A DNA stretch of 64,000 bases from NCBI RefSeq assembly GCF_019083995.1, contig NZ_JAHRCU010000010.1, positions 62,001 through 126,000 on the forward strand, written 5' to 3'. Positions 1 to 64,000 of this stretch are shown one piece after another; positions within the stretch are counted from its first letter, which is position 1; every line of letters starts with the position of its first letter. Position numbers and translations under genes: made by a program. This stretch comes from Roseococcus sp. SDR (GTDB lineage Bacteria > Pseudomonadota > Alphaproteobacteria > Acetobacterales > Acetobacteraceae). The notes under the pieces were generated by a model. The model was not told where the DNA came from. It was given only the letters and a program-made list of their open reading frames with translations, and made no database searches.

Positions 1-497
1 AAGGCGGCCAGCGTCTTGGCGATCTCGGTCTTGTTCTCGACCGAGAAGGAATGCATGTAGTCGTACTTGTCCTTCATCTCCTTGTACTTCAGGAAGGCCG
101 TGTATTCGATTTCCGGCATCCCGATGGTATCGAGAAGATGGCTGTAGGCGGCGATGTGGATCGTCTCGGTGTTGCTGAACGCCGACATCATCATCAGCAC
201 TTCGGTCGGCTTGAAGACCTGGCTGTACTGCTTCATGTAGCAGTTGTTCACCTCGACATCCGCCTGGGTGAAGAAGCGGAAGATCTGCGTGAGCAGGTTC
301 TTCTCACCGGGGGTGAGGTTCTTCTGCCAGTCCTTCACGTCATCGGCGAGCGGCACCTCCTCCGGCAGCCAATGGATGCGCTGCTGCTGCAGCCAGGCCT
401 CATAGGCCCAAGGGTAGCGGAAGGGCTTGTAGACCGGGTTGGAGGTCAGGAGGTCGAACTTCACGGGAAGCTCGTCAATGGAAATGCCGTCAGCCAT
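1..497 (-). CDS. nrdB: Ribonucleotide reductase class I, beta subunit (partial, 3' end outside window)
   Basis: This is the radical-carrying small subunit of class I ribonucleotide reductase, which works with the NrdA encoded just upstream to make deoxyribonucleotides. About 165 N-terminal residues are visible; the gene runs off the left edge. The start is the ATG at 497, reading MADGISIDELPVKF. Conserved di-iron ligands are visible as D80 in FFTQADVE and E111/H114 in TETIHIAAY, and Y118 occupies the radical tyrosine position, so this is a tyrosyl-radical type. There is no N-terminal ATP-cone in this subunit. It follows nrdA in the same direction with a 219-base spacer filled by a pair of inverted hairpin repeats and an AT-rich core. 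Family assignment is firm; only the C-terminus is unseen. Confidence 0.95.
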   Translation of the reverse strand, partial: MADGISIDELPVKFDLLTSNPVYKPFRYPWAYEAWLQQQRIHWLPEEVPLADDVKDWQKNLTPGEKNLLTQIFRFFTQADVEVNNCYMKQYSQVFKPTEVLMMMSAFSNTETIHIAAYSHLLDTIGMPEIEYTAFLKYKEMKDKYDYMHSFSVENKTEIAKTLAA

Positions 498-527
498 GGC
501 TTTGCCCCGGATTGGATGGTGTTGAAG

Positions 528-580
528 CCAGGGGCTCTGCCCCTGGGACCCCGGCAGGAAACTTAGTTTCCTGCACCTTC
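528..580 (+). repeat. Two-hairpin intergenic repeat, copy 1
   Basis: Hairpin A (528-546) has AGGGGC paired with GCCCCT around TCT. Hairpin B (554-574) is GCAGGAAAC-TTA-GTTTCCTGC, followed by the tail CACCTTC. It forms a tail-to-tail inverted pair with the copy at 654-707; the 27 bases at 554-580 are exactly repeated in inverse at 654-680. The 73 bases between the two (581-653) are strikingly AT-rich for this genome and could carry a promoter for nrdB. Confidence 0.8.
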
Positions 581-653
581 TTTGTATTTAGATCGGCCCA
601 AAAACTCGCAAGGACCAAGAAAAAAATTTATTTGGCGAAATAATCAATCAGAT

Positions 654-707
654 GAAGGTGCAGGAAACTAAGTTTCCTGCTGGGGAGTGTGAGGGGCAAA
701 GCCCCTC
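654..707 (-). repeat. Two-hairpin intergenic repeat, copy 2
   Basis: Inverse partner of the copy at 528-580. Hairpin A is 691-707 (GAGGGGC-AAA-GCCCCTC), 9 bases beyond the nrdA stop codon, and hairpin B is 660-680. On the minus strand this could act as a terminator or attenuator between nrdA and nrdB, although there is no long U-tract. Confidence 0.8.
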
Positions 708-716
708 ATGACCCCT

Positions 717-2567
717 TTACTGGCACGCCAGACACTCTTCATAATTGGTCGAAGCCGGCGGCGGTGCTTGCAGTGGGAGCGTCGCCTCGTCCTTGTGGCG
801 CGTCATCACATCGCTCTGGCCCACCACCTTTTCGCTGACGGCGTCGGCGCGCTGGATGGAGAGGCTGCGGCAGTAGTAGAGCGACTTCACGCCCTTCTTC
901 CACGCCATCATGTGGATCTGGTGCAGGTCCCGCTTGTGGACGTTCGCGGGCAGGAAGAGGTTGAGCGACTGCGCCTGGCAGATGAAGGGCGTGCGGTCGG
1001 CCGCGTGTTCCACCACCCAGCGCTGGTCGAGCTCGAAGGCGGTCTTGAAGACGGCCTTTTCCTGCTCGGTCAGGAAGTCGAGGTGCTGGACCGAGCCCTT
1101 GTTGACCGTGATGGTCGTCCAGGTGTCGCTGTCGTCGCGGCCGTGCTGCTCCAGCACCTTCTTCAGGTAGGGGTTGCGCACGATGTAGGAGCCGGAGAGC
1201 GTCTTGTGGTTGTAGACATTCGCCGCGATCGGCTCGATGCCGGGCGAGGCGCCGCCGCAGATGATGGAGATGGACGCCGTCGGCGCGATCGCCATCTTGT
1301 TCGAGAAGCGCTCCATGAAGCCGTATTCGGCCGCATCCGGGCAGGGGCCGCGCTCTTCCGCCAGCAGGCGCGAGGCGTTGTCGGCCTGGGTGCGGATGTG
1401 GCGGAACATCTTCTTGTTCCAGACCTTCGCGATCACGCTCTCGAAGGGCACGCCCATGCCTTGCAGGAAGGAGTGGAAGCCCATCACGCCGAGGCCGACC
1501 GAACGCTCGCGCATCGCGGAATAGCGGGCCTTGGCCATGCTGTCCGGCGCGGTGTCGATGAAGTTCTGGATGACATTGTCCAGGAAGCGCATGACGTCCG
1601 TGATGAAGAGCGGATCGTCCTTCCACTCCATCCAGGTCTCGAGGTTCAGCGAGGAGAGGCAGCACACGGCCGTGCGCTGCTCGCCATGCTGGTCGATGCC
1701 GGTGGGCAGCGTGATCTCGGAGCAGAGGTTCGAGGTCTTCACCTCGAGGCCGGCGAGCTTGTGGTGCTCGGGGCGGGCGTTGTTCACATGGTCAGAGAAG
1801 ATGAAGTAGGGCTCGCCCGTCTCGATGCGGGCGGTGAGCATGCGGATCCAGAGCGAGCGGGCCGAGACGGTGCGCACGATGGCGCCGTCCTTGGGCGAGG
1901 TGAGCGCCCAGGCCTCGTCATTCTCGACGGCGCGCATGAACTTGTCCGACAGCAGGATGCCGTGGTGCAGGTTCAGCGCCTTGCGGTTCGGATCACCGCC
2001 GGTCGGGCGGCGGATCTCGATGAATTCCTCGATCTCCGGGTGGGAGACGGGCAGGTAGACGGCGGCCGAGCCGCGGCGCAGCGAGCCCTGGGAGATGGCG
2101 AGGGTGAGGCTGTCCATCACGCGGATGAAGGGCACGATGCCGGAGGTCTTGCCGTTCTGGCCGACCTTCTCGCCCAGCGAGCGGAGATTGCCCCAGTAGG
2201 AGCCGATGCCGCCGCCCTTCGACGCCAGCCAGACATTCTCGTTCCAGAGGCCCACGATGGAGTCGAGGCTGTCATTCGCCTCGTTCAGGAAGCAGCTGAT
2301 CGGCAGCCCGCGCGTCGTTCCCCCGTTCGACAGCACAGGCGTGGCCGGCATGAACCAGAGCTTGCTGATGTAGTCGTAGAGGCGCTGCGAATGGGCGGCG
2401 TCATCGCCATAGGCCGAGGCCACGCGGGCAAAGAGGTCCTGGTAGGACTCGCCCGGCAGGAGGTAGCGGTCATCGAGTGTCGCGCGGCCGAAATCCGTGA
2501 GCAGGGCGTCGCGGCTGCGATCCACCTGCACCTGGAAGTGGCCCTGAAGCTGAACGGCATCGAACAC
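717..2567 (-). CDS. nrdA: Ribonucleotide reductase class I, alpha (catalytic) subunit
   Basis: This is the catalytic subunit that reduces ribonucleoside diphosphates in the cytoplasm. The start is a GTG at 2567, preceded by a good AGGGGGAAG ribosome site. The protein has 616 residues, clearly shorter than the roughly 760 of the E. coli enzyme, because the N-terminal ATP-cone is absent. Catalytic features are intact: N280-L-C282-S-E284 (thiyl-radical site), C92 and C302/C303 as the redox cysteine pair, a YY pair at 564-565 for radical transfer, and the C-terminal C612/C615 shuttle in ECLACQ. It is transcribed leftward ahead of nrdB. The upstream region has a candidate pair of NrdR boxes. Without an ATP-cone in either visible subunit, overall activity control by dATP is probably missing or handled otherwise. 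Confidence 0.96.
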   Translation of the reverse strand: MFDAVQLQGHFQVQVDRSRDALLTDFGRATLDDRYLLPGESYQDLFARVASAYGDDAAHSQRLYDYISKLWFMPATPVLSNGGTTRGLPISCFLNEANDSLDSIVGLWNENVWLASKGGGIGSYWGNLRSLGEKVGQNGKTSGIVPFIRVMDSLTLAISQGSLRRGSAAVYLPVSHPEIEEFIEIRRPTGGDPNRKALNLHHGILLSDKFMRAVENDEAWALTSPKDGAIVRTVSARSLWIRMLTARIETGEPYFIFSDHVNNARPEHHKLAGLEVKTSNLCSEITLPTGIDQHGEQRTAVCCLSSLNLETWMEWKDDPLFITDVMRFLDNVIQNFIDTAPDSMAKARYSAMRERSVGLGVMGFHSFLQGMGVPFESVIAKVWNKKMFRHIRTQADNASRLLAEERGPCPDAAEYGFMERFSNKMAIAPTASISIICGGASPGIEPIAANVYNHKTLSGSYIVRNPYLKKVLEQHGRDDSDTWTTITVNKGSVQHLDFLTEQEKAVFKTAFELDQRWVVEHAADRTPFICQAQSLNLFLPANVHKRDLHQIHMMAWKKGVKSLYYCRSLSIQRADAVSEKVVGQSDVMTRHKDEATLPLQAPPPASTNYEECLACQ

Positions 2568-2623
2568 GGTACTTCCCCCTCAATTCCCCGGCCCCGGGTT
2601 ATGCCTGAAGCCCTGGCGCTCGG

Positions 2624-2671
2624 CAACTAGATATAGACAGCGGAGGGTTAATGGCCACCACATGCTGTGGT
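2624..2671 (-). promoter_or_regulatory. Candidate NrdR-box pair upstream of nrdA
   Basis: On the minus strand, CTATATCTAGTTG (2624-2636) closely resembles the second half of the NrdR-box consensus known for nrd promoters. A second palindrome, CCACAGCATGTGG (2658-2670), lies with its centre about 32 bp away, close to the three-turn spacing typical of NrdR box pairs. The distal box is more degenerate. Its position 60-105 bases upstream of nrdA fits repression of the nrd genes. The nrdR gene itself is not in this window. Confidence 0.45.
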
Positions 2672-2733
2672 TTCCGGGCCGATCTTCCCCTCGCGGGAAA
2701 GTCTTGTAACTCTGCCGATGTTCTGGGTTCGTT

Positions 2734-2871
2734 CATATCCTGTCACGGGGCTGGCGTCCATCACGAACGCGGCCTGGGTGTGTCATGGCAGCCACAGGAT
2801 ATGGGGGGAAGCGGAATCCGGGGCTGGGGGAAAGCATCCCCCGAATCCACAGGAAGGGCGGGGCTGTGGAT
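2734..2871. promoter_or_regulatory. Upstream nrd region with two spaced inverted repeats
   Basis: The spacer between nrdA and the M20 peptidase (2568-3000) has no convincing gene. It contains CATATCCTGT (2734-2743) inverted as ACAGGATATG (2794-2803), and ATCCACAG (2845-2852) inverted as CTGTGGAT (2864-2871). The second pair resembles the core of DnaA boxes (TTATCCACA), and DnaA is known to act at nrd promoters in other bacteria. The link to DnaA here is inference from sequence similarity only. Confidence 0.3.
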
Positions 2872-2880
2872 GGAATCGGG

Positions 2881-2928
2881 CCGAGGGGCCAGCCCCTCGG
2901 GCTCCCCGGCAGGGAACCAGTTCCCTGC
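2881..2928 (+). repeat. Two-hairpin intergenic repeat, copy 3
   Basis: Hairpin A is 2881-2900 (CCGAGGGGC-CA-GCCCCTCGG) and hairpin B is 2909-2928 (GCAGGGAAC-CA-GTTCCCTGC). It is the + oriented half of a tail-to-tail pair with copy 4 at 2949-3000. Compared with copy 1, both arms of hairpin B carry matching changes, so pairing is kept. Confidence 0.8.
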
Positions 2929-2948
2929 ACCCAAATCAGTTGGAAGAT

Positions 2949-3000
2949 CCAAGAAACTCGGTTTCTTGGTGGGTGAGCGCGAGAGGGCAAAGCCCTCTCG
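2949..3000 (-). repeat. Two-hairpin intergenic repeat, copy 4
   Basis: Hairpin A (2980-3000, CGAGAGGGC-AAA-GCCCTCTCG) starts directly after the stop codon of the leftward M20 peptidase gene, and hairpin B is 2949-2969 (CCAAGAAAC-TCG-GTTTCTTGG). Placed this way it is a plausible factor-independent-like terminator for that gene. Confidence 0.8.
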
Positions 3001-4287
3001 CTATTCGACCGGCTGCAATCCACACCAGTCCGCGATGAAGCAGGCCATCGCCAAAGTCGTGGTCTTCAACTGCTCCAGATTGGTGCGCTCGTCGAAGCCG
3101 TGGTTGTTCTCGCCCTTCGGGCCGTAGCAGAGCGCCGGCATGTCGAAATAGAGGCCGTAGAATCGCGTGTCGTTCACCGCCGTGGTGATGCGCGCCCCCA
3201 TCTCACCGCCCGAGGCCGCGCGATGCGCCTCGGCCAGGATGGCCTCCGCCTCGCTGCCGGGCTCGAGGACGAAGCCATCGGCCAGGAAGCCGTGCCACTG
3301 CACCTCGGGCGGGTTGTTGGAGAGGAAATTGTCGGTCCGCGCGGCCGCCGCCACGGCCTGTTCCACGCCGCGCTGGCATTCGGCCACATCCTGGCCGGGC
3401 AGCAGGCCGATGCGGCAATCCACCTCGCACCAGGCGGGTGTGGAGCTGGCCCAGTCGCCGCCGCGGATCATGCCCGGGTTGAACTTGATGGGGTCCTGCA
3501 CCTGGGCATACCAGGGGTGGGTCTTGGCCACCTCGTTCAGCTGGCGCGTGTGCTCCTGCAGCGCCTGGATCAGGTGATAGGCGCTCATGATCGCGTTGCT
3601 GCCCGATTGCGCGACGGCGACATGCACCGGCACGCCGCGCACCTTGAGGCGGAACCACATGGTGCCGGTATGGGCGCGGGTGATGGTGCCGCCGGTGGGC
3701 TCGGGGATCAGGCAGGCCTCGGCGCGGTAGCCGCGCAGCAGGGTGGCGAGCGCGCCATTGCCGGTGCTTTCCTCCTCCGTCACGGTCTGCAGGTGGACGT
3801 CCGCCGCGGGGGCGAAGCCGGCCGCGCGCAGCGCCTCCATGGCGAAGCACATGGCGGAGACGCCGGCCTTCATGTCATTCGCGCCGCGGCCGTAGAGCCA
3901 GCCATCCTTCACCGTGCCGCCATAGGGCGGGTAGCTCCACATCTCGGTGGGGCCCTCGGGCACCACGTCGATATGGCCCTGGATGATGAGGCTGCGGCCG
4001 GTGGGGGCGGCGCAGCGCTTCGACGCCACCACCTGGAAGGAGCCGGCGGGGTCCACATCCACCATGGGGCTCGCCTTGGGGTGGTCCGCCAGCGGCACAT
4101 CGGCGAGCGAGAACCGGTCCACGCTGTAGCCGCGCGCGGCGAACCAGCGGGCCATGTGGTCCTGCAGCGGCGCCTCGCGCCCGCGCAGCGAGGGGTGGCG
4201 GACGATATCGGCGAGGAAGCGGACCTGCTCGTCGAAGCCGCGCTCCACGGCGTCGCTCAGGCGGGCGAGAATGGACTTGTCCGGCAT
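3001..4287 (-). CDS. M20 family metallopeptidase (ArgE/DapE-type deacylase)
   Basis: This is a cytoplasmic zinc-dependent amidohydrolase of the M20 family that removes an acyl or peptide group from an amino-acid derivative; the substrate cannot be read from sequence. The 428-residue protein shows the family's metal and catalytic motifs: H105 in QGHIDVVP, D138 in GRGANDMKAG, and the glutamate pair E171/E172 in VTEEESTG, with the C-terminal NNHGFDE histidine. The start chosen is the ATG at 4287 (MPDKSILARL) because GAGGAGA lies just upstream and it clears the preceding gene, which ends at 4307. It is probably co-transcribed with the peptide-type solute receptor upstream, suggesting hydrolysis of an imported peptide-like compound. 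The stop codon abuts a hairpin repeat. Confidence 0.88.
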   Translation of the reverse strand: MPDKSILARLSDAVERGFDEQVRFLADIVRHPSLRGREAPLQDHMARWFAARGYSVDRFSLADVPLADHPKASPMVDVDPAGSFQVVASKRCAAPTGRSLIIQGHIDVVPEGPTEMWSYPPYGGTVKDGWLYGRGANDMKAGVSAMCFAMEALRAAGFAPAADVHLQTVTEEESTGNGALATLLRGYRAEACLIPEPTGGTITRAHTGTMWFRLKVRGVPVHVAVAQSGSNAIMSAYHLIQALQEHTRQLNEVAKTHPWYAQVQDPIKFNPGMIRGGDWASSTPAWCEVDCRIGLLPGQDVAECQRGVEQAVAAAARTDNFLSNNPPEVQWHGFLADGFVLEPGSEAEAILAEAHRAASGGEMGARITTAVNDTRFYGLYFDMPALCYGPKGENNHGFDERTNLEQLKTTTLAMACFIADWCGLQPVE

Positions 4288-4306
4288 GGTCTCTCCTCGA
4301 AGGCGC

Positions 4307-5872
4307 TCAGTCCGCGGGCGAGGCGAGCAGCGCGTTGGTGTACCAGATGGGGCTCGCATCATAGCGCACACGCGCGCGCTGCGCCGCCCAGCTCACGCGG
4401 AGATAATGCACGGGGATCACGCCGAGATCATCGGTGGCCGCCCGCATCGCCTGGGCGGTGAGCGCATTGCGGCGCTCGGGGTTCATGGTGCGCAGCGCTT
4501 CGGAGAGGGGGGCGTCCACCGCCGGGTTGGAATAATGCTGGCGGTTGAAGGGGCCGAAGCCGGTCACCGGATCGCGCGTCGCGACCACCTGGCGGAGCAT
4601 GTTGGCCGCCGTGGAGGTGGTGAAGGTCGTCATGAACATGCCGAATTCGCGGGCCGTGGCGCGGGTGAAGAAATTGGCGGGCGGGAGCACCTCCACGCGG
4701 GTCTCGATGCCGATGCGCGTCAGGCCCTGGGCGATGGCCTGGAGGATATCGGCATCGGAGGGGATGAAGCCGTTGGGGCCGTGGATGGTCATGCGGAAGC
4801 CGTCGGGGAAGCCCGCTTCGGCGAGCAGCGCGCGCGCCCGGACGAGGTCGGTCGCCATCGGCGGCAGGCCCTGGACGCGATCCGGCAGGGCGGGGGCGGC
4901 GAATTGCTCGGCGGCGCGGCCCTGGCCGACGAGAAGGCGGGTCACGATCGCCTCGCGCGGGATGGCGAGCGAGATGGCCTGGCGCACGCGCAGGTCGCGC
5001 AGCGGGTTGCGGGGCAGCGGGTTGCCCTGCTTGTCGGTCACGAAGGGCGCCTGGTCCCGCACCGTGTCGGGCATGAGGTAGGAGGTGGTGATGCTGTCCG
5101 CCGTGAAGACGGCCAGGCGCGGGTCATTCGCCAGGCGCTGGACATCCTGCACCGGGACGGCGTCGATCAGGTCCACATCACCGGCGAGGAGGGCCGCCAC
5201 GCGCGCGCCATTGTTGGTCATGTAGCGGGTGATCACGCGGTCCCAGGGCGGGCGGGGGCCCCAGAAATCCGGGTTGCGGGTGAATTCGTGGCGCTCGCCC
5301 TGGGCGTAGCTGACATGGCGGTAGGCGCCGGTGCCGATCAGCGCGCGGCCCTGGTTGAAATCGCCGAGCTGCGCCGTCGCATGGATGCGGCGCGAGAGGA
5401 TCATGATGGAGGTGATGTCGCGGTCGAAGAAGGGCGCGGGCTCGCGCGTGATCACATGGATGGTGCGCGGGTCGATGATGCGGACTTCCGCGATGGTGCG
5501 GACCATGGGGGTGAAGGGGCCGGGCGAATTGGGCACCTGCGGCACGCGGGCGAAGGAGAAGGCGACGTCCTCCGCCTCGAAGGGCGTCCCGTCATGGAAG
5601 CGCACGCCGTCCCGCAGGCGGAATTCCCAGGTGAGGTCGTCGATGTTGCGCCAGCTTTCGGCCAGCACGGGGAAGATGCGGCTTTGCGTGTCGAGATCCA
5701 CCAGCGGGTTGAAGATCTGGCGGAGCTGCGCGTTGTTGTTGTTGGAGGAGTGGTAATGCGGGTCCATCCCCGTGGGGATGCCGGCCATGCCGATGGTGAG
5801 CGTGCGCTGGGCGGCGGCGGGAAGCGCCGTCGCGAGCAGGGCGGTGGCCAGGAGGGTGGCGCGCAGCAGCAT
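4307..5872 (-). CDS. ABC transporter substrate-binding protein, family 5 (DppA/OppA-like)
   Basis: This is a periplasmic receptor for an ABC importer of peptides, nickel or similar ligands. The 521-residue protein begins with a clear signal peptide (MLLRATLLATALLATALPAAAQ) and carries the family-5 features LTWEFRLRDGVRFHDG and the TxxDV-like segment after it, ending around residue 521 as usual for the family. No permease or ATPase gene is adjacent, so the transporter partners lie elsewhere or the receptor is orphan. The downstream M20 peptidase 19 bases away suggests a peptide-like ligand. A nearly perfect 30-base inverted repeat lies in the leader and overlaps the ribosome-binding region, which suggests control at this site. 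Confidence 0.92.
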   Translation of the reverse strand: MLLRATLLATALLATALPAAAQRTLTIGMAGIPTGMDPHYHSSNNNNAQLRQIFNPLVDLDTQSRIFPVLAESWRNIDDLTWEFRLRDGVRFHDGTPFEAEDVAFSFARVPQVPNSPGPFTPMVRTIAEVRIIDPRTIHVITREPAPFFDRDITSIMILSRRIHATAQLGDFNQGRALIGTGAYRHVSYAQGERHEFTRNPDFWGPRPPWDRVITRYMTNNGARVAALLAGDVDLIDAVPVQDVQRLANDPRLAVFTADSITTSYLMPDTVRDQAPFVTDKQGNPLPRNPLRDLRVRQAISLAIPREAIVTRLLVGQGRAAEQFAAPALPDRVQGLPPMATDLVRARALLAEAGFPDGFRMTIHGPNGFIPSDADILQAIAQGLTRIGIETRVEVLPPANFFTRATAREFGMFMTTFTTSTAANMLRQVVATRDPVTGFGPFNRQHYSNPAVDAPLSEALRTMNPERRNALTAQAMRAATDDLGVIPVHYLRVSWAAQRARVRYDASPIWYTNALLASPAD

Positions 5873-5882
5873 CGGGGCTCTC

Positions 5883-5912
5883 CTTCAGGATGAACGTAGG
5901 TTCATCTTGAAG
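5883..5912 (-). promoter_or_regulatory. Leader inverted repeat overlapping the ribosome site of the family-5 receptor gene
   Basis: CTTCA-n-GATGAAC-GTAG-GTTCATC-n-TGAAG is a 30-base inverted repeat with 12 paired positions and one mismatch per arm. On the minus strand its distal arm runs into AAGGAG, the ribosome site about ten bases before the ATG at 5872. It could be a protein operator or an RNA hairpin that masks the ribosome site; sequence alone cannot decide. Confidence 0.5.
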
Positions 5913-5935
5913 GGCGGGTGATGCGCGTCAAGCGA

Positions 5936-6148
5936 TCATCGGATGGGCCGGCGATAGAAGGCGAGCGGGATGGCGATGGCGAGGATCACGGCGATGAGCA
6001 GGATGTAGGGGATGTTCTTCGCCGTCTCGGGCGCGCCGAACTTCTCGATGAAGATCGAGACCATCAGCGCGAGGCCGATGATGCCGAAGGCCAGGAACTT
6101 GCCGCGGCCGGAGACTTCCTTCCGGACGGGCATGGTGTTGTCTTGCAT
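5936..6148 (-). CDS. Small two-helix membrane protein, unknown function
   Basis: A 70-residue protein starting at the ATG at 6148, with GAGGAAGGA upstream. Two hydrophobic stretches are visible: FLAFGIIGLALMVSIFI (about residues 18-34) and IPYILLIAVILAIAIPLAF (about 47-65), with basic residues at both ends, which fits a helical hairpin in the inner membrane. I recognise no family. It sits alone between two solute-receptor genes and may simply be a conserved hypothetical of the lineage. Codon use looks normal for the region, which supports it being real. Confidence 0.7.
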   Translation of the reverse strand: MQDNTMPVRKEVSGRGKFLAFGIIGLALMVSIFIEKFGAPETAKNIPYILLIAVILAIAIPLAFYRRPIR

Positions 6149-6228
6149 GGGTCGCGTCCTTCCTCGACGGCTTTGCGCGAGGCTAGACCCGGAGGACGGG
6201 CAGCGCCAATCAATTCAGCGCCGGCGCG

Positions 6229-7086
6229 TCACCGGATGGGCGGCGCGTCGTGCAGGCCGCCGCGCGTCCAGATGTCGTTCAGGCCGCGGGCGATGCCCAA
6301 GGGGGCGATGTTCGCCTGGCTGATGCCGAGCTCCTCCGCGTTGATCATGGCGAAGAGCGTCCAGCGCACGATGTCGAACCATTTCCAGTCGCCCTTGCGG
6401 ACGACGGGGCCGAGCGGTTCGCGGCTGATGCGCTCGGGCAGGACCATGTAGCGCTCGGCATTGGCGCCCTGCGCGTGGCGGAAGGTGCCGAGCGCGGTTG
6501 CGTCATTGGTGTAGGCGTCGCAGCGGCCGGCGAGGAAGGCGGCGCGGATCTCCTCGATGCCCTCGATCACCACGGCACGGAACTGCACGCGGTTGGTGCG
6601 GAAATAGTCGGTCAGGTTCAGCTCGGTGGTGGTGCCGGGCGCCACGCAGATGGTGGCGCCATCGAGCTGGCGGGCGGAGGTGATGCCGCTCTCGCGCTTC
6701 ACGATGAAGCCCTGGCCGTCATAGACATTGATGCCGGCGAAAGCGAGGCCGAGCGAGGCCTCGCGCCCCAGCGTCCAGGTCGTGTTGCGGACCAGCACGT
6801 CGAGCTCGCCCGATTGCAGCATGGGGAAGCGCTGGACGGCGGTGTTGGGGACGAAGCGCACCTTTTCGGCATCGCCCAGCACGGCGGCGGCGAGTGCCCG
6901 GCAGATATCGGCATCCATGCCGCGCATGATCCCGCGGCTGTCGGGGTTGGCGAAGCCCACGGAATTCACGGTGACGCCGCAGACCAGGATGCCGCGGGCG
7001 CGGATGGCGGCGACCGTGTCGGGCGCGGGCTGCGCGCTGGCCGTGCCGGCGATGAGGAGTGCCGCGAGGCCCAGGAGGAATGTCAT
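6229..7086 (-). CDS. Amino-acid ABC transporter substrate-binding protein, family 3 (AapJ/BztA-like), internally shortened
   Basis: A periplasmic receptor of the general L-amino-acid importer type. It has a signal peptide (MTFLLGLAALLIAGTASAQ) followed by the family sequence VRNTTWTLGREASLG, APGTTTELNLTDYF and KEPLGP-like SREPLGPVVRKGD. The usual C-terminal block (PLGIARGLNDIWTRGG) is present. The protein has only 285 residues where the family has about 340: the stretch normally lying between the NAEELGISQAN segment and PLKIARGLN, about 50 residues, is missing cleanly in frame near 6304-6312. No permease genes are nearby. The gene may encode a changed receptor or be a decaying paralogue. The ribosome site GGAAGG lies inside a leader hairpin. 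Confidence 0.85.
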   Translation of the reverse strand: MTFLLGLAALLIAGTASAQPAPDTVAAIRARGILVCGVTVNSVGFANPDSRGIMRGMDADICRALAAAVLGDAEKVRFVPNTAVQRFPMLQSGELDVLVRNTTWTLGREASLGLAFAGINVYDGQGFIVKRESGITSARQLDGATICVAPGTTTELNLTDYFRTNRVQFRAVVIEGIEEIRAAFLAGRCDAYTNDATALGTFRHAQGANAERYMVLPERISREPLGPVVRKGDWKWFDIVRWTLFAMINAEELGISQANIAPLGIARGLNDIWTRGGLHDAPPIR

Positions 7087-7094
7087 GCACGCGC

Positions 7095-7122
7095 CCTTCC
7101 CTGCGTGATGCTGCGGGGAAGG
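7095..7122 (-). promoter_or_regulatory. Leader hairpin enclosing the ribosome site of the family-3 receptor gene
   Basis: CCTTCCC (7095-7101) pairs with GGGAAGG (7116-7122) around a 14-base loop. Read on the minus strand, the downstream arm GGGAAGG is the likely ribosome-binding site, nine bases before the ATG at 7086. Folding would hide it. Confidence 0.4.
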
Positions 7123-7159
7123 CTAGCGGGGTTGCGCGCGGCGCGCCGTTACCTTGGCG

Positions 7160-7504
7160 TTAGTCGAGCGCCTTCGCGTAGCTCTCCGGGCTGAAGCCGA
7201 CGAGGCGCGTCTGGCCGAGATCGAGCACCGGCCGCTTGATCATGGAGGGCTGGGCCAGCATCAGCGCCACGGCGCGGGCCTCGTCCAGGCCTTCCTTCTC
7301 GGCCTCGGGCAGCTTGCGGAAGGTGGTGCCGGCGCGGTTCAGCAGCTTCTCCCAGCCATGCTCGGCCACCCAGGCGCGCAGCATCTCAGGCGTGACCCCT
7401 TGGGTCTTGTAGTCGTGGAAGGCGTGGGCGATGCCCTTCGCGTCCAGCCAGGCGCGGGCCTTCTTCATGGTGTCGCAGTTCTTGATGCCATGGATCGTGA
7501 TCAT
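7160..7504 (-). CDS. ArsC/Spx-family thioredoxin-fold protein (YffB type)
   Basis: A 114-residue cytoplasmic protein of the arsenate reductase-like family. The start is the ATG at 7504 (MITIHGIKNCDTMKKA). It has the single N-terminal cysteine of the family in KNCDT and the RPVLDLGQTRLVGF segment typical of the YffB branch. The YffB branch has no proven arsenate reductase activity, so no substrate is assigned. It lies 33 bases downstream of a TetR regulator gene in the same direction, but nothing shows a functional link. Confidence 0.85.
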   Translation of the reverse strand: MITIHGIKNCDTMKKARAWLDAKGIAHAFHDYKTQGVTPEMLRAWVAEHGWEKLLNRAGTTFRKLPEAEKEGLDEARAVALMLAQPSMIKRPVLDLGQTRLVGFSPESYAKALD

Positions 7505-7536
7505 GGGCGGATGTGTGGCACCGAAGGCGCCCGGCA

Positions 7537-8076
7537 TCAAACCCGGATCAGGCTCGCGATGTCGTCGCGCAGGACGGACCATTGTCCGGCGTCGAGCTGC
7601 GCCAGGCCGAAATGGCGGAGCAGGACGGCGCCCTCGATGGCGAGCAGGGCGAGGCGCAGCGCCCGGCCGGCCGCGCCCGCCTCGAAAAGGCCCGCGAAGC
7701 GCTCGGCATACCAGGCGCGGACGGCGTGGAGCTGCTCGGGGTGCTGGAGCAGGGCGGCGAGCAGGGCGGCGCCGCGCGCCGGGCTGTCATCGGTCGCGTC
7801 CAGCGAGAGGGCGAGATGCGCGGCCATATGGGCGGCGAGGCTCTCCTGCCCGTCCAGTTCGGCAGCGAGGCCTATGGCGTAGTCCTGGAACCAGCGGTCC
7901 AGCATGGCGCCGATCATCGCCTCCTTGGTGCCGAAGCAGGACTGGACGCCGCCCTTGCTGATGCCGGCGGCCTGGGCCACGGCCTCGATGGTGAGCGCCG
8001 CGGCGCCGCGCTCGGCCACGATGCGCTCGGCGAGTGCGAGGACCTGGTCGCGGTTGATGCTCGGGCGGCGTCCCAT
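7537..8076 (-). CDS. TetR/AcrR family transcriptional regulator
   Basis: A 179-residue DNA-binding repressor-type protein. The start is the ATG at 8076 (MGRRPSINRDQVLALAERIV). The N-terminal helix-turn-helix is clear (LTIEAVAQAAGISKGGVQSCFGTKEAM), followed by an all-helical ligand domain like that of YjdC/TetR_C regulators. It is divergent from a SugE-type small multidrug resistance exporter, and the 111-base spacer contains an AT-rich inverted repeat built on TACGTACGTA. This arrangement strongly suggests that it represses the exporter gene and itself, with the exporter's substrate or a related compound as inducer. That regulatory role is inference from layout. Confidence 0.9.
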   Translation of the reverse strand: MGRRPSINRDQVLALAERIVAERGAAALTIEAVAQAAGISKGGVQSCFGTKEAMIGAMLDRWFQDYAIGLAAELDGQESLAAHMAAHLALSLDATDDSPARGAALLAALLQHPEQLHAVRAWYAERFAGLFEAGAAGRALRLALLAIEGAVLLRHFGLAQLDAGQWSVLRDDIASLIRV

Positions 8077-8094
8077 GGGGCGGCTCCAGTTTTT

Positions 8095-8137
8095 CCGTAC
8101 GTACGTATTGCAATAATAAAAATACGTGTGTATGTCA
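8095..8137. promoter_or_regulatory. Probable TetR operator between the regulator and the SugE-like exporter
   Basis: CCGTACGTACGTATT (8095-8109) and AATACGTGTGTATG (8121-8134) form a long imperfect inverted repeat around an AT-rich centre in an otherwise GC-rich region. TTGCAA at 8108-8113 could serve as a -35 element for the rightward exporter gene, which would place the operator across its promoter. TetR family regulators usually bind such palindromes in the divergent spacer. Confidence 0.6.
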
Positions 8138-8187
8138 AATCCAGGAGCGCGGCCCAGCGGCCGCCCTGGAATGAAGGAGTTGTCGTC

Positions 8188-8505
8188 GTGAACTGGATCT
8201 ATCTCGTCATGGCCGGGCTCTTCGAGATCGGCTGGCCGGTCGGGCTGAAGATGGCGCAGGTGCCGGGCACGCGCGCCCTGGGCATCGTCATCGCCATCCT
8301 CTTCATGGGGATCAGCGGCCTGCTGCTCTGGCTGGCGCAGCGGACCATTCCGATGGGCACGGCCTATGCGGTCTGGACCGGCATCGGCGCGGCGGGAACC
8401 TTCCTGGTCGGGGTGATGGTCTATAATGACCCCGCCTCGGTGATGCGCTTCGCCGGTGTGGCGCTGATCATCGCGGGCGTGGTGACGCTGAAGCTCGCGC
8501 ATTGA
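8188..8505 (+). CDS. Small multidrug resistance family transporter, SugE/Gdx type
   Basis: A 105-residue inner-membrane exporter with four transmembrane helices. The start is GTG at 8188, eight bases after AAGGAG; the sequence opens MNWIYLVMAGLFEIGWPVGLK, with the conserved membrane glutamate E13. The signature GTAYAVWTGIGAAGTFLVG matches the SugE/Gdx branch, whose studied members export guanidinium or quaternary ammonium compounds. A branch call rests on this motif and the W-P-V-G-L-K segment; EmrE-type drug export is less likely. It is divergent from a TetR regulator with a palindromic operator between. Family members often work as homodimers, and no second SMR gene is adjacent, so this is likely a homodimer. 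Confidence 0.92.
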   Translation: MNWIYLVMAGLFEIGWPVGLKMAQVPGTRALGIVIAILFMGISGLLLWLAQRTIPMGTAYAVWTGIGAAGTFLVGVMVYNDPASVMRFAGVALIIAGVVTLKLAH

Positions 8506-8524
8506 GGCGCGAGCCAGGCTCAGC

Positions 8525-9238
8525 TCAGCGCGGCGGCGGGTAGCGCGTGCCGCCCACCACATCGTCCAGCGCGACCTTCGACCAGTCGAAGCCCGTCACC
8601 TCGCGGCTTTTCCGCACCAGGATCTCGCTGTGGCAGTAGAGCTCGGTCACCGGCTGGTGGCGCAGATAGGGCTCGGCCTCGGGGCCGAAGAAGCCGGCGA
8701 TGGGGTTGCTCATTCCCGCATCCACCAGGTCGAAGCCCAGCGCCTCGTTGAAGAGGGCGCGCAGGCCCATCTCGGAGAACTGGAAGAAGTGCCAGGGCCG
8801 CTCATGCGAGGAGAAGGAGAAATGCGTCTCCACGAAGACATGGCCGCCGAGCTTGAGCATCTTCTGGATCTCGACGGCGGCGACCCAGGGCATGTGCAGA
8901 TGCTCGAAGACGGCGGAGCAGAAGATGAGGTCGAAGCGCTGATCGGGGGCGAAATAGGTGGAGAGGCGGTGGATGTCGCCCACCACATCCACATTCTCGC
9001 CCGCGTAGAAGTCGAAGCCGGTGTACTGCGCCTCGCTGAAATGGCCGCGCAGGTTGATGCCGGTGACGTTGCGCGCGCCGATCTCGAGAATATTGAGGCC
9101 GGGCTTGTTGAAGGCCTGGCTGAGATAGCCGATCCATTGGCCGTGGCTGACCCGCGCGGGCGGCGCGATCTGGCTGCGGCGCGCGCGGAAGGGCAGGGTG
9201 GCGAGCGCGCCGTAGAGGCGGGCGAGGCGGGCGCTCAC
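8525..9238 (-). CDS. Class I SAM-dependent methyltransferase
   Basis: A 237-residue soluble methyltransferase. Motif I is [14 protein letters not shown], followed by [15 protein letters not shown] and the SAVFEHL segment typical of the Methyltransf_11/23 group. The substrate cannot be predicted. I take the GTG at 9238 as the start because it makes a GTGA overlap with the guaA stop codon, which implies translational coupling; another GTG six bases earlier is possible. It is the last gene of the long leftward guaB-to-guaA block. The C-terminus contains histidine- and tyrosine-rich sequence without a recognisable second domain. Confidence 0.8.
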
Positions 9239-10803
9239 TCCCACTCGATCGTCCCCGGCGGCTTGCTGGTGATGTCGTAGGTCACGCGGTTGATGCCGCG
9301 CACCTCGTTCACGATGCGGTTGGAGACGCGGCTCAGGAACTCCATCGAGAAGGGATAGACATCGGCCGTCATCCCATCCGTGCTGGTCACCGCACGCAGC
9401 GCGCAGGCCTGGTCATAGGTGCGGCCATCGCCCATCACGCCCACGGTGCGCACCGGCAGCAGCACGGCGAAGGCCTGCCAGATCGCGTCATAGAGGCCGG
9501 CGTTGCGGATCTCCTCGAGGTAGATCACGTCCACCTTGCGGAGAAGGTCGGCCTTCTCGCGCGTCACCTCGCCCGGGATGCGGATGGCAAGCCCCGGGCC
9601 GGGGAAGGGGTGGCGGCCCACGATCTCCTCGGGGATGGAGAGCTCGCGGCCGAGGGCGCGGACCTCGTCCTTGAAGAGTTCGCGCAGCGGCTCCACCAGC
9701 TGCATGCGCATGCCCTCGGGCAGGCCGCCGACATTGTGGTGGGACTTGATGGTCACCGAAGGCCCGCCGGTGGCGGAGACGCTCTCGATCACATCGGGGT
9801 AGAGCGTGCCCTGGGCCAGGAAATCGGCGCCGCCGAGCTTGTTCTGCTCCTCCTCGAAGACCTCGATGAAGAGGCGGCCGATGATCTTGCGCTTCTGCTC
9901 GGGGTCGGTGACGCCGGAGAGCTGGCCGAGAAACAGCTCGCTCGCGTCGCGATGCACCAGCTTGATGTTGAAGCGCTCGCGGAAGGTCTTCACCACCTGC
10001 TCGCTCTCATTGGCGCGCATCAGGCCGTGATCCACATAGATGCAGGTGAGCTGCTCGCCGATCGCCTCATGGATCAGCACCGCCGCCACCGAGGAATCCA
10101 CGCCGCCCGAAAGGCCGCAGATGACGCGGCCCTGGCCCACCTGGGCGCGGATCTTGGCGATGGTCTCGGCGCGGTAGCCGGCCATGGTCCAGTCGCCGGT
10201 GCAGCCGCAGACACCATGGGTGAAGTTGCGCAGCAATTGCGCGCCATGCGGCGTGTGCACCACCTCGGGGTGGAACATGGTGCCGTAATAGCGGCGGGCA
10301 TCATCGGCGATCAGCGCGAAGGGCGCGCCCTCGCTCTCGGCGACCACGCGGAAGCCGGGCGGCAGCACGGTGATGCGGTCGCCATGGCTCATCCAGACCG
10401 TCTCCAGCGCGCCCTTGGCCCAGACGCCCTGGGTCAGCGGGCAATCGCCGGTGACGGTGACGACGGCGCGGCCGAATTCGCGCGCATGCCCGCCCTCGAC
10501 CGTGCCGCCCAGCTGATGCGCCAGCGTCTGCTGGCCGTAGCAGATGCCGAGGATGGGCAGGCCCGAGGCGAAGGCATAATCCGGCGCGCGGGGGCTTTCG
10601 CCCTCGGTGACACTCGCCGGGCCGCCGGAGAAGATGATGCCCTTCGGCGCGAAGGCGCGGATGCGCGCCTCAGGTGCCGCGTTATAGGGCCAGATCTCGC
10701 AATAGACGCCGCTCTCGCGCAGGCGGCGCGCGATGAGCTGCGTCACCTGGCTGCCGAAATCGAGGATGAGGATGCGGTCGTGCTGGGCGGGGGTGCTGGT
10801 CAT
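9235..10803 (-). CDS. guaA: GMP synthase (glutamine-hydrolysing)
   Basis: Converts XMP to GMP in purine synthesis using glutamine and ATP. The 522-residue protein has the class I glutamine amidotransferase domain first (C88 in GICYGQQ, and FHPEVVHT for the His/Glu of the triad), then the ATP pyrophosphatase domain with the PP-loop [13 protein letters not shown], then the dimerisation domain ending in KPPGTIEWE. The start at 10803 ([10 protein letters not shown]) fits the family; an in-frame ATG five codons upstream is possible. guaB is encoded further upstream on the same strand, so both steps from IMP to GMP are in one block, separated by four unrelated genes. Confidence 0.97.
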
Positions 10804-10858
10804 GGGGCTGCCCACCATGATGCGGGCGCGGCGTCAAGACCGGATGCGAAAAGGCGCC

Positions 10859-10922
10859 GCCCTCTCGCGCTCTCCCGCCAGGGTGAAAGCCTGCGTGGCT
10901 TTCACCAGTTTCCTGGACCTTC
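10859..10922 (+). repeat. Two-hairpin intergenic repeat, copy 5, truncated and overlapping the bla 3' end
   Basis: Hairpin A is reduced to its right half (GCCCTCTCGCGC at 10859-10870, matching copy 4). Hairpin B is GGTGAAAGCC (10882-10891) paired with GGCTTTCACC (10897-10906), with the flank CAGTTTCCTGGACCTTC like other copies. The beta-lactamase stop codon lies inside the hairpin B stem, so the repeat both ends the reading frame and probably terminates transcription. Confidence 0.7.
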
Positions 10923-11729
10923 GATTCCAGCCAGGAGGCGCGCGACATCGGCGAGCGCCGCGTCGCGGGCGGCGGGCGGTGCCGCGGACTCGGTGAGGAA
11001 GGCCGCCACCACCCAGGGCGCGGCCCCGGGCGGCCAGAGCAGGCCGACCACATTGCTGGTGCCATGCGCGGCACCGCCCGTGCGGTCGCCCACGCGCCAG
11101 CCGGCCGGCACGCCAGCGCGCAGCCGCGCGCCGCCCGTCGTGTTGCCCTCCAGCCAGCCGAGCCAGCGGGCGCGGGCCGGCGGCGCCAGCACATCGCCCA
11201 GTGCCAGGCGGGTGAGGGTGGCCACCATCGCCTCGGGCGTGGTCGTGTCGCGCGGATCGCCGGGCCGGGCCTCGTTCAACGCGGGCTCGGTGCGGTCGAG
11301 GCGCGTCACCCCGTCACCGATGCCGCGCAGCCAGGATGTCAGCCCGGCGGGGCCGCCCACCACGCCCAGCAGCAGGTTGGCCGCCGTGTTGTCGCTGATC
11401 GTCATGATGGCGGCGCAGAGCTCATCCAGGCTCAGGCTCCCGCCCGCATGCCGCTCCGTGACGGGCGACCAGGGCACCAGCTCGCGCGGGATGGAGAGGC
11501 GGCGGGCCATGTCGGGCGCCTCCGCCAGCACGGCGGCCGAGAGCAGCGCCTTGAAGGTGCTGGCCATGGGGAAGCGCTCGCCCGCGCGATGGGCCAGCAC
11601 ACGCCCGCCCTGGCGCGCCATGACGCCGAGCCGGCCGCCCACGCGGGCCTCGATGGCGGCGATCCCCTCTGCGAAGGCTGGGCGCGGGGCAAGGGCCGCC
11701 AGCAGCGGCAGGGCGCGGCGGGCCAACAT
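10902..11729 (-). CDS. Class A beta-lactamase with an RTG active-site triad
   Basis: A secreted serine beta-lactamase of 275 residues that hydrolyses penicillins or related drugs. The signal peptide is MLARRALPLLAALAPRPAFA. All class A elements are present: S57-T-F-K60, S112-D-N114, E148 with N152 in RTEPALNEA, and R216-T-G in the third box where most enzymes have KTG. Arg at that box is known from the carbenicillinase (PSE/CARB) group, but overall grouping cannot be settled by eye. It is two bases downstream of an acetyltransferase gene and 98 bases upstream of guaA. The last residues (GPGNW) and stop are encoded by an intergenic repeat. It is likely a resident chromosomal gene, as no mobile element flanks it. 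Confidence 0.92.
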   Translation of the reverse strand: MLARRALPLLAALAPRPAFAEGIAAIEARVGGRLGVMARQGGRVLAHRAGERFPMASTFKALLSAAVLAEAPDMARRLSIPRELVPWSPVTERHAGGSLSLDELCAAIMTISDNTAANLLLGVVGGPAGLTSWLRGIGDGVTRLDRTEPALNEARPGDPRDTTTPEAMVATLTRLALGDVLAPPARARWLGWLEGNTTGGARLRAGVPAGWRVGDRTGGAAHGTSNVVGLLWPPGAAPWVVAAFLTESAAPPAARDAALADVARLLAGIEGPGNW

Positions 11730-11731
11730 GG

Positions 11732-12295
11732 TCAGCGCGGCAGCCGGGTGGTGGCCGTCGCCGTCAGCAGGGTGTGGATCGGCTCCCAGGCATAGGCGAG
11801 CTGGGTGGTGCGCTGGCCGGCGAAGGTGAGCGCCTCGCGCGCCACCAGCTTGGCGCCCAGCCGGGCGTAGAACCAGCGCGAGGGGTTGTCCTCCAGCACC
11901 CAGGCGAAGGCGGATTCGGCGCCGAGGGACGCGAGGTGCGAGGCCATGGCGCGCATCAGGCGCCGGCCCACGCCGCGGTCGCGGAAATCATCGAGCAGGT
12001 AGAGCGTCTCCACCTCACCCTCGGCGATGCCGGGGCGGCGGGAGAGGCCGCCGGTGATGAAGCCCACCACGCCGCCGCCCGGGATCTCCTGCCCATCGGC
12101 GATGGCGACGAAGCCGGCATGGCCGCCGCGGCGCTGCAGGATGGCGCGCTCATAATCGAGGCTTTCGCGCTCGGCGGAGAGGGTGGTGAGATAGGCTTCG
12201 GGCAGGATGCCGGCATAGGTGCTGCGCCAGGCGGCGAGGTGGACGCGCGCCATGGCATCGGCATCCCCCGGGCGGGCGCGGCGGATGGTGACCAT
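11732..12295 (-). CDS. GNAT family N-acetyltransferase
   Basis: A 187-residue cytoplasmic acetyltransferase. The start is the ATG at 12295 (MVTIRRARPGD). The acetyl-CoA-binding motif A is VETLYLLDDFRDRGVGRRLM, with motif B in NPSRWFYARLGAKLV. The substrate cannot be predicted. It sits between the RsmB-type methyltransferase gene and the beta-lactamase gene with spacers of 18 and 2 bases, so it is co-transcribed with both. The C-terminal tail TATATTRLPR is low in complexity and probably not structured. Confidence 0.85.
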   Translation of the reverse strand: MVTIRRARPGDADAMARVHLAAWRSTYAGILPEAYLTTLSAERESLDYERAILQRRGGHAGFVAIADGQEIPGGGVVGFITGGLSRRPGIAEGEVETLYLLDDFRDRGVGRRLMRAMASHLASLGAESAFAWVLEDNPSRWFYARLGAKLVAREALTFAGQRTTQLAYAWEPIHTLLTATATTRLPR

Positions 12296-12313
12296 CGGCC
12301 TAAGGCCGGGCGC

Positions 12314-13617
12314 TCACGCCGCCTTCTCCAGGACCGCGCAGAAGAAGCCATCCGTGCCATGCGCGGCCGGGGAGAGCAGCATGTGCTGGCCCTCCACAGG
12401 TGGCGCGTCCGGCAAGCCCGCCTCGACCCAGGCGGTGGCCAGGGGGACCGGGCGGAACGCCGGATTCCGGGCCAGGAAAGCCTCAACCTGCACTTCGTCC
12501 TCCTCGGGCAGCAGTGAGCATGTCGCGAAGACAAGCCTACCCCCGGGGCGGACGAGATGTGCCGATGTTGCGAGAATTTCATCTTGCTTGGCGAGCAGCT
12601 CGGCAAGGTCCTCCGCGCCCGTGCGGCTGCGGGCATCGGGGTTGCGGCGCCAGGTGCCGGTGCCGGTGCAGGGCGCGTCCACCAGCACGCGGTCGAAGGT
12701 CCCGGCGCGGCGCTTCACCCAGCGGTCACCGGCTTCGAGCAGATGCGTCTCGGCATTGTGGACGCCGGCGCGGCGCAAGCGCTTGGCCGCCCCTTCCAGG
12801 CGCGGGGCCGAGACATCGCAGGCCGTCACGCGGCCCTGATTGGCCATGGTGGCGGCCATCGCGAGCGTCTTGCCCGCCGCCCCCGCGCAGTAATCCACGA
12901 CGCGCATCCCGGGCCGCGCGGCCACCAGGGCCGCGATCAGCTGGCTGCCTTCGTCCTGCACCTCGATGAGGCCGGCCTTGTAGGCGGCGGAGCCGGTGAT
13001 GGGCGTGCGGTGCGGCAGGCGCAGGCCCCAGGGGGAATGGGGCGTGGTCTCGGAGATCAGGCCCTCGGCGCGCAGCGCGGCCTGTGCGGCCTCGCGCGTC
13101 GTCTTGAGCAGGTTCACGCGCAGGTCGAGCGGGGCGGTCGCCTCCATGGCGCGGGCCTCGGTTTCCAGCGTGGCGCCGAAGCGGGTGGCGAGGCCGGGGA
13201 GCGCCCAGTCCGGCAGGTTCAGGCGTGGGCCGTCCGGCATCTCCTTGCCCATGAGCGGCTTGCCCACGAGCTGTTCGGCGACGCCCATCTCGCCCGCATC
13301 GAGCGGGCCCGCGCTGTAGCGGCCGCCGTCAAACAGGCGCGCGGCCTCGTTCGGCTTGCGCTTCTCGGCCAGCAGAAGGAAGGCCAGCACCAGCAGGCGC
13401 GGCGTCAGGCGCGCGCCGGTCTGCCCGATCCACCATTCGAGGCGCAGGCGCTGGCGCAGCACACCCCAGGCGAGGTCCGAGACGGCGCGGCGGTCACCAC
13501 CGCCGATGTAGCGGCGCGCCCGGAAGAAATCGGCGCTGATCGCATCCGCCGGGCGGCGCGGCTGGTCCAGGACCGCGTAAAGCAGGTCGATCGCGGCGGA
13601 GAGACGGCCCTCGGGTG

Positions 13618-13621
<4 letters not shown>
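12314..13621 (-). CDS. RsmB/NOP family RNA (cytosine-C5) methyltransferase
   Basis: A 435-residue enzyme that methylates a cytosine in RNA, most likely 16S rRNA. An N-terminal NusB-like helical region (about residues 1-120) is followed by the catalytic domain with VVDYCAGAAGKTLAMA (SAM binding), DAPCTGTGTWRRNPD (motif IV cysteine) and FATCSLLPEEDE (motif VI catalytic cysteine). The start ATG at 13621 overlaps the upstream dehalogenase stop codon as ATGA, which points to coupled translation. Whether it is the true RsmB (position 967) or a paralogue such as RsmF cannot be told without alignment. Confidence 0.92.
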
Positions 13622-15856
<2,235 letters not shown>

Positions 15857-15976
15857 TTAACCGCGCGCGCCGCGCGCGTAAAGGAGTCTTGGTGCCCTCA
15901 AGCGCCGGGCGCGCGCTCCGCGCGCTTGGCTTCGCGCCGCGGCGGGTGCGCTGGATGGGAGGTCCGTCGGGGCGCG

Positions 15977-15995
15977 CCGCGCGCTTTGCGCGCGG
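15977..15995 (-). terminator. GC-rich hairpin downstream of rlmE
   Basis: CCGCGCGC-TTT-GCGCGCGG forms a perfect 8-bp stem about 80 bases after the rlmE stop codon on the minus strand. There is no U-tract, so terminator function is tentative. Two similar GC-only palindromes lie at about 15861-15878 and 15909-15926 in the same 265-base spacer, which has no gene. Confidence 0.35.
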
Positions 15996-16076
15996 ATTCC
16001 GTGGGGTGTGTGCGTGATTTTGTCGGCCTGGTCTTGCGGCGGGCGCCCCTGCGCGCGGGGCTGCCCTGCGTCGGCG

Positions 16077-16760
16077 TCAGCCCTTGAAGCCGGTGGCCAC
16101 CACGTAGAGCTCGCTGCTGTCCTTGCGGCTGGCCGGCGGCTTCGCGTGGCGGACCACCGCGAAATGGCGGCGGAGGTTTTCCAGCATCGCCTTCTCGCTG
16201 CCGCCCTGGAAGACCTTGGCGACGAAGCCGCCGCCCGGGGCCAGCACCTTCACCGCGAAATCGAGCGCCAGCGAAGCGAGGTCCATGATGCGGAGGTGAT
16301 CCGTCGCCGCATGGCCCGTTGTGTTGGGCGCCATGTCGGAGAGGACGAGATCGGCCGGGCCGCCAAGGGCCTCCAGCACCGCGGCCTCGGTCGCGTCATC
16401 CTGGAAATCGCCCTGCAGGATGGTGGCCCCCGCCAGCGTGTCCATGGGCAGCAGGTCGAGGGCCACGACATGGCCGCGCTCGCCCAGCGTGCGGAGTGCG
16501 ACCTGGCTCCAGCCGCCGGGTGCCGCGCCGAGATCCACCACGCGGGTGCCGGGCTTGAGCAGCTTGAAGCGCTCATCCAGCTCGATCAGCTTGAAGGCGG
16601 CGCGGGAGCGCCAGCCCTGGGCCTGGGCGGCCTTCACATAGGGGTCGTTCAGTTGGCGCAGCAGCCAGCGCTGGCTCGCATTGCTGCGGCTGCGGGCGGT
16701 CTTCACATTGGTGTGGGTGCCGCGCGGGGCGGCGCCCCGCTTGGGCGGCGGTTTGGGCAT
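16077..16760 (-). CDS. rlmE: 23S rRNA (uridine-2'-O) methyltransferase RlmE/FtsJ
   Basis: Methylates the 2'-OH of U2552 in 23S rRNA during large-subunit assembly. The 227-residue protein contains the SAM site VVDLGAAPGGWSQVA, the LSDMAPNTTGH motif with the catalytic aspartate, and the later FVAKVFQGG with the catalytic lysine; the first lysine of the K-D-K-E set is in RAAFKLIELDERF. A basic, proline-rich N-terminal tail of about 25 residues (MPKPPPKRGAAPRGTHTN) is typical of the alphaproteobacterial form. It follows ppx/gppA on the same strand with a 32-base gap, a pairing seen in other alphaproteobacteria. Confidence 0.95.
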   Translation of the reverse strand: MPKPPPKRGAAPRGTHTNVKTARSRSNASQRWLLRQLNDPYVKAAQAQGWRSRAAFKLIELDERFKLLKPGTRVVDLGAAPGGWSQVALRTLGERGHVVALDLLPMDTLAGATILQGDFQDDATEAAVLEALGGPADLVLSDMAPNTTGHAATDHLRIMDLASLALDFAVKVLAPGGGFVAKVFQGGSEKAMLENLRRHFAVVRHAKPPASRKDSSELYVVATGFKG

Positions 16761-16792
16761 GGGCTGGGTTTAGAGCAGTTCCGCGGCCCTTC

Positions 16793-17866
16793 CTATCGGC
16801 CGGGCATCCGGTCCCCGCGCATCAGGCGCATCAGCATGCCCTCGCGCAGGCCGCGATCGGCGACGGTGAGCTCGCCGAGCGGCCAGAGCTGGCGGATGGC
16901 GGCATAGACGGCGCAGCCGGGCAGCACGAAATCCGCGCGCTCGGGCCCGACGCAGGGATGGGCGGCGAGCCCCTTGCGGCCCATGGCGAAGAGCTGTTCG
17001 AGGGCGGCATCCGCGGCCTCGGCGTTCAGCCGCGTGCCGTCCACCAGCTGGCGGCGATATTTGGGCAGCGCCATGACGACGCCGGCGAGCGTGGTGACGG
17101 TGCCGGAGGTGCCGATGAGGCGCACGCCGCCCGCGCGGATCTCCTGGCCGATGCAGTGCAGCCGGTCGAAATCGGCCAGCCGCGCATGGATGTCCTCCAC
17201 CACCGCCGCGAATCCGTGCGGCGAGAAGCAGTCGCCGCCCTCGCGCTCGGCCAGCGTCACCACGCCGCAGGGAATCGAGATGTAGCCGATCAGCTCCGGT
17301 CGGGGGCCGGTGCGGATCCAGGCGATTTCGGTGCTGCCGCCGCCAATGTCGAAGAGGATGGCGCGGCGGTCCCCGGGCTCCAGGAGGGGCGCGCAGCTCT
17401 CCATCGCCAGCTCCGCTTCCTCGCGGGGCGAGATGATGCGGGGGCTGAGGCCGGTTTCGCGCGCGGCGCGGGCCAGGAAGGCCGGGCCATTGGCGGCGCG
17501 GCGGCAGGCCTCGGTGGCGACGGCGGCCAGGCGGCGCACCGGGCGGCGGTGCAGGCGCTCGGCGCAGGCCGAAAGGGCGGAGATGGTGCGCTCCATCGCC
17601 GCGTCCGACAGCGCGCCGGTGCCGGCGAGCCCTTCGCCCAGGCGGACGATGCGCGAGAAGCTGTCCACCACGCGGAAGCCGTGGCGGGTGGGGGCGCCGA
17701 TGAGCAGGCGGCAATTATTGGTGCCGAGGTCCAGCGCCGCGAACAAGGCGGGGGGCGGGCCAAAGGACGGACCATGTGGGCCGTGGCGGGGGAGGAGGGC
17801 ACTCATCGGGGGGATGACGGGTCCTGCGGGGGCGATGCTGTCATGATCGTGAAGCAGGGCTGTCAT
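16793..17866 (-). CDS. Ppx/GppA family exopolyphosphatase/pppGpp phosphatase
   Basis: A cytoplasmic phosphatase of the ASKHA fold that acts on polyphosphate or guanosine pentaphosphate. Family motifs are ALDLGTNNCRLLIG (phosphate 1), ILFDIGGGSTEIAW (phosphate 2) and the GTSGTVTTLAGV segment. The protein is the short, two-domain form (about 337-357 residues) without the HD domain of long Ppx enzymes. Two starts are possible: ATG 17866, used here, and ATG 17806; neither has a strong ribosome site. It precedes rlmE on the same strand. Ppx and GppA activities cannot be separated by sequence here. Confidence 0.88.
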   Translation of the reverse strand: MTALLHDHDSIAPAGPVIPPMSALLPRHGPHGPSFGPPPALFAALDLGTNNCRLLIGAPTRHGFRVVDSFSRIVRLGEGLAGTGALSDAAMERTISALSACAERLHRRPVRRLAAVATEACRRAANGPAFLARAARETGLSPRIISPREEAELAMESCAPLLEPGDRRAILFDIGGGSTEIAWIRTGPRPELIGYISIPCGVVTLAEREGGDCFSPHGFAAVVEDIHARLADFDRLHCIGQEIRAGGVRLIGTSGTVTTLAGVVMALPKYRRQLVDGTRLNAEAADAALEQLFAMGRKGLAAHPCVGPERADFVLPGCAVYAAIRQLWPLGELTVADRGLREGMLMRLMRGDRMPGR

Positions 17867-17938
17867 CGCAAGCGGGAAGTGCGCTTGGCAAGTGCGAAAT
17901 GCGGTGGTAGGACGCCCGCCAGCCGAGCGAAGGCCGCT

Positions 17939-18012
17939 TGGGGGATAGTTTAACGGTAGAACTTCCGACTCTGACTCGGACAGTCTTGGTTCGAATCCAG
18001 GTCCCCCAGCCA
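17939..18012 (+). tRNA. tRNA-Gln (anticodon CTG)
   Basis: A full cloverleaf can be drawn: acceptor stem TGGGGGA with TCCCCCA, D-arm with AGTTTAACGGTAGA, anticodon stem TCCGA/TCGGA enclosing CTCTGAC (anticodon CTG, reading CAG glutamine), and T-arm GGTTCGAATCC. CCA is encoded. It is divergent from ppx/gppA, with only 72 bases between, and 120 bases ahead of a Bug receptor gene. No integrase or attachment-site duplication is next to it. Confidence 0.96.
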
Positions 18013-18132
18013 TCGCCCGCCTGATCTCCTGAAAATCGAGCGAAAACCACCACTTGGGGCCCCATGCCCCTAGCCGCCGGCCGTGTTTCCCTGCTTCCAT
18101 GGGCGCAAGCAAGAACCGGAAGGAAGCACGCC

Positions 18133-19104
18133 ATGACCCGCATCACCCGCCGTTCCGCGCTGGCCCTGGCCGGCGCGGCGTCCTCCGCCCACGCGCAGAC
18201 CGGTGATTTCCCGAACAAGCCGCTGCGCATCATCGTGCCCTATACGCCGGGCGGGACGACGGACATCGCGACGCGCCTGGTGGCGGAGCCCTTGGCCCAG
18301 GCGCTGGGGCAGCCGGTGGTGGTGGAGAACCGGCCCGGGGCCAACAGCATCCTGGGCGTGGGGGTGGCGGCGGCCAGCCCGCCCGATGGCCATACCCTGG
18401 TGATGGTGCTGCCCGCCCATGCGGCCAATGCCACGCTGCAGGCCGGGCGCATGCCCTTCGACCCGCTGGCGCTGACGCCGGTCTCGCTGGTGGTCCAGGC
18501 GCCGCTGGTGCTGGCGGGCAGCCGGCATGTGCCGGCGCAGAACCTGCGCGAATACCTGGATTACGCCCGCGCCCGCCCGGGCCAGGTGAATTATGGATCG
18601 AGCGGCATCGGCGCCACGGCGCATCTGGCGATGGAGGATCTGCAGCTGCGCACCGGGCTGCGCATGGTGCATGTGCCCTATCGCGGCACGCAGCCCGCGC
18701 TGGCCGACCTCCTGGCCGGGCATATCGGGCTGATGTTCGACACCTATTCCACGCTGAAGCCGCAATTCGCGGCGGGGAATATCCGCCCGCTCGGCATCGC
18801 GACGGCCACGCGGCCGGATTTCGCGGCGGAACTGCCGACGATCATCGAGGGCGGCATCCCGGATTTCGTGGTGAGTTCCTGGTGCATGCTGCTCGCCCCC
18901 CCGCGCACGCCGCAGCCCATCCTGGACCGGCTCTCGGCCGAGGTGGGGCGCATCGTGCGTGAGCCCGCGATGACGCGGCGCCTGCAGGAGATCGGCTTCG
19001 TGGTGGAAGGGCGGAACTCGGCCGAGACCGGCGCCTTCCTGCGCGCCGAGGTGACGCGCTGGGCCGGCGTGATCCGCACGGCGAATGTGACGGTGGATGG
19101 GTGA
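18133..19104 (+). CDS. Bug/TctC-family tripartite tricarboxylate transporter receptor
   Basis: A periplasmic solute receptor of 323 residues. The start is ATG 18133 after GGAAGGAAG; the sequence opens with a twin-arginine-like leader (MTRITRRSALALAGAASSAHAQ). Typical Bug features follow: PNKPLRIIVPYTPGGTTDI, VVVENRPGANSILG, HVPYRGTQPALADLLAGH and the C-terminal LLAPPRTP. No TctA/TctB membrane genes are adjacent, which is common for this very expanded family. The ligand, usually a carboxylate, cannot be predicted. Confidence 0.92.
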   Translation: MTRITRRSALALAGAASSAHAQTGDFPNKPLRIIVPYTPGGTTDIATRLVAEPLAQALGQPVVVENRPGANSILGVGVAAASPPDGHTLVMVLPAHAANATLQAGRMPFDPLALTPVSLVVQAPLVLAGSRHVPAQNLREYLDYARARPGQVNYGSSGIGATAHLAMEDLQLRTGLRMVHVPYRGTQPALADLLAGHIGLMFDTYSTLKPQFAAGNIRPLGIATATRPDFAAELPTIIEGGIPDFVVSSWCMLLAPPRTPQPILDRLSAEVGRIVREPAMTRRLQEIGFVVEGRNSAETGAFLRAEVTRWAGVIRTANVTVDG

Positions 19105-19142
19105 GGGGCGGCGGGGCGTGATGGACGGCCGGCCCCGCGGCC

Positions 19143-19649
19143 TCATGCGCCGGGATGCAGGCCCTGCGCCTTCTCCCAGTCCGGCCGGAGGATCGCCATG
19201 ATGAGCTCGTCGCGGTGCAGGCCGCCGAAGAAGGCGCTGCCCCGCGCGATGCCCTCCGCCGCGAAGCCCACCGCCTCATAGGCGCGGCGGGCGCGGGGAT
19301 TTTCGGGAAAGACGCCGAGCCAGAGCCGATGCGCCGGCGTCTGTCGGAAGGCGGCCTCGACCACGCGGGCGAGCAGAAGGCGGCCCTGGCCCTGGCCGGG
19401 CGCCGCCACCGCGATGCGCTTGATGAGCGTGACGCGATCCTCCGAGGCCCAGTCGCGCAGGATGGCGAAGCCGATCGGCTCCCGCCCGGCCTCGCCGAGG
19501 AAATAGGCGTGCCGGCCATCGCGCAGCGCGGCCCGGTGACGGGCCTCGTCCCAGCGGCCAACCAGCGCGTCATAGCCCTCGCGCCGCTCGGTCGCCATGA
19601 CGAAGGGGAGGTCGGCCTCGGCGGCGCGGCGGAGGGTGAGCGCGGTCAT
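19143..19649 (-). CDS. GNAT family N-acetyltransferase
   Basis: A 168-residue acetyltransferase beginning at ATG 19649 (MTALTLRRAAEADLPFVMA). The acetyl-CoA site is RIAVAAPGQGQGRLLLARVV, followed by NPRARRAYEAVGF, the usual motif B. The substrate is unknown. It is convergent with the Bug receptor gene (38 bases apart) and divergent from the small transposase-like gene at 19754. Confidence 0.86.
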   Translation of the reverse strand: MTALTLRRAAEADLPFVMATERREGYDALVGRWDEARHRAALRDGRHAYFLGEAGREPIGFAILRDWASEDRVTLIKRIAVAAPGQGQGRLLLARVVEAAFRQTPAHRLWLGVFPENPRARRAYEAVGFAAEGIARGSAFFGGLHRDELIMAILRPDWEKAQGLHPGA

Positions 19650-19753
19650 GGCCCAGCATAGCCGCGGTGGTGCCCGGGCCGAAGCGGGGCCTGGCGTCGG
19701 AAGGCGGACGTAAATCCTTGCATTCCGCAGGGAACTAGGACTAAATTCCATAG

Positions 19754-20344
19754 ATGCGAAAGCGCGTCCCCTTCTCCGCCCTCTCAGACCGCCAGTGGGA
19801 CGCCCTGCGCCCCTATGTCCTGGCGCAAAAGGCCAGCAATGCCGGGCGCAAGATGGTGGACCTGCGCGAGCGCATGAACGCCATCCTCTTCCTGCTCTCG
19901 ACCGATGCCCCCTGGCGGGAACTCCCCGAACGCTACGGCCCCCCCGGCACCGTCTCGCGCCATTTCCGCCGGCTCAGCCATGGCGGGTTCTGGGAACACC
20001 TGCTGGAGGCGCTGCATGACCTCGGCCCGCGCCATCCGCTCCAGCAGCTCCGCCGCGTGATCTTCCGGGGCGCGCGACGGGCGGCGAAGCTCGTCGGATT
20101 GCGCATCATTGTGCTGGCGAGACGGTTGCAGCTTCTCGAAGCCCTGCCTGGGCCGCCCTGGCTGCTGCCCGATCCGGATTTGTCCAAAACCCTGGTCGAG
20201 CTCTTCAAACGCAAATTCGAAGATCCGGAACCCCGCCGCTTCCGGCGCTGGTGGCGCAAGATGGGCCGCACCTATATCCGGCTCTTCAGCGCCGCGACCG
20301 GCCGGCGCCACATCCCGCGCTCCGTCAGGCTCGCCATGCCGTGA
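19754..20344 (+). CDS. Protein with IS5-type transposase N-terminal domain but no DDE core
   Basis: A 196-residue protein. Residues about 9-85 match the N-terminal DNA-binding domain of IS5-group transposases (LSDRQWDALRPYV, DLRERMNAILFLLSTDAPWR, LPERYGPPGTVSRHFRRLS). After that, the usual DDE catalytic domain is replaced by a basic helical region ending ARRLQLLEALPGPPWLLPDP and KRKFEDPEPRRFRRWW, which I do not recognise. No terminal inverted repeats are seen at either side, and codon use matches the neighbours, so this is not a fresh insertion. It may be a domesticated DNA-binding protein or a long-decayed remnant. The gene is convergent with serA, with seven bases between. Confidence 0.7.
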   Translation: MRKRVPFSALSDRQWDALRPYVLAQKASNAGRKMVDLRERMNAILFLLSTDAPWRELPERYGPPGTVSRHFRRLSHGGFWEHLLEALHDLGPRHPLQQLRRVIFRGARRAAKLVGLRIIVLARRLQLLEALPGPPWLLPDPDLSKTLVELFKRKFEDPEPRRFRRWWRKMGRTYIRLFSAATGRRHIPRSVRLAMP

Positions 20345-20351
20345 GCTGGTT

Positions 20352-21596
20352 CTACTCGCGCTCGTAGAGCAGCCGCGCGCGGATGGTGTGCGGCAGGGCG
20401 CGGAGCTCGGCCAGGATCGCGTCGCTGTCGCGGGTCGCGCCGGCATCCACGACGACATAGCCGATCTCGCCATCGGTCTGCAGATACTGGCCCGCGATGT
20501 TCACGCCGCGCTTGGCAAAGACCTGGTTCACATTGCCCAGCACGCCCGGCGCATTGCGGTGCACATGCATGAAGCGCGTGCCGGTGGGGCGCGCGGGCAG
20601 TGCCACCTGCGGGAAGTTCACCGCGCCCTCGGTGCTGCCGGTGTCGGAATAATCGGCGAGCTTGCGCGCGACTTCCTCGCCGATGCGCGACTGCGCCTCC
20701 TCCGTGCTGCCGCCGATATGCGGCGAGAGGATCACATTCTCGATGCCCTGCAGCGGCGAGACGAAGGGGTCGCCATTGCGCTTGGGCTCCTCGGGGAAGA
20801 CGTCGAGCGCGGCACCGGCGAGATGGCCGGAGCGGAGAGCGGCGGCGAGGGCGTCCACATCCACCAGCGTTCCGCGGGCATTGTTGATGAGGAAGGCGCC
20901 GGCCTTCATCTTCGCGATCTGCTCGGCGCCCAGCATGTTCATGGTGGCCGGCGTCTCGGGCAAATGCAGGGTCACGATGTCGGACCAGTGCAGCAGCTCA
21001 TCGAGGCTGGCGCAGCGGCTGGCATTGCCATGCGGCAGCTTGGCCGCCGTGTCGAAATAGATGACGCGCATGCCAAACGCCTCGGCGAGGACCGAGAGCT
21101 GGCTGCCGATATTGCCATAGCCCACGATGCCGAGCGTGCGGCCGCGCACCTCGCGGTATCCGTCGGCCGACTTATCCCACTCGCCGCGATGCGCCGCGTT
21201 GGATTTCGGGAAGATGCCGCGCAGCAACATGACGATCTCACCCAGGGTGAGCTCGGCGACGGAGCGCGTGTTGCTGAAGGGCGCGTTGAAGACCGGGATG
21301 CCGCGCTGGCGCGCCGCGTCGAGGTCCACCTGGTTGGTGCCGATGCAGAAGCAGCCGATGCTCATCAGCCGGTCCGCGTTCGCCAGCACCTCCTCGGTGA
21401 TGGTGGTGCGGCTGCGGATGCCGAGCATATGGACGCCGCGCACGGCCTCCACCAGCGCCTGGCCTTCCAGCGCCTTCTTCTCGCGGCCCACATTCGTGTA
21501 GCCCTCCTGGCCGAGCAGCTCGACCGCGGTCTCGGAGATGTTTTCCAGCAGCAAGGCGCGGATGCGCTCCTTGGGCAGGGAGAGTTGGTCGCTCAT
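20352..21596 (-). CDS. serA: D-3-phosphoglycerate dehydrogenase
   Basis: Catalyses the first step of serine synthesis, oxidising 3-phosphoglycerate with NAD. The 414-residue protein follows the E. coli layout: substrate domain, NAD domain with TLGIVGYGNIGSQLSVLAE, catalytic arginine in INNARGTLVD, catalytic histidine in ILSPHIGGSTEEAQ, and a C-terminal ACT domain (GVLGNVNQVFAKRGVNIAGQ) that binds serine for feedback inhibition. The start at 21596 (MSDQLSLPKERIRAL) gives the normal length. It is transcribed leftward after the ureide hydrolase gene, 30 bases apart, so the two may share a transcript. Confidence 0.95.
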   Translation of the reverse strand: MSDQLSLPKERIRALLLENISETAVELLGQEGYTNVGREKKALEGQALVEAVRGVHMLGIRSRTTITEEVLANADRLMSIGCFCIGTNQVDLDAARQRGIPVFNAPFSNTRSVAELTLGEIVMLLRGIFPKSNAAHRGEWDKSADGYREVRGRTLGIVGYGNIGSQLSVLAEAFGMRVIYFDTAAKLPHGNASRCASLDELLHWSDIVTLHLPETPATMNMLGAEQIAKMKAGAFLINNARGTLVDVDALAAALRSGHLAGAALDVFPEEPKRNGDPFVSPLQGIENVILSPHIGGSTEEAQSRIGEEVARKLADYSDTGSTEGAVNFPQVALPARPTGTRFMHVHRNAPGVLGNVNQVFAKRGVNIAGQYLQTDGEIGYVVVDAGATRDSDAILAELRALPHTIRARLLYERE

Positions 21597-21626
21597 GGGG
21601 GCACCGCTGGTCAGGAAAGGCATGGG

Positions 21627-22907
21627 TCAGGAATTCGCGAGGTCGGTCAGAACCTGGGCGAGCACGCGCGCCCCGGCGGCGAGCTCGGAGGGCTCGGAGT
21701 ATTCGGAAGGATGGTGCGAGACGCCGCCGCGGCAGGGCACGAAGATCATGCCGGTGGGGCAGAGCGGGTGCATGAACTGCGCGTCGTGGAAGGCGCCGGA
21801 GGGCAGGCGGATGGCGCGCAGCCCCTGGGCGCGGGCGGCGGCCTCGACGGCATTCGGCACCATCGGATGGAAGACGGTGGGCGTCGCATGGAAGCGCTCG
21901 ATCACCTTCGCCGTGCAGAAGCGCATGGCGGATTGCACCACGCCCTCGATCGCATTGCCGCGCGGCTGGAGGATGCTGTTGTCCGGGTGGCGGAGATCGA
22001 TGGTGAAGCGCGCGGTCTGCGCCACCGAGTTGGAGGAGTTGGGCAGGATCTCGATGGAGGCGACGGTGAAGCGCAGCGTGTCCGTCGGATCATGCATCAG
22101 GGTGTTCAGCGCGTTGATGGCGCGGACCATGTCCTGCACGGCGTCGCGGCGCAGGCCCACGGGGGTGGTGCCGGCATGGTCGGACTTGCCGGTGATCTCG
22201 ACGAGGAACCAGCGGCTGCCCTGGATGCCGGTGACGATGCCGATATCGGCGTCCTGGCTTTCCAGCGTCGGCCCCTGCTCGATATGGGCTTCCACATAGG
22301 CGAAGGGGGCCGTGCCCTCGACGACGCCCAGCGGCCGGCGGGGGATGTCGGCTTCGCTCTTCAGATGCTCGGCCAGCGCCTGGCCGAAGGGGATGCCGTC
22401 CTTGTCCATGACGGCGTCCCAGGTCTCGGGCGGGCGATAACCGGCATAGGCCATGCTGCCCATGCAGCCCGGGGCGTAGCGGCCGCCTTCCTCGTTCGTC
22501 CAGGCGACGACCTCGATGGGGCGCTTCGTGCGCACACCCGCCTCGCGCAGGGCCTGCACGGCCTCGAGGCCGGCGATGACGCCCCAGATGCCGTCGAAGC
22601 GGCCGCCGGCCGGCTGGCTGTCCATGTGGCTGCCGGTCAGCACCGGGGCCAGCGTGGGGTCCGTGCCCTCATGGCGGAGGAAGAGGTTGCCGAGCTGGTC
22701 GATGCTGGCGGTGAGGCCCGCTTCCTCGGCCCAGCGGATCAGCAGGCGGCGGGACTTGCGGTCATTGTCGGTGAGGCAGGCGCGGTTCACGCCCCAATGC
22801 CCATCGGCGTCGCGGAAGCCGCCAAGCTCCCCCATCTCCATGAGGCGCTGCCATTGGCGTGCCTCGCTGACGGCGGCGACGAGGTTCGGGGCGACGGTAT
22901 CGGGCAT
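21627..22907 (-). CDS. Zn-dependent hydrolase of the allantoate amidohydrolase / N-carbamoyl-L-amino-acid hydrolase family
   Basis: A cytoplasmic M20-type metalloenzyme of 426 residues that splits ureido groups. Metal motifs are TGSHMDSQPAGGRFDG, the EE in AWTNEEGGRYAP and the histidine in YVEAHIEQGPTLE; GKSDHAGTTP and the C-terminal SGAFHDAQF and GVSHHPSEYS are diagnostic of this family. The start at 22907 (MPDTVAP) is preferred; ATG 22919 is an alternative and neither has a clear ribosome site. Lying next to uraH and puuD (divergent), a role in purine ureide breakdown is plausible, but N-carbamoyl amino acids from hydantoin degradation are equally possible. Confidence 0.88.
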   Translation of the reverse strand: MPDTVAPNLVAAVSEARQWQRLMEMGELGGFRDADGHWGVNRACLTDNDRKSRRLLIRWAEEAGLTASIDQLGNLFLRHEGTDPTLAPVLTGSHMDSQPAGGRFDGIWGVIAGLEAVQALREAGVRTKRPIEVVAWTNEEGGRYAPGCMGSMAYAGYRPPETWDAVMDKDGIPFGQALAEHLKSEADIPRRPLGVVEGTAPFAYVEAHIEQGPTLESQDADIGIVTGIQGSRWFLVEITGKSDHAGTTPVGLRRDAVQDMVRAINALNTLMHDPTDTLRFTVASIEILPNSSNSVAQTARFTIDLRHPDNSILQPRGNAIEGVVQSAMRFCTAKVIERFHATPTVFHPMVPNAVEAAARAQGLRAIRLPSGAFHDAQFMHPLCPTGMIFVPCRGGVSHHPSEYSEPSELAAGARVLAQVLTDLANS

Positions 22908-23024
22908 GGGGGAGCGCATTACGGCCCTGGGCCCGGGGGATCAAGCGCGGCCCTCTATGGTCTGGCATGCTGGGGGGCGGCCTCTCCCCTTGATCGCGGC
23001 GGGGCGGGGGGTCAGGCTTGCCCC

Positions 23025-23861
23025 ATGTGGACACGTCGTCTCGCGCTTGCCGCGCCGCTTCTCGCCGCACCCGCCCTCCTGCGCGCCCAGGCTGCTGGCC
23101 CGCGCTTCGAGCCGGTGCACCGCTTCACCACGCCGGCCGCCCGCCAGGGCGTCTGCGCGGATGAGGAGCATGTCTATGTCGTGGATGACCGGCTGATCGT
23201 GAAGTTCACGAAGTCGGGCTTCCGCGAGGTGGCGCGCTTCGAAAGCCCGCGCGAGGGGCCGATCATCCACATGAACAGCCTCTCCCTGCATGAGGGGCGG
23301 CTCTTGGCCGCGCATTCCAACTATCCGGAGGAGCCGATGCTCTCCTCCGTCGAGATCTTCGACGCGGCGACGCTGCGGCATGAGGGCAACCACTCCTTCG
23401 GGCTGATGCCGGGCAGCCTCACCACCTTCGAATGGCAGGGCGGGCACGCCTGGGCGGTCTGGGCCAATTACTCGCGCGTCTTCGGACGCAACCAGCGGCC
23501 CTATGGGCACACGCATTGGACGCATCTGACGCGCCTCGCCCCCGACATGCGGCAGACCGCCGGCTGGTCCTTCCCGGCGGATATCCTGACCCGGGCGGAG
23601 CCGATGAGCATCTCGGGTGCCTCCTGGGGGCCGGGGCTGCCCGGCCATCCCGGGCCGCTGCTCTGGTGCACGGGGCATGACCACAAGGAGGTCTATGCGC
23701 TGCGCCTGCCGCGCATGGGCTCGCGGCTGGAGCGCGTGGCGACCCTGCCGATCGAGGCGGAGGGCCAGGCCATCGCCTGGGACAGGGCGGAGCCGGACCT
23801 GCTCTGGATGATCATCCGCAGCCGGCGGGAGGTGGTCGCGATGCGGCTGCTGGCCGCATGA
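23025..23861 (+). CDS. Exported protein, probable beta-propeller fold, unknown function
   Basis: A 278-residue protein that starts at ATG 23025 with a signal peptide (MWTRRLALAAPLLAAPALLRAQ). The mature part has repeated strand-rich units such as EEHVYVVDDRLIVKFT, LLAAHSNYPEEPMLSSVEIFD and HDHKEVYALRLPRMGSRLE, which resemble blades of a propeller, but no named family is evident. It is divergent from the carbamoyl/allantoate-type hydrolase gene and 58 bases upstream of uraH, on the same strand as uraH and puuD. A link with purine breakdown is therefore possible but rests on position only. Confidence 0.75.
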   Translation: MWTRRLALAAPLLAAPALLRAQAAGPRFEPVHRFTTPAARQGVCADEEHVYVVDDRLIVKFTKSGFREVARFESPREGPIIHMNSLSLHEGRLLAAHSNYPEEPMLSSVEIFDAATLRHEGNHSFGLMPGSLTTFEWQGGHAWAVWANYSRVFGRNQRPYGHTHWTHLTRLAPDMRQTAGWSFPADILTRAEPMSISGASWGPGLPGHPGPLLWCTGHDHKEVYALRLPRMGSRLERVATLPIEAEGQAIAWDRAEPDLLWMIIRSRREVVAMRLLAA

Positions 23862-23919
23862 ATCCTTGCCAGGGGATGCGCCGCCGGGCAGTTTTTGCAG
23901 CGCAACACGAGGTGAGCCG

Positions 23920-24270
23920 ATGAGCCGTCTTTCCACCCATGTCCTCGACACCGCCCATGGACGGCCCGGCGCGGGCATGCGCTTCGCCCTCTACAAGCTG
24001 GAGGGCGAGAGCCGCGTGAAGATGGCCGAAGGTGTCACCACCGCCGATGGCCGGGCGCCCGGCGAGCTTCTGCCGGAAGCGACCTACCAGCCCGGGCGCT
24101 ACCAGCTGGTCTATCAGGTGGCCGCCTATTTCCGGGCGCAGGGCGTGACCCTGCCGGAGCCACCCTTCCTGGATGAGGTGACGCTCTCCTTCGGCCTGGC
24201 GAATGACGCGCATTACCATGTGCCGCTGCTGGTCTCGCCCTTCGGCTACACCAGCTACCGGGGCAGCTGA
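23920..24270 (+). CDS. uraH: 5-hydroxyisourate hydrolase
   Basis: Hydrolyses 5-hydroxyisourate, the product of urate oxidation, to OHCU. The 116-residue transthyretin-like protein starts at ATG 23920 after ACGAGGTGA. It has the N-terminal signature LSTHVLDTAHGRPGAGM, an internal YQLVYQVAAYF segment and the C-terminal Y-R-G-S tetrad that marks true HIU hydrolases and is absent from transthyretin. The stop codon overlaps the puuD start (TGATG), so the two are translationally coupled. Together they form the urate-to-OHCU part of purine breakdown. No OHCU decarboxylase gene was found nearby. Confidence 0.95.
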   Translation: MSRLSTHVLDTAHGRPGAGMRFALYKLEGESRVKMAEGVTTADGRAPGELLPEATYQPGRYQLVYQVAAYFRAQGVTLPEPPFLDEVTLSFGLANDAHYHVPLLVSPFGYTSYRGS

Positions 24271-25457
24271 TGGAGATCGATGCCGCCTATGTGATGGAAT
24301 GGGCCAACCTGCTGCTGCGTTGGCTGCACATCATCACCGGCATCGCCTGGATCGGGGCGAGCTTCTATTTCATCTCCTTGGACATGAGCCTGGAGCCGCC
24401 GAAGGACGGCAACCCGCTGGTGCGGGGCGAGCAATGGTCGCTGCATGGCGGCGGCTTCTACTACAAGCGGAAATACAAGGGCGCGCCCGAGGCGATGCCC
24501 ACGACGCTGCACTGGTTCAAGTGGGAGGCCTATTGGACCTGGCTCTCCGGCTTTTCGCTCTTCATGCTGATCTATTGGGGGCAGGCGAGCACCTATCTGA
24601 TTGATCCCGCCGTGCTGGACATGGCCCCCTGGGTCGCGATCCTGGTCTCGGCGCTGATGATCGTGGTGGGCTGGGTCGGCTACGACATGCTGTGCAAGCG
24701 CATGGCCGATGAGCGGAAGCTGCTGCTGGCGGGCTCGGGCCTGCTGGTGGTGCTGGTGCTCATCGCCACGCACATCTTCTCGGGGCGCGGGGCCTTCCTG
24801 CTGATCGGCGCCATCACCGGCACCATCATGGTGGCCAATGTCGCGATGGTGATCATCCCCGGCCAGAAGAAGATGGTGCGCTCCATCGAGGCGGGCGAGG
24901 CGCCGGACCCGATCCATGGCCAGCGCGGCCTGCAGCGCAGCGTGCACAACACCTATCTGACGCTGCCGGTGCTGCTGCTGATGATCAGCCCGCATTACCC
25001 GATGCTGTATCAGCACAAATTCAACTGGCTGGTGCTGATCCTGATCGCGGTGGCGGGTGCGCTGATCCGGCAATTCTTCGTGCTGCGGCATACGGGGCGC
25101 AGCAACTGGGCGCTGCCGGCAGGCGGCGTGGTGGCGCTCGGCCTGCTGGCGCTGCTGGTGGCCCCGCGGCCCGATCCGCGCTTCGCGGGCGTCGAACTTC
25201 CCGCCTTCGAGGAGGTGCAGACGATCGTGGCGAGCCGCTGCGCCGCCTGCCACGCGGCGCGGCCGAGCTTCGAGGGGGTGGCGGCCGCACCCAAGGGCGT
25301 GCTGCTGGACAGCCCGGCGCAGATCCGCCGCTGGGCGGCCGCGATGCGTCAGCAGGTGCAGACCGAGGCCATGCCGCCCGGCAATGTCACGGACATCACC
25401 GATGAGGAGCGCGGCAAGATCATCGCCTGGGTTGCCGCGGGGGCACCCGCACGGTGA
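24270..25457 (+). CDS. puuD: Urate hydroxylase PuuD with C-terminal cytochrome c domain
   Basis: An inner-membrane urate oxidase that passes electrons to a fused cytochrome c. The 395-residue protein has about eight transmembrane segments (first: WANLLLRWLHIITGIAWIGASFYF) with conserved membrane histidines, followed by a periplasmic domain containing the haem site CAACH (residues 324-328) and a likely axial methionine in EAMPPGN. This is the known PuuD architecture in alphaproteobacteria that lack soluble uricase. The start overlaps the uraH stop by one base. With uraH it converts urate to OHCU without producing peroxide. Confidence 0.95.
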   Translation: MEIDAAYVMEWANLLLRWLHIITGIAWIGASFYFISLDMSLEPPKDGNPLVRGEQWSLHGGGFYYKRKYKGAPEAMPTTLHWFKWEAYWTWLSGFSLFMLIYWGQASTYLIDPAVLDMAPWVAILVSALMIVVGWVGYDMLCKRMADERKLLLAGSGLLVVLVLIATHIFSGRGAFLLIGAITGTIMVANVAMVIIPGQKKMVRSIEAGEAPDPIHGQRGLQRSVHNTYLTLPVLLLMISPHYPMLYQHKFNWLVLILIAVAGALIRQFFVLRHTGRSNWALPAGGVVALGLLALLVAPRPDPRFAGVELPAFEEVQTIVASRCAACHAARPSFEGVAAAPKGVLLDSPAQIRRWAAAMRQQVQTEAMPPGNVTDITDEERGKIIAWVAAGAPAR

Positions 25458-25471
25458 ATGCTTGGGCGCCC

Positions 25472-25487
25472 GCGCGCCGAGGCGCGC
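25472..25487. terminator. Hairpin between convergent puuD and DUF1501 genes
   Basis: GCGCGCC-GA-GGCGCGC is a perfect 7-bp stem in the 36-base spacer between two stop codons of converging genes. The position suits a bidirectional terminator, but there are no flanking T or A tracts. Confidence 0.4.
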
Positions 25488-25493
25488 CCGGGG

Positions 25494-26684
25494 TCAGGCC
25501 TCGGCGCGCAGCAGGCCGGTGAGCGGCGGAGCGTCGTCGCTCTCCGGGAAGGCGCGGGCCAGGGCGGCGGGGCCGAGGCCCAGATGCTGGGCGAGCAGCC
25601 CCTTGGCGATGCGCCGCTGATCCAGCGTCGGCATCAGGTCCCGGTTCTCGAAGAGGCGGCCGGGGCCGAGGCCGGGCCAATCGGCGATGACGCGGCCGCC
25701 GCGCACGGCCCCGCCGATGACGAAGGCGGCGCCGGCGGTGCCGTGGTCCGTGCCGCCCGTGCCGTTGACGCGGGCGGTCCGGCCGAACTCGGTCAGCACC
25801 AGCACCGCCGTTTCGGCCCAGGCGGGGCCGAGATTCTCCTTCAGCGCGGCCATGCCGGCATCGAGCGCGCCCAGCGGGCCGGGCAGGCGCGCGGCCTGGG
25901 CCGCATGCGTGTCCCACCCGCCCAGTTCGAGGGCGGCGACGCGCGGCCCGCGCGCCGCCGCGAGCAGCCGCCCGGCCGCGCCGGCCAGCGTCACGAAGGG
26001 CTGCATGCCAGGCGGCGGCGGCTCCTGGCCGGCCAGCACCGCGGCGGTGAAGCCCCGGGACCGCAGACCCTCGGCGAAGGCGGGGCCCAGCATCGGGTCG
26101 GCCGCGTGCCATTGGGCGAGCCGCGCCAGGACATCGGGCTCAGGCACCTGTTGGCCGGGCGGGGCGTAGCTGCCGACGCGCACCTCCCCGCGCAGGATGA
26201 GCGGCAGTTGCAGACCCAGGGCGAGGCCCCGGCGCGCGCCTTGCGCGGCCTCGGGCTCGGCGGCAAGGGCGCGGTTCAGCCAGCCATCGGGCAGCCGCCG
26301 CGTGGCGCCCATCTCCATGAAGTCCTGGGCGATGAAGTGGCTGCGGTTGCGCCAGGGGCCGGCCACCGCATGCAGCAGGAGCGCCTGATCCTGCCGGTAG
26401 AGCGCATGCAGGTGCGGCAGGGCCGGATGCAGCCCGTAATGCCCGCCGAGGTCGAGCACGCCGCCCTCCTGCCCTGGCTCGGGCAGGGCCAGGGGGCCGC
26501 GCAGCGCGGCGAGCTCGGGGTCGCCATAGGGCTGCACGGCGGCGAGACCGTCCAGCGCGCCGCGCAGCAGCACGACGACGAGGCGGCGCTCGCCCAGCGG
26601 CCCGGCGGCGACCGCCATGCGCGAGCGGCCCAGGGCGACGGCGCCGGCGAGGCCCAGCAGGAAGGAGCGGCGTTGCAGGATCAT
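25494..26684 (-). CDS. DUF1501 family protein, Tat-exported
   Basis: A 396-residue protein of the DUF1501 family, related to sulfatase/alkaline-phosphatase-fold proteins and always paired with DUF1800. It starts at ATG 26684 and opens with a twin-arginine-type leader, MILQRRSFLLGLAGAVALG. Characteristic segments are LVVVLLRGALDGLAAVQPYGDP, HYGLHPALPHL, GWDTHAAQAARL and TEFGRTARVNGTGGTDHG. The biochemical role of the family is not established. The start overlaps the stop of a nine-codon mini-ORF, itself chained to another mini-ORF and to the DUF1800 stop, which gives a relay of coupled translation. Confidence 0.9.
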   Translation of the reverse strand: MILQRRSFLLGLAGAVALGRSRMAVAAGPLGERRLVVVLLRGALDGLAAVQPYGDPELAALRGPLALPEPGQEGGVLDLGGHYGLHPALPHLHALYRQDQALLLHAVAGPWRNRSHFIAQDFMEMGATRRLPDGWLNRALAAEPEAAQGARRGLALGLQLPLILRGEVRVGSYAPPGQQVPEPDVLARLAQWHAADPMLGPAFAEGLRSRGFTAAVLAGQEPPPPGMQPFVTLAGAAGRLLAAARGPRVAALELGGWDTHAAQAARLPGPLGALDAGMAALKENLGPAWAETAVLVLTEFGRTARVNGTGGTDHGTAGAAFVIGGAVRGGRVIADWPGLGPGRLFENRDLMPTLDQRRIAKGLLAQHLGLGPAALARAFPESDDAPPLTGLLRAEA

Positions 26685-26710
26685 CGGCGTTGCGCCTGGT
26701 CTTTTCTCAT
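26681..26710 (-). CDS. Mini-ORF 2 (MRKDQAQRR), chained by ATGA overlaps
   Basis: Nine codons read MRKDQAQRR and stop in a TGA that overlaps the DUF1501 start codon. Its ATG overlaps the stop of mini-ORF 1. It has no ribosome site of its own, so if translated it would be by re-initiation. It may only serve to carry ribosomes to DUF1501. Confidence 0.4.
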   Translation of the reverse strand: MRKDQAQRR

Positions 26711-26757
26711 CGGCGATGCGCCTGGTCTTTTTTCATCGGCGATGCGCCTCGGGGCAT
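26682..26757 (-). repeat. 26-bp tandem repeat spanning the DUF1800/DUF1501 junction
   Basis: Almost three copies of a 26-bp unit: CATCGGCGTTGCGCCTGG... from 26682, CATCGGCGATGCGCCTGG... from 26708 and CATCGGCGATGCGCCTCG... from 26734, the last being part of the DUF1800 C-terminus. On the coding strand each unit starts with ATGA. Because 26 equals nine codons minus one base, each duplication recreates an overlapping stop-start junction. Confidence 0.9.
26707..26736 (-). CDS. Mini-ORF 1 (MKKDQAHRR), chained by ATGA overlaps
   Basis: Nine codons read MKKDQAHRR, nearly a copy of the DUF1800 C-terminus (EAHRR). Its ATG overlaps the DUF1800 stop and its TGA overlaps the ATG of mini-ORF 2. It arose with the 26-bp tandem duplication. 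Translation is inferred from the overlap geometry only. Confidence 0.4.
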   Translation of the reverse strand: MKKDQAHRR

Positions 26758-28007
26758 GCGAGGAGGAGCAGCACCGCCTCGCGGGCCGAGCCGGCGCGGC
26801 GGGCGGCGTCGATGGTCTCGGCCGGGGCGAGGGGGCCGAGGAAGCTCTCGGTGAGCGCCGGCGTGAAGGCCGCGCGGGAGGCCATTTCGTTGGCCCATTC
26901 GACCCGGCGCATCAGTTGCTCGGGCACGGCCCAGGCGGCCGCGTCATCCGGCCAGCCGATGGGAGCGGGCGCCAGCCAGAGCGGCTGGCCCAGCCGCGCC
27001 AGCGCGGCCAGGAGCGCGGGTGCCGCGGCCGCCCCAAGGCCGAGGCCACGCATCACGGCGAGCACGTAGTCCTGCGCCGAACGGAGCTTGGTCAGCGGCT
27101 CCCAGGCCAGCGGCTCGGCGATGACGGCCCGCGCGGCGGCGGCGAGGTCGCCGCCCGAATCCCTGAGCGCGGCCTCGATCCTGGCCACGGACCCGGCCGG
27201 GGGATCGTCCCGGATGAAATGCCGCGCGAGCTTGGCGGCGAGGGCGCGATGCGTGGCCGGGTGATTGGCCAGCAGGGCGAGCGCGGCGACGCCGCCGGCC
27301 TCGCCTTCCGGGAATTCCTGGCCGAGCAGGGTCTTGGGGCCGGGCTCATGCGCGAGGGGGCGGAACATGAAGCCGGTGGGCTCACTCGCCTCCGGGCCGC
27401 GGCCGATGGACCAGCCGGTGAGGATCCGGGCCAGCGCGCCGACATCGGCCTGGCTGTATCCGCCGGCCGGGGTGATGCTGTGCAGCTCCAGGCATTCCCG
27501 GGCGAGGTTCTCGTTCAGCCCCGCATTGCGGCGCCGCCCGCCGGGGCTGCCGGGGCCGACGGCGCCCGCCTGGTCGAGATAGGCCAGCATCGCGGGCTCG
27601 CGATAGGCGGCGAGCAGCATCGCGTCGAAGCGGCCGAAGACATGGGGGCGGATGCCTTGGCGGTGGTAATGGCCGCCGAAGGCGGTGGCGATGGCACCCC
27701 GCCGGCTGATCGCCAGATGGTTCGACCAGAACTCCGCCCAGCGCTCGGCGAAGGGGCGGCCGGTCGTCAGCAGGCGGGTGGCCCAGGCCAGCGCCTCGTC
27801 GCGGTTGAAGGCCCGGATGGGGTTGCTGGCCGGATCGCGGCGGCGGGCATCCAGGGCCGCGCGAATCTCGTCCGGGGTCGGTCCGGCTGCTTCGGGCAGG
27901 GGCGCGATCTGGGATTCGAGCCAGGCGCGCGGATCATCGGGGGGCGCGTCACCCGGGCGCGCGCCGAGGCCGAAGCGGATCGCGGCATGGGCGGCCGATG
28001 GCGTCAT
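26733..28007 (-). CDS. DUF1800 family protein
   Basis: A 424-residue protein of the DUF1800 family, the usual partner of DUF1501. The start is ATG 28007 (MTPSAAHAAIRFGLGARPGD). Diagnostic segments are RAWLESQIAPL, WAEFWSNHLAISRR, REPAMLAYLDQ, NENLARECLELHSI and LARILTGWSI. No enzymatic function is established for the family; members are thought to be exported or envelope-associated, although no classical signal peptide is seen here. The gene is divergent from the ring-opening amidohydrolase gene and is followed by two mini-ORFs and DUF1501. Confidence 0.9.
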   Translation of the reverse strand: MTPSAAHAAIRFGLGARPGDAPPDDPRAWLESQIAPLPEAAGPTPDEIRAALDARRRDPASNPIRAFNRDEALAWATRLLTTGRPFAERWAEFWSNHLAISRRGAIATAFGGHYHRQGIRPHVFGRFDAMLLAAYREPAMLAYLDQAGAVGPGSPGGRRRNAGLNENLARECLELHSITPAGGYSQADVGALARILTGWSIGRGPEASEPTGFMFRPLAHEPGPKTLLGQEFPEGEAGGVAALALLANHPATHRALAAKLARHFIRDDPPAGSVARIEAALRDSGGDLAAAARAVIAEPLAWEPLTKLRSAQDYVLAVMRGLGLGAAAAPALLAALARLGQPLWLAPAPIGWPDDAAAWAVPEQLMRRVEWANEMASRAAFTPALTESFLGPLAPAETIDAARRAGSAREAVLLLLACPEAHRR

Positions 28008-28140
28008 CCTGCCTCGATAGCATCGGCCCTGCCCAAGCCCGCGCCACAAATTGTTTCACCCCCCGGGTGCGGCCCGCGCGGGCGGCTTCGCAAGCGCGGG
28101 CGGCTGTGGACAAGATGCACGGCCCGCAGGGAGCGTGTGC

Positions 28141-29172
28141 ATGACCGCGATCTTTCCCACCCGCCTGCCCATGGCGGCCCCCGATGACCTCGCCGCTTTC
28201 GAGGCGATGCTGGATGACGGGCGCCTTGATGCGGCGGACATCGTCTCGGTCTGGTGCAAGACGCGGGGCAACGGTCTGCGCAACGACTTCACCAAGCCCT
28301 GGGTGGACCTGCTGCTGCGCCTCGCCATCGGCCGGCGCCTGGAGCTGGATGAGGCGGCGGTGGCCGAGCGTGTGCCCATCCTGGTCTCCGGCGGGTCAGA
28401 GGGCGCGGTCTCGCCGCATCTCGTCATCTGGTCGCGCGGGCGGCCGGGCCGGCACGGGCTGCTGGCCGGCGTGGAGCGCGCGCTGGTCGCGCCCGAGGAC
28501 CAGGGCGGCGTGCTGCATGCCATGGCGACGGCGGCGATGGTGCGGGCGGCGATGGCGGGCCTCGGCCTCACCGATCCCGCCCAGGTGGGGCTCGTGCTGG
28601 TGCGCGCGCCGGCCGACGCGGATCGGGCCGGGCACGACGCGCGGGTCCGCGCGGCCTGCGCGCAAGGGGTGGCGCTGGCGCTGGGGCAGATCGAGGCGCT
28701 GGCCCTGGATGAGCCCGAGGCCTTTGCGCATTGCGCCTTCGTGGTGGCGCGGCATGACGGACCCACGCAGCAGGTGCTGCTGCTGGCCCATGGCCCGGGT
28801 GGCGATGCGCGTGCCGCGATCGCGAGCGGCGTGCTGGAGGATCCGCTGGACTCGCCGGGGGCCGCGGCCATCCTGGCGCGCCTCGGGCTGATCGCCGCGC
28901 CGCAGCTTTCGGCGCAGGATTCGGCGCGGGTGCTGGCTGTGATCTCCAAGGGCGATGCGCCGCGGGACGGGCTGATCCGCGGCCTGCCGCATGCCATGGG
29001 CCTCGACAATGACGTGGCGATGCATCGCCACGCGCGCGCCGCCTATGGCGCGATGCTTGGCTCGCTGATCGGCCATGGCGCGGTCCTCGTCTCGGGCGGG
29101 GCCGAGGCGCAGGGCCCGCCCGATGGGGGCTTCGCCGCCATCATCGCCGCCACGCAAGGAGAGAGCGCATGA
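28141..29172 (+). CDS. Ring-opening amidohydrolase (cyanuric acid hydrolase/barbiturase family), divergent
   Basis: A 343-residue cytoplasmic enzyme of the small AtzD/TrzD/barbiturase family, which opens cyanuric acid or barbituric acid rings. The start is ATG 28141 after CAGGGAG. From memory of AtzD, each of three similar domains gives a Ser-Lys pair. Domain 1 is intact (K40 in CKTRGNGLRNDF, S83 in LVSGGSEGAVSPH) and so is domain 3 (Lys in VISKGDAPRDG, Ser in LVSGGAEAQGP). In domain 2 the lysine position appears to be R155 (LVLVRAPADAD) and the serine-rich segment is missing, which also explains a length about 20 residues below AtzD. It may act on another cyclic amide. Its stop overlaps the start of a 2-oxoglutarate oxygenase gene. 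Confidence 0.85.
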   Translation: MTAIFPTRLPMAAPDDLAAFEAMLDDGRLDAADIVSVWCKTRGNGLRNDFTKPWVDLLLRLAIGRRLELDEAAVAERVPILVSGGSEGAVSPHLVIWSRGRPGRHGLLAGVERALVAPEDQGGVLHAMATAAMVRAAMAGLGLTDPAQVGLVLVRAPADADRAGHDARVRAACAQGVALALGQIEALALDEPEAFAHCAFVVARHDGPTQQVLLLAHGPGGDARAAIASGVLEDPLDSPGAAAILARLGLIAAPQLSAQDSARVLAVISKGDAPRDGLIRGLPHAMGLDNDVAMHRHARAAYGAMLGSLIGHGAVLVSGGAEAQGPPDGGFAAIIAATQGESA

Positions 29173-30164
29173 ATGCCGTGCCCGTGATTGACCTGAGCCC
29201 GATCCGCGGCAACGACCCGGCCGCCATCGCCGCGCTGGGGCGTGAGGTGGATGCCGCCTGCCGCGAGATCGGCTTCCTCATCGTCGAGGGGCATGGCGTG
29301 GACCCCGCGCTCATCGCCGAGGTGCGGCGGCAGAGCTATGCCTTCTTCGACCTGCCGGAGGAGGAGAAGCAGGCGGTGCGCCCGCCGCCGGGCACCATGC
29401 TGCGCGGCTATACGCCGCCCGAGACCAATACGCTCTCGCGCTCGCGCGGGATCGAGACGCCGCCCGACATGCGCTCCTTGTTTTCCATGGGGCGGCCCGA
29501 GGCGGATGGCACGCAATATGCGGAGATCCCGGAGGCGCGGCCCTTCTACCAGCCCAACCTCTGGCCGGCCGAACCCGCCGGGCTTCGGCCTGCCTTCACC
29601 GCCTATTTCCGCGAGATGGAGCGGCTTTCCACCGAGATCATGCGGGCCTTCGCCGTCGGCCTCGGCCTGCCGATCGGCTTCTTCGACGACAAGATCGACA
29701 ACCACTTCGCCGCCCTCCATGCGCTGCATTACGGCGCGCGGACCACGCCAGCCGCGCCCGGGCAGTTGCGCGCCGGCGCGCACAGCGATTTCGGCAGCCT
29801 CACCATCCTGATGCCGCCCGCCGAGGGCGGCATGGGGCTCGAGGTGCAGAAGCCCGATGGCAGCTTCGCGCCCGTGGAGCCGCCGCCCGGCGCCTATGTC
29901 ATCAACATCGGCGACCTCATGCAGCAATGGACCAATGAGCGCTGGGTGAGCACGGTGCATCGCGTGGTGAATCCGCAAGGCGAGGGCTGGGCGCAACGTC
30001 GCCTCTCGCTCGGCTTCTTCTGCCACCCGAATTACGATGCCCCGGTGGAGGCGCTGCCCGGCACGGTGCCGGCGGGCGAGGCGCCGAAGCATGCGCCCGT
30101 CCTGGCGGGCGTCTACATGAACCAGAAGATCTCCGCCGTGCGACGCCCGGTGGCAACACGCTGA
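29169..30164 (+). CDS. 2-oxoglutarate/Fe(II)-dependent oxygenase, isopenicillin N synthase-like
   Basis: A 331-residue soluble oxygenase. The N-terminal DIOX_N region (VIDLSPIRG, IGFLIVEGHGVDPALI) is followed by the catalytic core with the iron ligands H205-x-D207 in AHSDFGS and H264 in WVSTVHRVVNP, and the 2-oxoglutarate site R278-x-S280 in RRLSLGF. It hydroxylates an unknown small molecule. The start overlaps the ring-opening amidohydrolase stop (ATGA), so the two are coupled. In other organisms 2OG oxygenases act on pyrimidine or purine bases (thymine 7-hydroxylase, xanthine dioxygenase), so a role in preparing a nitrogen ring for opening is an attractive but untested idea. Confidence 0.9.
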   Translation: MNAVPVIDLSPIRGNDPAAIAALGREVDAACREIGFLIVEGHGVDPALIAEVRRQSYAFFDLPEEEKQAVRPPPGTMLRGYTPPETNTLSRSRGIETPPDMRSLFSMGRPEADGTQYAEIPEARPFYQPNLWPAEPAGLRPAFTAYFREMERLSTEIMRAFAVGLGLPIGFFDDKIDNHFAALHALHYGARTTPAAPGQLRAGAHSDFGSLTILMPPAEGGMGLEVQKPDGSFAPVEPPPGAYVINIGDLMQQWTNERWVSTVHRVVNPQGEGWAQRRLSLGFFCHPNYDAPVEALPGTVPAGEAPKHAPVLAGVYMNQKISAVRRPVATR

Positions 30165-30202
30165 GCCGGAGCCACCGGCCAGCCCTTGAGGAGGAATGAC
30201 CC

Positions 30203-30526
30203 ATGCGACGCCTGATCCTGGCGCTCGCGCTCTGCCTGCCCGCGAGCCTCGCGGGCGCTCAGGGCGGAGGGCTGCAGCCGCACAACCTCTACAGTTCGAC
30301 GCGCGACCGCGCGGACCTCGTGACCATGCGGCGGCTGATCGCCTGCGGCATCCAGGTGGCGGCCGAGGACAGCAATTTCTATGAGGGCCTGGCCTCGGGC
30401 TTCTATGTGGTGATCTCGGACCCGCTGCCCTCGCGCGCGGCGGCGGAGGCGCAGCTCGCCCGCGCGCAGAATTGCGGGGTGACGGGCCAGGTGCGGATGG
30501 TGCGGCGGAAGATCGCGCCGCACTGA
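30203..30526 (+). CDS. Small exported protein with SPOR-like C-terminus
   Basis: A 107-residue protein beginning at ATG 30203 after GAGGAATGA. A signal peptide (MRRLILALALCLPASLAGAQ) is followed by a short mature domain. The part FYVVISDPLPSRAAAEAQLARAQ and GVTGQVRMVRR resembles the strand-helix pattern of SPOR-type domains that bind peptidoglycan, but the match is weak. Two cysteines (about residues 48 and 90) could form a disulfide in the periplasm. It lies 38 bases after the oxygenase gene and may share its transcript; a strong hairpin follows. Confidence 0.7.
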   Translation: MRRLILALALCLPASLAGAQGGGLQPHNLYSSTRDRADLVTMRRLIACGIQVAAEDSNFYEGLASGFYVVISDPLPSRAAAEAQLARAQNCGVTGQVRMVRRKIAPH

Positions 30527-30528
30527 CC

Positions 30529-30550
30529 GGCTGGATCACGATCCAGCCTT
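30529..30550 (+). terminator. Terminator hairpin after the small exported protein gene
   Basis: GGCTGGATC-AC-GATCCAGCC is a perfect 9-bp stem, three bases past the stop codon, followed by TTGTTG. It would end the ring-opening amidohydrolase operon. Confidence 0.65.
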
Positions 30551-30558
30551 GTTGAGAG

Positions 30559-30605
30559 GATGATGCACCGCTTCGGTGATTCCACCTGAGCGGATCATGC
30601 TCTAG
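30559..30605 (-). repeat. Second type of structured intergenic element, overlapping the prpF stop
   Basis: The block contains GATTCCACCTGAGCGG and ATCATGCTCTAG (30578-30605) and folds imperfectly (ATGAT..CCGCT..GGTG pairing with CACC..AGCGG..ATCAT). Similar TAGAGCATGATCCG-type intergenic elements are, from memory, common in alphaproteobacteria. The prpF stop codon TAG (30602-30604) is part of the element. Confidence 0.4.
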
Positions 30606-31783
30606 CCCCCGAAGGGCACGTGCACCCGGCCTTCCATGAGCACGCGCGCGCTGCGGCTCATGATCGCCTTCGTCACGCTCCATTGCCCGTCCACCAGCTG
30701 CGCCTTGGAGCCGACGCGCAGCGTGCCCGAGGGGTGGCCGAAGCGCACCGCCTCGCGCTCGCCCCCGCCGGCGGCGAGGTTCACCAGCGTGCCCGGCACG
30801 CAGGCGGCCGTCGCGATGGCGACCGAGGCCGTGCCCATCATCGCGTGGTGCAGCTTGCCCATGGACATGGCGCGCACCAGCAGATCCACATCGCCCGTCG
30901 TGATCTTCTTGCCGCTGGAGGCGGTGTAGTCGCGGGGCGGCGCCACCCAGGCCAGCTTCGGCGTGTGCTGCCGGCCCGCCGCTTCCTCGATGGACTTGAT
31001 GAGCCCCATGCGGAGCGAGCCATGCGCGCGGATGGTCTCGAGCTTCGCCAGCAGGGCCGGATCGCCGTTGATGTCGTCCTGCAGCTCGGTGCCCTTGAAG
31101 CCGAGTGCCTCCGCGTTGAGGAAGATGGTGGGGATGCCCGAGTTGATCATCGTGGCCTGGAAGCTGCCGATGCCGGGCACTTCCAGCATGTCCACGAGGT
31201 TGCCGGTGGGGAACATGGAGCCGCCATCGGCGTCATCCGCCGGGTCCATGAACTCCAGCTGCACCTCGGCTGCCGGGAAGGTCACGCCGTCCAGCTCGAA
31301 ATCGCCGGTCTCCTGCACCTCGCCCGCCGTCATCGGCACATGGGAGATGATGGTCTTGCCGATATTCGCCTGCCAGATGCGGATGATGGCGATGCCGTCG
31401 CGCGGCACGCGGGCCGGGTCCACCAGGCCGTTGCGGATGGCGAAGGGGCCGACGGCGGCGGTGAGGTTGCCGCAATTGCCGCTCCAATCCACGAAGGGCT
31501 TGTCGATGGAGACCTGGCCAAACAGGTAGTCCACGTCGTGATCCGGCCGCGTGCTGCGGCTGAGGATCACCGATTTGCTGGTGCTCGACGTGGCGGCCCC
31601 CATGCCGTCGGTCTGCTTGCCATAGGGGTCGGGGCTGCCGATGACGCGCAGCAGCAGCCGATCGCGCGCGGGGCCAGGAACCTGCGCCACCTCGGGCAGG
31701 TCCTGCAGCGCGAAGAAGACGCCCTTGCTGGTGCCGCCCCGCATATAGGTGGCGGGGATCTTGATCTGGGGTGCGTGGGCCAT
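30602..31783 (-). CDS. prpF: 2-methylaconitate cis-trans isomerase PrpF
   Basis: Works with AcnD in the 2-methylcitrate cycle for propionate, converting the 2-methylaconitate isomer made by AcnD into the substrate of aconitase. The 393-residue protein of diaminopimelate-epimerase-like fold has the family start PATYMRGGTSKGVFF, the segments GNCGNLTAAVGPFAI (catalytic-site cysteine/lysine region) and NSGIPTIFLNAE, and the ending HPSGTLRVG. Its start (31783) lies 30 bases after acnD on the same strand. No prpB, prpC or prpE is in the window, so the rest of the cycle is elsewhere. An alternative function as a related isomerase cannot be excluded. Confidence 0.93.
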   Translation of the reverse strand: MAHAPQIKIPATYMRGGTSKGVFFALQDLPEVAQVPGPARDRLLLRVIGSPDPYGKQTDGMGAATSSTSKSVILSRSTRPDHDVDYLFGQVSIDKPFVDWSGNCGNLTAAVGPFAIRNGLVDPARVPRDGIAIIRIWQANIGKTIISHVPMTAGEVQETGDFELDGVTFPAAEVQLEFMDPADDADGGSMFPTGNLVDMLEVPGIGSFQATMINSGIPTIFLNAEALGFKGTELQDDINGDPALLAKLETIRAHGSLRMGLIKSIEEAAGRQHTPKLAWVAPPRDYTASSGKKITTGDVDLLVRAMSMGKLHHAMMGTASVAIATAACVPGTLVNLAAGGGEREAVRFGHPSGTLRVGSKAQLVDGQWSVTKAIMSRSARVLMEGRVHVPFGG

Positions 31784-31813
31784 GGGTGCGTCCTGCGCGA
31801 TGGTCTTCGGGTT

Positions 31814-34420
31814 TCAGCTCGCCTGGCGCGCCGGGCCTTCGGCCTCGAGGAAATCCTGCGCGAAGCGCTGCAGCACGCCGCCCGCCTCGTAGATCGAGAC
31901 CTCCTCCGCCGTATCCAGGCGGCAGGTGACGGGCACCTCCGTTGTGCTGCCGTCGCGGCGGTGGATCACCAGCGTGAGCGTCGCGCGCGGCGTGCGCGCA
32001 CCCGCCACGTCATAGGTCTCGGTGCCGTCGAGGCCGAGCGTGATGCGGTTGGTGCCGGGCAGGAATTCCAGCGGCAGCACGCCCATGCCGATGAGGTTGG
32101 TGCGGTGGATGCGCTCGAAGCCCTCCGCCACGATGGCCTCGACCCCCGCGAGGCGCACGCCCTTGGCCGCCCAGTCGCGGGACGAACCCTGGCCGTAATC
32201 GGCGCCGGCCACGATGATGAGCGGCTGCCGGCGCTCCATATAGGTTTCGATCGCCTCCCACATGCGCATGACCTTGCCCTCCGGCTCCACGCGGGCGAGG
32301 GAGCCCTTGCGCACGCTGCCATCTTCGTGGCGAGCCATCTCGTTCAGCAGCGTCGGGTTGGCGAAGGTGGCGCGCTGCGCCGTCAGGTGGTCGCCGCGAT
32401 GGGTGGCGTAGGAGTTGAAGTCCTCCTCCGGCAGGCCCATCCGCGCGAGATACTCGCCCGCCGCGCTGTCGGCCAGGATGGCGTTGGACGGCGAGAGGTG
32501 ATCGGTCGTGATGTTGTCGCCGAGCAGCGCCAGCGGGCGCATCCCACGCAGCGTGCGCTCGCCGGCGAGCGCGCCCTCCCAATAGGGCGGGCGGCGGATA
32601 TAGGTGCTCTGCGGGCGCCAGTCGTAGAGCGGGCTCACCTTCTTGCGGGCGCCCTGGTTGCCGAACATGGGCGCATAGACCTTGCGGAACATCTCGGGCT
32701 TCACGGCCGCGGCGACGACGGCGTCGATCTCGGCGTCGGAAGGCCAGATGTCCTTCAGGCGGATCTCCTTGCCCTGCGCATCCACGCCCAGCACGTCGCG
32801 CTCGATGTCGAAGCGGATGGTGCCGGCAATGGCATAGGCCACCACCAGCGGCGGCGAGGCGAGGAAGGCCTGCTTCGCGTAGGGGTGGATGCGCCCATCG
32901 AAGTTCCGGTTCCCCGAGAGCACGGCCGTCGCATAAAGGTCACGCTCGATGATCTCCTGCTGGATCTTCGGATCGAGCGCGCCGGACATGCCGTTGCAGG
33001 TGGTGCAGGCGAAGGCGACGACGCCGAAGCCCAGCGCCTCCAGCTCCGAGGTCAGCCCCGCCTCATCCAGGTAGAGCGCCACGGCGCGCGAGCCCGGTGC
33101 CAGCGAGGACTTCACCCAGGGCTTGCGCGTCAGCCCCGCGCGATTGGCGTTGCGCGCGAGCAGCCCCGCCGCGATGACGTTGCGCGGGTTGGAGGTGTTG
33201 GTGCAGCTCGTGATGGCCGCGATGATCACCGCGCCATCGGGCATCAGCCCCGGCGCGTTCTCCACCGTGCCCGCGATGCCGCGGGCGGCGAGGTCGGAGA
33301 CCGGCAGGCGGCGATGCGGGTTGGAGGGGCCGGCCATGGTGCGCACCACGGTCGAGAGATCGAAGCGCAGCACGCGCTCGAACTGGACCTTCCCCAGCGC
33401 GTCGGACCAGAGGCCCGTCTCCTTCGCATAGGTCTCGACCAGCTTGACCTGCGCCTCCTCGCGCCCCGTGAGGCGGAGATAGTCCAGCGTCTGCTGGTCG
33501 ATCGAGAACATCGCGGCGGTCGCGCCATATTCGGGCGCCATGTTCGAGATGGTGGCGCGGTCGCCCAGCGTGAGGCTGGTCGCACCCGGGCCGTAGAATT
33601 CCAGCCAGGCGCCGACCACGCGTTCCTTGCGGAGGAACTCGGTCAGCGTCAGCACGATGTCGGTGGCGGTGATGCCGGGCCCGGCCTTGCCGGTCAGCTC
33701 CACGCCGATGATATCCGGCAGCCGCATCCAGGAGGCGCGGCCGAGCATGACATTCTCGGCCTCCAGCCCGCCCACGCCGATGGCGATGACGCCCAGCGCA
33801 TCCACATGCGGCGTGTGGCTGTCCGTGCCGACCAGCGTATCGGGGAAGGCCACGCCGTCCTTGGTGTAGATGACGGGCGACATCCGCTCCAGGTTGATCT
33901 GGTGCATGATGCCATTGCCGGGGGGGACGATCTCCATGTTCTCGAAGGCGTGGCGCGTCCATTCGATGAAGTGGAAGCGGTCCTCGTTGCGGCGGTCCTC
34001 GATGGCGCGGTTCTTGGCGAAGGCGTCCTTCTCGAAGCCGGCATGCTCGACGGCGAGCGAGTGGTCCACGATGAGCTGGACGGGCACCACCGGGTTTACC
34101 TTGGCCGGATCGCCGCCCTTCTCCGCGATGGCGTCGCGCAGGCCGGCGAGGTCCACCAGCGCCGTCTGGCCCAGGATGTCGTGGCAGACGACGCGGGCGG
34201 GGAACCAGGGGAAGTCGATGTCGCGCTTGCGATGGATGAGCTGGCCCAGCGCCTGGGGCAGCAGGGCGGGGTCGCAGCGGCGGACCAGGTTCTCGGCCAG
34301 CACACGGGAGACATAGGGGAGGGTGTCATAGGCGCCGGGCGCAATCGCCTCGACGGCGGCGCGGGCGTCGAAGAAATCCAGCTCCGTGCCGGGCAGGCGC
34401 TTGCGGTGCTGCGTGTTCAT
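31814..34420 (-). CDS. acnD: Fe/S-dependent 2-methylisocitrate dehydratase AcnD
   Basis: An aconitase-family enzyme that dehydrates 2-methylcitrate in propionate catabolism. The start chosen is ATG 34420 (MNTQHRKRLPGTELDFFD) with GGGAG upstream, giving 868 residues, the usual AcnD length. The [4Fe-4S] cysteines are in AAITSCTNTSNP and FACTTCNGMSG. The substrate and swivelling domains carry VGTDSHTPHVDALG and ADYGQGSSRDWAAKG. The adjacent prpF strongly supports AcnD rather than AcnA. It is leftward, acnD then prpF. The upstream spacer (34421-34672) has no recognisable gene. Confidence 0.94.
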   Translation of the reverse strand: MNTQHRKRLPGTELDFFDARAAVEAIAPGAYDTLPYVSRVLAENLVRRCDPALLPQALGQLIHRKRDIDFPWFPARVVCHDILGQTALVDLAGLRDAIAEKGGDPAKVNPVVPVQLIVDHSLAVEHAGFEKDAFAKNRAIEDRRNEDRFHFIEWTRHAFENMEIVPPGNGIMHQINLERMSPVIYTKDGVAFPDTLVGTDSHTPHVDALGVIAIGVGGLEAENVMLGRASWMRLPDIIGVELTGKAGPGITATDIVLTLTEFLRKERVVGAWLEFYGPGATSLTLGDRATISNMAPEYGATAAMFSIDQQTLDYLRLTGREEAQVKLVETYAKETGLWSDALGKVQFERVLRFDLSTVVRTMAGPSNPHRRLPVSDLAARGIAGTVENAPGLMPDGAVIIAAITSCTNTSNPRNVIAAGLLARNANRAGLTRKPWVKSSLAPGSRAVALYLDEAGLTSELEALGFGVVAFACTTCNGMSGALDPKIQQEIIERDLYATAVLSGNRNFDGRIHPYAKQAFLASPPLVVAYAIAGTIRFDIERDVLGVDAQGKEIRLKDIWPSDAEIDAVVAAAVKPEMFRKVYAPMFGNQGARKKVSPLYDWRPQSTYIRRPPYWEGALAGERTLRGMRPLALLGDNITTDHLSPSNAILADSAAGEYLARMGLPEEDFNSYATHRGDHLTAQRATFANPTLLNEMARHEDGSVRKGSLARVEPEGKVMRMWEAIETYMERRQPLIIVAGADYGQGSSRDWAAKGVRLAGVEAIVAEGFERIHRTNLIGMGVLPLEFLPGTNRITLGLDGTETYDVAGARTPRATLTLVIHRRDGSTTEVPVTCRLDTAEEVSIYEAGGVLQRFAQDFLEAEGPARQAS

Positions 34421-34672
34421 CACTCTGCTCCCTGCCGGGTTCGGCCCGGCGATCTTCCTTCGAGGTCCATGCCGCGGCAACGGCCGCGCGGCCATTCTGC
34501 GCCACGCGGCGCGGGGTGGCCAGATGCGGGGCGAAGCCGGCCTCGGCACCGGGGCGGACCAGGATCGCGGAACGGCGCTCAGCGCCCAGCTGGCCCGCCT
34601 TCGGCGTGAACCGTCACCGATGGTCCGCGCGGCCGCTACCGCGCCGCGCGGGTGCTCATCGCGGGCTGCGCG
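34421..34672. other. Spacer without recognisable gene
   Basis: This 252-base stretch lies between the RTX gene stop and the acnD start, both leftward. I see no conserved frame, tRNA or strong hairpin. It presumably contains the acnD promoter. Confidence 0.4.
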
Positions 34673-37651
34673 TCAGAGCCAGATGCTGGCCGAGGTGAGG
34701 GAGAGCAGGCCGCTCATGCCGATCTGGAAATCGGCGCCGCCATCGCCATCCACATCGCCTTCCAGGACACCGCCGGCGAAGCGCAACTGCCCGGCGACGG
34801 CGCTGAATGCGCTGCCCCCGATCCAGGAAAAGGCCTGGTTGCCGAACGCCCCGTCGTCCGCGTCGATGGGGCGCAGATCGATCCTGTCGCCATCTGTCAC
34901 GCTGAAGTCGGTGATGACATCGCCTGCCGCCTCGATCACGCTGCGGAAGACGAAACGATCGGCATCCCGGCCGCCCGTCAGGACATCTGCGCCCAGGCCG
35001 CCATCCAGCAGGTCCGCCCCATCACCGCCGATCAGCGTATCCTGGCCACCCAGCCCGCCCAGCGTGTCGTTGCCCTCGCTCCCGTCGAGGCGGTTCGCCC
35101 CGGCATTGCCATCCAGACGGTTGGCCTGCGCATTGCCCGTGCCATCCAGATCCGCCGACCCGGTCAGGCTCAGGCGTTCGACGTTCGTGGCCAGGCTGTG
35201 GCTCACCGAGGCGAGAACGCGGTCATCACCGGCATCGGCGGCCTCAACCACCACATCGCCAGCGTCGTCCACCAGATAGATGTCGTTATCAATGCCGCCG
35301 GACATGCTGTCGGCACCCAGCCCGCCATCCAGCCTGTCTGCGCCGCCACCGCCGATCAGCGTGTCATTGCCCGCGCCGCCGTACAGCGAATCCGCCTGGC
35401 CACCCAGGAAGACGAAATTGAGGTCACCATCATCGAGGATATTGGCGCCCGCATTCCCGTCGATCTGGTTCGCCCCGAAGTTGCCGGTGCCGTTGATGTC
35501 GGCCGTGCCGGCGAGGCTCAGGCGCTCCACATGTTCGCTGAGCGTGGTGCTGGCGAAGGCGAGGACGCGATCGTATCCACCATTCTGCAGTTCGATCACG
35601 GCGTCTCCCGCGTCGTCCACGATGTAGGTGTCGTCGCCCGTGCCGCCCGTCATGCTGTCGGCGCCTGTGCCGCCCTCCAGCCGGTCATGGCCCGAGTCGC
35701 CGGTCAGGGTGTCATTGCCGGCATCGCCGTACAGCGTGTCCTGGCCATCACCGCCGGCGAGGCTGTTCGCGCCGGAGTTTCCATCGAGGCGATTGGCGAG
35801 GACATTGCCGGTTCCGTTCAGATCCGCCGTGCCCACCAGGCTCAGCCTCTCGACATGGGCGCCAAGCGTGAAGCTGACCGAGGAGAGGACGCGATCCTCG
35901 CCGCCACCGGCCAGTTCCACCACCACATCACCGAAGCTGTCCACGCGGTAGATGTCGTTGCCGGCGCCGCCCACCATGCTGTCGGCGCCAAGCCCCCCAT
36001 CCAGCACGTCAATGCCGTCGCCCCCGCGCAAGGTGTCGTTGCCGTCGTCGCCGGTCAGGAGATCATTGTCCGCGCCGCCATCCAGCGAGTCGTTCCCGAT
36101 GCCGCCGGAGATCACGTCATCGCCATTGGCGCCGGTGATGGTGTCAGCACCATCGCTGCCGCTCAGGCGGTCATCATCCGCACCCCCATCCAGCTGGTCA
36201 TTGCCGGTGCCGCCGGAGATGGTGTCGTCGCCGATGCCGCCGGTGATGGTGTCGTTGCCCGCGCCGCCGCTGATCCGGTCGGCCGCGCCGACCGCGAAGC
36301 CGTCATCGCCTGCGATCAGGTCGTCTCCGCCCATGCCGCTCAGCGTGTCCGAGCCCGCGAAGCCATTGATGACATTCGCGAGGCTGCTGCCGTTGATCAC
36401 GTCATTGCCGGCGGTGCCGTCGAAGCTCTCGGTCACGCGGGTGAGCGAGGCGATGATGCCGGTCCCTGAGCCGTCATTGCCGCCCTGGGCGACCAGCACC
36501 ATGCGGCCATCGGCGAAGCCCACCAGGGCACCCACATCCGACGCAGCGGTGGAGCGGATCGTGTCGCCGGGCGCGCGCGTGCCGTCCGGCAGGAAGGTGG
36601 TCACGATGGTGCCGGTCGGCGATCCATCGGACACGAGGCGCCGGCTCCAGGAGACGGCGAAGCCGCCGTCTCCCAGCACCGCGATGGAGGGCCAGAGCTG
36701 GTCTTCCCCGCTCAGCACGAAGGTATCGCCGCCGCCGATATACTGTCCCTTGGGACCGTGGACCCTCACCACGACCTTGTTGGTGTCGTTCGCGATATTC
36801 CCGGAATCATAGGCGAACACGACATTGCCGTTCGGCAGCGCGGCCGTGACGATCCGGCTGTCCACATAGGCATCGAAGGCATCCGCCAGGACCGGATCGC
36901 CGTTTCTGAGCACAGGCGTCCCATCAGGGTTCCAGTAGCGGAAACCCAGCAGGCCGCCCTCCGGCGGGCGCGATGTGGAAACGCCAGGAATGGCGACGCC
37001 CGGCGGGCCCTCAGCGCCCTCGGCCACGACCACGATGGTGCCGTTGGTCAGCACGGCCACGCCGAGTTCGCTCACCCCCCGGTCACGCTCGATGGCGGTG
37101 AAGGTGGTGAAACCGGGATCCGCCGCACCGGCATTGGTGAAGCCGGCCACGAAGGCGGGAGAATTGGCCGGGGTGGCGGTGCCGGAATAGGCGACCACAT
37201 AGCCGTCCGCCCGGGCCGCGATGCTGATCGCGCCGCCCGTGATGGAGGCACTGGCGAGCGCGAGGGGCGCCGAGACGGCCAGGCCCGTGCTGCCATGAAC
37301 CACGGCGGTCCAGTAGGTGGTGGTGCCGCCCGCCGTCTCGGCCCAGGCGAGCGCGACATTGCCATCCGACAGCAACGTCATGCTGAGGCCGTAGAGATTG
37401 CCCGTACCGCCCGTCAGGTCGGTGATGGCGCCGGGGATCAGGGCGCGCGTCGCCGCATTGAAGATGCCGAACTGGATGCTCTCGCCGCTGCCGCTGCTGT
37501 TGCTGACCCAGGCCGCCGCGAAGCGCCCCGCATCCAGTGCCACCGCTGCCGGCGTGCCCTGTGTGCCGGCGGTGACGCCGGCACCCTGGCTGTTCAGCGT
37601 CACCAGGTTCGAGATGTCAGAAAGGCCGTAGGATGCAATTGATGCCGACAC
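34673..37651 (-). CDS. Large RTX (haemolysin-type calcium-binding) protein, probably type I secreted
   Basis: A 992-residue acidic protein. Residues about 1-400 form a strand-rich domain with repeated units such as AAVALDAGRFAAAWVS and TLLSDGNVALAWAE, resembling propeller blades. Residues about 410-960 contain many GGxGxDxL nonapeptides that bind calcium, in blocks alternating with a unit VERLSLxGTADxxGTGN, found three times. The C-terminus (residues about 930-992) looks like a type I secretion signal region. No protease or lipase motif was found, so it may be an adhesin or surface-layer protein. The start is a GTG at 37651; the ribosome site is weak. No type I secretion genes are adjacent. 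Confidence 0.9.
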   Translation of the reverse strand: MSASIASYGLSDISNLVTLNSQGAGVTAGTQGTPAAVALDAGRFAAAWVSNSSGSGESIQFGIFNAATRALIPGAITDLTGGTGNLYGLSMTLLSDGNVALAWAETAGGTTTYWTAVVHGSTGLAVSAPLALASASITGGAISIAARADGYVVAYSGTATPANSPAFVAGFTNAGAADPGFTTFTAIERDRGVSELGVAVLTNGTIVVVAEGAEGPPGVAIPGVSTSRPPEGGLLGFRYWNPDGTPVLRNGDPVLADAFDAYVDSRIVTAALPNGNVVFAYDSGNIANDTNKVVVRVHGPKGQYIGGGDTFVLSGEDQLWPSIAVLGDGGFAVSWSRRLVSDGSPTGTIVTTFLPDGTRAPGDTIRSTAASDVGALVGFADGRMVLVAQGGNDGSGTGIIASLTRVTESFDGTAGNDVINGSSLANVINGFAGSDTLSGMGGDDLIAGDDGFAVGAADRISGGAGNDTITGGIGDDTISGGTGNDQLDGGADDDRLSGSDGADTITGANGDDVISGGIGNDSLDGGADNDLLTGDDGNDTLRGGDGIDVLDGGLGADSMVGGAGNDIYRVDSFGDVVVELAGGGEDRVLSSVSFTLGAHVERLSLVGTADLNGTGNVLANRLDGNSGANSLAGGDGQDTLYGDAGNDTLTGDSGHDRLEGGTGADSMTGGTGDDTYIVDDAGDAVIELQNGGYDRVLAFASTTLSEHVERLSLAGTADINGTGNFGANQIDGNAGANILDDGDLNFVFLGGQADSLYGGAGNDTLIGGGGADRLDGGLGADSMSGGIDNDIYLVDDAGDVVVEAADAGDDRVLASVSHSLATNVERLSLTGSADLDGTGNAQANRLDGNAGANRLDGSEGNDTLGGLGGQDTLIGGDGADLLDGGLGADVLTGGRDADRFVFRSVIEAAGDVITDFSVTDGDRIDLRPIDADDGAFGNQAFSWIGGSAFSAVAGQLRFAGGVLEGDVDGDGGADFQIGMSGLLSLTSASIWL

Positions 37652-38019
37652 ATTATTTATCCAGGATGTTTATGGTAACCTATTGGCAAGGTTCGGCTGA
37701 GCGCAAGGGCGCCGCGGGTGACGCTGCGGCCGGCGATGATCACGGAGCAGATTCTGACCGACAGCGTGGGCGGTCCCGGTGGGCGCGTCCTGGGCGTTCG
37801 CCTGGTCAGCCCCCGGGCGGGCCTTCGTCCTCATGGAGGCGCCTTCCCGGCCACCGCGCATCGGGGTTCCCCATGAGGCGTCCAAGCACGAAGGGAGAGC
37901 CGCTTCCCTGGCTCACGCCGTTTCCTTGAAACAGGCCGTTCGCGGGAGGGGCCTGATGCCGATCATCCCTCGGGAGCCGAGTGTCGGTTGCGCGGCAGGC
38001 TATGCTGGGTCTTCAGAAG
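37652..38019. other. Intergenic stretch, no gene recognised
   Basis: About 370 bases between the RTX start and tRNA-Ser. The first 50 bases are AT-rich (for example CATTATTTATCC and GTTTATGGTAACC) and probably contain the RTX promoter. The rest has no convincing reading frame on either strand and no repeat or RNA that I recognise. Confidence 0.5.
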
Positions 38020-38110
38020 TGGCGGATGAGGTGGGATTCGAACCCACGATAGGCTTTTGACCTATACGCACTTTCCAGGCGCGCGCCTTCGACCACTCGG
38101 CCACCCATCC
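38020..38110 (-). tRNA. tRNA-Ser (anticodon GGA)
   Basis: On the minus strand the acceptor stem GGATGGG pairs with CTCATCC, followed by G and an encoded CCA. The anticodon stem CGCGC/GTGCG encloses CTGGAAA (anticodon GGA, serine). The long variable arm (TATAGGTCAAAAGCCTATC) is typical of a class II tRNA, and the T-arm is GGGTTCGAATCCC. Length is 91 bases. Confidence 0.96.
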
Positions 38111-38155
38111 AGCGGGCCCCTCTCTAGGGCGGGTCGTGCCCCAGGGCAAGCGGGG

Positions 38156-38344
38156 TCAGAAATCGCTGACGCGGCCCTTCCTTTCCCAGTCATTGTAGCG
38201 CGTGGGCTCCGGGCCGGTCGGGCCGCCATCCTCCACGGCGGCGGGCGCCGCGGGACGCGGCGGGCGGTTCACCGGCGTCAGCGGCGGCGCGGTGCGGGGC
38301 TTGCCGGCGGGATAAGCCGGGGGGGTCTTTTCTTCGTCACTCAT
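38156..38344 (-). CDS. DUF1674 protein, succinate dehydrogenase assembly factor 4 (SDHAF4) homologue
   Basis: A 62-residue protein starting at ATG 38344 (MSDEEKTPPAYPAG). The first two thirds are proline-rich and probably disordered. The C-terminal segment GPEPTRYNDWERKGRVSDF is the diagnostic DUF1674 motif shared with eukaryotic SDHAF4, which helps load flavinylated SdhA into complex II. It is divergent from htpX with 36 bases between start codons. No sdh genes are nearby, so the assignment rests on the motif alone, but the motif is very distinctive. Confidence 0.88.
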   Translation of the reverse strand: MSDEEKTPPAYPAGKPRTAPPLTPVNRPPRPAAPAAVEDGGPTGPEPTRYNDWERKGRVSDF

Positions 38345-38380
38345 GATGCCGATGTGGGATGGCAGAGGGATTCGCGAAAG

Positions 38381-39292
38381 ATGCTCAAGACCTTCATCCT
38401 CCTCGGCGGCCTGACCGCGCTCTTCATGGTGGTGGGCTATGCGCTCGGCGGTGAGGCCGGCGCCACCATGGCGCTGCTGATCGCCGGCGGCATGAACCTC
38501 TTCGCCTGGTGGGGCAGTGACCGCATGGTGCTGCGCATGCACAACGCCCAGCCCGTGACCGAGGCCGAGGCGCCGCAACTCTACCGCATGACGGCCGATC
38601 TCGCGGCCCGCGCCGGCATGCCCATGCCCGCGCTCTATGTGATCCATGAGGACCAGCCCAACGCCTTCGCCACCGGCCGCAGCCCCGAGCGCGGCGCCGT
38701 CGCCGTCAACACCGGCCTGCTCGACCTGATGAACGAGCGCGAGGTGGCGGGCGTGATCGCGCATGAGCTGGCCCACATCAAGCACCGCGACACGCTGATC
38801 ATGGCGGTGACGGCGACACTGGCCGGCGCCATCGGCTTCCTCGCGCAATTCGCCTTCATGCTGGGCCGCGGGCGGGAGAACCGGCCCAACCCCATCGCCA
38901 TGCTGCTCATGGTGATCCTGGCGCCCATGGCCGCCGCGCTGGTCCAGATGGCCATCTCCCGCGCGCGGGAATTCGAGGCCGATGCCGAGGGCGCGCGCAT
39001 CTGCGGCGATCCCTCCTGGCTCGCGAACGGCCTCGCCAAGCTTGAGCGCGGCAAGATCGGCCATGTGAACCAGACGGCCGAGGCCAATCCCGGCAGCGCG
39101 CATATGTTCATCATCAACCCGCTTTCGGGCCTGCGCATGGATCGCCTCTTCGCGACGCATCCGCCGACGGAGGAGCGCATCGCCCGCCTCATGGCGATGG
39201 GCCCGATGGGGGGCGCGCCCGCCATGGTGAGCGCATCGCGGGGCGCCTCTCCCTGGGCGGCGCCGCAGAGCAAGCGCAACCCTTGGGCATGA
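38381..39292 (+). CDS. htpX: Membrane zinc metalloprotease HtpX
   Basis: An inner-membrane protease that degrades misfolded membrane proteins under stress. The 303-residue protein starts at ATG 38381. Two N-terminal transmembrane helices (LGGLTALFMVVGYALGG, ATMALLIAGGMNLFAWW) precede the zinc site H128-E-L-A-H132 in IAHELAHIKH and the third ligand in REFEADAEGARI; two more hydrophobic segments lie between. The C-terminus has the family sequence FATHPPTEERIARL. A tail of about 30 residues rich in Pro and Ala follows, as in other alphaproteobacterial HtpX. Confidence 0.95.
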   Translation: MLKTFILLGGLTALFMVVGYALGGEAGATMALLIAGGMNLFAWWGSDRMVLRMHNAQPVTEAEAPQLYRMTADLAARAGMPMPALYVIHEDQPNAFATGRSPERGAVAVNTGLLDLMNEREVAGVIAHELAHIKHRDTLIMAVTATLAGAIGFLAQFAFMLGRGRENRPNPIAMLLMVILAPMAAALVQMAISRAREFEADAEGARICGDPSWLANGLAKLERGKIGHVNQTAEANPGSAHMFIINPLSGLRMDRLFATHPPTEERIARLMAMGPMGGAPAMVSASRGASPWAAPQSKRNPWA

Positions 39293-39415
39293 GGCCCGCC
39301 GCGCTGCCCCCGGGCCGGGCAGGGCGGATACGCCTGACAGGGACGTAATCTTTCTCTGTCTTTCGCCTGCGCACCTGCGTGGCATGCTCGCCCCAGCATT
39401 CATGCAGGAGGCGAG

Positions 39416-40492
39416 ATGTTCCGCAGGGGTTTGGCCGCGCTGCTCGGCGCCGGATTGATCAGCAGCGCCGCCACGGCGCAGACCGCAACCCCCGCCGTGC
39501 CCCCCGGCCCGCGCATCGCCATCACGGCGGTGACCCAACCGCTGCCGACGCAGCCGCAATACATCCTGGTGGACCAGCGCCTGATCCGCGACGGCCTGCG
39601 TGAGCGCAGCGGCGGCCGCATCGAGGTGACCCTGGCAAGCCATGCCGAGCGCAACCTCGGCGGCGCCGAGATCGTGCGCCTCGTCCGCGCCGGCCAGGCC
39701 GAGATCGGCGCCGGCACGCTCTCCACCCTCTCGGGCGACGTGCCCATCCTGGACGGCGTGGATCTCTCGGGCCTGGCGCCCGATATCGCGCTCGCCCGGC
39801 GCATCGCGGATGCGATGACGCCGGTGGCCAACCGGGACCTGGAGCGCTTCGGCACGCGCATCCTCGCCATGTATCCCTTCCCGGCGCAGGTGGTCTTCTG
39901 CCGCGCGCCCTTCACCTCGCTCGCCGATCTCCGCGGTCGCCGCATCCGCACCTTCGGCAACAGCCTGGTGGATTTCTTCAACGCGGTCGGCGCGCAGCCC
40001 ACCTCCATCGGCTTCCCCGAGGTCTATTCGGCGCTGGAGCGCGGCGTGGTGGATTGCGCGATCACCGGCACGGGCTCGGGCGTCGCCGCCCGCTGGCCCG
40101 AGGTCTCCACCCATATCAGCGACCTGCCGGTGAGCTGGGCCGTCGCCGCCTATATCGTGAATGTCAGCTGGTGGAACCGGCAGGACCCCGCCGTCCGCGC
40201 CCTGCTGGAGCAGACCTTCCGCGAGGTGGCCGATGCCCAATGGGCGCTGGGCGCCGCCGCGACGCGTGACGGCATCGACTGCGCCATCGGCAACCGCGAG
40301 GGCTGCCGCATTCATACGATGGCGACGCGCCCGATGACCGAGGTGAAGGCCTCGGATGCCGACCGCGCCGAGACCCGCCGCATCTTCGAGCAGGTGGTGC
40401 TGCCCGGCTGGGTGCGCCGCTGTGGGGCCCGCTGCGGCGAGATCTACAACCAGACGGTCTCCCCGCTCACCGGCGTCCGGTTCGGCGGCTGA
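39416..40492 (+). CDS. dctP: TRAP transporter solute receptor DctP
   Basis: Periplasmic receptor of a tripartite ATP-independent importer. The 358-residue protein starts at ATG 39416 after a strong GCAGGAGG site; the signal peptide is MFRRGLAALLGAGLISSAATAQ. DctP features include LADLRGRRIRTFGNSL and the FPEVYSALERGVVDCAITG block with the arginine used for carboxylate binding. Four cysteines in the C-terminal half (for example CAIGNREGC and RRCGARCGE) are unusual and could form disulfides. It opens the operon with dctQ and dctM, followed by a Bug receptor and hyuAB, so a cyclic amide or its carboxylate product is a likely ligand. Confidence 0.92.
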   Translation: MFRRGLAALLGAGLISSAATAQTATPAVPPGPRIAITAVTQPLPTQPQYILVDQRLIRDGLRERSGGRIEVTLASHAERNLGGAEIVRLVRAGQAEIGAGTLSTLSGDVPILDGVDLSGLAPDIALARRIADAMTPVANRDLERFGTRILAMYPFPAQVVFCRAPFTSLADLRGRRIRTFGNSLVDFFNAVGAQPTSIGFPEVYSALERGVVDCAITGTGSGVAARWPEVSTHISDLPVSWAVAAYIVNVSWWNRQDPAVRALLEQTFREVADAQWALGAAATRDGIDCAIGNREGCRIHTMATRPMTEVKASDADRAETRRIFEQVVLPGWVRRCGARCGEIYNQTVSPLTGVRFGG

Positions 40493-40494
40493 GC

Positions 40495-41088
40495 TTGCTG
40501 CGCGCGGCTTCGCTGCTGCGCCGCGGGGTCGCTGGCCTCGCGGCGCTGATGGCCTGGGCGGCCGGCTGGAACTACGTGGCCTGCGCCCTCTTCATCACGG
40601 CCGACATCGTGGGGCGCAACGCGCTGGGCGTCTCCTCCGCCGCGACGGTCGAGATCACCGGCTACATGCTGGCCTGCGGCATCGCCTGGGGCCTCGCCCA
40701 TGCGCTCGCCTGCCGCGCGCATATCCGGGTGGATGTGCTGCTGATGCGCCTGCCCACGCGCCTGCGCGCGCCGTTGCATGTGTTCTCCCTGCTGCTGCTG
40801 ACGGGCTTCGCCCTCTTCATCGCCTGGGCCGCCTGGGAGCTGGTGGATGAGAGCGCGCTGTTTGACGCGCATGACAATTCCGCGCTGCGCGTGCCGCTGG
40901 TGATCCCGCAGGGGATCTGGGCCGTGGGGCTCTCGGCCTTCGTGCTCATGTGCGGCGTCCTCCTGCTGGAATCCCTGCTCGCTCTGCTGCTGGGCGAGGG
41001 GGCCAGGCTCGATAACCTGCTCGGCTCCCGCACCCTGGCCGATGAGACGGAGGAGGCGCTGGAAGCCGTCGCCATGGCCCGCAAATGA
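40495..41088 (+). CDS. dctQ: TRAP transporter small membrane subunit DctQ
   Basis: A 197-residue inner-membrane subunit with four transmembrane segments (for example WNYVACALFITADIVGRNALG, the family signature, and FSLLLLTGFALFIAWAAWELV). The TTG at 40495, two bases after the dctP stop, is used as start; ATG 40549 is an alternative but would cut into the first helix region. It overlaps dctM by four bases (ATGA). It forms the membrane complex with DctM and receives ligand from DctP. Confidence 0.9.
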   Translation: MLRAASLLRRGVAGLAALMAWAAGWNYVACALFITADIVGRNALGVSSAATVEITGYMLACGIAWGLAHALACRAHIRVDVLLMRLPTRLRAPLHVFSLLLLTGFALFIAWAAWELVDESALFDAHDNSALRVPLVIPQGIWAVGLSAFVLMCGVLLLESLLALLLGEGARLDNLLGSRTLADETEEALEAVAMARK

Positions 41089-42449
41089 TCGCGATCGTCT
41101 TCCTGCTGGGGCTGCTCGGCGTGCTCGTCGTCGCGGCCGCATCCGGCGCCCAGGCGCTGCCCATTGCCGAGATCCTGATGCTGATCGGCGTCTTCGTCGT
41201 CTTCTTCGGCTCGGGCGTCTATATCGCGGCCGTGCTGGGGGTGCTGGCTTTCCTGACCGGCTTCATCTTCAGCGACCGGCCCTGGTGGAACTTCGCGGGA
41301 CAGACGCTCTGGGGGCCGTCCTCCAACTTCGTTCTCGTCGCCGTGCCGCTGTTTCTCCTGATGGGCGAGATCCTGCTGCGCGCGGGGCTGAGCGACCGTC
41401 TCTACCGCGCGCTGAACGTCTGGCTGAACCGCCTGCCGGGCGGCCTGCTGCACACCAACATCGTGAGCTGCGCCGTCTTCAGCGCCATCAGCGGATCGAG
41501 CGTGGCCACCGCCGCCACCATGGGCTCGGTGGCGCTGCCCTATTTCCAGGGCACGGGCTACAACCAGCGCTGGGTGCTGGGCTCGCTCGCCGCCGGGGGC
41601 GCGCTGGGCAACCTGATCCCGCCCGGCATCACCTTCATCATCTACGGGCTGATCACCGAGACCTCGGTCGGGCAGCTCTATATCGCGGCCCTCTTGCCCT
41701 CGATCCTGGTCACGGGCCTCTTCCTGCTGCTGATCGCGGCCCACGGGTTGCGCCACCCTATGGAAAAGCCGCCGCCGCTGCCGCTTTCCATGAAACTGGC
41801 CGCGCTGCGCGACCTCGTCCCCACCATGCTGCTGATCGTCCTGGTGCTGGGCTCCATCTATGCCGGCTGGGCCACGCCGACCGAAGCCGCTGCGCTCGGC
41901 GTCACGGGTGCCATGTTCTTCGCGGCGCTGGAGCGCAAGCTGTCCTTCCGCATGCTGCACGCCTCGGCGGAAGCGACCGCGCGCAACACCGCGCTGCTCG
42001 GCCTCATCATCTTCGGCGCCTATCTGCTGAACTACATCCTCACCACCATCAACGTGCCCCAGGCGCTGGCCGGCCTGATCGCCGACCTGCCATTGCCGCC
42101 CTGGGCCATCATGCTCTGCATCATCGGCCTCTATTTCGCGCTGGGCACCTTCATGGAGGGCTTCTCCATGATCATCACCACCGTGCCCGTGGTGTTCCCG
42201 ATCGTGGTGGCGCTCGGCTACGACCCCATCTGGTTCGGCGTCATCATCACCATGCTGGTGGAGATCGCGCAGATCAGCCCGCCTGACGGCACGGTGATGT
42301 ACGTGCTGCAGGGCATGCGGCCCAAGCCGGGGCCGATCACCGATGTCTTCGTCGGCGTGATGCCCTTCCTGCTGGCCTATCTGGCGGCGGTCGGACTCCT
42401 GCTGATATTTCCCGAGATCGCGCTCTGGTTGCCGCGCGCTCTCGCCTGA
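41085..42449 (+). CDS. dctM: TRAP transporter large permease subunit DctM
   Basis: The 454-residue transport subunit with about twelve transmembrane segments. Family features include GSSVATAATMGSVALP, NLIPPGITFIIYG and ATPTEAAALGVTGA, the last typical of the sodium-coupled transport core. It overlaps dctQ by four bases and is followed 17 bases later by a Bug receptor gene. Transport is driven by a sodium or proton gradient in the known family. Together with DctP and DctQ it makes a complete importer. Confidence 0.95.
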   Translation: MIAIVFLLGLLGVLVVAAASGAQALPIAEILMLIGVFVVFFGSGVYIAAVLGVLAFLTGFIFSDRPWWNFAGQTLWGPSSNFVLVAVPLFLLMGEILLRAGLSDRLYRALNVWLNRLPGGLLHTNIVSCAVFSAISGSSVATAATMGSVALPYFQGTGYNQRWVLGSLAAGGALGNLIPPGITFIIYGLITETSVGQLYIAALLPSILVTGLFLLLIAAHGLRHPMEKPPPLPLSMKLAALRDLVPTMLLIVLVLGSIYAGWATPTEAAALGVTGAMFFAALERKLSFRMLHASAEATARNTALLGLIIFGAYLLNYILTTINVPQALAGLIADLPLPPWAIMLCIIGLYFALGTFMEGFSMIITTVPVVFPIVVALGYDPIWFGVIITMLVEIAQISPPDGTVMYVLQGMRPKPGPITDVFVGVMPFLLAYLAAVGLLLIFPEIALWLPRALA

Positions 42450-42466
42450 TTTTTCGGAGCCCCTTC

Positions 42467-43450
42467 ATGTTCAAGCGCATGCTTCTCCTCGCCGCCGCAA
42501 TCCTGGCGCCGGTCTCGCTCGCCCAGGCGCAAGCCCCGGCCGCTTCATCCGGGCCGGGCTTCGAGCGGCCCATCCGCATCATCATCCCCATCGCCCCCGG
42601 CGGCGGCACCGACGTCTTCGCCCGCCTGCTGGGCGAGATCGTGGGCACCTCGCTCGGCCAGCCCATCGTGGCGGAGAACCGGCCCGGCGCCTCGTCGACC
42701 ATCGGCACGCAATTCGTGGCGGACCAGCGGCCGGACGGCACCACGCTGCTCTTCACCGCCAATGCGCCGATCACGGCTGCCCCCCATGTGATGAACGTGC
42801 GCTACACGCTGGATCAGCTCGATCCCATGTTCATCGTGGGCCACACCGGCTTCACGCTCTGCGTGCGGCAGGACAGCCCCATCCAGAACGCGCAGCAGCT
42901 CATCGCCGCGATGCGCGCCGCGCCCGGCCGCTTCACCTACGGCACGGATGGCGTGGGCGGGAACATGCATCTCGCCGCCGAGCGCGTCTTCCGTGCGCTG
43001 GGCATCGAAGGCACCATGGTGCCCTTCCAGGGGGCCGCGCAGACGCTCACGGCATTCACCGGCGGCCATATCGATCTCTATGGCGGCTCCATCGCCGTCG
43101 CCATGCCCGCCATCCGCGATGGCCGCGCCCGCTGCCTGATCCTGACGCAGCGCGCCCAGCACCCCGAGGTGCCAACCGGCTCCGGCCTCGACGCCCTCGG
43201 CATCCCGAATGAGGAGACGCTGATCTGGTGGGGCATGCTGGCGCCCAAGGGCCTGCCGGCCGATCGCCGCGCCGCGCTGATGGCGGCCTTCGAGGCCGCC
43301 TGGCGCACTGAGCGCTTCCAGACGCAGCTCGCGCGATCCGGTGTCACGCCCGAGTTTCGGGACAGCGCCGCCTCGGCCGCGCTGATCAACAGCGAGAGCG
43401 ATGCCCTGGGCCGCGTCGCCCGCCAGGTCGGCATCGAGCGGCAGCGCTGA
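42467..43450 (+). CDS. Bug/TctC-family solute receptor within the TRAP-hydantoinase operon
   Basis: A 327-residue periplasmic receptor starting at ATG 42467 with signal peptide MFKRMLLLAAAILAPVSLAQA. Bug motifs are RPIRIIIPIAPGGGTDVFARL, VAENRPGASSTIGTQ and VPFQGAAQTLTAFTGGHID. It normally partners TctA/TctB, none of which is adjacent, yet it is embedded between a complete TRAP transporter and hyuA, with two bases to hyuA. Either it senses the same solute for a TctAB pair elsewhere (a partial tctA is at the right end of this window), or it has a signalling role as described for some Bug proteins. Confidence 0.93.
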   Translation: MFKRMLLLAAAILAPVSLAQAQAPAASSGPGFERPIRIIIPIAPGGGTDVFARLLGEIVGTSLGQPIVAENRPGASSTIGTQFVADQRPDGTTLLFTANAPITAAPHVMNVRYTLDQLDPMFIVGHTGFTLCVRQDSPIQNAQQLIAAMRAAPGRFTYGTDGVGGNMHLAAERVFRALGIEGTMVPFQGAAQTLTAFTGGHIDLYGGSIAVAMPAIRDGRARCLILTQRAQHPEVPTGSGLDALGIPNEETLIWWGMLAPKGLPADRRAALMAAFEAAWRTERFQTQLARSGVTPEFRDSAASAALINSESDALGRVARQVGIERQR

Positions 43451-43452
43451 TC

Positions 43453-45498
43453 ATGGAAACCCGGCCCGTCCGCATCGCCGTCGATATCGGCGGGACCTTC
43501 ACCGACCTGCAGATCCTCGATGCGCGCCCAGGGGCACAGGCGGGCCGGGTGGTCGCCTGGAAAACCCCCACCACGCCGGCCGACCCCTCCGAGGGGCTGA
43601 TGACCGGCGTGCGCGAGGCGGCGGAGCGCTTCGGCTTCGCGCTCGCCGATGTCGGCCTGCTGCTGCATGGCACGACCATCGCGACCAATGCCGTGCTTGA
43701 GCGCAAGCTCGCGCGCGGCGTGCTGCTGACGACCGCGGGCTTCGAGGATGTGCTGGAAATCACCCGCCACTTCCGGCGTGACGTCTATGGCCTGGCGCCC
43801 GACCCGCTGCCCTGCCTGATCGAACGTGACATGCGCCTCGGCGTACCCGAGCGCCTGCGCGCCGATGGCAGCGTGGAAACGCCGCTGGGTGATGTCTCGA
43901 CCGTCATCGCGCGGCTCAAGGAATTGCAGCCCGAAGCCATCGCCATCGGCCTGCTGCATGCCTATGCCAATCCGGCGCATGAGCTGGCCCTGCGCGACGC
44001 GGTGCGGGCCGCGCTGCCGGACGTGCCCATCAGCCTCTCCAGCGAGATCAGCCCCGAGATCCGCGAATACGAACGCCTCTCCACCACCGTGCTGAACGCG
44101 CTGCTCATGCCGGTCGTGCAGCGCTACCTCGCGCGGCTGGAGGCGCGGGTGGGGGAGGGGGGCTTCGCGCCGCGCATCTTCCTCGTGCAGTCCAATGGCG
44201 GCATGTGCAGCCTGAAGCGCGCCGCCGAACAGCCCGCGCGGCTGCTGCTCTCCGGCCCCTCGGGCGGGGCGCTGGCGGCCGAGCGCCTTTCGCGCCGGCT
44301 CGCGCGCCCCAACCTCGTCGCCGTGGATATGGGCGGCACCAGCTTCGATGTGAGCGTGGTGCAGGATCACCGCATCGGCCTCGTCACGCAGGGCGAGGTG
44401 GACCGGCTGCCGGTGCGCCTGCCCATGGTGGAGATGCGCACCATCGGCGCGGGCGGCGGCTCCATCGCGGCCGTGGACGCCTCGGGCCGCCTCACCGCCG
44501 GGCCGCGCTCGGCGGGCGCACGCCCGGGCCCCGTCTGCTATGGGCGCGGCGGCACGCAGCCGACCGTGACCGATGCGAACGCCGTGCTGGGCCGCTTCGA
44601 CCCCGATTTCTTCCTGGGCGGCGCCATGGCGCTGGAGCTGGACGCCGCCCGCGCCGCCATGGCGGAGCATGTGGGCGTGCCGCTCAACCTCCCGGTCGAG
44701 GAAGCGGCCGAGGGCGTGATGCGCGTCACCAATGTGAACCTTGCCGCCGCGGTGCGCCTCTCGCTCTTCGAGAAGGGTCTCGACCCGCGCGATTTTGCGC
44801 TGCTCTCCTTCGGCGGGGCGGGCGGGCTGCATGCGACGGAAGTGGCGGATGAGCTGGGCATGACGGAGGTGATCTTCCCGCGTGAGCCCGGCACGCTTTC
44901 CGCCTATGGCATCCTCTTCTCGGATCTCGTGCAGGACATGGCGCGCTCCCGCCTGCTGCCGGCCGAACCCGCCTCGCTGCCCGAGATCGAAGCGACCTTG
45001 GCCGCGATGCGCGCCGAGGCGGTGGCGCGGCTCGATGCCGATGGCGTGCCGGAGGAGATGCGCGCCACGGAAATCTCCGCCGATCTCCGCTATCACGGCC
45101 AGGCCTTCGAGTTGCTGGTGCCCTGGCCCGAGGCGCCCGACCTGCCCGCTTTGCTCACGCGCTTCCATGCCGAGCACCGCGCCCGCTTCTCCTACGCCGC
45201 CGAGGAGGAGAAGGTGGAGATCGTGACCTTGCGCATGGCCGCCATCGGCCGCCTGCCCAAGCCCGCCGAAGCCGCGCCCATCCCGCCCGCGACCCGCATG
45301 CCCCCCGGCACACGCCAGGTCTGGCAGCAGGGCGGTGCGGCGAGCTGGCCCGTCTGGCGGCGCGAGGCGCTGCACGCCGAGGACGTGATCGAAGGCCCCG
45401 CCATCGTGGAGGAAGCCTTCGCCACCCATGTGATTTCGCCGGGCTGGCGGGCCGGCCTCGACCCTGAAGGCGCCGTGATCGCGAGGAAAATCCCATGA
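43453..45498 (+). CDS. hyuA: Hydantoinase/oxoprolinase subunit A
   Basis: An ATP-dependent ring-opening enzyme subunit of 681 residues. It has the N-terminal actin-like fold starting RIAVDIGGTFTDLQIL, HGTTIATNAVLERK, the LSSEISPEIREYERLSTT segment, then the hydantoinase A core LVAVDMGGTSFDVSVV, TIGAGGGSIA and DANAVLGRFDPDFFLGG. The family includes N-methylhydantoinase, 5-oxoprolinase and acetophenone/acetone carboxylase subunits, so the substrate is open. The stop overlaps the hyuB start (ATGA), giving a 1:1 coupled pair. Its placement after transporters for carboxylates or cyclic amides suggests breakdown of the imported compound. Confidence 0.93.
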   Translation: METRPVRIAVDIGGTFTDLQILDARPGAQAGRVVAWKTPTTPADPSEGLMTGVREAAERFGFALADVGLLLHGTTIATNAVLERKLARGVLLTTAGFEDVLEITRHFRRDVYGLAPDPLPCLIERDMRLGVPERLRADGSVETPLGDVSTVIARLKELQPEAIAIGLLHAYANPAHELALRDAVRAALPDVPISLSSEISPEIREYERLSTTVLNALLMPVVQRYLARLEARVGEGGFAPRIFLVQSNGGMCSLKRAAEQPARLLLSGPSGGALAAERLSRRLARPNLVAVDMGGTSFDVSVVQDHRIGLVTQGEVDRLPVRLPMVEMRTIGAGGGSIAAVDASGRLTAGPRSAGARPGPVCYGRGGTQPTVTDANAVLGRFDPDFFLGGAMALELDAARAAMAEHVGVPLNLPVEEAAEGVMRVTNVNLAAAVRLSLFEKGLDPRDFALLSFGGAGGLHATEVADELGMTEVIFPREPGTLSAYGILFSDLVQDMARSRLLPAEPASLPEIEATLAAMRAEAVARLDADGVPEEMRATEISADLRYHGQAFELLVPWPEAPDLPALLTRFHAEHRARFSYAAEEEKVEIVTLRMAAIGRLPKPAEAAPIPPATRMPPGTRQVWQQGGAASWPVWRREALHAEDVIEGPAIVEEAFATHVISPGWRAGLDPEGAVIARKIP

Positions 45499-47117
45499 CA
45501 CTCGGACCGATCGAGATCGAGGTCATCCGCAACGCGCTCAACGCCGCTGCGGCCGAAATGGACGTCACCGTCTGGCGCACCAGCCGCAGCACCATCGTGC
45601 GCGAGTTGCTCGACTATTCCACCGCCGTCTTCGACGCCGAGGGCTGGAACCTCGCGCAATCCGCGCGCATCCCGGGCCATCTGAACTCGATGAGCCACGC
45701 GCTGCGCGAGCTGCTGGCGAACCACGTGCCGCGCGACGCCTGGGGCGAGGGCGATGTCGTCATCACCAATGACCCCTATTGCGGCGGCCAGCACCTGCCG
45801 GACATCCTGGCCTTCAAGGCGGTCTTCCATGAGGGGCAGCGCATCGCCTTTGTCGGCACGCTCTGCCACCACATTGATGTGGGCGGCCTCGCCGCCGGCA
45901 GCTATGCCGCCAAGGCCACGGAGATCTTCCAGGAGGGGCTGCGCATCCCGCCGGTGAAGATCATCGCCAATGGCGTCCGCAATGACGGCGTCTGGGCGAT
46001 GATCCGCCAGAACATCCGCAAGCCCGACCTGCTGCTGGGCGATCTCTCCTCGCAGCTCGCCAGCCTTGATGTCGGCGCCGCCGCCATCCTGCGCTTGGCC
46101 CGCCGCTATGGCGCGGCGGCGATGCTGGAGGCGGGGAACCGCATCCTCGCCATGAGCGAGGCCGGCATGCGCGCCGCCATCGCCCGCATGCCCGACGGCA
46201 CCTATGAGTTCGAGGATTTCCTCGATGATGACGGCATCGCGCTGGGCGTCCCCATCCGCCTGCATGTCGCCATCACCATCACGGGCGATACGGCAAGCGT
46301 GGATCTCTCCGGCTGCGGCCCGCAGGTGGCGGGGCCGACCAATGCGACGCTCGCCAGCACCAATGCGGCGGTGATGTTCTCGCTCATGTGCTGCGCCGAC
46401 CCGTCGCTGCATATGAGTGCGGGCTGCTACCGGCCGATCAGCGTCATCGCGCCCGAGGGCCTGGTGGTGAACGCCCGCCACCCGGCGCCGGTGGCGCATC
46501 GCGTGGCCGTCACACACCGGCTGCTGAATGCCATGATGGGCGCGCTGCATCAGGCGGTGCCGGACATCATCCCGGCCGCCTATTACGGCAACTCCTACGT
46601 CACCACCTTCCAGACCGTGGCCGAGACGCGCGAAGTGCTGGTGGAGATCGAGATCGGCGGCTCGGGCGGGCATCCGGCGAAGGATGGCGTGAACGCCTAT
46701 GCGTCCGGCATGCACAACAACAGCAACATCCCGATCGAGATGATCGAGGCGCAGATGCCGCTCACCATCATGCGCTACGGCTTGCGCCAGGGCAGCGGCG
46801 GGGCGGGGCGCTTCCGGGGCGGCCTGGGGCTGATCCGCGAATGGCGCATCGACAGCCCGGCCTGCTTCTTCACCAGCAACATGGACCGCTTCGACCACGC
46901 CCCCTATGGCCTGGCCGGCGGCGGCCCCGCGGCCAAGGGCGCGCTGGTGCTGCGCCGCGACGGCGTGGAAAGCGCTATCCCGCCCAAGACCGACAACCTG
47001 CCGCTGCGCCAGGGCGATGTGGTGCGGCTCGAGACCTCCGGCGGCGGCGGCTTCGGCCCGCCCGACCAGCGCGCGTCGGAGGCGGCCGCGCGCGATGCGC
47101 GGATGGGCTATCTGTGA
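45495..47117 (+). CDS. hyuB: Hydantoinase/oxoprolinase subunit B
   Basis: A 540-residue partner of HyuA. The family hallmarks are TSRSTIVRELLDYSTAVFDAEG, VVITNDPYCGGQHLPDI, FVGTLCHHIDVGG (metal-ligand histidines in related carboxylases) and the C-terminal RYGLRQGSGGAGRFRGGLG. It starts at ATG 45495 overlapping hyuA and ends with a GTGA overlap to the MaoC gene. Without HyuA it would be inactive; together they hydrolyse a cyclic amide with ATP, or carboxylate a ketone, depending on subfamily. Confidence 0.93.
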   Translation: MTLGPIEIEVIRNALNAAAAEMDVTVWRTSRSTIVRELLDYSTAVFDAEGWNLAQSARIPGHLNSMSHALRELLANHVPRDAWGEGDVVITNDPYCGGQHLPDILAFKAVFHEGQRIAFVGTLCHHIDVGGLAAGSYAAKATEIFQEGLRIPPVKIIANGVRNDGVWAMIRQNIRKPDLLLGDLSSQLASLDVGAAAILRLARRYGAAAMLEAGNRILAMSEAGMRAAIARMPDGTYEFEDFLDDDGIALGVPIRLHVAITITGDTASVDLSGCGPQVAGPTNATLASTNAAVMFSLMCCADPSLHMSAGCYRPISVIAPEGLVVNARHPAPVAHRVAVTHRLLNAMMGALHQAVPDIIPAAYYGNSYVTTFQTVAETREVLVEIEIGGSGGHPAKDGVNAYASGMHNNSNIPIEMIEAQMPLTIMRYGLRQGSGGAGRFRGGLGLIREWRIDSPACFFTSNMDRFDHAPYGLAGGGPAAKGALVLRRDGVESAIPPKTDNLPLRQGDVVRLETSGGGGFGPPDQRASEAAARDARMGYL

Positions 47118-47581
47118 GCTTCGACCCCCGCGAACACCGGATGGCGCCGCAGCGCTGGTTCGAGGATTTTACCCTGGGCGAGCAGTTCCGCCTGCCCAGC
47201 CGCACCATGACGGAGGCGATCTTCCTCGCCTTCCAGGCCGCCAGCGGCGACAACCACCCCGTCCACTACGACGTGGAGTTCTGCCGCGCGCGCGGCATGC
47301 CGCATATGCTGGCCCATGGCTTCCAGGTGCTGATCCAGACGGCGGCGGGTGCCGGGATGCTGCCCTTCCTGATCGAGGACAGTCTGAAGGGGTTTCTCGA
47401 ACAGTCCAGCCGCTTCCTGCATCCGGTCTATGTGGGGGACACGCTCTACGCCACGCTCACGGTGGATGAGCTGACGCCGGGCCGGACGACGGGCGTGCTG
47501 GGGCTGGCCTCCACCGTCCACAACCAGGCGGGCGTCCTCGTGATGGATGGCCGGCAGCGATACCTTCTTCGCAAGCGGTGA
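47114..47581 (+). CDS. MaoC-like hotdog-fold dehydratase
   Basis: A 155-residue enzyme of the R-specific enoyl-CoA hydratase family. The start is GTG 47114, overlapping the hyuB stop (GTGA); ATG 47141 is an alternative. The hydratase signature is visible as AASGDNHPVHYDVEFCRARG with the catalytic Asp and His, then MLAHGFQVLIQTAAGAG. In family members it hydrates or dehydrates an acyl-CoA or acyl chain. Being translationally coupled to hyuB, it likely acts on a product of the HyuAB reaction, followed by the dehydrogenases downstream. Confidence 0.88.
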   Translation: MSFDPREHRMAPQRWFEDFTLGEQFRLPSRTMTEAIFLAFQAASGDNHPVHYDVEFCRARGMPHMLAHGFQVLIQTAAGAGMLPFLIEDSLKGFLEQSSRFLHPVYVGDTLYATLTVDELTPGRTTGVLGLASTVHNQAGVLVMDGRQRYLLRKR

Positions 47582-47582
47582 T

Positions 47583-47637
47583 GCGAGAGGGGCTTTGCCC
47601 CCCTCGCGCTCCCCCCACCAGGAAACAGGTTTCCTGG
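47583..47637 (+). repeat. Two-hairpin intergenic repeat, copy 6
   Basis: Directly after the MaoC stop codon: hairpin A 47583-47607 (GCGAG-n-GGGGC-TTT-GCCCC-n-CTCGC) and hairpin B 47618-47637 (CCAGGAAAC-AG-GTTTCCTGG), with the tail ACCTTCAATTG. It is the + half of a tail-to-tail pair with copy 7. Confidence 0.8.
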
Positions 47638-47655
47638 ACCTTCAATTGACAGGGT

Positions 47656-47700
47656 GCAGGGAACTGGTTCCCTGCTGGGGGCTCGGGGGCAAAGCCCCCG
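47656..47700 (-). repeat. Two-hairpin intergenic repeat, copy 7
   Basis: Hairpin B is 47656-47675 (GCAGGGAAC-TG-GTTCCCTGC) and hairpin A is 47684-47700 (CGGGGGC-AAA-GCCCCCG). It is inverse to copy 6 with only 18 bases between the two B hairpins, and ends 23 bases before the next start codon. The pair may split the long operon into two transcripts. Confidence 0.8.
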
Positions 47701-47723
47701 ATTTCTCTTGAGGGAGGGTATCC

Positions 47724-48704
47724 ATGCCAAAGCAACTCCGCGTCGCCGTGATCGGCGCCGGCACCATGGGCCATGCGCTGGCCCTGGTTTTCGCCATGGG
47801 CGGCCACCAGGTGCGCCTGACGGATGCGAGCGAGGCGACGCTCGCACGCGCCCAGGTGCTGATGGAAAAGGCGCTCGCGACACTGGAGGAGGTGGGCGAG
47901 GCGCCGACGGGCTGGGGCAGCGCGCAGCTGGCGCAGGCCTGCACGCGGCATGCGACGCTGGAGGAATGCGTCGAGGGCGCCGAGCTCATCGTCGAGGCCA
48001 TCGTGGAAAACCCCGAGGCCAAGCGCGAGATGTATGCGCGCCTCGATGCCTGCGCGCCGGCCAATGCCATCTGGGCCAGCAACACCAGCTACCTCGACGT
48101 GTTTCCGCTGATGCCGCCGCATCGCCTGAAGCGCGCGCTGATCGCCCATTGGTACACGCCGCCTTACCTCGTGGACCTGGTGGACCTCGTGCCGCATGCC
48201 GAAACGGAGGAGGCGGTGCTGCAGGAGGTGAAGGCGGTGGTGGAAGCGATGGGCAAGGTCCCCATCGTCATGCGCAAATTCATCCCCGGCTATATCGCCA
48301 ACCGCATCCAGGCCGCGGTCCAGGCCGAGGTGCAGATGCTGATCGATGAGGGCTATGCGACGGCGCAGGAGGTGGATGCGGCCGTGCTGCACGGCATCGG
48401 CCTGCGCCTCAACATCATCGGCGTCATGGCCAAGGCGGATTTCACCGGCCTGCCCATGCTGCAGCACGCGGCCCGCAACAAGATGTACACGCCCCCCGAG
48501 GACAAGGGCGGAAGTGCGAGCATGGATGCGCTGGTGGCCAAGGGCATGGGTGGCGTGATGGATGGCCGCGGCTATTACGATTGGGAAGGCCGGCCCCCGG
48601 CCGAGCTGTTCGAGGAGCGCGACCGCAAGCTCATCCAGCTCAAGCAGAGCCTGCGCAAGATCGGATACATGGCGGGCTTCGACGTGAAGGCGAACAAGGC
48701 ATGA
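47724..48704 (+). CDS. 3-hydroxyacyl-CoA dehydrogenase family protein
   Basis: A 326-residue NAD-dependent dehydrogenase. The start is ATG 47724 after GAGGGAGGG. The NAD site is RVAVIGAGTMGHALALVFAMGG; the catalytic segments are EAIVENPEAKREMYARLD, ASNTSYLD and HWYTPPYLVDLVDLVPH; and the C-terminal helical domain has PGYIANRIQAAVQAE. The HWYTPP variant of the usual HFFNPP points to a branch outside classical fatty-acid oxidation, such as hydroxy-acid or lambda-crystallin-type dehydrogenases. It overlaps the SDR gene by four bases. It may oxidise the hydroxy product of the MaoC step. Confidence 0.88.
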   Translation: MPKQLRVAVIGAGTMGHALALVFAMGGHQVRLTDASEATLARAQVLMEKALATLEEVGEAPTGWGSAQLAQACTRHATLEECVEGAELIVEAIVENPEAKREMYARLDACAPANAIWASNTSYLDVFPLMPPHRLKRALIAHWYTPPYLVDLVDLVPHAETEEAVLQEVKAVVEAMGKVPIVMRKFIPGYIANRIQAAVQAEVQMLIDEGYATAQEVDAAVLHGIGLRLNIIGVMAKADFTGLPMLQHAARNKMYTPPEDKGGSASMDALVAKGMGGVMDGRGYYDWEGRPPAELFEERDRKLIQLKQSLRKIGYMAGFDVKANKA

Positions 48705-49462
48705 TCAGCTACGACCTCAAGGGCAAGGCGGCGCTGGTGACGGGCGGCGCCTCCGGCATCGGCCTCGCCACCGTGCGCATGCTGGCGAAGAATGGCTGCA
48801 AGGTCGCCATCAACCACCTGGCCGATGATCCGCGCGGGCTGGAGCAGGTGGCGGCCCTGACGGCCGAGGGCTTCGACGTGATCTCCGCCCCCGGCAATGT
48901 GGGCGATGCCGAGGACGGCCCGCGCATGGTGGAGCAGGCGGCGCGCGACCTGGGCCGGTTGGACTACCTCGTGAACAATGCCGGCACGCCGGGCACGCGC
49001 ACGACGATCAAGCCGACCGAGCTGGAGCGGCTGACGGAAGAGCTCTGGGCCACGGTGATCGAGGTGAACCTGCTCGGCGTGTTCCGCTGCTCCAAGGCGG
49101 CGGCGCCGCATCTGAAGAAGACGCGCGGCGCCATCGTCTCGGTCGCTTCCATCGCCGGCATCAATTCGGCCGGCTCCTCCATGGCCTATGGCGCGACCAA
49201 GGCGGGCGTGATCTCGCTGACGAAGAACCTGGCGCGCGGGTTGGGGCCCGAGGTGCGGGTGAACGCCATCGCGCCCGGCGCGGTGAATTCCAGCTGGACG
49301 GTGGAGTGGACCAATGAGGAGCGCGCCAGCTCGATTGACAGCGCCGTCCTCAAGCGCCGCTGCGAGCCGGAAGATCTGGCGGAAGTCATGGTCTTCCTGC
49401 TGGCCGGGGCCGCGATGGTGACGGGCCAGACCGTGGTCGTGGATGGCGGGCTGACGCTGTAG
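48701..49462 (+). CDS. Short-chain dehydrogenase/reductase
   Basis: A 253-residue classical SDR. It starts at ATG 48701, overlapping the previous stop (ATGA). The cofactor site is ALVTGGASGIGLAT, followed by LVNNAGTPGTR, the catalytic Ser in SVASIAGINSAGSS, Tyr and Lys in AYGATKAG, and the ending TGQTVVVDGGLTL. Lack of a basic residue after the first glycine motif (INHLADD) suggests mixed NAD/NADP preference cannot be read reliably. It closes the catabolic block. The substrate is unknown but likely related to the acyl intermediates above. Confidence 0.9.
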   Translation: MISYDLKGKAALVTGGASGIGLATVRMLAKNGCKVAINHLADDPRGLEQVAALTAEGFDVISAPGNVGDAEDGPRMVEQAARDLGRLDYLVNNAGTPGTRTTIKPTELERLTEELWATVIEVNLLGVFRCSKAAAPHLKKTRGAIVSVASIAGINSAGSSMAYGATKAGVISLTKNLARGLGPEVRVNAIAPGAVNSSWTVEWTNEERASSIDSAVLKRRCEPEDLAEVMVFLLAGAAMVTGQTVVVDGGLTL

Positions 49463-49465
49463 CGG

Positions 49466-50887
49466 TCAGCGCAGGCAGGCCGCGAGGGTCTTCGCCGCCC
49501 AGCGCAGCGCGCCGGGCTCGTGCCCGGTGAAGCCCAGCATGAGCGCCTGCACCGGCGGCGCGGCGAGATACATGGGGCTCACCGCGCGCGCGATCACGCC
49601 GCGCGCGGCGGCAGCAGCGGCGATCTCGGTATCGGCCAGGCCAGGTGCGAGGCGCGCGATCAGCTTCATCCCCTGCTCCGGCGCCTCGACCTCCAGCGCA
49701 TCCCCGCATTCGCGCGTCAGCGCCTCCACCAGCGTGTCGCGCGCCGCGCGATAGTGCTGGCGCATGCGGCGCAGATGCGGGGCGAAATGCCCCTCGGCCA
49801 GGAAGTCGGTCACCACGCCCTCCTGCAGCGTCGCGGGGTGCCAATCGGCCAGCAGGCGGGCGGCAAGGACGGGCTGCAGCAATTCCGGCGGCAGCACGGC
49901 GTAACCCAGCCGCAGTCCGGGAAAGAGGACCTTGCTGAAGGTGCCGATATAGATGACGCGCCCCGCCTCATCCACGCCTTGCAATGAGGCCAACGGGCGG
50001 CCGGCGTAGCGGAACTCGCTGTCGTAATCATCCTCGATCACCCAGCCGCCCGCGCCGCGCGCCCAGGCCAGCAGCTCCATCCGCCGCGCCATGGAGAGGG
50101 TGACGCCCAGCGGATATTGCGAGGAGGGCGTGACATAGGCGAGGCGCGCCTCCGGCGCGGCGCTGACGCCGGCGCCCACCACCATCCCCTGGCCATCCAC
50201 CGGCACCGGGATGATCCGCGCACCCGCATCAGCCAGCGCCGCGCGCACTGCCGGATAGGCCGGATCCTCCAGCCAGGCGGCGTCGCCTGCGCGCAGCAGC
50301 ACGCGCAGCACGAGCCCGATCGCCTGCTGCGCGCCGGAGGTCACCACCACCTGCTCCGGCGTGCAGCGCACCGCGCGGGCGGCGCCCAGATAGGCCGCGA
50401 TCGCCTCTCGCAGCGGGCGCGCGCCCTGCGGGTCGCCATAGCCCAGCATGGCGGGGTCGGGCGTCTGCACCCGCCGCAGCGTGAGCTGCCGCCAGATGCG
50501 CGCCGTGCGCTCATCCCAGGCGGTGCGGCCGGTGTTGAAGGGCGCGGTCCCTGGCTGCGCCATGTTCGGGATCGGCGCAGGCAGGGGGGCCGCGACAGGC
50601 GGCGCGGGCCGCGCCTCCAGCCCCTCGGGAAGATCGCGCGAGACATAGCTGCCCGCGCCCGTCCGCCCCTCGATGAAGCCCTCGGCCAGCAACTGGTCAT
50701 AGGCGGCGACGACGGTGTTCCGCGCGACCCCCAGCTGCAGTGCCAGCGCGCGCGTCGCCGGCAGCCTGGCACCCGGCGGCAGCACGCCGGCCAGGATCGC
50801 GCGCCGCAGCTCCAGATAGAGCTGGCGCAGCAGCGGCACGCTGCCCGCGCGGTCGAGGTCCAGCAGAAGGTCGGGCAGGGCGGCCAT
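49466..50887 (-). CDS. MocR/PdxR-type regulator (GntR domain fused to aminotransferase domain)
   Basis: A 473-residue transcription regulator. Residues about 1-80 are a winged helix (LYLELRRAILAGVLPPGARLPATRALALQLGVARNTVVAAYDQLLAEGF) and residues about 110-473 are a class I aminotransferase-like domain with the PLP lysine in YIGTFSKVLFPGLRLGY and the DDYDSEFRY motif. The start is ATG 50887. It is divergent from a pyridoxamine-phosphate-oxidase-like gene, and the spacer has direct and inverted copies of a TTGGACC-type sequence. MocR proteins commonly control the divergent neighbour, often in vitamin B6 or amino-sulfur metabolism. Confidence 0.93.
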   Translation of the reverse strand: MAALPDLLLDLDRAGSVPLLRQLYLELRRAILAGVLPPGARLPATRALALQLGVARNTVVAAYDQLLAEGFIEGRTGAGSYVSRDLPEGLEARPAPPVAAPLPAPIPNMAQPGTAPFNTGRTAWDERTARIWRQLTLRRVQTPDPAMLGYGDPQGARPLREAIAAYLGAARAVRCTPEQVVVTSGAQQAIGLVLRVLLRAGDAAWLEDPAYPAVRAALADAGARIIPVPVDGQGMVVGAGVSAAPEARLAYVTPSSQYPLGVTLSMARRMELLAWARGAGGWVIEDDYDSEFRYAGRPLASLQGVDEAGRVIYIGTFSKVLFPGLRLGYAVLPPELLQPVLAARLLADWHPATLQEGVVTDFLAEGHFAPHLRRMRQHYRAARDTLVEALTRECGDALEVEAPEQGMKLIARLAPGLADTEIAAAAAARGVIARAVSPMYLAAPPVQALMLGFTGHEPGALRWAAKTLAACLR

Positions 50888-50903
50888 GTGGCAGCTTAGG
50901 CGC

Positions 50904-50955
50904 GAATTGGACCAGCCCCGCAAGCCGGAATTGGCCCTCGCGCCGGACCAATCGG
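50904..50955. promoter_or_regulatory. Probable MocR operator in the divergent spacer
   Basis: GAATTGGACC (50904-50913) is repeated directly as GAATTGGCCC (50928-50937), 24 bases apart, and inverted as GGACCAATC (50945-50953). Sets of direct and inverted repeats separated by whole turns are known for MocR/PdxR operators. Confidence 0.55.
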
Positions 50956-50998
50956 CCCGGTCTGATGGCTCCATCGCAAGCCAGCCAAGGGCCCCGCC

Positions 50999-51715
50999 AT
51001 GACCGAGACCACAAGCTTCCCCGTCACCGAGCGCAACAAGGTGCGCCGCCTGCACGAGCGCGGCCGCTATGACCGCGAGAGCGTCTACGCCATCCTCGAC
51101 GCCGCGATGCTCTGCCACATCGCCTACATCATCGACGGCCAGCCCTATTGCACGCCGACGGCCTTCTGGCGCGAGGGCGACAAGCTCTACTGGCACGGCT
51201 CCTCCGCCAGCCGCATGCTGCGCGTGCAGAAGCCGGGCCTGCCCGTCTGCCTTACCGTCACGCATCTCGACAGCCTGGTGCTGGCGCGCTGCGGCTTCAA
51301 CCATTCGGTGGACTACCGCTCGGCCATGTGCTTCGGCAGCGCGCATATCATCGAGGACCTGGACGAGAAGGCGAAAGCGCTCGACCTGATGATCGAGCGC
51401 TTCTACCCCGGCCGCAACGCGACGCTCCGCCCCAGCACCACGCAGGAGCTGAAGGCGACCATGGTGATCGGCATGGAGATCGAGGAGGCCTCGGGCAAGA
51501 TCCGCAGCAAGGGCGTGGGCGATGAGGAGGAGGACTACGCGCTGCCGATCTATGCGGCGCGCTTCCCGGTGACGCAGGTGATCGGCGCCGCCGAACCCTG
51601 CCCGCGGCTGCTGCCGGGCGTTCCCTTCCCGCCGGGCCTTGCGGGTTTCACGCCCGGCCGTAGGCTCGATGAGGTGATGACCGAGAGCTACAAGACCACT
51701 TATGGCGACAATTGA
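50999..51715 (+). CDS. Pyridoxamine 5'-phosphate oxidase-like FMN-binding protein
   Basis: A 238-residue protein of the flavin/split-barrel family (pyridox_ox_2/NimA-like). It starts at ATG 50999 and shows RGRYDRESVYAILDAAMLCHI, QPYCTPTAFWREGDKLYWHGS and VTHLDSLVLARCGFNHSVDYRS, the last being diagnostic of this subgroup. The active-site residues for pyridoxine phosphate oxidation are not all evident, so FMN-dependent reduction of another compound is possible. It overlaps the amidase gene by 14 bases and is divergent from the MocR regulator, which makes it a probable regulon member. Confidence 0.87.
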   Translation: MTETTSFPVTERNKVRRLHERGRYDRESVYAILDAAMLCHIAYIIDGQPYCTPTAFWREGDKLYWHGSSASRMLRVQKPGLPVCLTVTHLDSLVLARCGFNHSVDYRSAMCFGSAHIIEDLDEKAKALDLMIERFYPGRNATLRPSTTQELKATMVIGMEIEEASGKIRSKGVGDEEEDYALPIYAARFPVTQVIGAAEPCPRLLPGVPFPPGLAGFTPGRRLDEVMTESYKTTYGDN

Positions 51716-53108
51716 CCTGGCGACCGCCTCGGCGGTCGAGCTCGCGGCGCTGGTGCGCACGAAGCGCGCCTCGCCGCTCGAGATCACCGAGGCGGTGCTG
51801 GAGCGGATCGCGGCGAAGGAGCCGCATCTCAACGCCTTCGCCGCGCTCGATGCGGAAGGGGCGCGCGCCGCCGCCCGCGCGGCGGAACTCGCCATCATGC
51901 GCGGCGAGGAACTGGGCCCCCTGCATGGCGTGCCGGCGACGATCAAGGATGTGCAATCCATCGCGGGCCTGCCCACGCGGCGCGGCTCGCGCCTGACGGA
52001 CCCCGCGCCGGCCAAGGTGGATTCCCCCGTCTCGGCGCGCATGCGCGCGGCCGGCGCCATCCTGCTCGGCAAGACCACCAGCACCGAACAGGGCTGGACG
52101 GCGGTGAGCGACAGCCCGCTCACCGGCAGCACGCATAATCCCTGGATGCATGGCCGCACCGCGGGCGGCTCCTCCTCCGGCGCCGCGGCATTGTGTGGCG
52201 CGGGTTGCGCGCCGCTGCATCTCGGAACGGATGGCGCGGGCTCCATCCGCATCCCCGCGCATTTCTGCGGCGTGGTCGGCTTCAAGCCCAGCTATGGGCG
52301 CGTGCCCTATGTGCCCGTGCCCAACAATGGCGCGCTCTCCCATGCCGGGCCCATCACGCGCAGCGTCGAGGATGCGGCGCTGATGTTCTCCGTCATCGCC
52401 GGCCCGCATGCGCTGGACCACACCACCCTGCCGGACCGCTTCGCGCCCGGGATCGAACCCGGCGGCCTCAAGGGCCTGCGCATCGCCTATAGCCCCGATC
52501 TTGGCCATGCCCGCGTGGACCCGGATGTGGCCGCCGCCGTCGCGGATGCGGTGCGCAAGCTCGAAGGCCTGGGCGCCCGGGTCGAACAGGTGACGCCCCC
52601 CTGGGGCCCCACCGGCCCTGCGCTGGAGCGCGACATCTGGGGCTTCGGCATGCGCCCCTTCCTGGCGAAGACGCCCGAGGAGGCGGCGCAGATGGACCCG
52701 GGCCTGGTCGCCTGCACCGAGGATTATCGCCATTACGGCTTCATGGACGCGCATGCCGCGCAAGGCCGCCGCATCGCCTATGCCGCCGCCGTGAACGCCT
52801 GGTTCGAGGAAGCGGGTTTCGACCTGCTGGTGACCCCCAGCGCCTCCGTCGCCGCCTTCGATGTCGGCCGCCAGATCCCCGCGCATTGGCCGCAGCACCC
52901 CTGGGATTGGCTGGTCTGGGCGGAATTCTCCTACCCCTTCGACCTCTCGCATGGCCCGGCGATTTCCGTGCCCTGCGGGCTGAGCCGCGAGGGCCTGCCC
53001 GTCGGCCTGCAATTCGCCGGCCCGCGCCTCATGGATTCGCTGGTGCTGCGCGCGGGTGCGGCCTTCCTCGCCGCGCATCCCTTCGAGATCACGCCCGCCC
53101 GGCCTTGA
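51702..53108 (+). CDS. Amidase-signature family hydrolase
   Basis: A 468-residue enzyme with the Ser-cisSer-Lys triad of the amidase signature family: K82 in ATIKDVQS, the glycine/serine loop GRTAGGSSSGAAAL (cis-Ser about 157) and nucleophile S181 in LGTDGAGSIRIPA. Related proteins include GatA, indoleacetamide hydrolases, ureidomalonase and allophanate hydrolase, so the substrate is open; no gatB or gatC is near, which argues against GatA. The start ATG 51702 overlaps the PNPOx-like gene by 14 bases. Both are probably controlled by the MocR protein. Confidence 0.92.
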   Translation: MATIDLATASAVELAALVRTKRASPLEITEAVLERIAAKEPHLNAFAALDAEGARAAARAAELAIMRGEELGPLHGVPATIKDVQSIAGLPTRRGSRLTDPAPAKVDSPVSARMRAAGAILLGKTTSTEQGWTAVSDSPLTGSTHNPWMHGRTAGGSSSGAAALCGAGCAPLHLGTDGAGSIRIPAHFCGVVGFKPSYGRVPYVPVPNNGALSHAGPITRSVEDAALMFSVIAGPHALDHTTLPDRFAPGIEPGGLKGLRIAYSPDLGHARVDPDVAAAVADAVRKLEGLGARVEQVTPPWGPTGPALERDIWGFGMRPFLAKTPEEAAQMDPGLVACTEDYRHYGFMDAHAAQGRRIAYAAAVNAWFEEAGFDLLVTPSASVAAFDVGRQIPAHWPQHPWDWLVWAEFSYPFDLSHGPAISVPCGLSREGLPVGLQFAGPRLMDSLVLRAGAAFLAAHPFEITPARP

Positions 53109-53116
53109 GTGCGGCG

Positions 53117-54364
53117 ATGGAGGATTTCGCCGGGCTGATCCTGCGCCTCCTCGGCGCCTTCTACGCCCTGGGCGCAATCGCGGGCCTGCGCCGCTGCGCG
53201 ATGGACCTGCTGCTGACGCGCGCCCTCCAGGCGCTCGGAGAGCCTGCTTCCGAGGAGACGCGCGCCGAGGAACGGCGCGTCTGGATCCAGCTCACCCTGC
53301 TGGTGCTGGTCGGCCTTGGCGGCATCGCGCTCATGGCGCTGCTGAACCTCGCCGCGGTGCTGTTCCTGATCACCTTCGGGCTGCATGCGCTCTATGTCTT
53401 CCTCCTGGCACCCCGCCTTGTCGATCCGGGCGATCCGCCCGATGCCGCCACGCTGACGCAGCGGGGCCGCAGCCTGATGCTCTACGCCGCCGTCACGCTG
53501 CTCGTCCTCGCCGCGGCGTCGGCGGGATGGCTGCGCGACGCGCGCTCCGAGCCCTGGCCGGTGCTGGCCCTGGCGGCGCTGCTGGCCCTCGGGCTCGTCG
53601 CCTATGCGGCGCATCTGCTGCGCGGCATGCCCAGGGCACCGTCCGCCACGCCGCCGCTGGACCTGCCACGGCCCGATGAGCCACCGCCGCCCGAACTGCC
53701 CATGGCGGATGAGCGGTTGCGCCACGCCGCCTTCCTCCTCTCGCCCTCCTGGAATGAGGGCGCGCTCTTCGAGACGGAGACCCGGCGCCCCGTCCTCGAT
53801 TCCCTCCCGCCCGACATGCTGACCGAGGCGGATCGGGACGCCCTCCGGCATTGGCTGGGCGTCTTCCGCGAGGTGGGGGACCCGGCCGATCCACATCGCT
53901 GCGGCTTCACCGCACCCGATGGCGCGGCCCGGATGGCCGCCGAAGGGCAATGGGTCTTCGAGCAGCTGGCCGCGCGCCTCGCCCCTTGCCCGCTGCGCTT
54001 CGAGCCGGTGCCCTGGCCGCGCCTCACCCGGCATGGTGCGACGGCGGTGCGCGTCATGGCCGAGCAGCAGGTGGATGCCCTCTGGCTTTCGGACGGGCAG
54101 GGACACCAGCCCGTCAACCCGCAGGAATTCGGCCTCTCCTGGGCACTCGCGCTCGACCTCCACGCCTGGGCGCTGGATTACGACGAGGGCATGGGCATGG
54201 ATGCCACGCCGCGCTGGAGCGAGGCCGAGTCGGCGGCGCATGAGGCCGAGGGGCTGCGCCTTGCCCAGCGCCTCGCGCGGGAATTGGCGGCGACCGGCCG
54301 CGGCCATCTGCCGGTCACCTTCTGGTCGGAGAGCGAGGCGCGGCCGGTCCCGGTCACGCCCTGA
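53117..54364 (+). CDS. Membrane protein of unknown function with soluble C-terminal domain
   Basis: A protein of about 415 residues, starting at ATG 53117 (a TTG at 53105 overlapping the amidase stop is possible). The N-terminal 180 residues hold about five transmembrane helices (ILRLLGAFYALGAIAGLRR, LTLLVLVGLGGIALMALL, AVLFLITFGLHALYVFLLA, LMLYAAVTLLVLAAASAG, PVLALAALLALGLVAYAA). A proline-rich linker (PRPDEPPPPELP) leads to a cytoplasmic or periplasmic domain of about 220 residues with no family I recognise. Its 3' end overlaps the convergent amidohydrolase gene by 11 bases. Codon use is normal. Confidence 0.75.
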   Translation: MEDFAGLILRLLGAFYALGAIAGLRRCAMDLLLTRALQALGEPASEETRAEERRVWIQLTLLVLVGLGGIALMALLNLAAVLFLITFGLHALYVFLLAPRLVDPGDPPDAATLTQRGRSLMLYAAVTLLVLAAASAGWLRDARSEPWPVLALAALLALGLVAYAAHLLRGMPRAPSATPPLDLPRPDEPPPPELPMADERLRHAAFLLSPSWNEGALFETETRRPVLDSLPPDMLTEADRDALRHWLGVFREVGDPADPHRCGFTAPDGAARMAAEGQWVFEQLAARLAPCPLRFEPVPWPRLTRHGATAVRVMAEQQVDALWLSDGQGHQPVNPQEFGLSWALALDLHAWALDYDEGMGMDATPRWSEAESAAHEAEGLRLAQRLARELAATGRGHLPVTFWSESEARPVPVTP

Positions 54365-55679
54365 CGAAGCCGTCCAGCTCGCGCCAATCGGGCGGCACGG
54401 CGTCACTGACCCGCCCGCCGCGCAGCACCACGCGATCCGATTGCGGGCGCGAGAGCAGCTCCGTCATGTGGCGCGCGCGAAACAGCACCAGGTCGGCCGG
54501 CGCGCCGATGCTGAGCCGACCGGCCTCGATCCCCATCGCATCCGCAGCGTCGGCGGTGACCGCGCGCGGCCAGTCGCCGAAGGGGTGGTCGAGATGCAGG
54601 ATGCGCGTGGCCTCGCGATAGACCTCCATCATGTCGAGGTCGCCATAGGCGTAGAACCCATCCCGCGTGTTGTCCGAGGCGAGCGAGACGGGAACCCCCG
54701 CCTTTCGCATCTCATGCACCAGGGTCACGCCCCGCCAGCGCGGCGTGCGGCCGGCCATGCGGTCCTGCAGATACATGTTGCACATGGGGAGCACGACCAC
54801 GCGCATCCGCGCTTCGCTCATCAGCGCCAGCGTCTCGCGCTGATGCGCCTCGGGCTGCAGCGTCAGCGCGCAGCAATGCCCGACCTGGATGCGCCCGGGG
54901 AAGCGGCGGCGCAGCGCGGTGGCGGCGATCTCGCGCAGCGCCCGCGCACCGGTCTCGCCGCTCTCATCCACATGCAGGTCGAGGTCGAGCCCGCGCGCCT
55001 CGGCCAGCGCGAAGAAGCGGTCGAGCCGGGGCTGGAAGTCATCGGGGAGGGGTGTGCCGAAACCGCCGGCGAGGCGCGTCACCATGCCGAGCACGCCGCC
55101 CGCTTGCGCCACGAGATCGGCCAGCGCCTCGCCCTCCTCCCCATCGAAGCGTTCCAGCGGCGCGATGGAGCAGAGCTGCAGCGCGATCCGCCCGGCCCAG
55201 GCCTCGCGCAGCCGGGTGAAGAGCGGCCAGCTCATCCGCGCCAGCGGCAGATAGCTGTCCAGATGCGTGCGGATGGCGACCGTGCCGTGCGCGTAGGCCG
55301 AGCGCAGCGAGAAATCGGCGCGGGCCTCCATCTCGGCCTCGGCCCAATGCGCCGCGCGGTCGGCCATCACGGAACTCACCGCACCGGCGAAATCCCCCGT
55401 GGGGTTGGGCGCGCGCTGCCAGATATGCCCCTTGTCGAGATGCGTGTGCGCATCCACCAAGCCGGGCCAGAGCTGCCCGCCCTCCAGGCTTGGTGCATCT
55501 GCCGGCGCGGTCCCCGGCGGCGCGATGGCGGCAATGCGCCCGTCCTCCGTCCGCAGATCCAGGCGCACCAGCCCCTCGCGGTCCACCGGCCCGGGCGGAG
55601 CATCCAGCAGGCAGGCGGGCGCGCGGGCATCTCGCAGCCAGAAGCGCGCGCCGTGGATGCGGGCGGCCAGCGGGCTCAC
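54354..55679 (-). CDS. Amidohydrolase, cytosine deaminase-like
   Basis: A 441-residue metal-dependent hydrolase of the CodA/AtzC-like branch. Metal ligands are H78 and H80 in LVDAHTHLDKGH, then HVDESGE, VGHCCAL and the aspartate in SDNTRDGFYAYGDLD. The SDNxRDxFYxYGD motif is typical of this branch, which includes cytosine, isocytosine and N-isopropylammelide hydrolases. The start is a GTG at 55679 overlapping the HpnM-like stop (GTGA), so the gene is coupled to an envelope-lipid gene without obvious functional link. It likely deaminates a pyrimidine or related nitrogen ring. Confidence 0.87.
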   Translation of the reverse strand: MSPLAARIHGARFWLRDARAPACLLDAPPGPVDREGLVRLDLRTEDGRIAAIAPPGTAPADAPSLEGGQLWPGLVDAHTHLDKGHIWQRAPNPTGDFAGAVSSVMADRAAHWAEAEMEARADFSLRSAYAHGTVAIRTHLDSYLPLARMSWPLFTRLREAWAGRIALQLCSIAPLERFDGEEGEALADLVAQAGGVLGMVTRLAGGFGTPLPDDFQPRLDRFFALAEARGLDLDLHVDESGETGARALREIAATALRRRFPGRIQVGHCCALTLQPEAHQRETLALMSEARMRVVVLPMCNMYLQDRMAGRTPRWRGVTLVHEMRKAGVPVSLASDNTRDGFYAYGDLDMMEVYREATRILHLDHPFGDWPRAVTADAADAMGIEAGRLSIGAPADLVLFRARHMTELLSRPQSDRVVLRGGRVSDAVPPDWRELDGFVRA

Positions 55680-56278
55680 CCGCCCAGCAGCCGCGCTGTC
55701 CGCGCCTGCAACTCGCGGGTGACCCGCTCCGCACCCCCCTCGCGGATCAGCGTCGTGAACTCGGCCCGGCGCGAGGCCAGCTCACTGATCGTCCCGGTCA
55801 GGTAGATGTCCACGATGCGCGGCGGATTGCCCCGTAGCAGGTAGGAGAGCAGCACCGGCTCCTGCCCGCCGGTGCGGTTCAGCGTGGTGCGCACCAGCGC
55901 ATCGCCATTGGGCTGCACCTGCGTGCCGGTGGTGGTGAAGCTCTCGCCCGAGAATCCGTCGAAGCGGGCCGCATAGGTGGCGATGGACCACCGCGTGAAG
56001 GCCTCGGTCAGCGCCGCCTGCTCCGGCTGCGAGAAGCCGGTCCAGGGAGGGCCGACGGAAATGCGCGTCATCGCCGCGAGATCAAAGGCCTGGCCCATCA
56101 CGGGCGCCAGCCGGTCATAGCGCCCGCGCACGCCCAGCCGCTGCGCATCACGCATCACGGCGATGAGCGCGGCGTGGAAGCGCTCCACCACCTCGGCCGC
56201 GGCCGATTGCGCGAGCGCGGCCGACGGGGCGGCCAGGGGGAGGAGCGGAGAGAGCAGCAGGATTCGGCGGGCGATCAT
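55676..56278 (-). CDS. hpnM: MlaC/Ttg2D-family periplasmic protein, HpnM-like
   Basis: A 200-residue exported phospholipid- or hopanoid-binding protein. It starts at ATG 56278 with the leader MIARRILLLSPLLPLAAPSAALAQ. The mature part has the MlaC pattern: VVERFHAALIAVMRDAQRLG, RYDRLAPVMGQAFDLAAMTRIS and AYAARFDGFSGESF, then ISELASRRAEFTTLIREGG. In hopanoid-making bacteria such a protein (HpnM) is encoded with hpn genes and is thought to help move hopanoids to the outer membrane. It is divergent from hpnA, with 108 bases between, which supports HpnM over general MlaC. Confidence 0.8.
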   Translation of the reverse strand: MIARRILLLSPLLPLAAPSAALAQSAAAEVVERFHAALIAVMRDAQRLGVRGRYDRLAPVMGQAFDLAAMTRISVGPPWTGFSQPEQAALTEAFTRWSIATYAARFDGFSGESFTTTGTQVQPNGDALVRTTLNRTGGQEPVLLSYLLRGNPPRIVDIYLTGTISELASRRAEFTTLIREGGAERVTRELQARTARLLGG

Positions 56279-56386
56279 GCGCGCCCTATAGCCCTTCGGG
56301 CGGGCAGGCGGAATTCGGCGGCATTTCGAGCCGATTTCGTAACGAACGCCCCTGGACCACAAGCGTCACCTCGGCCACAAGGCCGC

Positions 56387-57385
56387 ATGCCGCCCACCAC
56401 CATCCTGCTGACCGGCGCCACCGGCTTCCTCGGCGCCTCCCTCGCCCGCGCCCTGCTGGCCCAGGGCCATGCGGTCCGCGCCCTGGTCCGTCCGCAGGCG
56501 CCGCGCCGCGGCCTGGAAGGGCTCGACATCTCCTATGCGCTCGGCACGGTGACGGACCAGAAGAGCCTGATCTACGCCATGGCCGGTGTCGGTGGCGTCA
56601 TCCATGCGGCGGCGGATTACCGCATCTTCGTCCCCAACCCGGGCAAGATGCGCGAGACCAACGTGATCGGCACCGCCGCCGTGATGCAGGCGGCACTCGA
56701 GGCCGGCGTGCCGCGCATCGTCCATGTCTCCTCCGTCGCGACGCTGCGCCCGCGCCCCGACGGCACCCCGGCCACGGAGGAGGACTGGGCCATGCCGGAG
56801 GAGGCGATCGGCCCCTACAAGCAGAGCAAGACCGAGGCCGAGCGCGTGGTGGAGGCGATGGTGGAGCGCGCCAACCTCCCTGCCGTCATCGTGAACCCCT
56901 CCACCCCGATCGGCCCCTACGACGTGAAGCCGACGCCGACCGGCCGCGTGATCCTGGAAGCCGCACTCGGCCGCATGCCGGCCTATGTCGAGACCGGCCT
57001 CAACCTCGTCCATGTCGCCGATTGCGCGGCCGGCGTGGTGGCTGCGCTGGACCACGGCACGCCCGGCGAACGGCACATATTGGGTGGCCAGGATGTGAGC
57101 CTGGCCGAGATGCTGCGCTTCATCGCCGCCGAACGCGGCCACCGCCCGCCGATCCGCCTGCCGCGCGCGCCGCTTTTCCCGCTCGCCTGGATGGCCGAGA
57201 CGATGGCCCGCTTCACCGGCAAGGAGCCGATGCTGACGCTGGACGGCCTGCGCATGGCCGGCCACCACATGTTCTTCTCCTCCGCCAAGGCGCAGCGCGT
57301 GCTGGGCTTCACCGCGCGCCCCTGGCAGGAGGGCGTGCGCGACGCCATCGCCTGGTTCGAGCAGGCGGGGATGCTGAAGAAGTGA
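56387..57385 (+). CDS. hpnA: Hopanoid-associated sugar epimerase HpnA
   Basis: A 332-residue extended SDR of the HpnA type, linked to making the side chain of extended hopanoids. It starts at ATG 56387. NAD(P) binding is ILLTGATGFLGASLARALL, the catalytic motif is GPYKQSKTEAERVV (Tyr-xxx-Lys), and VIVNPSTPIGPYDVKPTPTG and LNLVHVADCAAG are family typical. It is followed by hpnB with a GTGA overlap, then shc. The order hpnA-hpnB-shc is well known in hopanoid producers, so the assignment is firm. Confidence 0.93.
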   Translation: MPPTTILLTGATGFLGASLARALLAQGHAVRALVRPQAPRRGLEGLDISYALGTVTDQKSLIYAMAGVGGVIHAAADYRIFVPNPGKMRETNVIGTAAVMQAALEAGVPRIVHVSSVATLRPRPDGTPATEEDWAMPEEAIGPYKQSKTEAERVVEAMVERANLPAVIVNPSTPIGPYDVKPTPTGRVILEAALGRMPAYVETGLNLVHVADCAAGVVAALDHGTPGERHILGGQDVSLAEMLRFIAAERGHRPPIRLPRAPLFPLAWMAETMARFTGKEPMLTLDGLRMAGHHMFFSSAKAQRVLGFTARPWQEGVRDAIAWFEQAGMLKK

Positions 57386-58503
57386 TCTGGCTGGCGCTCG
57401 CCGCCTGCCTCTCCTGGGCCGTCCTGCTCTTCGGGCGCGGCATGTTCTGGCGCGCCCGCGACGATGACCGCGACGCCGCCGACCTTCCCGAGCCAGAGCG
57501 CTGGCCCGAGGTGCAGGTCATCATCCCCGCGCGCGACGAGGCTGAAACCATTGGCGCGACGGTGCGAAGTCTTGCCATGCAGGATTATCCCGGACGCTTC
57601 TCCATCCTCGTCGTGAATGATCGCAGCACGGACCACACCGGCGCCCTGGCCCGCGCCGCCGGCGCCGAGGTGCTGGACGGGCAGGGCCGCGCTCCGGGAT
57701 GGTCGGGCAAGCTCTACGCGCTTCAGCAGGGGCTCCAGGCCGTGTCCGGGCGCAGCCACGAATTCCTGCTGTTCACCGATGCCGACATCGTCCATGCGCC
57801 GGACAGCCTGCGCCGCCTCGTCCAGCGGGCCGAGGCCGGTTGCCTGGACCTCGTCTCCCTCATGGCCCGCCTGCGCTGCGAAAGTGCCGCGGAGCGCTGG
57901 ACCATCCCCGCCTTCGTCTTCTTTTTCCAGATGCTCTACCCCTTCCGCTGGTCGAACGACCCCGCGGCCCGCACGGCGGCCGCGGCCGGCGGCTGCGTGC
58001 TGCTGCGGCGCGAGCCCTTCGAGGCCCGCGGCGGCCTGGCCCCCATCCGCGGCCGGATCATCGATGACTGCGCCCTGGCGGGGCTGATGAAGCGCGGCGG
58101 CTCGCCCATCTGGCTCGGCCTGACGGAGCGCGTCCGCTCGCTCCGCAGCTACGATGACCTCGGCACCATCCGCGCCATGGTGGCGCGCACCGCCTATGCG
58201 CAACTCGGCTACAACCCCGCCCTGCTGCTGGGCATGGTGCTCGCCATGGGGCTGGTGTTCCTGGCGCCCCCGCTGCTTGCAATCTTCGCGACGGGGGCGG
58301 CGAAATGGCTGGGTCTTGCGGCCTGGTGCGCCATGGTTCTGGCCTTCGCCCCCATGCTGCGCCGTTATGGCCTGGCGGCCGAGCGCGCCATCGCCCTGCC
58401 GCTGATCGCCGCGGTCTACCTGCTCTTCACCCTCGATTCCGCCTGGGCCGAATGGCGGGGCCGGGGCGGCTTCTGGAAGGGCGAGGCCTTGTCGCGCGAA
58501 TGA
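57382..58503 (+). CDS. hpnB: Hopanoid-associated glycosyltransferase HpnB
   Basis: A 373-residue membrane-bound family 2 glycosyltransferase. The start is GTG 57382, overlapping the hpnA stop. An N-terminal helix (WLALAACLSWAVLLFGRG) is followed by the GT-A domain with VQVIIPARDEAETIG, VVNDRSTDHTG, the DxD-type FTDADIVHAP and GRIIDDCALAGLMKRGG, and by about three C-terminal helices. Such proteins act in hopanoid side-chain or related lipid glycosylation; the exact reaction is not established. A hairpin follows before shc. Confidence 0.93.
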   Translation: MIWLALAACLSWAVLLFGRGMFWRARDDDRDAADLPEPERWPEVQVIIPARDEAETIGATVRSLAMQDYPGRFSILVVNDRSTDHTGALARAAGAEVLDGQGRAPGWSGKLYALQQGLQAVSGRSHEFLLFTDADIVHAPDSLRRLVQRAEAGCLDLVSLMARLRCESAAERWTIPAFVFFFQMLYPFRWSNDPAARTAAAAGGCVLLRREPFEARGGLAPIRGRIIDDCALAGLMKRGGSPIWLGLTERVRSLRSYDDLGTIRAMVARTAYAQLGYNPALLLGMVLAMGLVFLAPPLLAIFATGAAKWLGLAAWCAMVLAFAPMLRRYGLAAERAIALPLIAAVYLLFTLDSAWAEWRGRGGFWKGEALSRE

Positions 58504-58528
58504 AGACAGGGCAACACACGCGCTTCCA

Positions 58529-58566
58529 CCCTTCCGGCATGGGGCTGAAATGCCCTATCGGAAGGG
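58529..58566 (+). promoter_or_regulatory. Bulged hairpin in the hpnB-shc spacer
   Basis: CCCTTCCGGCAT (58529-58540) pairs with ATGCC (58550-58554) and CGGAAGGG (58559-58566), leaving a CTAT bulge. It lies 25 bases after the hpnB stop and 52 bases before shc, and could be an attenuator or a processing site separating shc from hpnAB. Confidence 0.45.
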
Positions 58567-58618
58567 TCGAGAGATTCGACTCCGGACCAGGGGTGAGGGG
58601 TATCGCCACTTGAACATC

Positions 58619-60634
58619 ATGCCGAACCTGACAGCGGGGGCGCATCCGCACCCGCATGCAGGGCATGACGGTCAGGCGAACGATCCGCTGGACAGGGCGG
58701 TCGCCGCCGCCGCGCGCCACCTCCTCGCCCGCCAGCGGCCCGACGGCCATTGGGTCTTCGAACTCGAGGCGGATGCCACCATCCCCTCCGAATACCTGAT
58801 GCTGCATCACTTCTTCGGCCATGTTCAGCCGGAGAAGGAGGCGCGGATCGGCCGCTACCTCCGCCGCATCCAGGCCGAGCAGCGCGCGAACACGGGCGGC
58901 GGCTGGCCCCTCTTCCATGGCGGCCCGCTCGACATCTCCTGCTCGGTGAAGGCCTACCTGGCGCTCCGTCTGATCGGTGACGCGCCCGACGCCCCGCATA
59001 TGACCGAGGCGCGTGAGGCGATCCTCGCCGCCGGCGGGGCCGAGCGCAGCAATGTCTTCACCCGTGCGGCGCTGGCGCTGTTCGGCGCGGTGCCCTGGCG
59101 CGCCGTGCCGATGATGCCGCCTGAGATCATGCTGCTGCCGCGCTGGTTCCCCTTCCATGTCAGCAAGATCAGCTACTGGGCGCGCACCGTCCTCGTCCCG
59201 CTGACCGTCGTCATGGCCCGCCGCCCGGAAGCGCAGAACCCGCGTGGCGTCACCATCGACGAATTGTTCCGCACGCCGCCCGAGCAGGTGAAGGACTGGC
59301 CCGGCGGCGCCCACCAGGCCGAGCCCTGGGCCTCGCTCTTCAAGGCGCTGGATGGCGCGCTGCACCGCGCCCGCATGCTCTTCCCGCGCAATCACCGCGC
59401 CCGCGCCGAGGAGGCCTGCGAGCGCTTCGTGACCGAGCGCCTGAACGGCGAGGACGGGTTGGGCGCCATCTACCCCGCCATGGCCAATGCCGTCCTCATG
59501 TATCACTGCCTGGGTGTCGCGCAGGATGACCCGCGCATGCTCACCGCCTGGGCCGCCATCGAGAAGCTGGTCGAGGAACGTGCCGGCACGGACGAAACCT
59601 ACGTCCAGCCCTGCCTCTCGCCCGTCTGGGACACGGCGCTCGTCAGCCACGCCCTGCTGGAAGCGGGCGGCGAGGTGGAGCGCGAGGCCGTGGGCCGCGG
59701 CCTCAACTGGCTCCTCTCCAAGGAAATCCGCGACGTGCGCGGCGACTGGGCCTGGAAGCGCCCCGACCTCCAGCCCGGCGGCTGGGCCTTCCAGTACGAG
59801 AACGCGCACTACCCAGACGTGGATGACACCGCCGTGGTCGTGCTGGCGATGGACCGCTACCGCGCCGCCGCACCCACCGACACGGGCCTGGACGGCGCGA
59901 TCCAGCGTGCCACGGACTGGACGGTGGGCATGCAGTCGCGCGGCGGCGGCTGGGGCGCCTTCGACGCCGACAACACCTTCCACTACCTGAATCACATCCC
60001 CTTCGCCGACCATGGCGCGCTGCTCGACCCGCCGACGGCCGATGTCTCGGGCCGCTGCCTCGCCATGCTGGCGCAGCTGGGCCGCGGCGAGGACGCCGCT
60101 TCCAAGGCCGCCATCGAATACCTGCTGCGCGAGCAGGAGGCCGATGGCTCCTGGTATGGCCGCTGGGGCGTGAATTACATCTACGGCACCTGGTCGGCCG
60201 TCACCGCGCTGAACGCCGCCGGCCTGCCGCCCGAGCATGACGCGATGCGCCGCGCCGTCGCCTGGCTGCTCAAGACCCAGAACCCCGATGGCGGCTGGGG
60301 CGAGGATGGCATGAGCTACCCCGCCCGTGGCGGCACCCGCCCCGATCCGCGCCAGCCCGCCCCCTCCTCGGCCAGCCAGACCGCCTGGGGCATGCTGGCC
60401 CTGATGGCATGCGGCGAGGCCGGGCACGAGGCGGTCAGCCGCGCCGCCGCCTGGCTCATGCAGCACCAGAAGGAAGACGGCGACTGGCCGGAAGAGGACT
60501 ATACGGGCACCGGCTTCCCGCGCGTCTTCTACCTCCGCTACCACGGCTACCGGCGGATCTTTCCGCTCTGGGCGCTGGCGCGGCTGCGGAACCTGCGCGC
60601 GTCGAACACGCGCAGGGTCAGCTACGGACTTTGA
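58619..60634 (+). CDS. shc: Squalene-hopene cyclase
   Basis: Cyclises squalene to hopene, the core of hopanoids, at the inner membrane. The start is ATG 58619 (MPNLTAGAHP), giving 671 residues, close to the family norm of 630-720. The catalytic acid motif is D400-V-D-D403 in PDVDDTAVVVLAMD. Repeated QW motifs are evident (RQRPDGHW, EQEADGSWYGRWG, KTQNPDGGWGED, QKEDGDWPEED). It follows hpnA-hpnB in the same direction. A two-hairpin repeat lies directly after the stop, probably ending the transcript. Confidence 0.96.
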   Translation: MPNLTAGAHPHPHAGHDGQANDPLDRAVAAAARHLLARQRPDGHWVFELEADATIPSEYLMLHHFFGHVQPEKEARIGRYLRRIQAEQRANTGGGWPLFHGGPLDISCSVKAYLALRLIGDAPDAPHMTEAREAILAAGGAERSNVFTRAALALFGAVPWRAVPMMPPEIMLLPRWFPFHVSKISYWARTVLVPLTVVMARRPEAQNPRGVTIDELFRTPPEQVKDWPGGAHQAEPWASLFKALDGALHRARMLFPRNHRARAEEACERFVTERLNGEDGLGAIYPAMANAVLMYHCLGVAQDDPRMLTAWAAIEKLVEERAGTDETYVQPCLSPVWDTALVSHALLEAGGEVEREAVGRGLNWLLSKEIRDVRGDWAWKRPDLQPGGWAFQYENAHYPDVDDTAVVVLAMDRYRAAAPTDTGLDGAIQRATDWTVGMQSRGGGWGAFDADNTFHYLNHIPFADHGALLDPPTADVSGRCLAMLAQLGRGEDAASKAAIEYLLREQEADGSWYGRWGVNYIYGTWSAVTALNAAGLPPEHDAMRRAVAWLLKTQNPDGGWGEDGMSYPARGGTRPDPRQPAPSSASQTAWGMLALMACGEAGHEAVSRAAAWLMQHQKEDGDWPEEDYTGTGFPRVFYLRYHGYRRIFPLWALARLRNLRASNTRRVSYGL

Positions 60635-60639
60635 GAAAC

Positions 60640-60685
60640 CGAGGGGCTCCGCCCCTCGACCCCGGCAAGAACCTCAGGTTCTTGC
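60640..60685 (+). repeat. Two-hairpin intergenic repeat, copy 8
   Basis: Six bases after the shc stop: hairpin A 60640-60658 (CGAGGGGC-TCC-GCCCCTCG), spacer ACCCCG, and hairpin B 60665-60685 (GCAAGAACC-TCA-GGTTCTTGC). Here hairpin B has replaced GGAAAC by AAGAACC, with matching changes in the other arm. It is a single copy, without an inverse partner, 13 bases before the next start codon. Confidence 0.8.
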
Positions 60686-60697
60686 ATCTCCGACCGG

Positions 60698-61879
60698 ATG
60701 GCCATGAACCCCCAGGATGTCATCATCATCGGCGCCGGTGCCGCAGGCCTCATGGCCGCCATCCGCGCGGGGCAGCGCGGGCGGCGCGTGCTGCTGCTCG
60801 ACCATGCCGAGGCGCCGGGGAAGAAGATCCTCATCTCCGGCGGCGGGCGCTGCAACTTCACCAACCGCGATATCCGCCCCGAGCGCTTCCTCTCCGCCAA
60901 CCCGGCCTTCGCCCGCTCGGCCCTCTCGCGCTACACGTCGCGCGACTTCCTCGCCCTCATCGAAAAACACCGCATCGCCTGGCACGAGAAGACGCTCGGC
61001 CAGCTCTTCTGCGACGGCTCGGCCCGCCAGGTGGTGGCCATGCTGCTGGCGGAAGCCGAGGCGGTGGGCGTGGAACTGCGCCTCGAAACGCGCGTCACCG
61101 ACATCACCCGCGGCACGGAGTTCACCGTCACCACCGATCGCGGCGCCGTCTCCGCGCCCTCGCTCGTGCTCGCCACCGGCGGCCTCTCCATCCCCAAGAT
61201 GGGCGCGACGGGTTTCGCCTATGACGTGGCCAGGCGCTTCGGCCTCGGCCTTGTGGAGCGCCGCCCCGGCCTCGTCCCCTTCGCCTTCGGCGGCGAGGAA
61301 CTGGCGCTGATGCAGCCGCTGGCCGGCGTCTCGCTGCCCATTCTCGCGAAGGCGGGCGCGGCAAAATTCCCCGAGGCGATGCTCTTCACCCATCGCGGCC
61401 TCTCCGGCCCCGCCATCCTGCAGATCAGCTCCTACTGGCACCCCGGCGAGCCCATCACGCTCGACCTTCTGCCCGGCCAGGACGCGGTGGGCTTGCTGCT
61501 GGCGGCCAAGCGCGCCCGCCCCAAGGCCGAGCCCCGCACGGCGCTGGGTGACCTCCTGCCCGCGCGCCTCGCCCAGGCGCTGGCCGAGCGGCATCTGCCG
61601 GGCCAGCGCATGGCCGACCTCCAGGACCGCGCGCTGATCAGCCTCGCCAACCTGCTGAAATCCTGGCGCCTCATCCCCGCGACGACCGAGGGCTACGCCA
61701 AGGCCGAGGTCACGCTGGGCGGCGTGGACACGGCCGCCCTCTCGCAGCAGACGATGATGGCGAAATCGGTTCCCGGCCTCTTCGTCGTGGGCGAGGCGGT
61801 CGACGTCACCGGCTGGCTTGGCGGCTATAATTTCCAATGGGCCTGGGCGAGCGGCTGGGCGGCGGGCGAGGCCGCCTGA
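60698..61879 (+). CDS. HI0933/YhiN-family FAD-dependent oxidoreductase
   Basis: A 393-residue flavoprotein of the HI0933 (BaiN/YhiN) family. It starts at ATG 60698 (MAMNPQDVIIIGAGAAGLMAAIRA), giving the dinucleotide-binding glycine motif at once. Other family features are KKILISGGGRCNFTN, LATGGLSIPKMGATGFAYDVA, LFTHRGLSGPAILQISS and the C-terminal GLFVVGEAVDVTGWLGGYNFQWAWASG. Physiological substrates are mostly unknown for the family. It follows shc but is separated from it by a repeat; there is no evidence for a hopanoid role. Confidence 0.92.
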   Translation: MAMNPQDVIIIGAGAAGLMAAIRAGQRGRRVLLLDHAEAPGKKILISGGGRCNFTNRDIRPERFLSANPAFARSALSRYTSRDFLALIEKHRIAWHEKTLGQLFCDGSARQVVAMLLAEAEAVGVELRLETRVTDITRGTEFTVTTDRGAVSAPSLVLATGGLSIPKMGATGFAYDVARRFGLGLVERRPGLVPFAFGGEELALMQPLAGVSLPILAKAGAAKFPEAMLFTHRGLSGPAILQISSYWHPGEPITLDLLPGQDAVGLLLAAKRARPKAEPRTALGDLLPARLAQALAERHLPGQRMADLQDRALISLANLLKSWRLIPATTEGYAKAEVTLGGVDTAALSQQTMMAKSVPGLFVVGEAVDVTGWLGGYNFQWAWASGWAAGEAA

Positions 61880-61885
61880 GGCGCC

Positions 61886-62326
61886 TCACATCTGCTTCAC
61901 GCCCTTGAGGTAGAGGTTCACGACGCTGGCATCGCTCGGGAAATGCTCGGGCGCCACGGGCGTGAGCTGCGCCTGGATGCAGAGCCATCGCCCGCCCTCG
62001 CGCAGATAGGTGTCGGTATAGGCGGTCATGCCGCTGGTCTCGCGGCCGCCCTCGCGCATCACCCATTTGTTGGTGGCGCGCACCAGCGCGACATCGCAAA
62101 GCACGGTGATCTGCTCATCGCGCGTGTCCCAGTGCAGATAGACCTCCGGATCGAAGCCGGTGGCCCAGCCGACCAGGTAATCCGCCCGGTTGATGCGCCG
62201 GCCGCTGCTGGAGATGCAGAGGAAGGCCGGGTGCAGGATGGCATCGTGCCCGGTGACGTCATTGGTCACGAAATTGTGGATGAAGCGTGCATTGAGGGCG
62301 CGCAGTTCGTCGAGGGCCTCTGGCAT
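61886..62326 (-). CDS. NTF2-like (SnoaL/DUF4440-type) protein
   Basis: A 146-residue protein of the nuclear-transport-factor-2 fold. It starts at ATG 62326 (MPEALDELRALNARFIHNFV). The pattern VTNDVTGHDAILHPAFLCISSSGRRI, then VRATNKWVMREGGRETSGMTAYTDTYLREGGRWLCIQAQLTP is typical of DUF4440-like members. No catalytic function can be assigned. It is 11 bases downstream of an XRE regulator gene on the same strand, an arrangement common for regulator plus small ligand-handling protein pairs. Confidence 0.82.
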   Translation of the reverse strand: MPEALDELRALNARFIHNFVTNDVTGHDAILHPAFLCISSSGRRINRADYLVGWATGFDPEVYLHWDTRDEQITVLCDVALVRATNKWVMREGGRETSGMTAYTDTYLREGGRWLCIQAQLTPVAPEHFPSDASVVNLYLKGVKQM

Positions 62327-62337
62327 GGCGGTCTCCG

Positions 62338-63126
62338 TCACGGGGTCTGGGCATGGGCGGCCGTGGCATCGTCGGCCGGGTAGAAGCATTCGATCTTCAG
62401 CTGCTGCAGCGCCGCGTCCTGCGGCATGGCAAAGGTGGTGAAGGTCGAGAAGTAGTTGAGCCGCAGCTCGCCCAGGGCGAGCTTGAGCGTGGCCACGGGG
62501 CCGCTGCCGGGGGCTGCCGCGCCGGCCGGCAGGTCCGGATAGGCCTGCAGCTCCGCCAGCAGCCGGGCCGCCGCCGCGCCGCCCTGCGCGGCCTCGCGCA
62601 GCAGGATCTGCAGCATGTGGCCCGCGAATTCCGCCCAGTTCGCGATGAAGGGCCGCAGCCCGCGCGGGTGGAAGACCACATGCATGGCATTGCCGCGGTG
62701 CCGCTCCTCCATCGCATAGGCGGCCTGGAAGGGCGCGAAGACGCGCCCCGCCGCGGCGTTGCGCAGCCGGATCTCCCAGCCGCCATCCAGCACCAGGCCA
62801 GGATGCGGCTCCTGCTGGCGCAGGATGAAGTCCAGCGCCTGGCGCACATGCTGGAAGCCGGTGGAATCCAGGTCCTGCGGCGGGAAAGGGGGCGCGTAGC
62901 CCGCAGCCCCATGCAACGTGTTCTGCGCATCCAGTGGCAGGTCGAGGCTGGCGCCCAGCAGCCGCACCATCTCCCGGCTTGGCGCCGCGCGGCCATTCTC
63001 CAGATAGGAGAGGTGTCGCGCGGAGATGCCCGCCTCCAGCGCCAGCTCGAGCTGGCTGAGGCGCCGAAGCTGGCGCCAATGGCGCAGGAGCGGGCCGAAG
63101 GGCGCGGCGGGGCGGGGGCGGGTCAC
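62338..63126 (-). CDS. XRE-family regulator with MmyB-like ligand-binding domain
   Basis: A 262-residue transcription factor. The start is a GTG at 63126 (TRPRPAAPFGPLLRHWRQLR). Residues about 12-70 form a helix-turn-helix of the XRE type (LSQLELALEAGISARHLSYLENGRAAPSREMVRLLGA), and the rest is the PAS-like MmyB ligand domain (FILRQQEPHPGLVLDGGWEIRLRNAAA, FHPRGLRPFIANW, LRLNYFSTFTTFAMPQD), thought to bind fatty acids in related proteins. It is followed closely by the NTF2-like gene, its likely partner or target. Confidence 0.92.
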   Translation of the reverse strand: MTRPRPAAPFGPLLRHWRQLRRLSQLELALEAGISARHLSYLENGRAAPSREMVRLLGASLDLPLDAQNTLHGAAGYAPPFPPQDLDSTGFQHVRQALDFILRQQEPHPGLVLDGGWEIRLRNAAAGRVFAPFQAAYAMEERHRGNAMHVVFHPRGLRPFIANWAEFAGHMLQILLREAAQGGAAAARLLAELQAYPDLPAGAAAPGSGPVATLKLALGELRLNYFSTFTTFAMPQDAALQQLKIECFYPADDATAAHAQTP

Positions 63127-63189
63127 ATGGCCAGACTAGCGGGGGCGGACCGGCTCGCAATGACGTCGGAGGTCATGCGCGAAAGGATG

Positions 63190-63276
63190 TGGTGCGGGCG
63201 GTCGGAATCGAACCGACACTCTGTCACCAGAACCGGATTTTGAGTCCGGCGCGTCTACCAGTTCCACCACGCCCGC
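63190..63276 (-). tRNA. tRNA-Leu (anticodon CAA)
   Basis: On the minus strand the acceptor stem GCGGGCG pairs with CGCCCGC, followed by A and an encoded CCA. The anticodon stem CCGGA/TCCGG encloses CTCAAAA (anticodon CAA, leucine TTG). A long variable arm (TGGTGACAGAGT region) and T-arm GGTTCGATTCC complete a class II tRNA of 87 bases. No integrase is adjacent. Confidence 0.96.
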
Positions 63277-63324
63277 ATGTCGCCAGTCCTACACGCCGGG
63301 GCGGCGCGCTTCAACACCCCAAGG

Positions 63325-64000
63325 TCAGGCCGCGCGGCGGCGCGCCAGCAGCGGCCAGAGCAGCGCGCCCAGCGTCATCACCCAGAGCGCGATGGAGACG
63401 GGCGAGGCGACCAGCGCCATCACATCCCCATCCGAGAGCGACATGGCGCGGCGCAGATTATCCTCCAGCATGCGCCCCAGCACGAAGCCCAGGATGATGG
63501 GCACCAGCGGCACGTCGAGCTTGCGGAAGGCCCAGCCCATGATGCCGAAGCCGATGGCCAGCAGCAGGTCGAAGGCGGAATTGCTGGCGGCATAGACGCC
63601 GGCGAAGCTCAGCGCCAGCACGCCCGGATAGAGCACCCAGGCCGGCACCGTCAGCAGCCGCGCGAAGATGCCGACCAAGGGCAGGTTCAGCAGCAGCAGC
63701 ATGCAATTGCCGATATACATCGACGCAATGAGGCCCCAGGCCACATCCGGCTTCTGCTCGAAGAGCAGCGGCCCCGGCGTGATGTTGTACATCAAGAGCG
63801 CACCCAGCAGCACGGCCGTCGTCCCCGAGCCCGGAATGCCGAGCGAGAGCATGGGCACGAGGTTGCCGATCTGCGCGGCATTGTCCGCCGTCTCGGGCGC
63901 GGCCACGCCGCGCATGTCGCCCTGGCCGAACTTGCCCGTGTTCTCGTTCAGCCGCTTCTCGGCGGTGTAGGAGAGGGCGCTGGCCACCGAAGCCCCCGCG
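63325..64000 (-). CDS. tctA: Tripartite tricarboxylate transporter permease TctA (partial, 5' end outside window)
   Basis: The C-terminal 224 residues or so of the large membrane subunit of a TTT-family importer. Visible family features are PETADNAAQIGNLVPMLSLGIPGSGTTAVLLGAL (the conserved second substrate-loop region), then LFEQKPDVAWGLIASMYIGN and FGIMGWAFRKLDVPLVPIILGFVLG. About five transmembrane helices are seen, ending LLWPLLARRRAA. Its TctB and receptor lie outside the window, or it uses one of the orphan Bug receptors seen here at 18.1 and 42.5 kb. Confidence 0.94.
   Translation of the reverse strand, partial: AGASVASALSYTAEKRLNENTGKFGQGDMRGVAAPETADNAAQIGNLVPMLSLGIPGSGTTAVLLGALLMYNITPGPLLFEQKPDVAWGLIASMYIGNCMLLLLNLPLVGIFARLLTVPAWVLYPGVLALSFAGVYAASNSAFDLLLAIGFGIMGWAFRKLDVPLVPIILGFVLGRMLEDNLRRAMSLSDGDVMALVASPVSIALWVMTLGALLWPLLARRRAA

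Follow-up and report, generated by a model that had tools for sequence, protein, structure and literature searches.

What kind of element is the two-hairpin repeat that recurs along this stretch of DNA, and what keeps its arms matched while its sequence changes? The stretch, called here the window, is 64,000 nucleotides of the Roseococcus sp. SDR genome. The initial annotation had listed eight dispersed copies in it, each made of a GC-rich hairpin A, a linker, a hairpin B and a CACCTTC-like tail. Five window copies served to build a covariance model, which found seven of the eight again at 47-76 bits (E 4.8e-17 to 5.8e-10), and the copy at 10859-10922 at only 17.6 bits. Because five of these seven had built the model, they match by construction; the copies at 2881 and 47583 had no part in building it. 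The seven are clear two-hairpin units with the layout hairpin A, C-rich linker, hairpin B and short tail, and the copy at 10859 is damaged. The units and their neighbours in the window are the following.

3..497, minus strand: ribonucleotide reductase small chain, nrdB-like (PF00268, E 4e-34), truncated at the window end.
528..580, plus strand: unit 1 (75.9 bits; DNA fold -18.2 kcal/mol, z -5.6), with hairpin A at 528-546, linker or third strand A at 547-553, hairpin B at 554-574 and third strand B, ACCTTC, at 575-580.
654..707, minus strand: unit 2, tail to tail with unit 1 (73.4 bits; z -6.6).
717..2567, minus strand: ribonucleotide reductase large chain, nrdA-like (PF02867, E 2.9e-120).
2881..2935, plus strand: unit 3, third strands GCTCCCC (A) and ACCC (B) (47.4 bits, outside the model-building set; z -3.4).
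2943..3000, minus strand: unit 4, tail to tail with unit 3 (64.3 bits; z -6.4), with purine arm GAGAGGG, third strand CTCACCC, stem B CCAAGAAAC and tail ATCTTC.
10859..10922, plus strand: damaged unit with an extra hairpin within hairpin B (17.6 bits over 10849-10921).
47583..47642, plus strand: unit 6, beginning 2 nt past the stop codon at 47581 (51.4 bits, outside the model-building set).
47651..47701, minus strand: unit 7, tail to tail with unit 6 (67.7 bits; z -5.0).
60640..60691, plus strand: unit 8, single, beginning 6 nt past the stop codon at 60634 (65.9 bits; z -6.4 on 60640-60690), with hairpin A at 60640-60658, third strand at 60659-60663, hairpin B at 60665-60685 and tail ATCTCC at 60686-60691.

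Units 1 and 2 occupy the gap between the nrdA-like and nrdB-like genes, and the three tail-to-tail pairs first noticed in the window are real. Folded as isolated single-stranded DNA, six window copies gave -17.0 to -18.4 kcal/mol, with z from -3.4 to -6.6 against dinucleotide shuffles. The unit limits first proposed hold to within a few bases, several shifting once the tails are counted (e.g., 2943-3000 and 47651-47701). The string GGTGAAAGCC at 10859, which had been read as a further stem-B type, is no such type: hairpin B contains an additional hairpin here and keeps its CCAGG..CCTGG base.

The genome search that the initial annotation had proposed established a dispersed two-part family, with at least 80 full-length matches in the 5.0 Mb genome (62 contigs) among the best 150 of 1664 candidates scored. 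At E <= 0.1 these 150 included 102 matches, 80 of full length and 22 consisting of hairpin B alone on the opposite strand. The units, at least 80 in number, form 59 clusters: 38 hold a single unit and 21 hold two. Every one of these doubles has its units tail to tail; six are copies of one MITE, and the spacings of the 21 are 8-10 nt (11 doubles), 30 nt (7) or 75-85 nt (3). In other genomes, the 22 doubles found at 75 loci of named Acetobacteraceae, taken from the first 80 listed of 112 stretches, were all tail to tail as well. At four loci of other genera (L157, L158, L170, L177) the spacer between paired units is itself a long near-perfect inverted repeat with arms of about 20 to 60 bp, and forms with the units one large nested palindrome.

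That both arms of the stems change together was also borne out. On 137 distinct hits from 98 loci, covariation was found at 13 of 16 pairs, with 344 double-change cells against 7 one-side (G-U) cells among 2160, and a covariation score of 0.437 (0.165 shuffled) that none of 500 shuffles equalled. In this alignment, which was fitted to the covariance model and thus favours structure (150 of 151 hits aligned, most MITE loci left out), 98.4% of stem cells were paired, and the mismatches included 22 A.C and 7 G.T.

The tail had been described as CACCTTC-like throughout, but it varies with its own stem, and a reading of it as a constant CACCTTC tag was ruled out on that ground. A listing of 80 copies showed that each hairpin has its pyrimidine arm mirrored in what comes next, the linker in the case of A and the tail in the case of B. 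Every unit contains two modules, in each of which a purine arm, a short loop and a pyrimidine arm form a hairpin and a third strand, in the register of the purine arm, comes directly after it. Stem and tail partners include AGGAAAC/ACCTTC, AAGAACC/ATCTCC, AGGGAAC/ACCC, AAAGGAC/AATCC and GAGAGGG/CTCTCCC, and in relatives also GGGAGGG/CCCTCCC. Over 33 stem/tail types, drawn from 75 of 78 parsed copies (two of the 80 remained unparsed), the mutual information between stem and tail was highest along a single parallel diagonal (0.99, 0.85, 0.77, 0.40); here and below, the stem-tail statistics ignore kinship, and the copies are related. The same diagonal appeared when the set was enlarged to 191 distinct units (290 occurrences at 264 source loci), with 56 types for module B, where 9-nt stems were kept, and 125 for module A. 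The parser required perfect stems and CCC in the linker, and the latter demand accounts for part of the module-A agreement.

When each distinct stem was allowed one tail only, the parallel diagonal topped all others both in the own genome (n 18, 27) and in other genomes (n 22, 47) taken separately, and 0 of 1000 permutations reached it in either set. Its height was 0.12-0.21, against 0.05-0.10 for the best antiparallel diagonal; the near symmetry of the stems lifts some antiparallel diagonals above the permutations as well. A permutation test with free register on all units gave z 4.1 and 10.2 in the parallel direction, and since the antiparallel control was also raised (z 3.7 and 6.7), the fixed-register test replaced it as the main evidence. 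In the distant genomes described below the free-register values were 5.5 and, for the antiparallel control, 3.5. Watson-Crick pairing does not yield a parallel complement, nor should template switching. By triplex chemistry, the parallel register would be the geometry of a third strand lying in the major groove.

The faces that the third strand presents to the stem tell which kind of triplex is encoded. With stem and third strand in register, the partner of stem G is C in 228 of 230 cells of the own genome and in 453 of 465 cells of other genomes; the partner of stem A is T or A in 66 of 69 cells of the own genome and in 97 of 107 of the others. Module-A cells were entered in these counts only where their neighbours fit the purine code. 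The distant set was registered by placing its first GG on its first CC, which accounts for part of the G-to-C agreement of that set. Where the position is internal and its neighbours are strict, stem A faces T 56, A 25, C 3 and G 3 times, and stem G faces C in 392 of 395 cases. The code is looser without the neighbour rule, with A or T opposite stem A in 110 of 131 module-A and 71 of 89 module-B cells, and C opposite stem G in 575 of 599 module-A and 147 of 161 module-B cells. Triplet runs are short (mean 4.3-5.6 triplets), and they are longer by the purine than by the pyrimidine code and longer than in permuted sets (own means 5.56 and 4.72; permuted 3.82 and 2.59). Some module-A copies reach 6-7 strict triplets, and module-B runs are mostly of 4-5. 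For orientation, published searches for intrastrand triplexes took tracts of 6-15 nt, loops of 1-6 nt and one mismatch at 7 nt or more (PMC4666352, partial text). By the code, and by run lengths against permutations, one strand carries three consecutive tracts that obey triplet rules.

The pyrimidine motif accepts only T opposite A-T, whereas the purine motif, read on the complementary strand, accepts A or T (PMC4666352, partial text). On its complementary strand the present unit reads third strand, purine arm, pyrimidine arm, an order and composition that fit the class I purine-motif triplex code (G*GC, A*AT, T*AT). A pure pyrimidine-motif triplex was rejected as a worse fit, given that A is tolerated opposite A-T and that the purine-code runs are longer. 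As purine-motif intrastrand triplexes are reported not to form in RNA (PMC4666352, partial text), the constraint points to DNA.

From comparison of sequences, we consider it rather probable that what is preserved in these dispersed DNA repeats is a three-strand fold written in purine-motif triplex code, the triplex itself presumably forming in cells. At the level of sequence there is good support for the view that this code would be kept by selection, or else by a copying process dependent on it. The initial reading, of either selection on structure or mobile copying, is supported. Selection on RNA, also named at first, is less well supported, in view of the purine-motif DNA code, the lack of clear strand bias, and the few G-U changes and T-runs. 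Of the putative functions, a barrier acting on DNA where genes end, mobile spread, or the two together seem likeliest. In such a scheme the triplex would form on single-stranded or extruded DNA, the units would spread as non-autonomous elements, and copies kept between convergent or tandem genes would act as two-way DNA-level barriers at gene ends.

The location of the clusters bears on this scheme. Placed with our own codon-usage gene caller, the 59 own clusters, which include ten loci of one MITE, were 31 convergent, 27 tandem and 1 at a contig end, with none divergent and none inside a gene; without the ten MITE loci the counts were 23 convergent, 26 tandem and 0 divergent (n = 49). As background, 8 of the 29 intergenic gaps of at least 20 nt in the window are divergent, and make up 2543 of 4963 nt. 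At the 75 loci of other genomes, 77 clusters divided into 25 convergent, 39 tandem, 5 divergent, 8 at an edge and 0 inside. Orientation and distance to stop codons, two counts that the initial annotation had called for, came out uniform for the former, with all pairs tail to tail; for the latter, units lie behind stops, often 2-20 nt away in the own genome.

Such positions, often filling short convergent gaps or lying between tandem genes like nrdA and nrdB, would also suit an RNA-level element of the 3' end, in which transcribed hairpins terminate or protect mRNA, as proposed for REP, and the tail is incidental or forms a pyrimidine-motif RNA triplex. Stable hairpins with two-sided changes agree with this as well. 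We nevertheless hold it to be improbable, at perhaps one chance in a handful. A T-run of at least 4 follows hairpin B in 1 of 80 copies and lies beyond hairpin A, on the other strand, in 7 of 80, which rules out a U-run intrinsic terminator for nearly all copies. Single copies between tandem genes have no clear strand bias (24 sense, 16 antisense; 11/5 in the own genome and 13/11 elsewhere). Moreover, the third strand accepts A opposite A-T, which the pyrimidine motif bars, and G-U cells are few.

Sites shared with relatives show how the units change. The nrdA-nrdB gap was compared in 18 relatives (19 stretches). Two strong units are present in nine of them (G015, G005, G006, G013, G004, G003, G010, G014, G009), two weak units in G018 and G008, one unit in G011, G016, G002 and G020, and a 13.8-bit match only in G012; the contigs of G001 and G019 stop at or before the site. 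The hairpins persist in this gap and the spacer diverges. In the right-hand copy, module A occurs as AGGGG/ACCCC, GAGGGG/CTCCCC or GGGAGGG/CCCTCCC. At site 21, a whole triplet differs between G000 (G-C-C) and G019/G005 (A-T-T) with the same module-B stem, and at site 54 both arms show a flip of the two basal pairs. Whole modules are exchanged too, since G005 carries at site 46 a different stem together with its matching tail.

Occupancy of the sites also turns over. Among 18 of the 59 own sites compared in three relatives, the family is present in G015 at 10 and absent at 8, with one unit instead of two at site 32. Sites 21, 33 and 0 are empty in G015, and 33 and 0 in G019 as well; in the empty allele of site 0, two convergent stop codons abut. 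The window pair at 47583-47701 is absent at the orthologous site in G005, G019 and G015. For the pair at 2881-3000, 15 relative loci were found, 11 of them with the right flank, and the sole model match was a decayed one in G019 (26.5 bits). Another GC-rich hairpin (..TCTGGGGCC..GGCCCCAGCCGCCGGAGG..) was seen in relatives at a few 3' ends that bear a unit in the own genome, namely at L364 (site 31, G015), L380 (site 38, G005) and L143 (G014). It looks as if types of 3'-end hairpin were interchangeable.

All 21 genomes of the genus that were examined have at least one match, the number ranging from 1 to at least 99. At E <= 0.001, matches occur in 10 of 15 other genera of the family and in 0 of 24 genomes of other families in the class. 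The carriers among the matches listed are Roseococcus, Neoroseomonas, Rhodovarius, Rubritepida, Siccirubricoccus, Roseomonas and Acidisphaera. Outside the Acetobacteraceae, matches were obtained in two Clostridia MAGs (15 and 49), in Desulfovibrio (27) and in an unplaced MAG (35), single MAGs being open to binning errors; the search lay outside viral, phage, plasmid, E. coli and metagenome collections. Among one of the Clostridia (G061) and 39 relatives, 16 have matches, six of these with 40-84. The distant modules keep the rule, for example GCAGGAGGC/ACCTCC, CTTAAGGGGC/AATCCCC and CCAAGGGC/AACCC. G076, a relative of G061, has dozens of matches of equal score (56.7 bits), several at contig starts, which looks like a recent burst.

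These observations also bear on a simpler account, namely that the repeats are plain REP-like hairpins and that stem and tail are coupled only through block copying or conversion of related copies. Block copying is real, as the whole exchange of stem-plus-tail types at shared sites (site 46 in G005) indicates, and our stem-tail statistics ignore the tree. Against it, the parallel diagonal survives, within the own genome and outside it, when each distinct stem is given a single tail; the rule is obeyed by new stems from Clostridia and Desulfovibrio; and one triplet alone has changed at site 21. We give this account a small chance, roughly that of one in eight. It is very unlikely that the units are protein binding sites, read on DNA in folded or duplex form and requiring mirror symmetry by coincidence: the fixed register and the strong G-to-C rule would agree with it, but many different stems, together with joint change of three strands, are not expected of such a site. 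REPINs moved by a RAYT (Y1_Tnp) transposase, which the short paired palindromes and a copy number that varies within the genus between 1 and at least 99 might recall, are largely refuted and were rejected, the Y1_Tnp domain being found neither in the own genome (0 matches, control genomes positive) nor in 20 of 21 genus genomes, G016 with the domain having one model match only, and no GTAG or CGTC tag being seen by eye at the unit ends of 80 copies.

The purine-motif triplex reading may extend further. It is conceivable, if doubtful as yet, that a class of DNA elements defined by this code, and not by any fixed sequence, exists in at least three distant bacterial lineages and is both spread and kept by machinery acting on triplex-folded single-stranded DNA; the covariation would then testify, on evolutionary grounds, to the formation and importance of such triplexes in living bacteria. 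Whether DNA triplexes form in cells, and whether they are important there, is an old open question. Diverse stems with a rule-following third strand, at shared sites and in distant bacteria, bring it within reach of comparative genomics, and the family supplies natural variants for bench work. With three-strand covariation found behind genes, the importance of triple-helical DNA to living bacteria becomes a testable question.

Intrastrand triplex repeats as a general kind are already known. The closest likeness is to the BoxC/PIT/TM_ECO repeats, which are dispersed, intergenic and G/C-rich, with a predicted purine-motif intrastrand triplex and sometimes in inverted pairs (PMC4666352, partial text; Hoyne et al., 2000, 2002, cited therein). 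They occur in E. coli and other Proteobacteria, with five inverted pairs in MG1655, and PIT elements had in E. coli no promoter or terminator activity and no in vivo effect (PMC4666352, partial text). This speaks against the explanation preferred here. TM_ECO is a single, nearly invariant class II motif with 9-nt stems, whereas the present units have the class I order on the complementary strand, diverse short stems, two modules and a covarying third strand. Because its copies are described as extraordinarily identical, TM_ECO can show little covariation, and the words "covari" and "compensat" are absent from the text of that paper (PMC4666352, partial text). The TM_ECO/BoxC pattern CCCTCNCCC-N3-6-GGGNGAGGG-N3-GGGNGAGGG had 0 exact matches on either strand of the own genome. 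REP GTAG/CGTC dimers are alike in being short palindromes, often head to head or tail to tail, with typical spacings and as homo- or heterodimers; CGTC repeats are reported to be missing in Acetobacteraceae (PMC3733652, partial text). The present units differ from them by the lack of a visible GTAG/CGTC tag and of RAYT in nearly all genus genomes, and by their third strand. H-DNA shares mirror-symmetric purine/pyrimidine tracts; here the purine arm is also present in cis as an inverted repeat, so that one strand can make the whole triplex. The paired arrangement had been thought undescribed. Inverted pairs are in fact known from TM_ECO/BoxC and REP dimers, and what was not found in the open-licence PMC literature searched is a two-module, covarying, tail-to-tail triplex family at 3' ends.

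An Rfam search of the window returned at gathering score three tRNA matches only. Sub-threshold matches to MIR530 (45.8 of 85 bits, at L057 and L058, two loci that overlap each other) and to F6, Hrs13, mir-616, snoRNA and IRES models were taken as chance. The 5' half of RF02937, the Clostridiales-2 RNA (GGGggUGcaGgGGg..CCcCugCC), resembles a module B and tail read in reverse complement. The best RF02937 score at 20 loci of three distant genomes (L301, L309 and L314 among them) was 30.0 bits, at a Desulfovibrio locus and below the gathering score of 58.6. This family may be worth a second look as a DNA structure.

Finally, some units travel within a larger element. A MITE of 190-208 bp with a tail-to-tail pair and terminal repeat GGCTGCTGAAAAA occupies ten loci of the own genome (L033, L034, L036, L037, L043, L047, L075, L076, L078, L080), with exact 4-bp flanking duplications, as judged by eye, at 5 of 9 copies. 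All 13 exact matches of the terminal repeat fall within those ten loci; as it has no other exact copy in the own genome, no autonomous partner of the MITE was found there. An extra palindrome (about GTGAAAACCTGCNTGGTTTTCAC) inside hairpin B was observed in the window at 10859-10922 and at L037, L047, L078, L081 and L066, and an insert resembling that at 10859 is present at C13:30429, at C19:6704 and in three MITE copies. It looks as if a second small element enters the loop.
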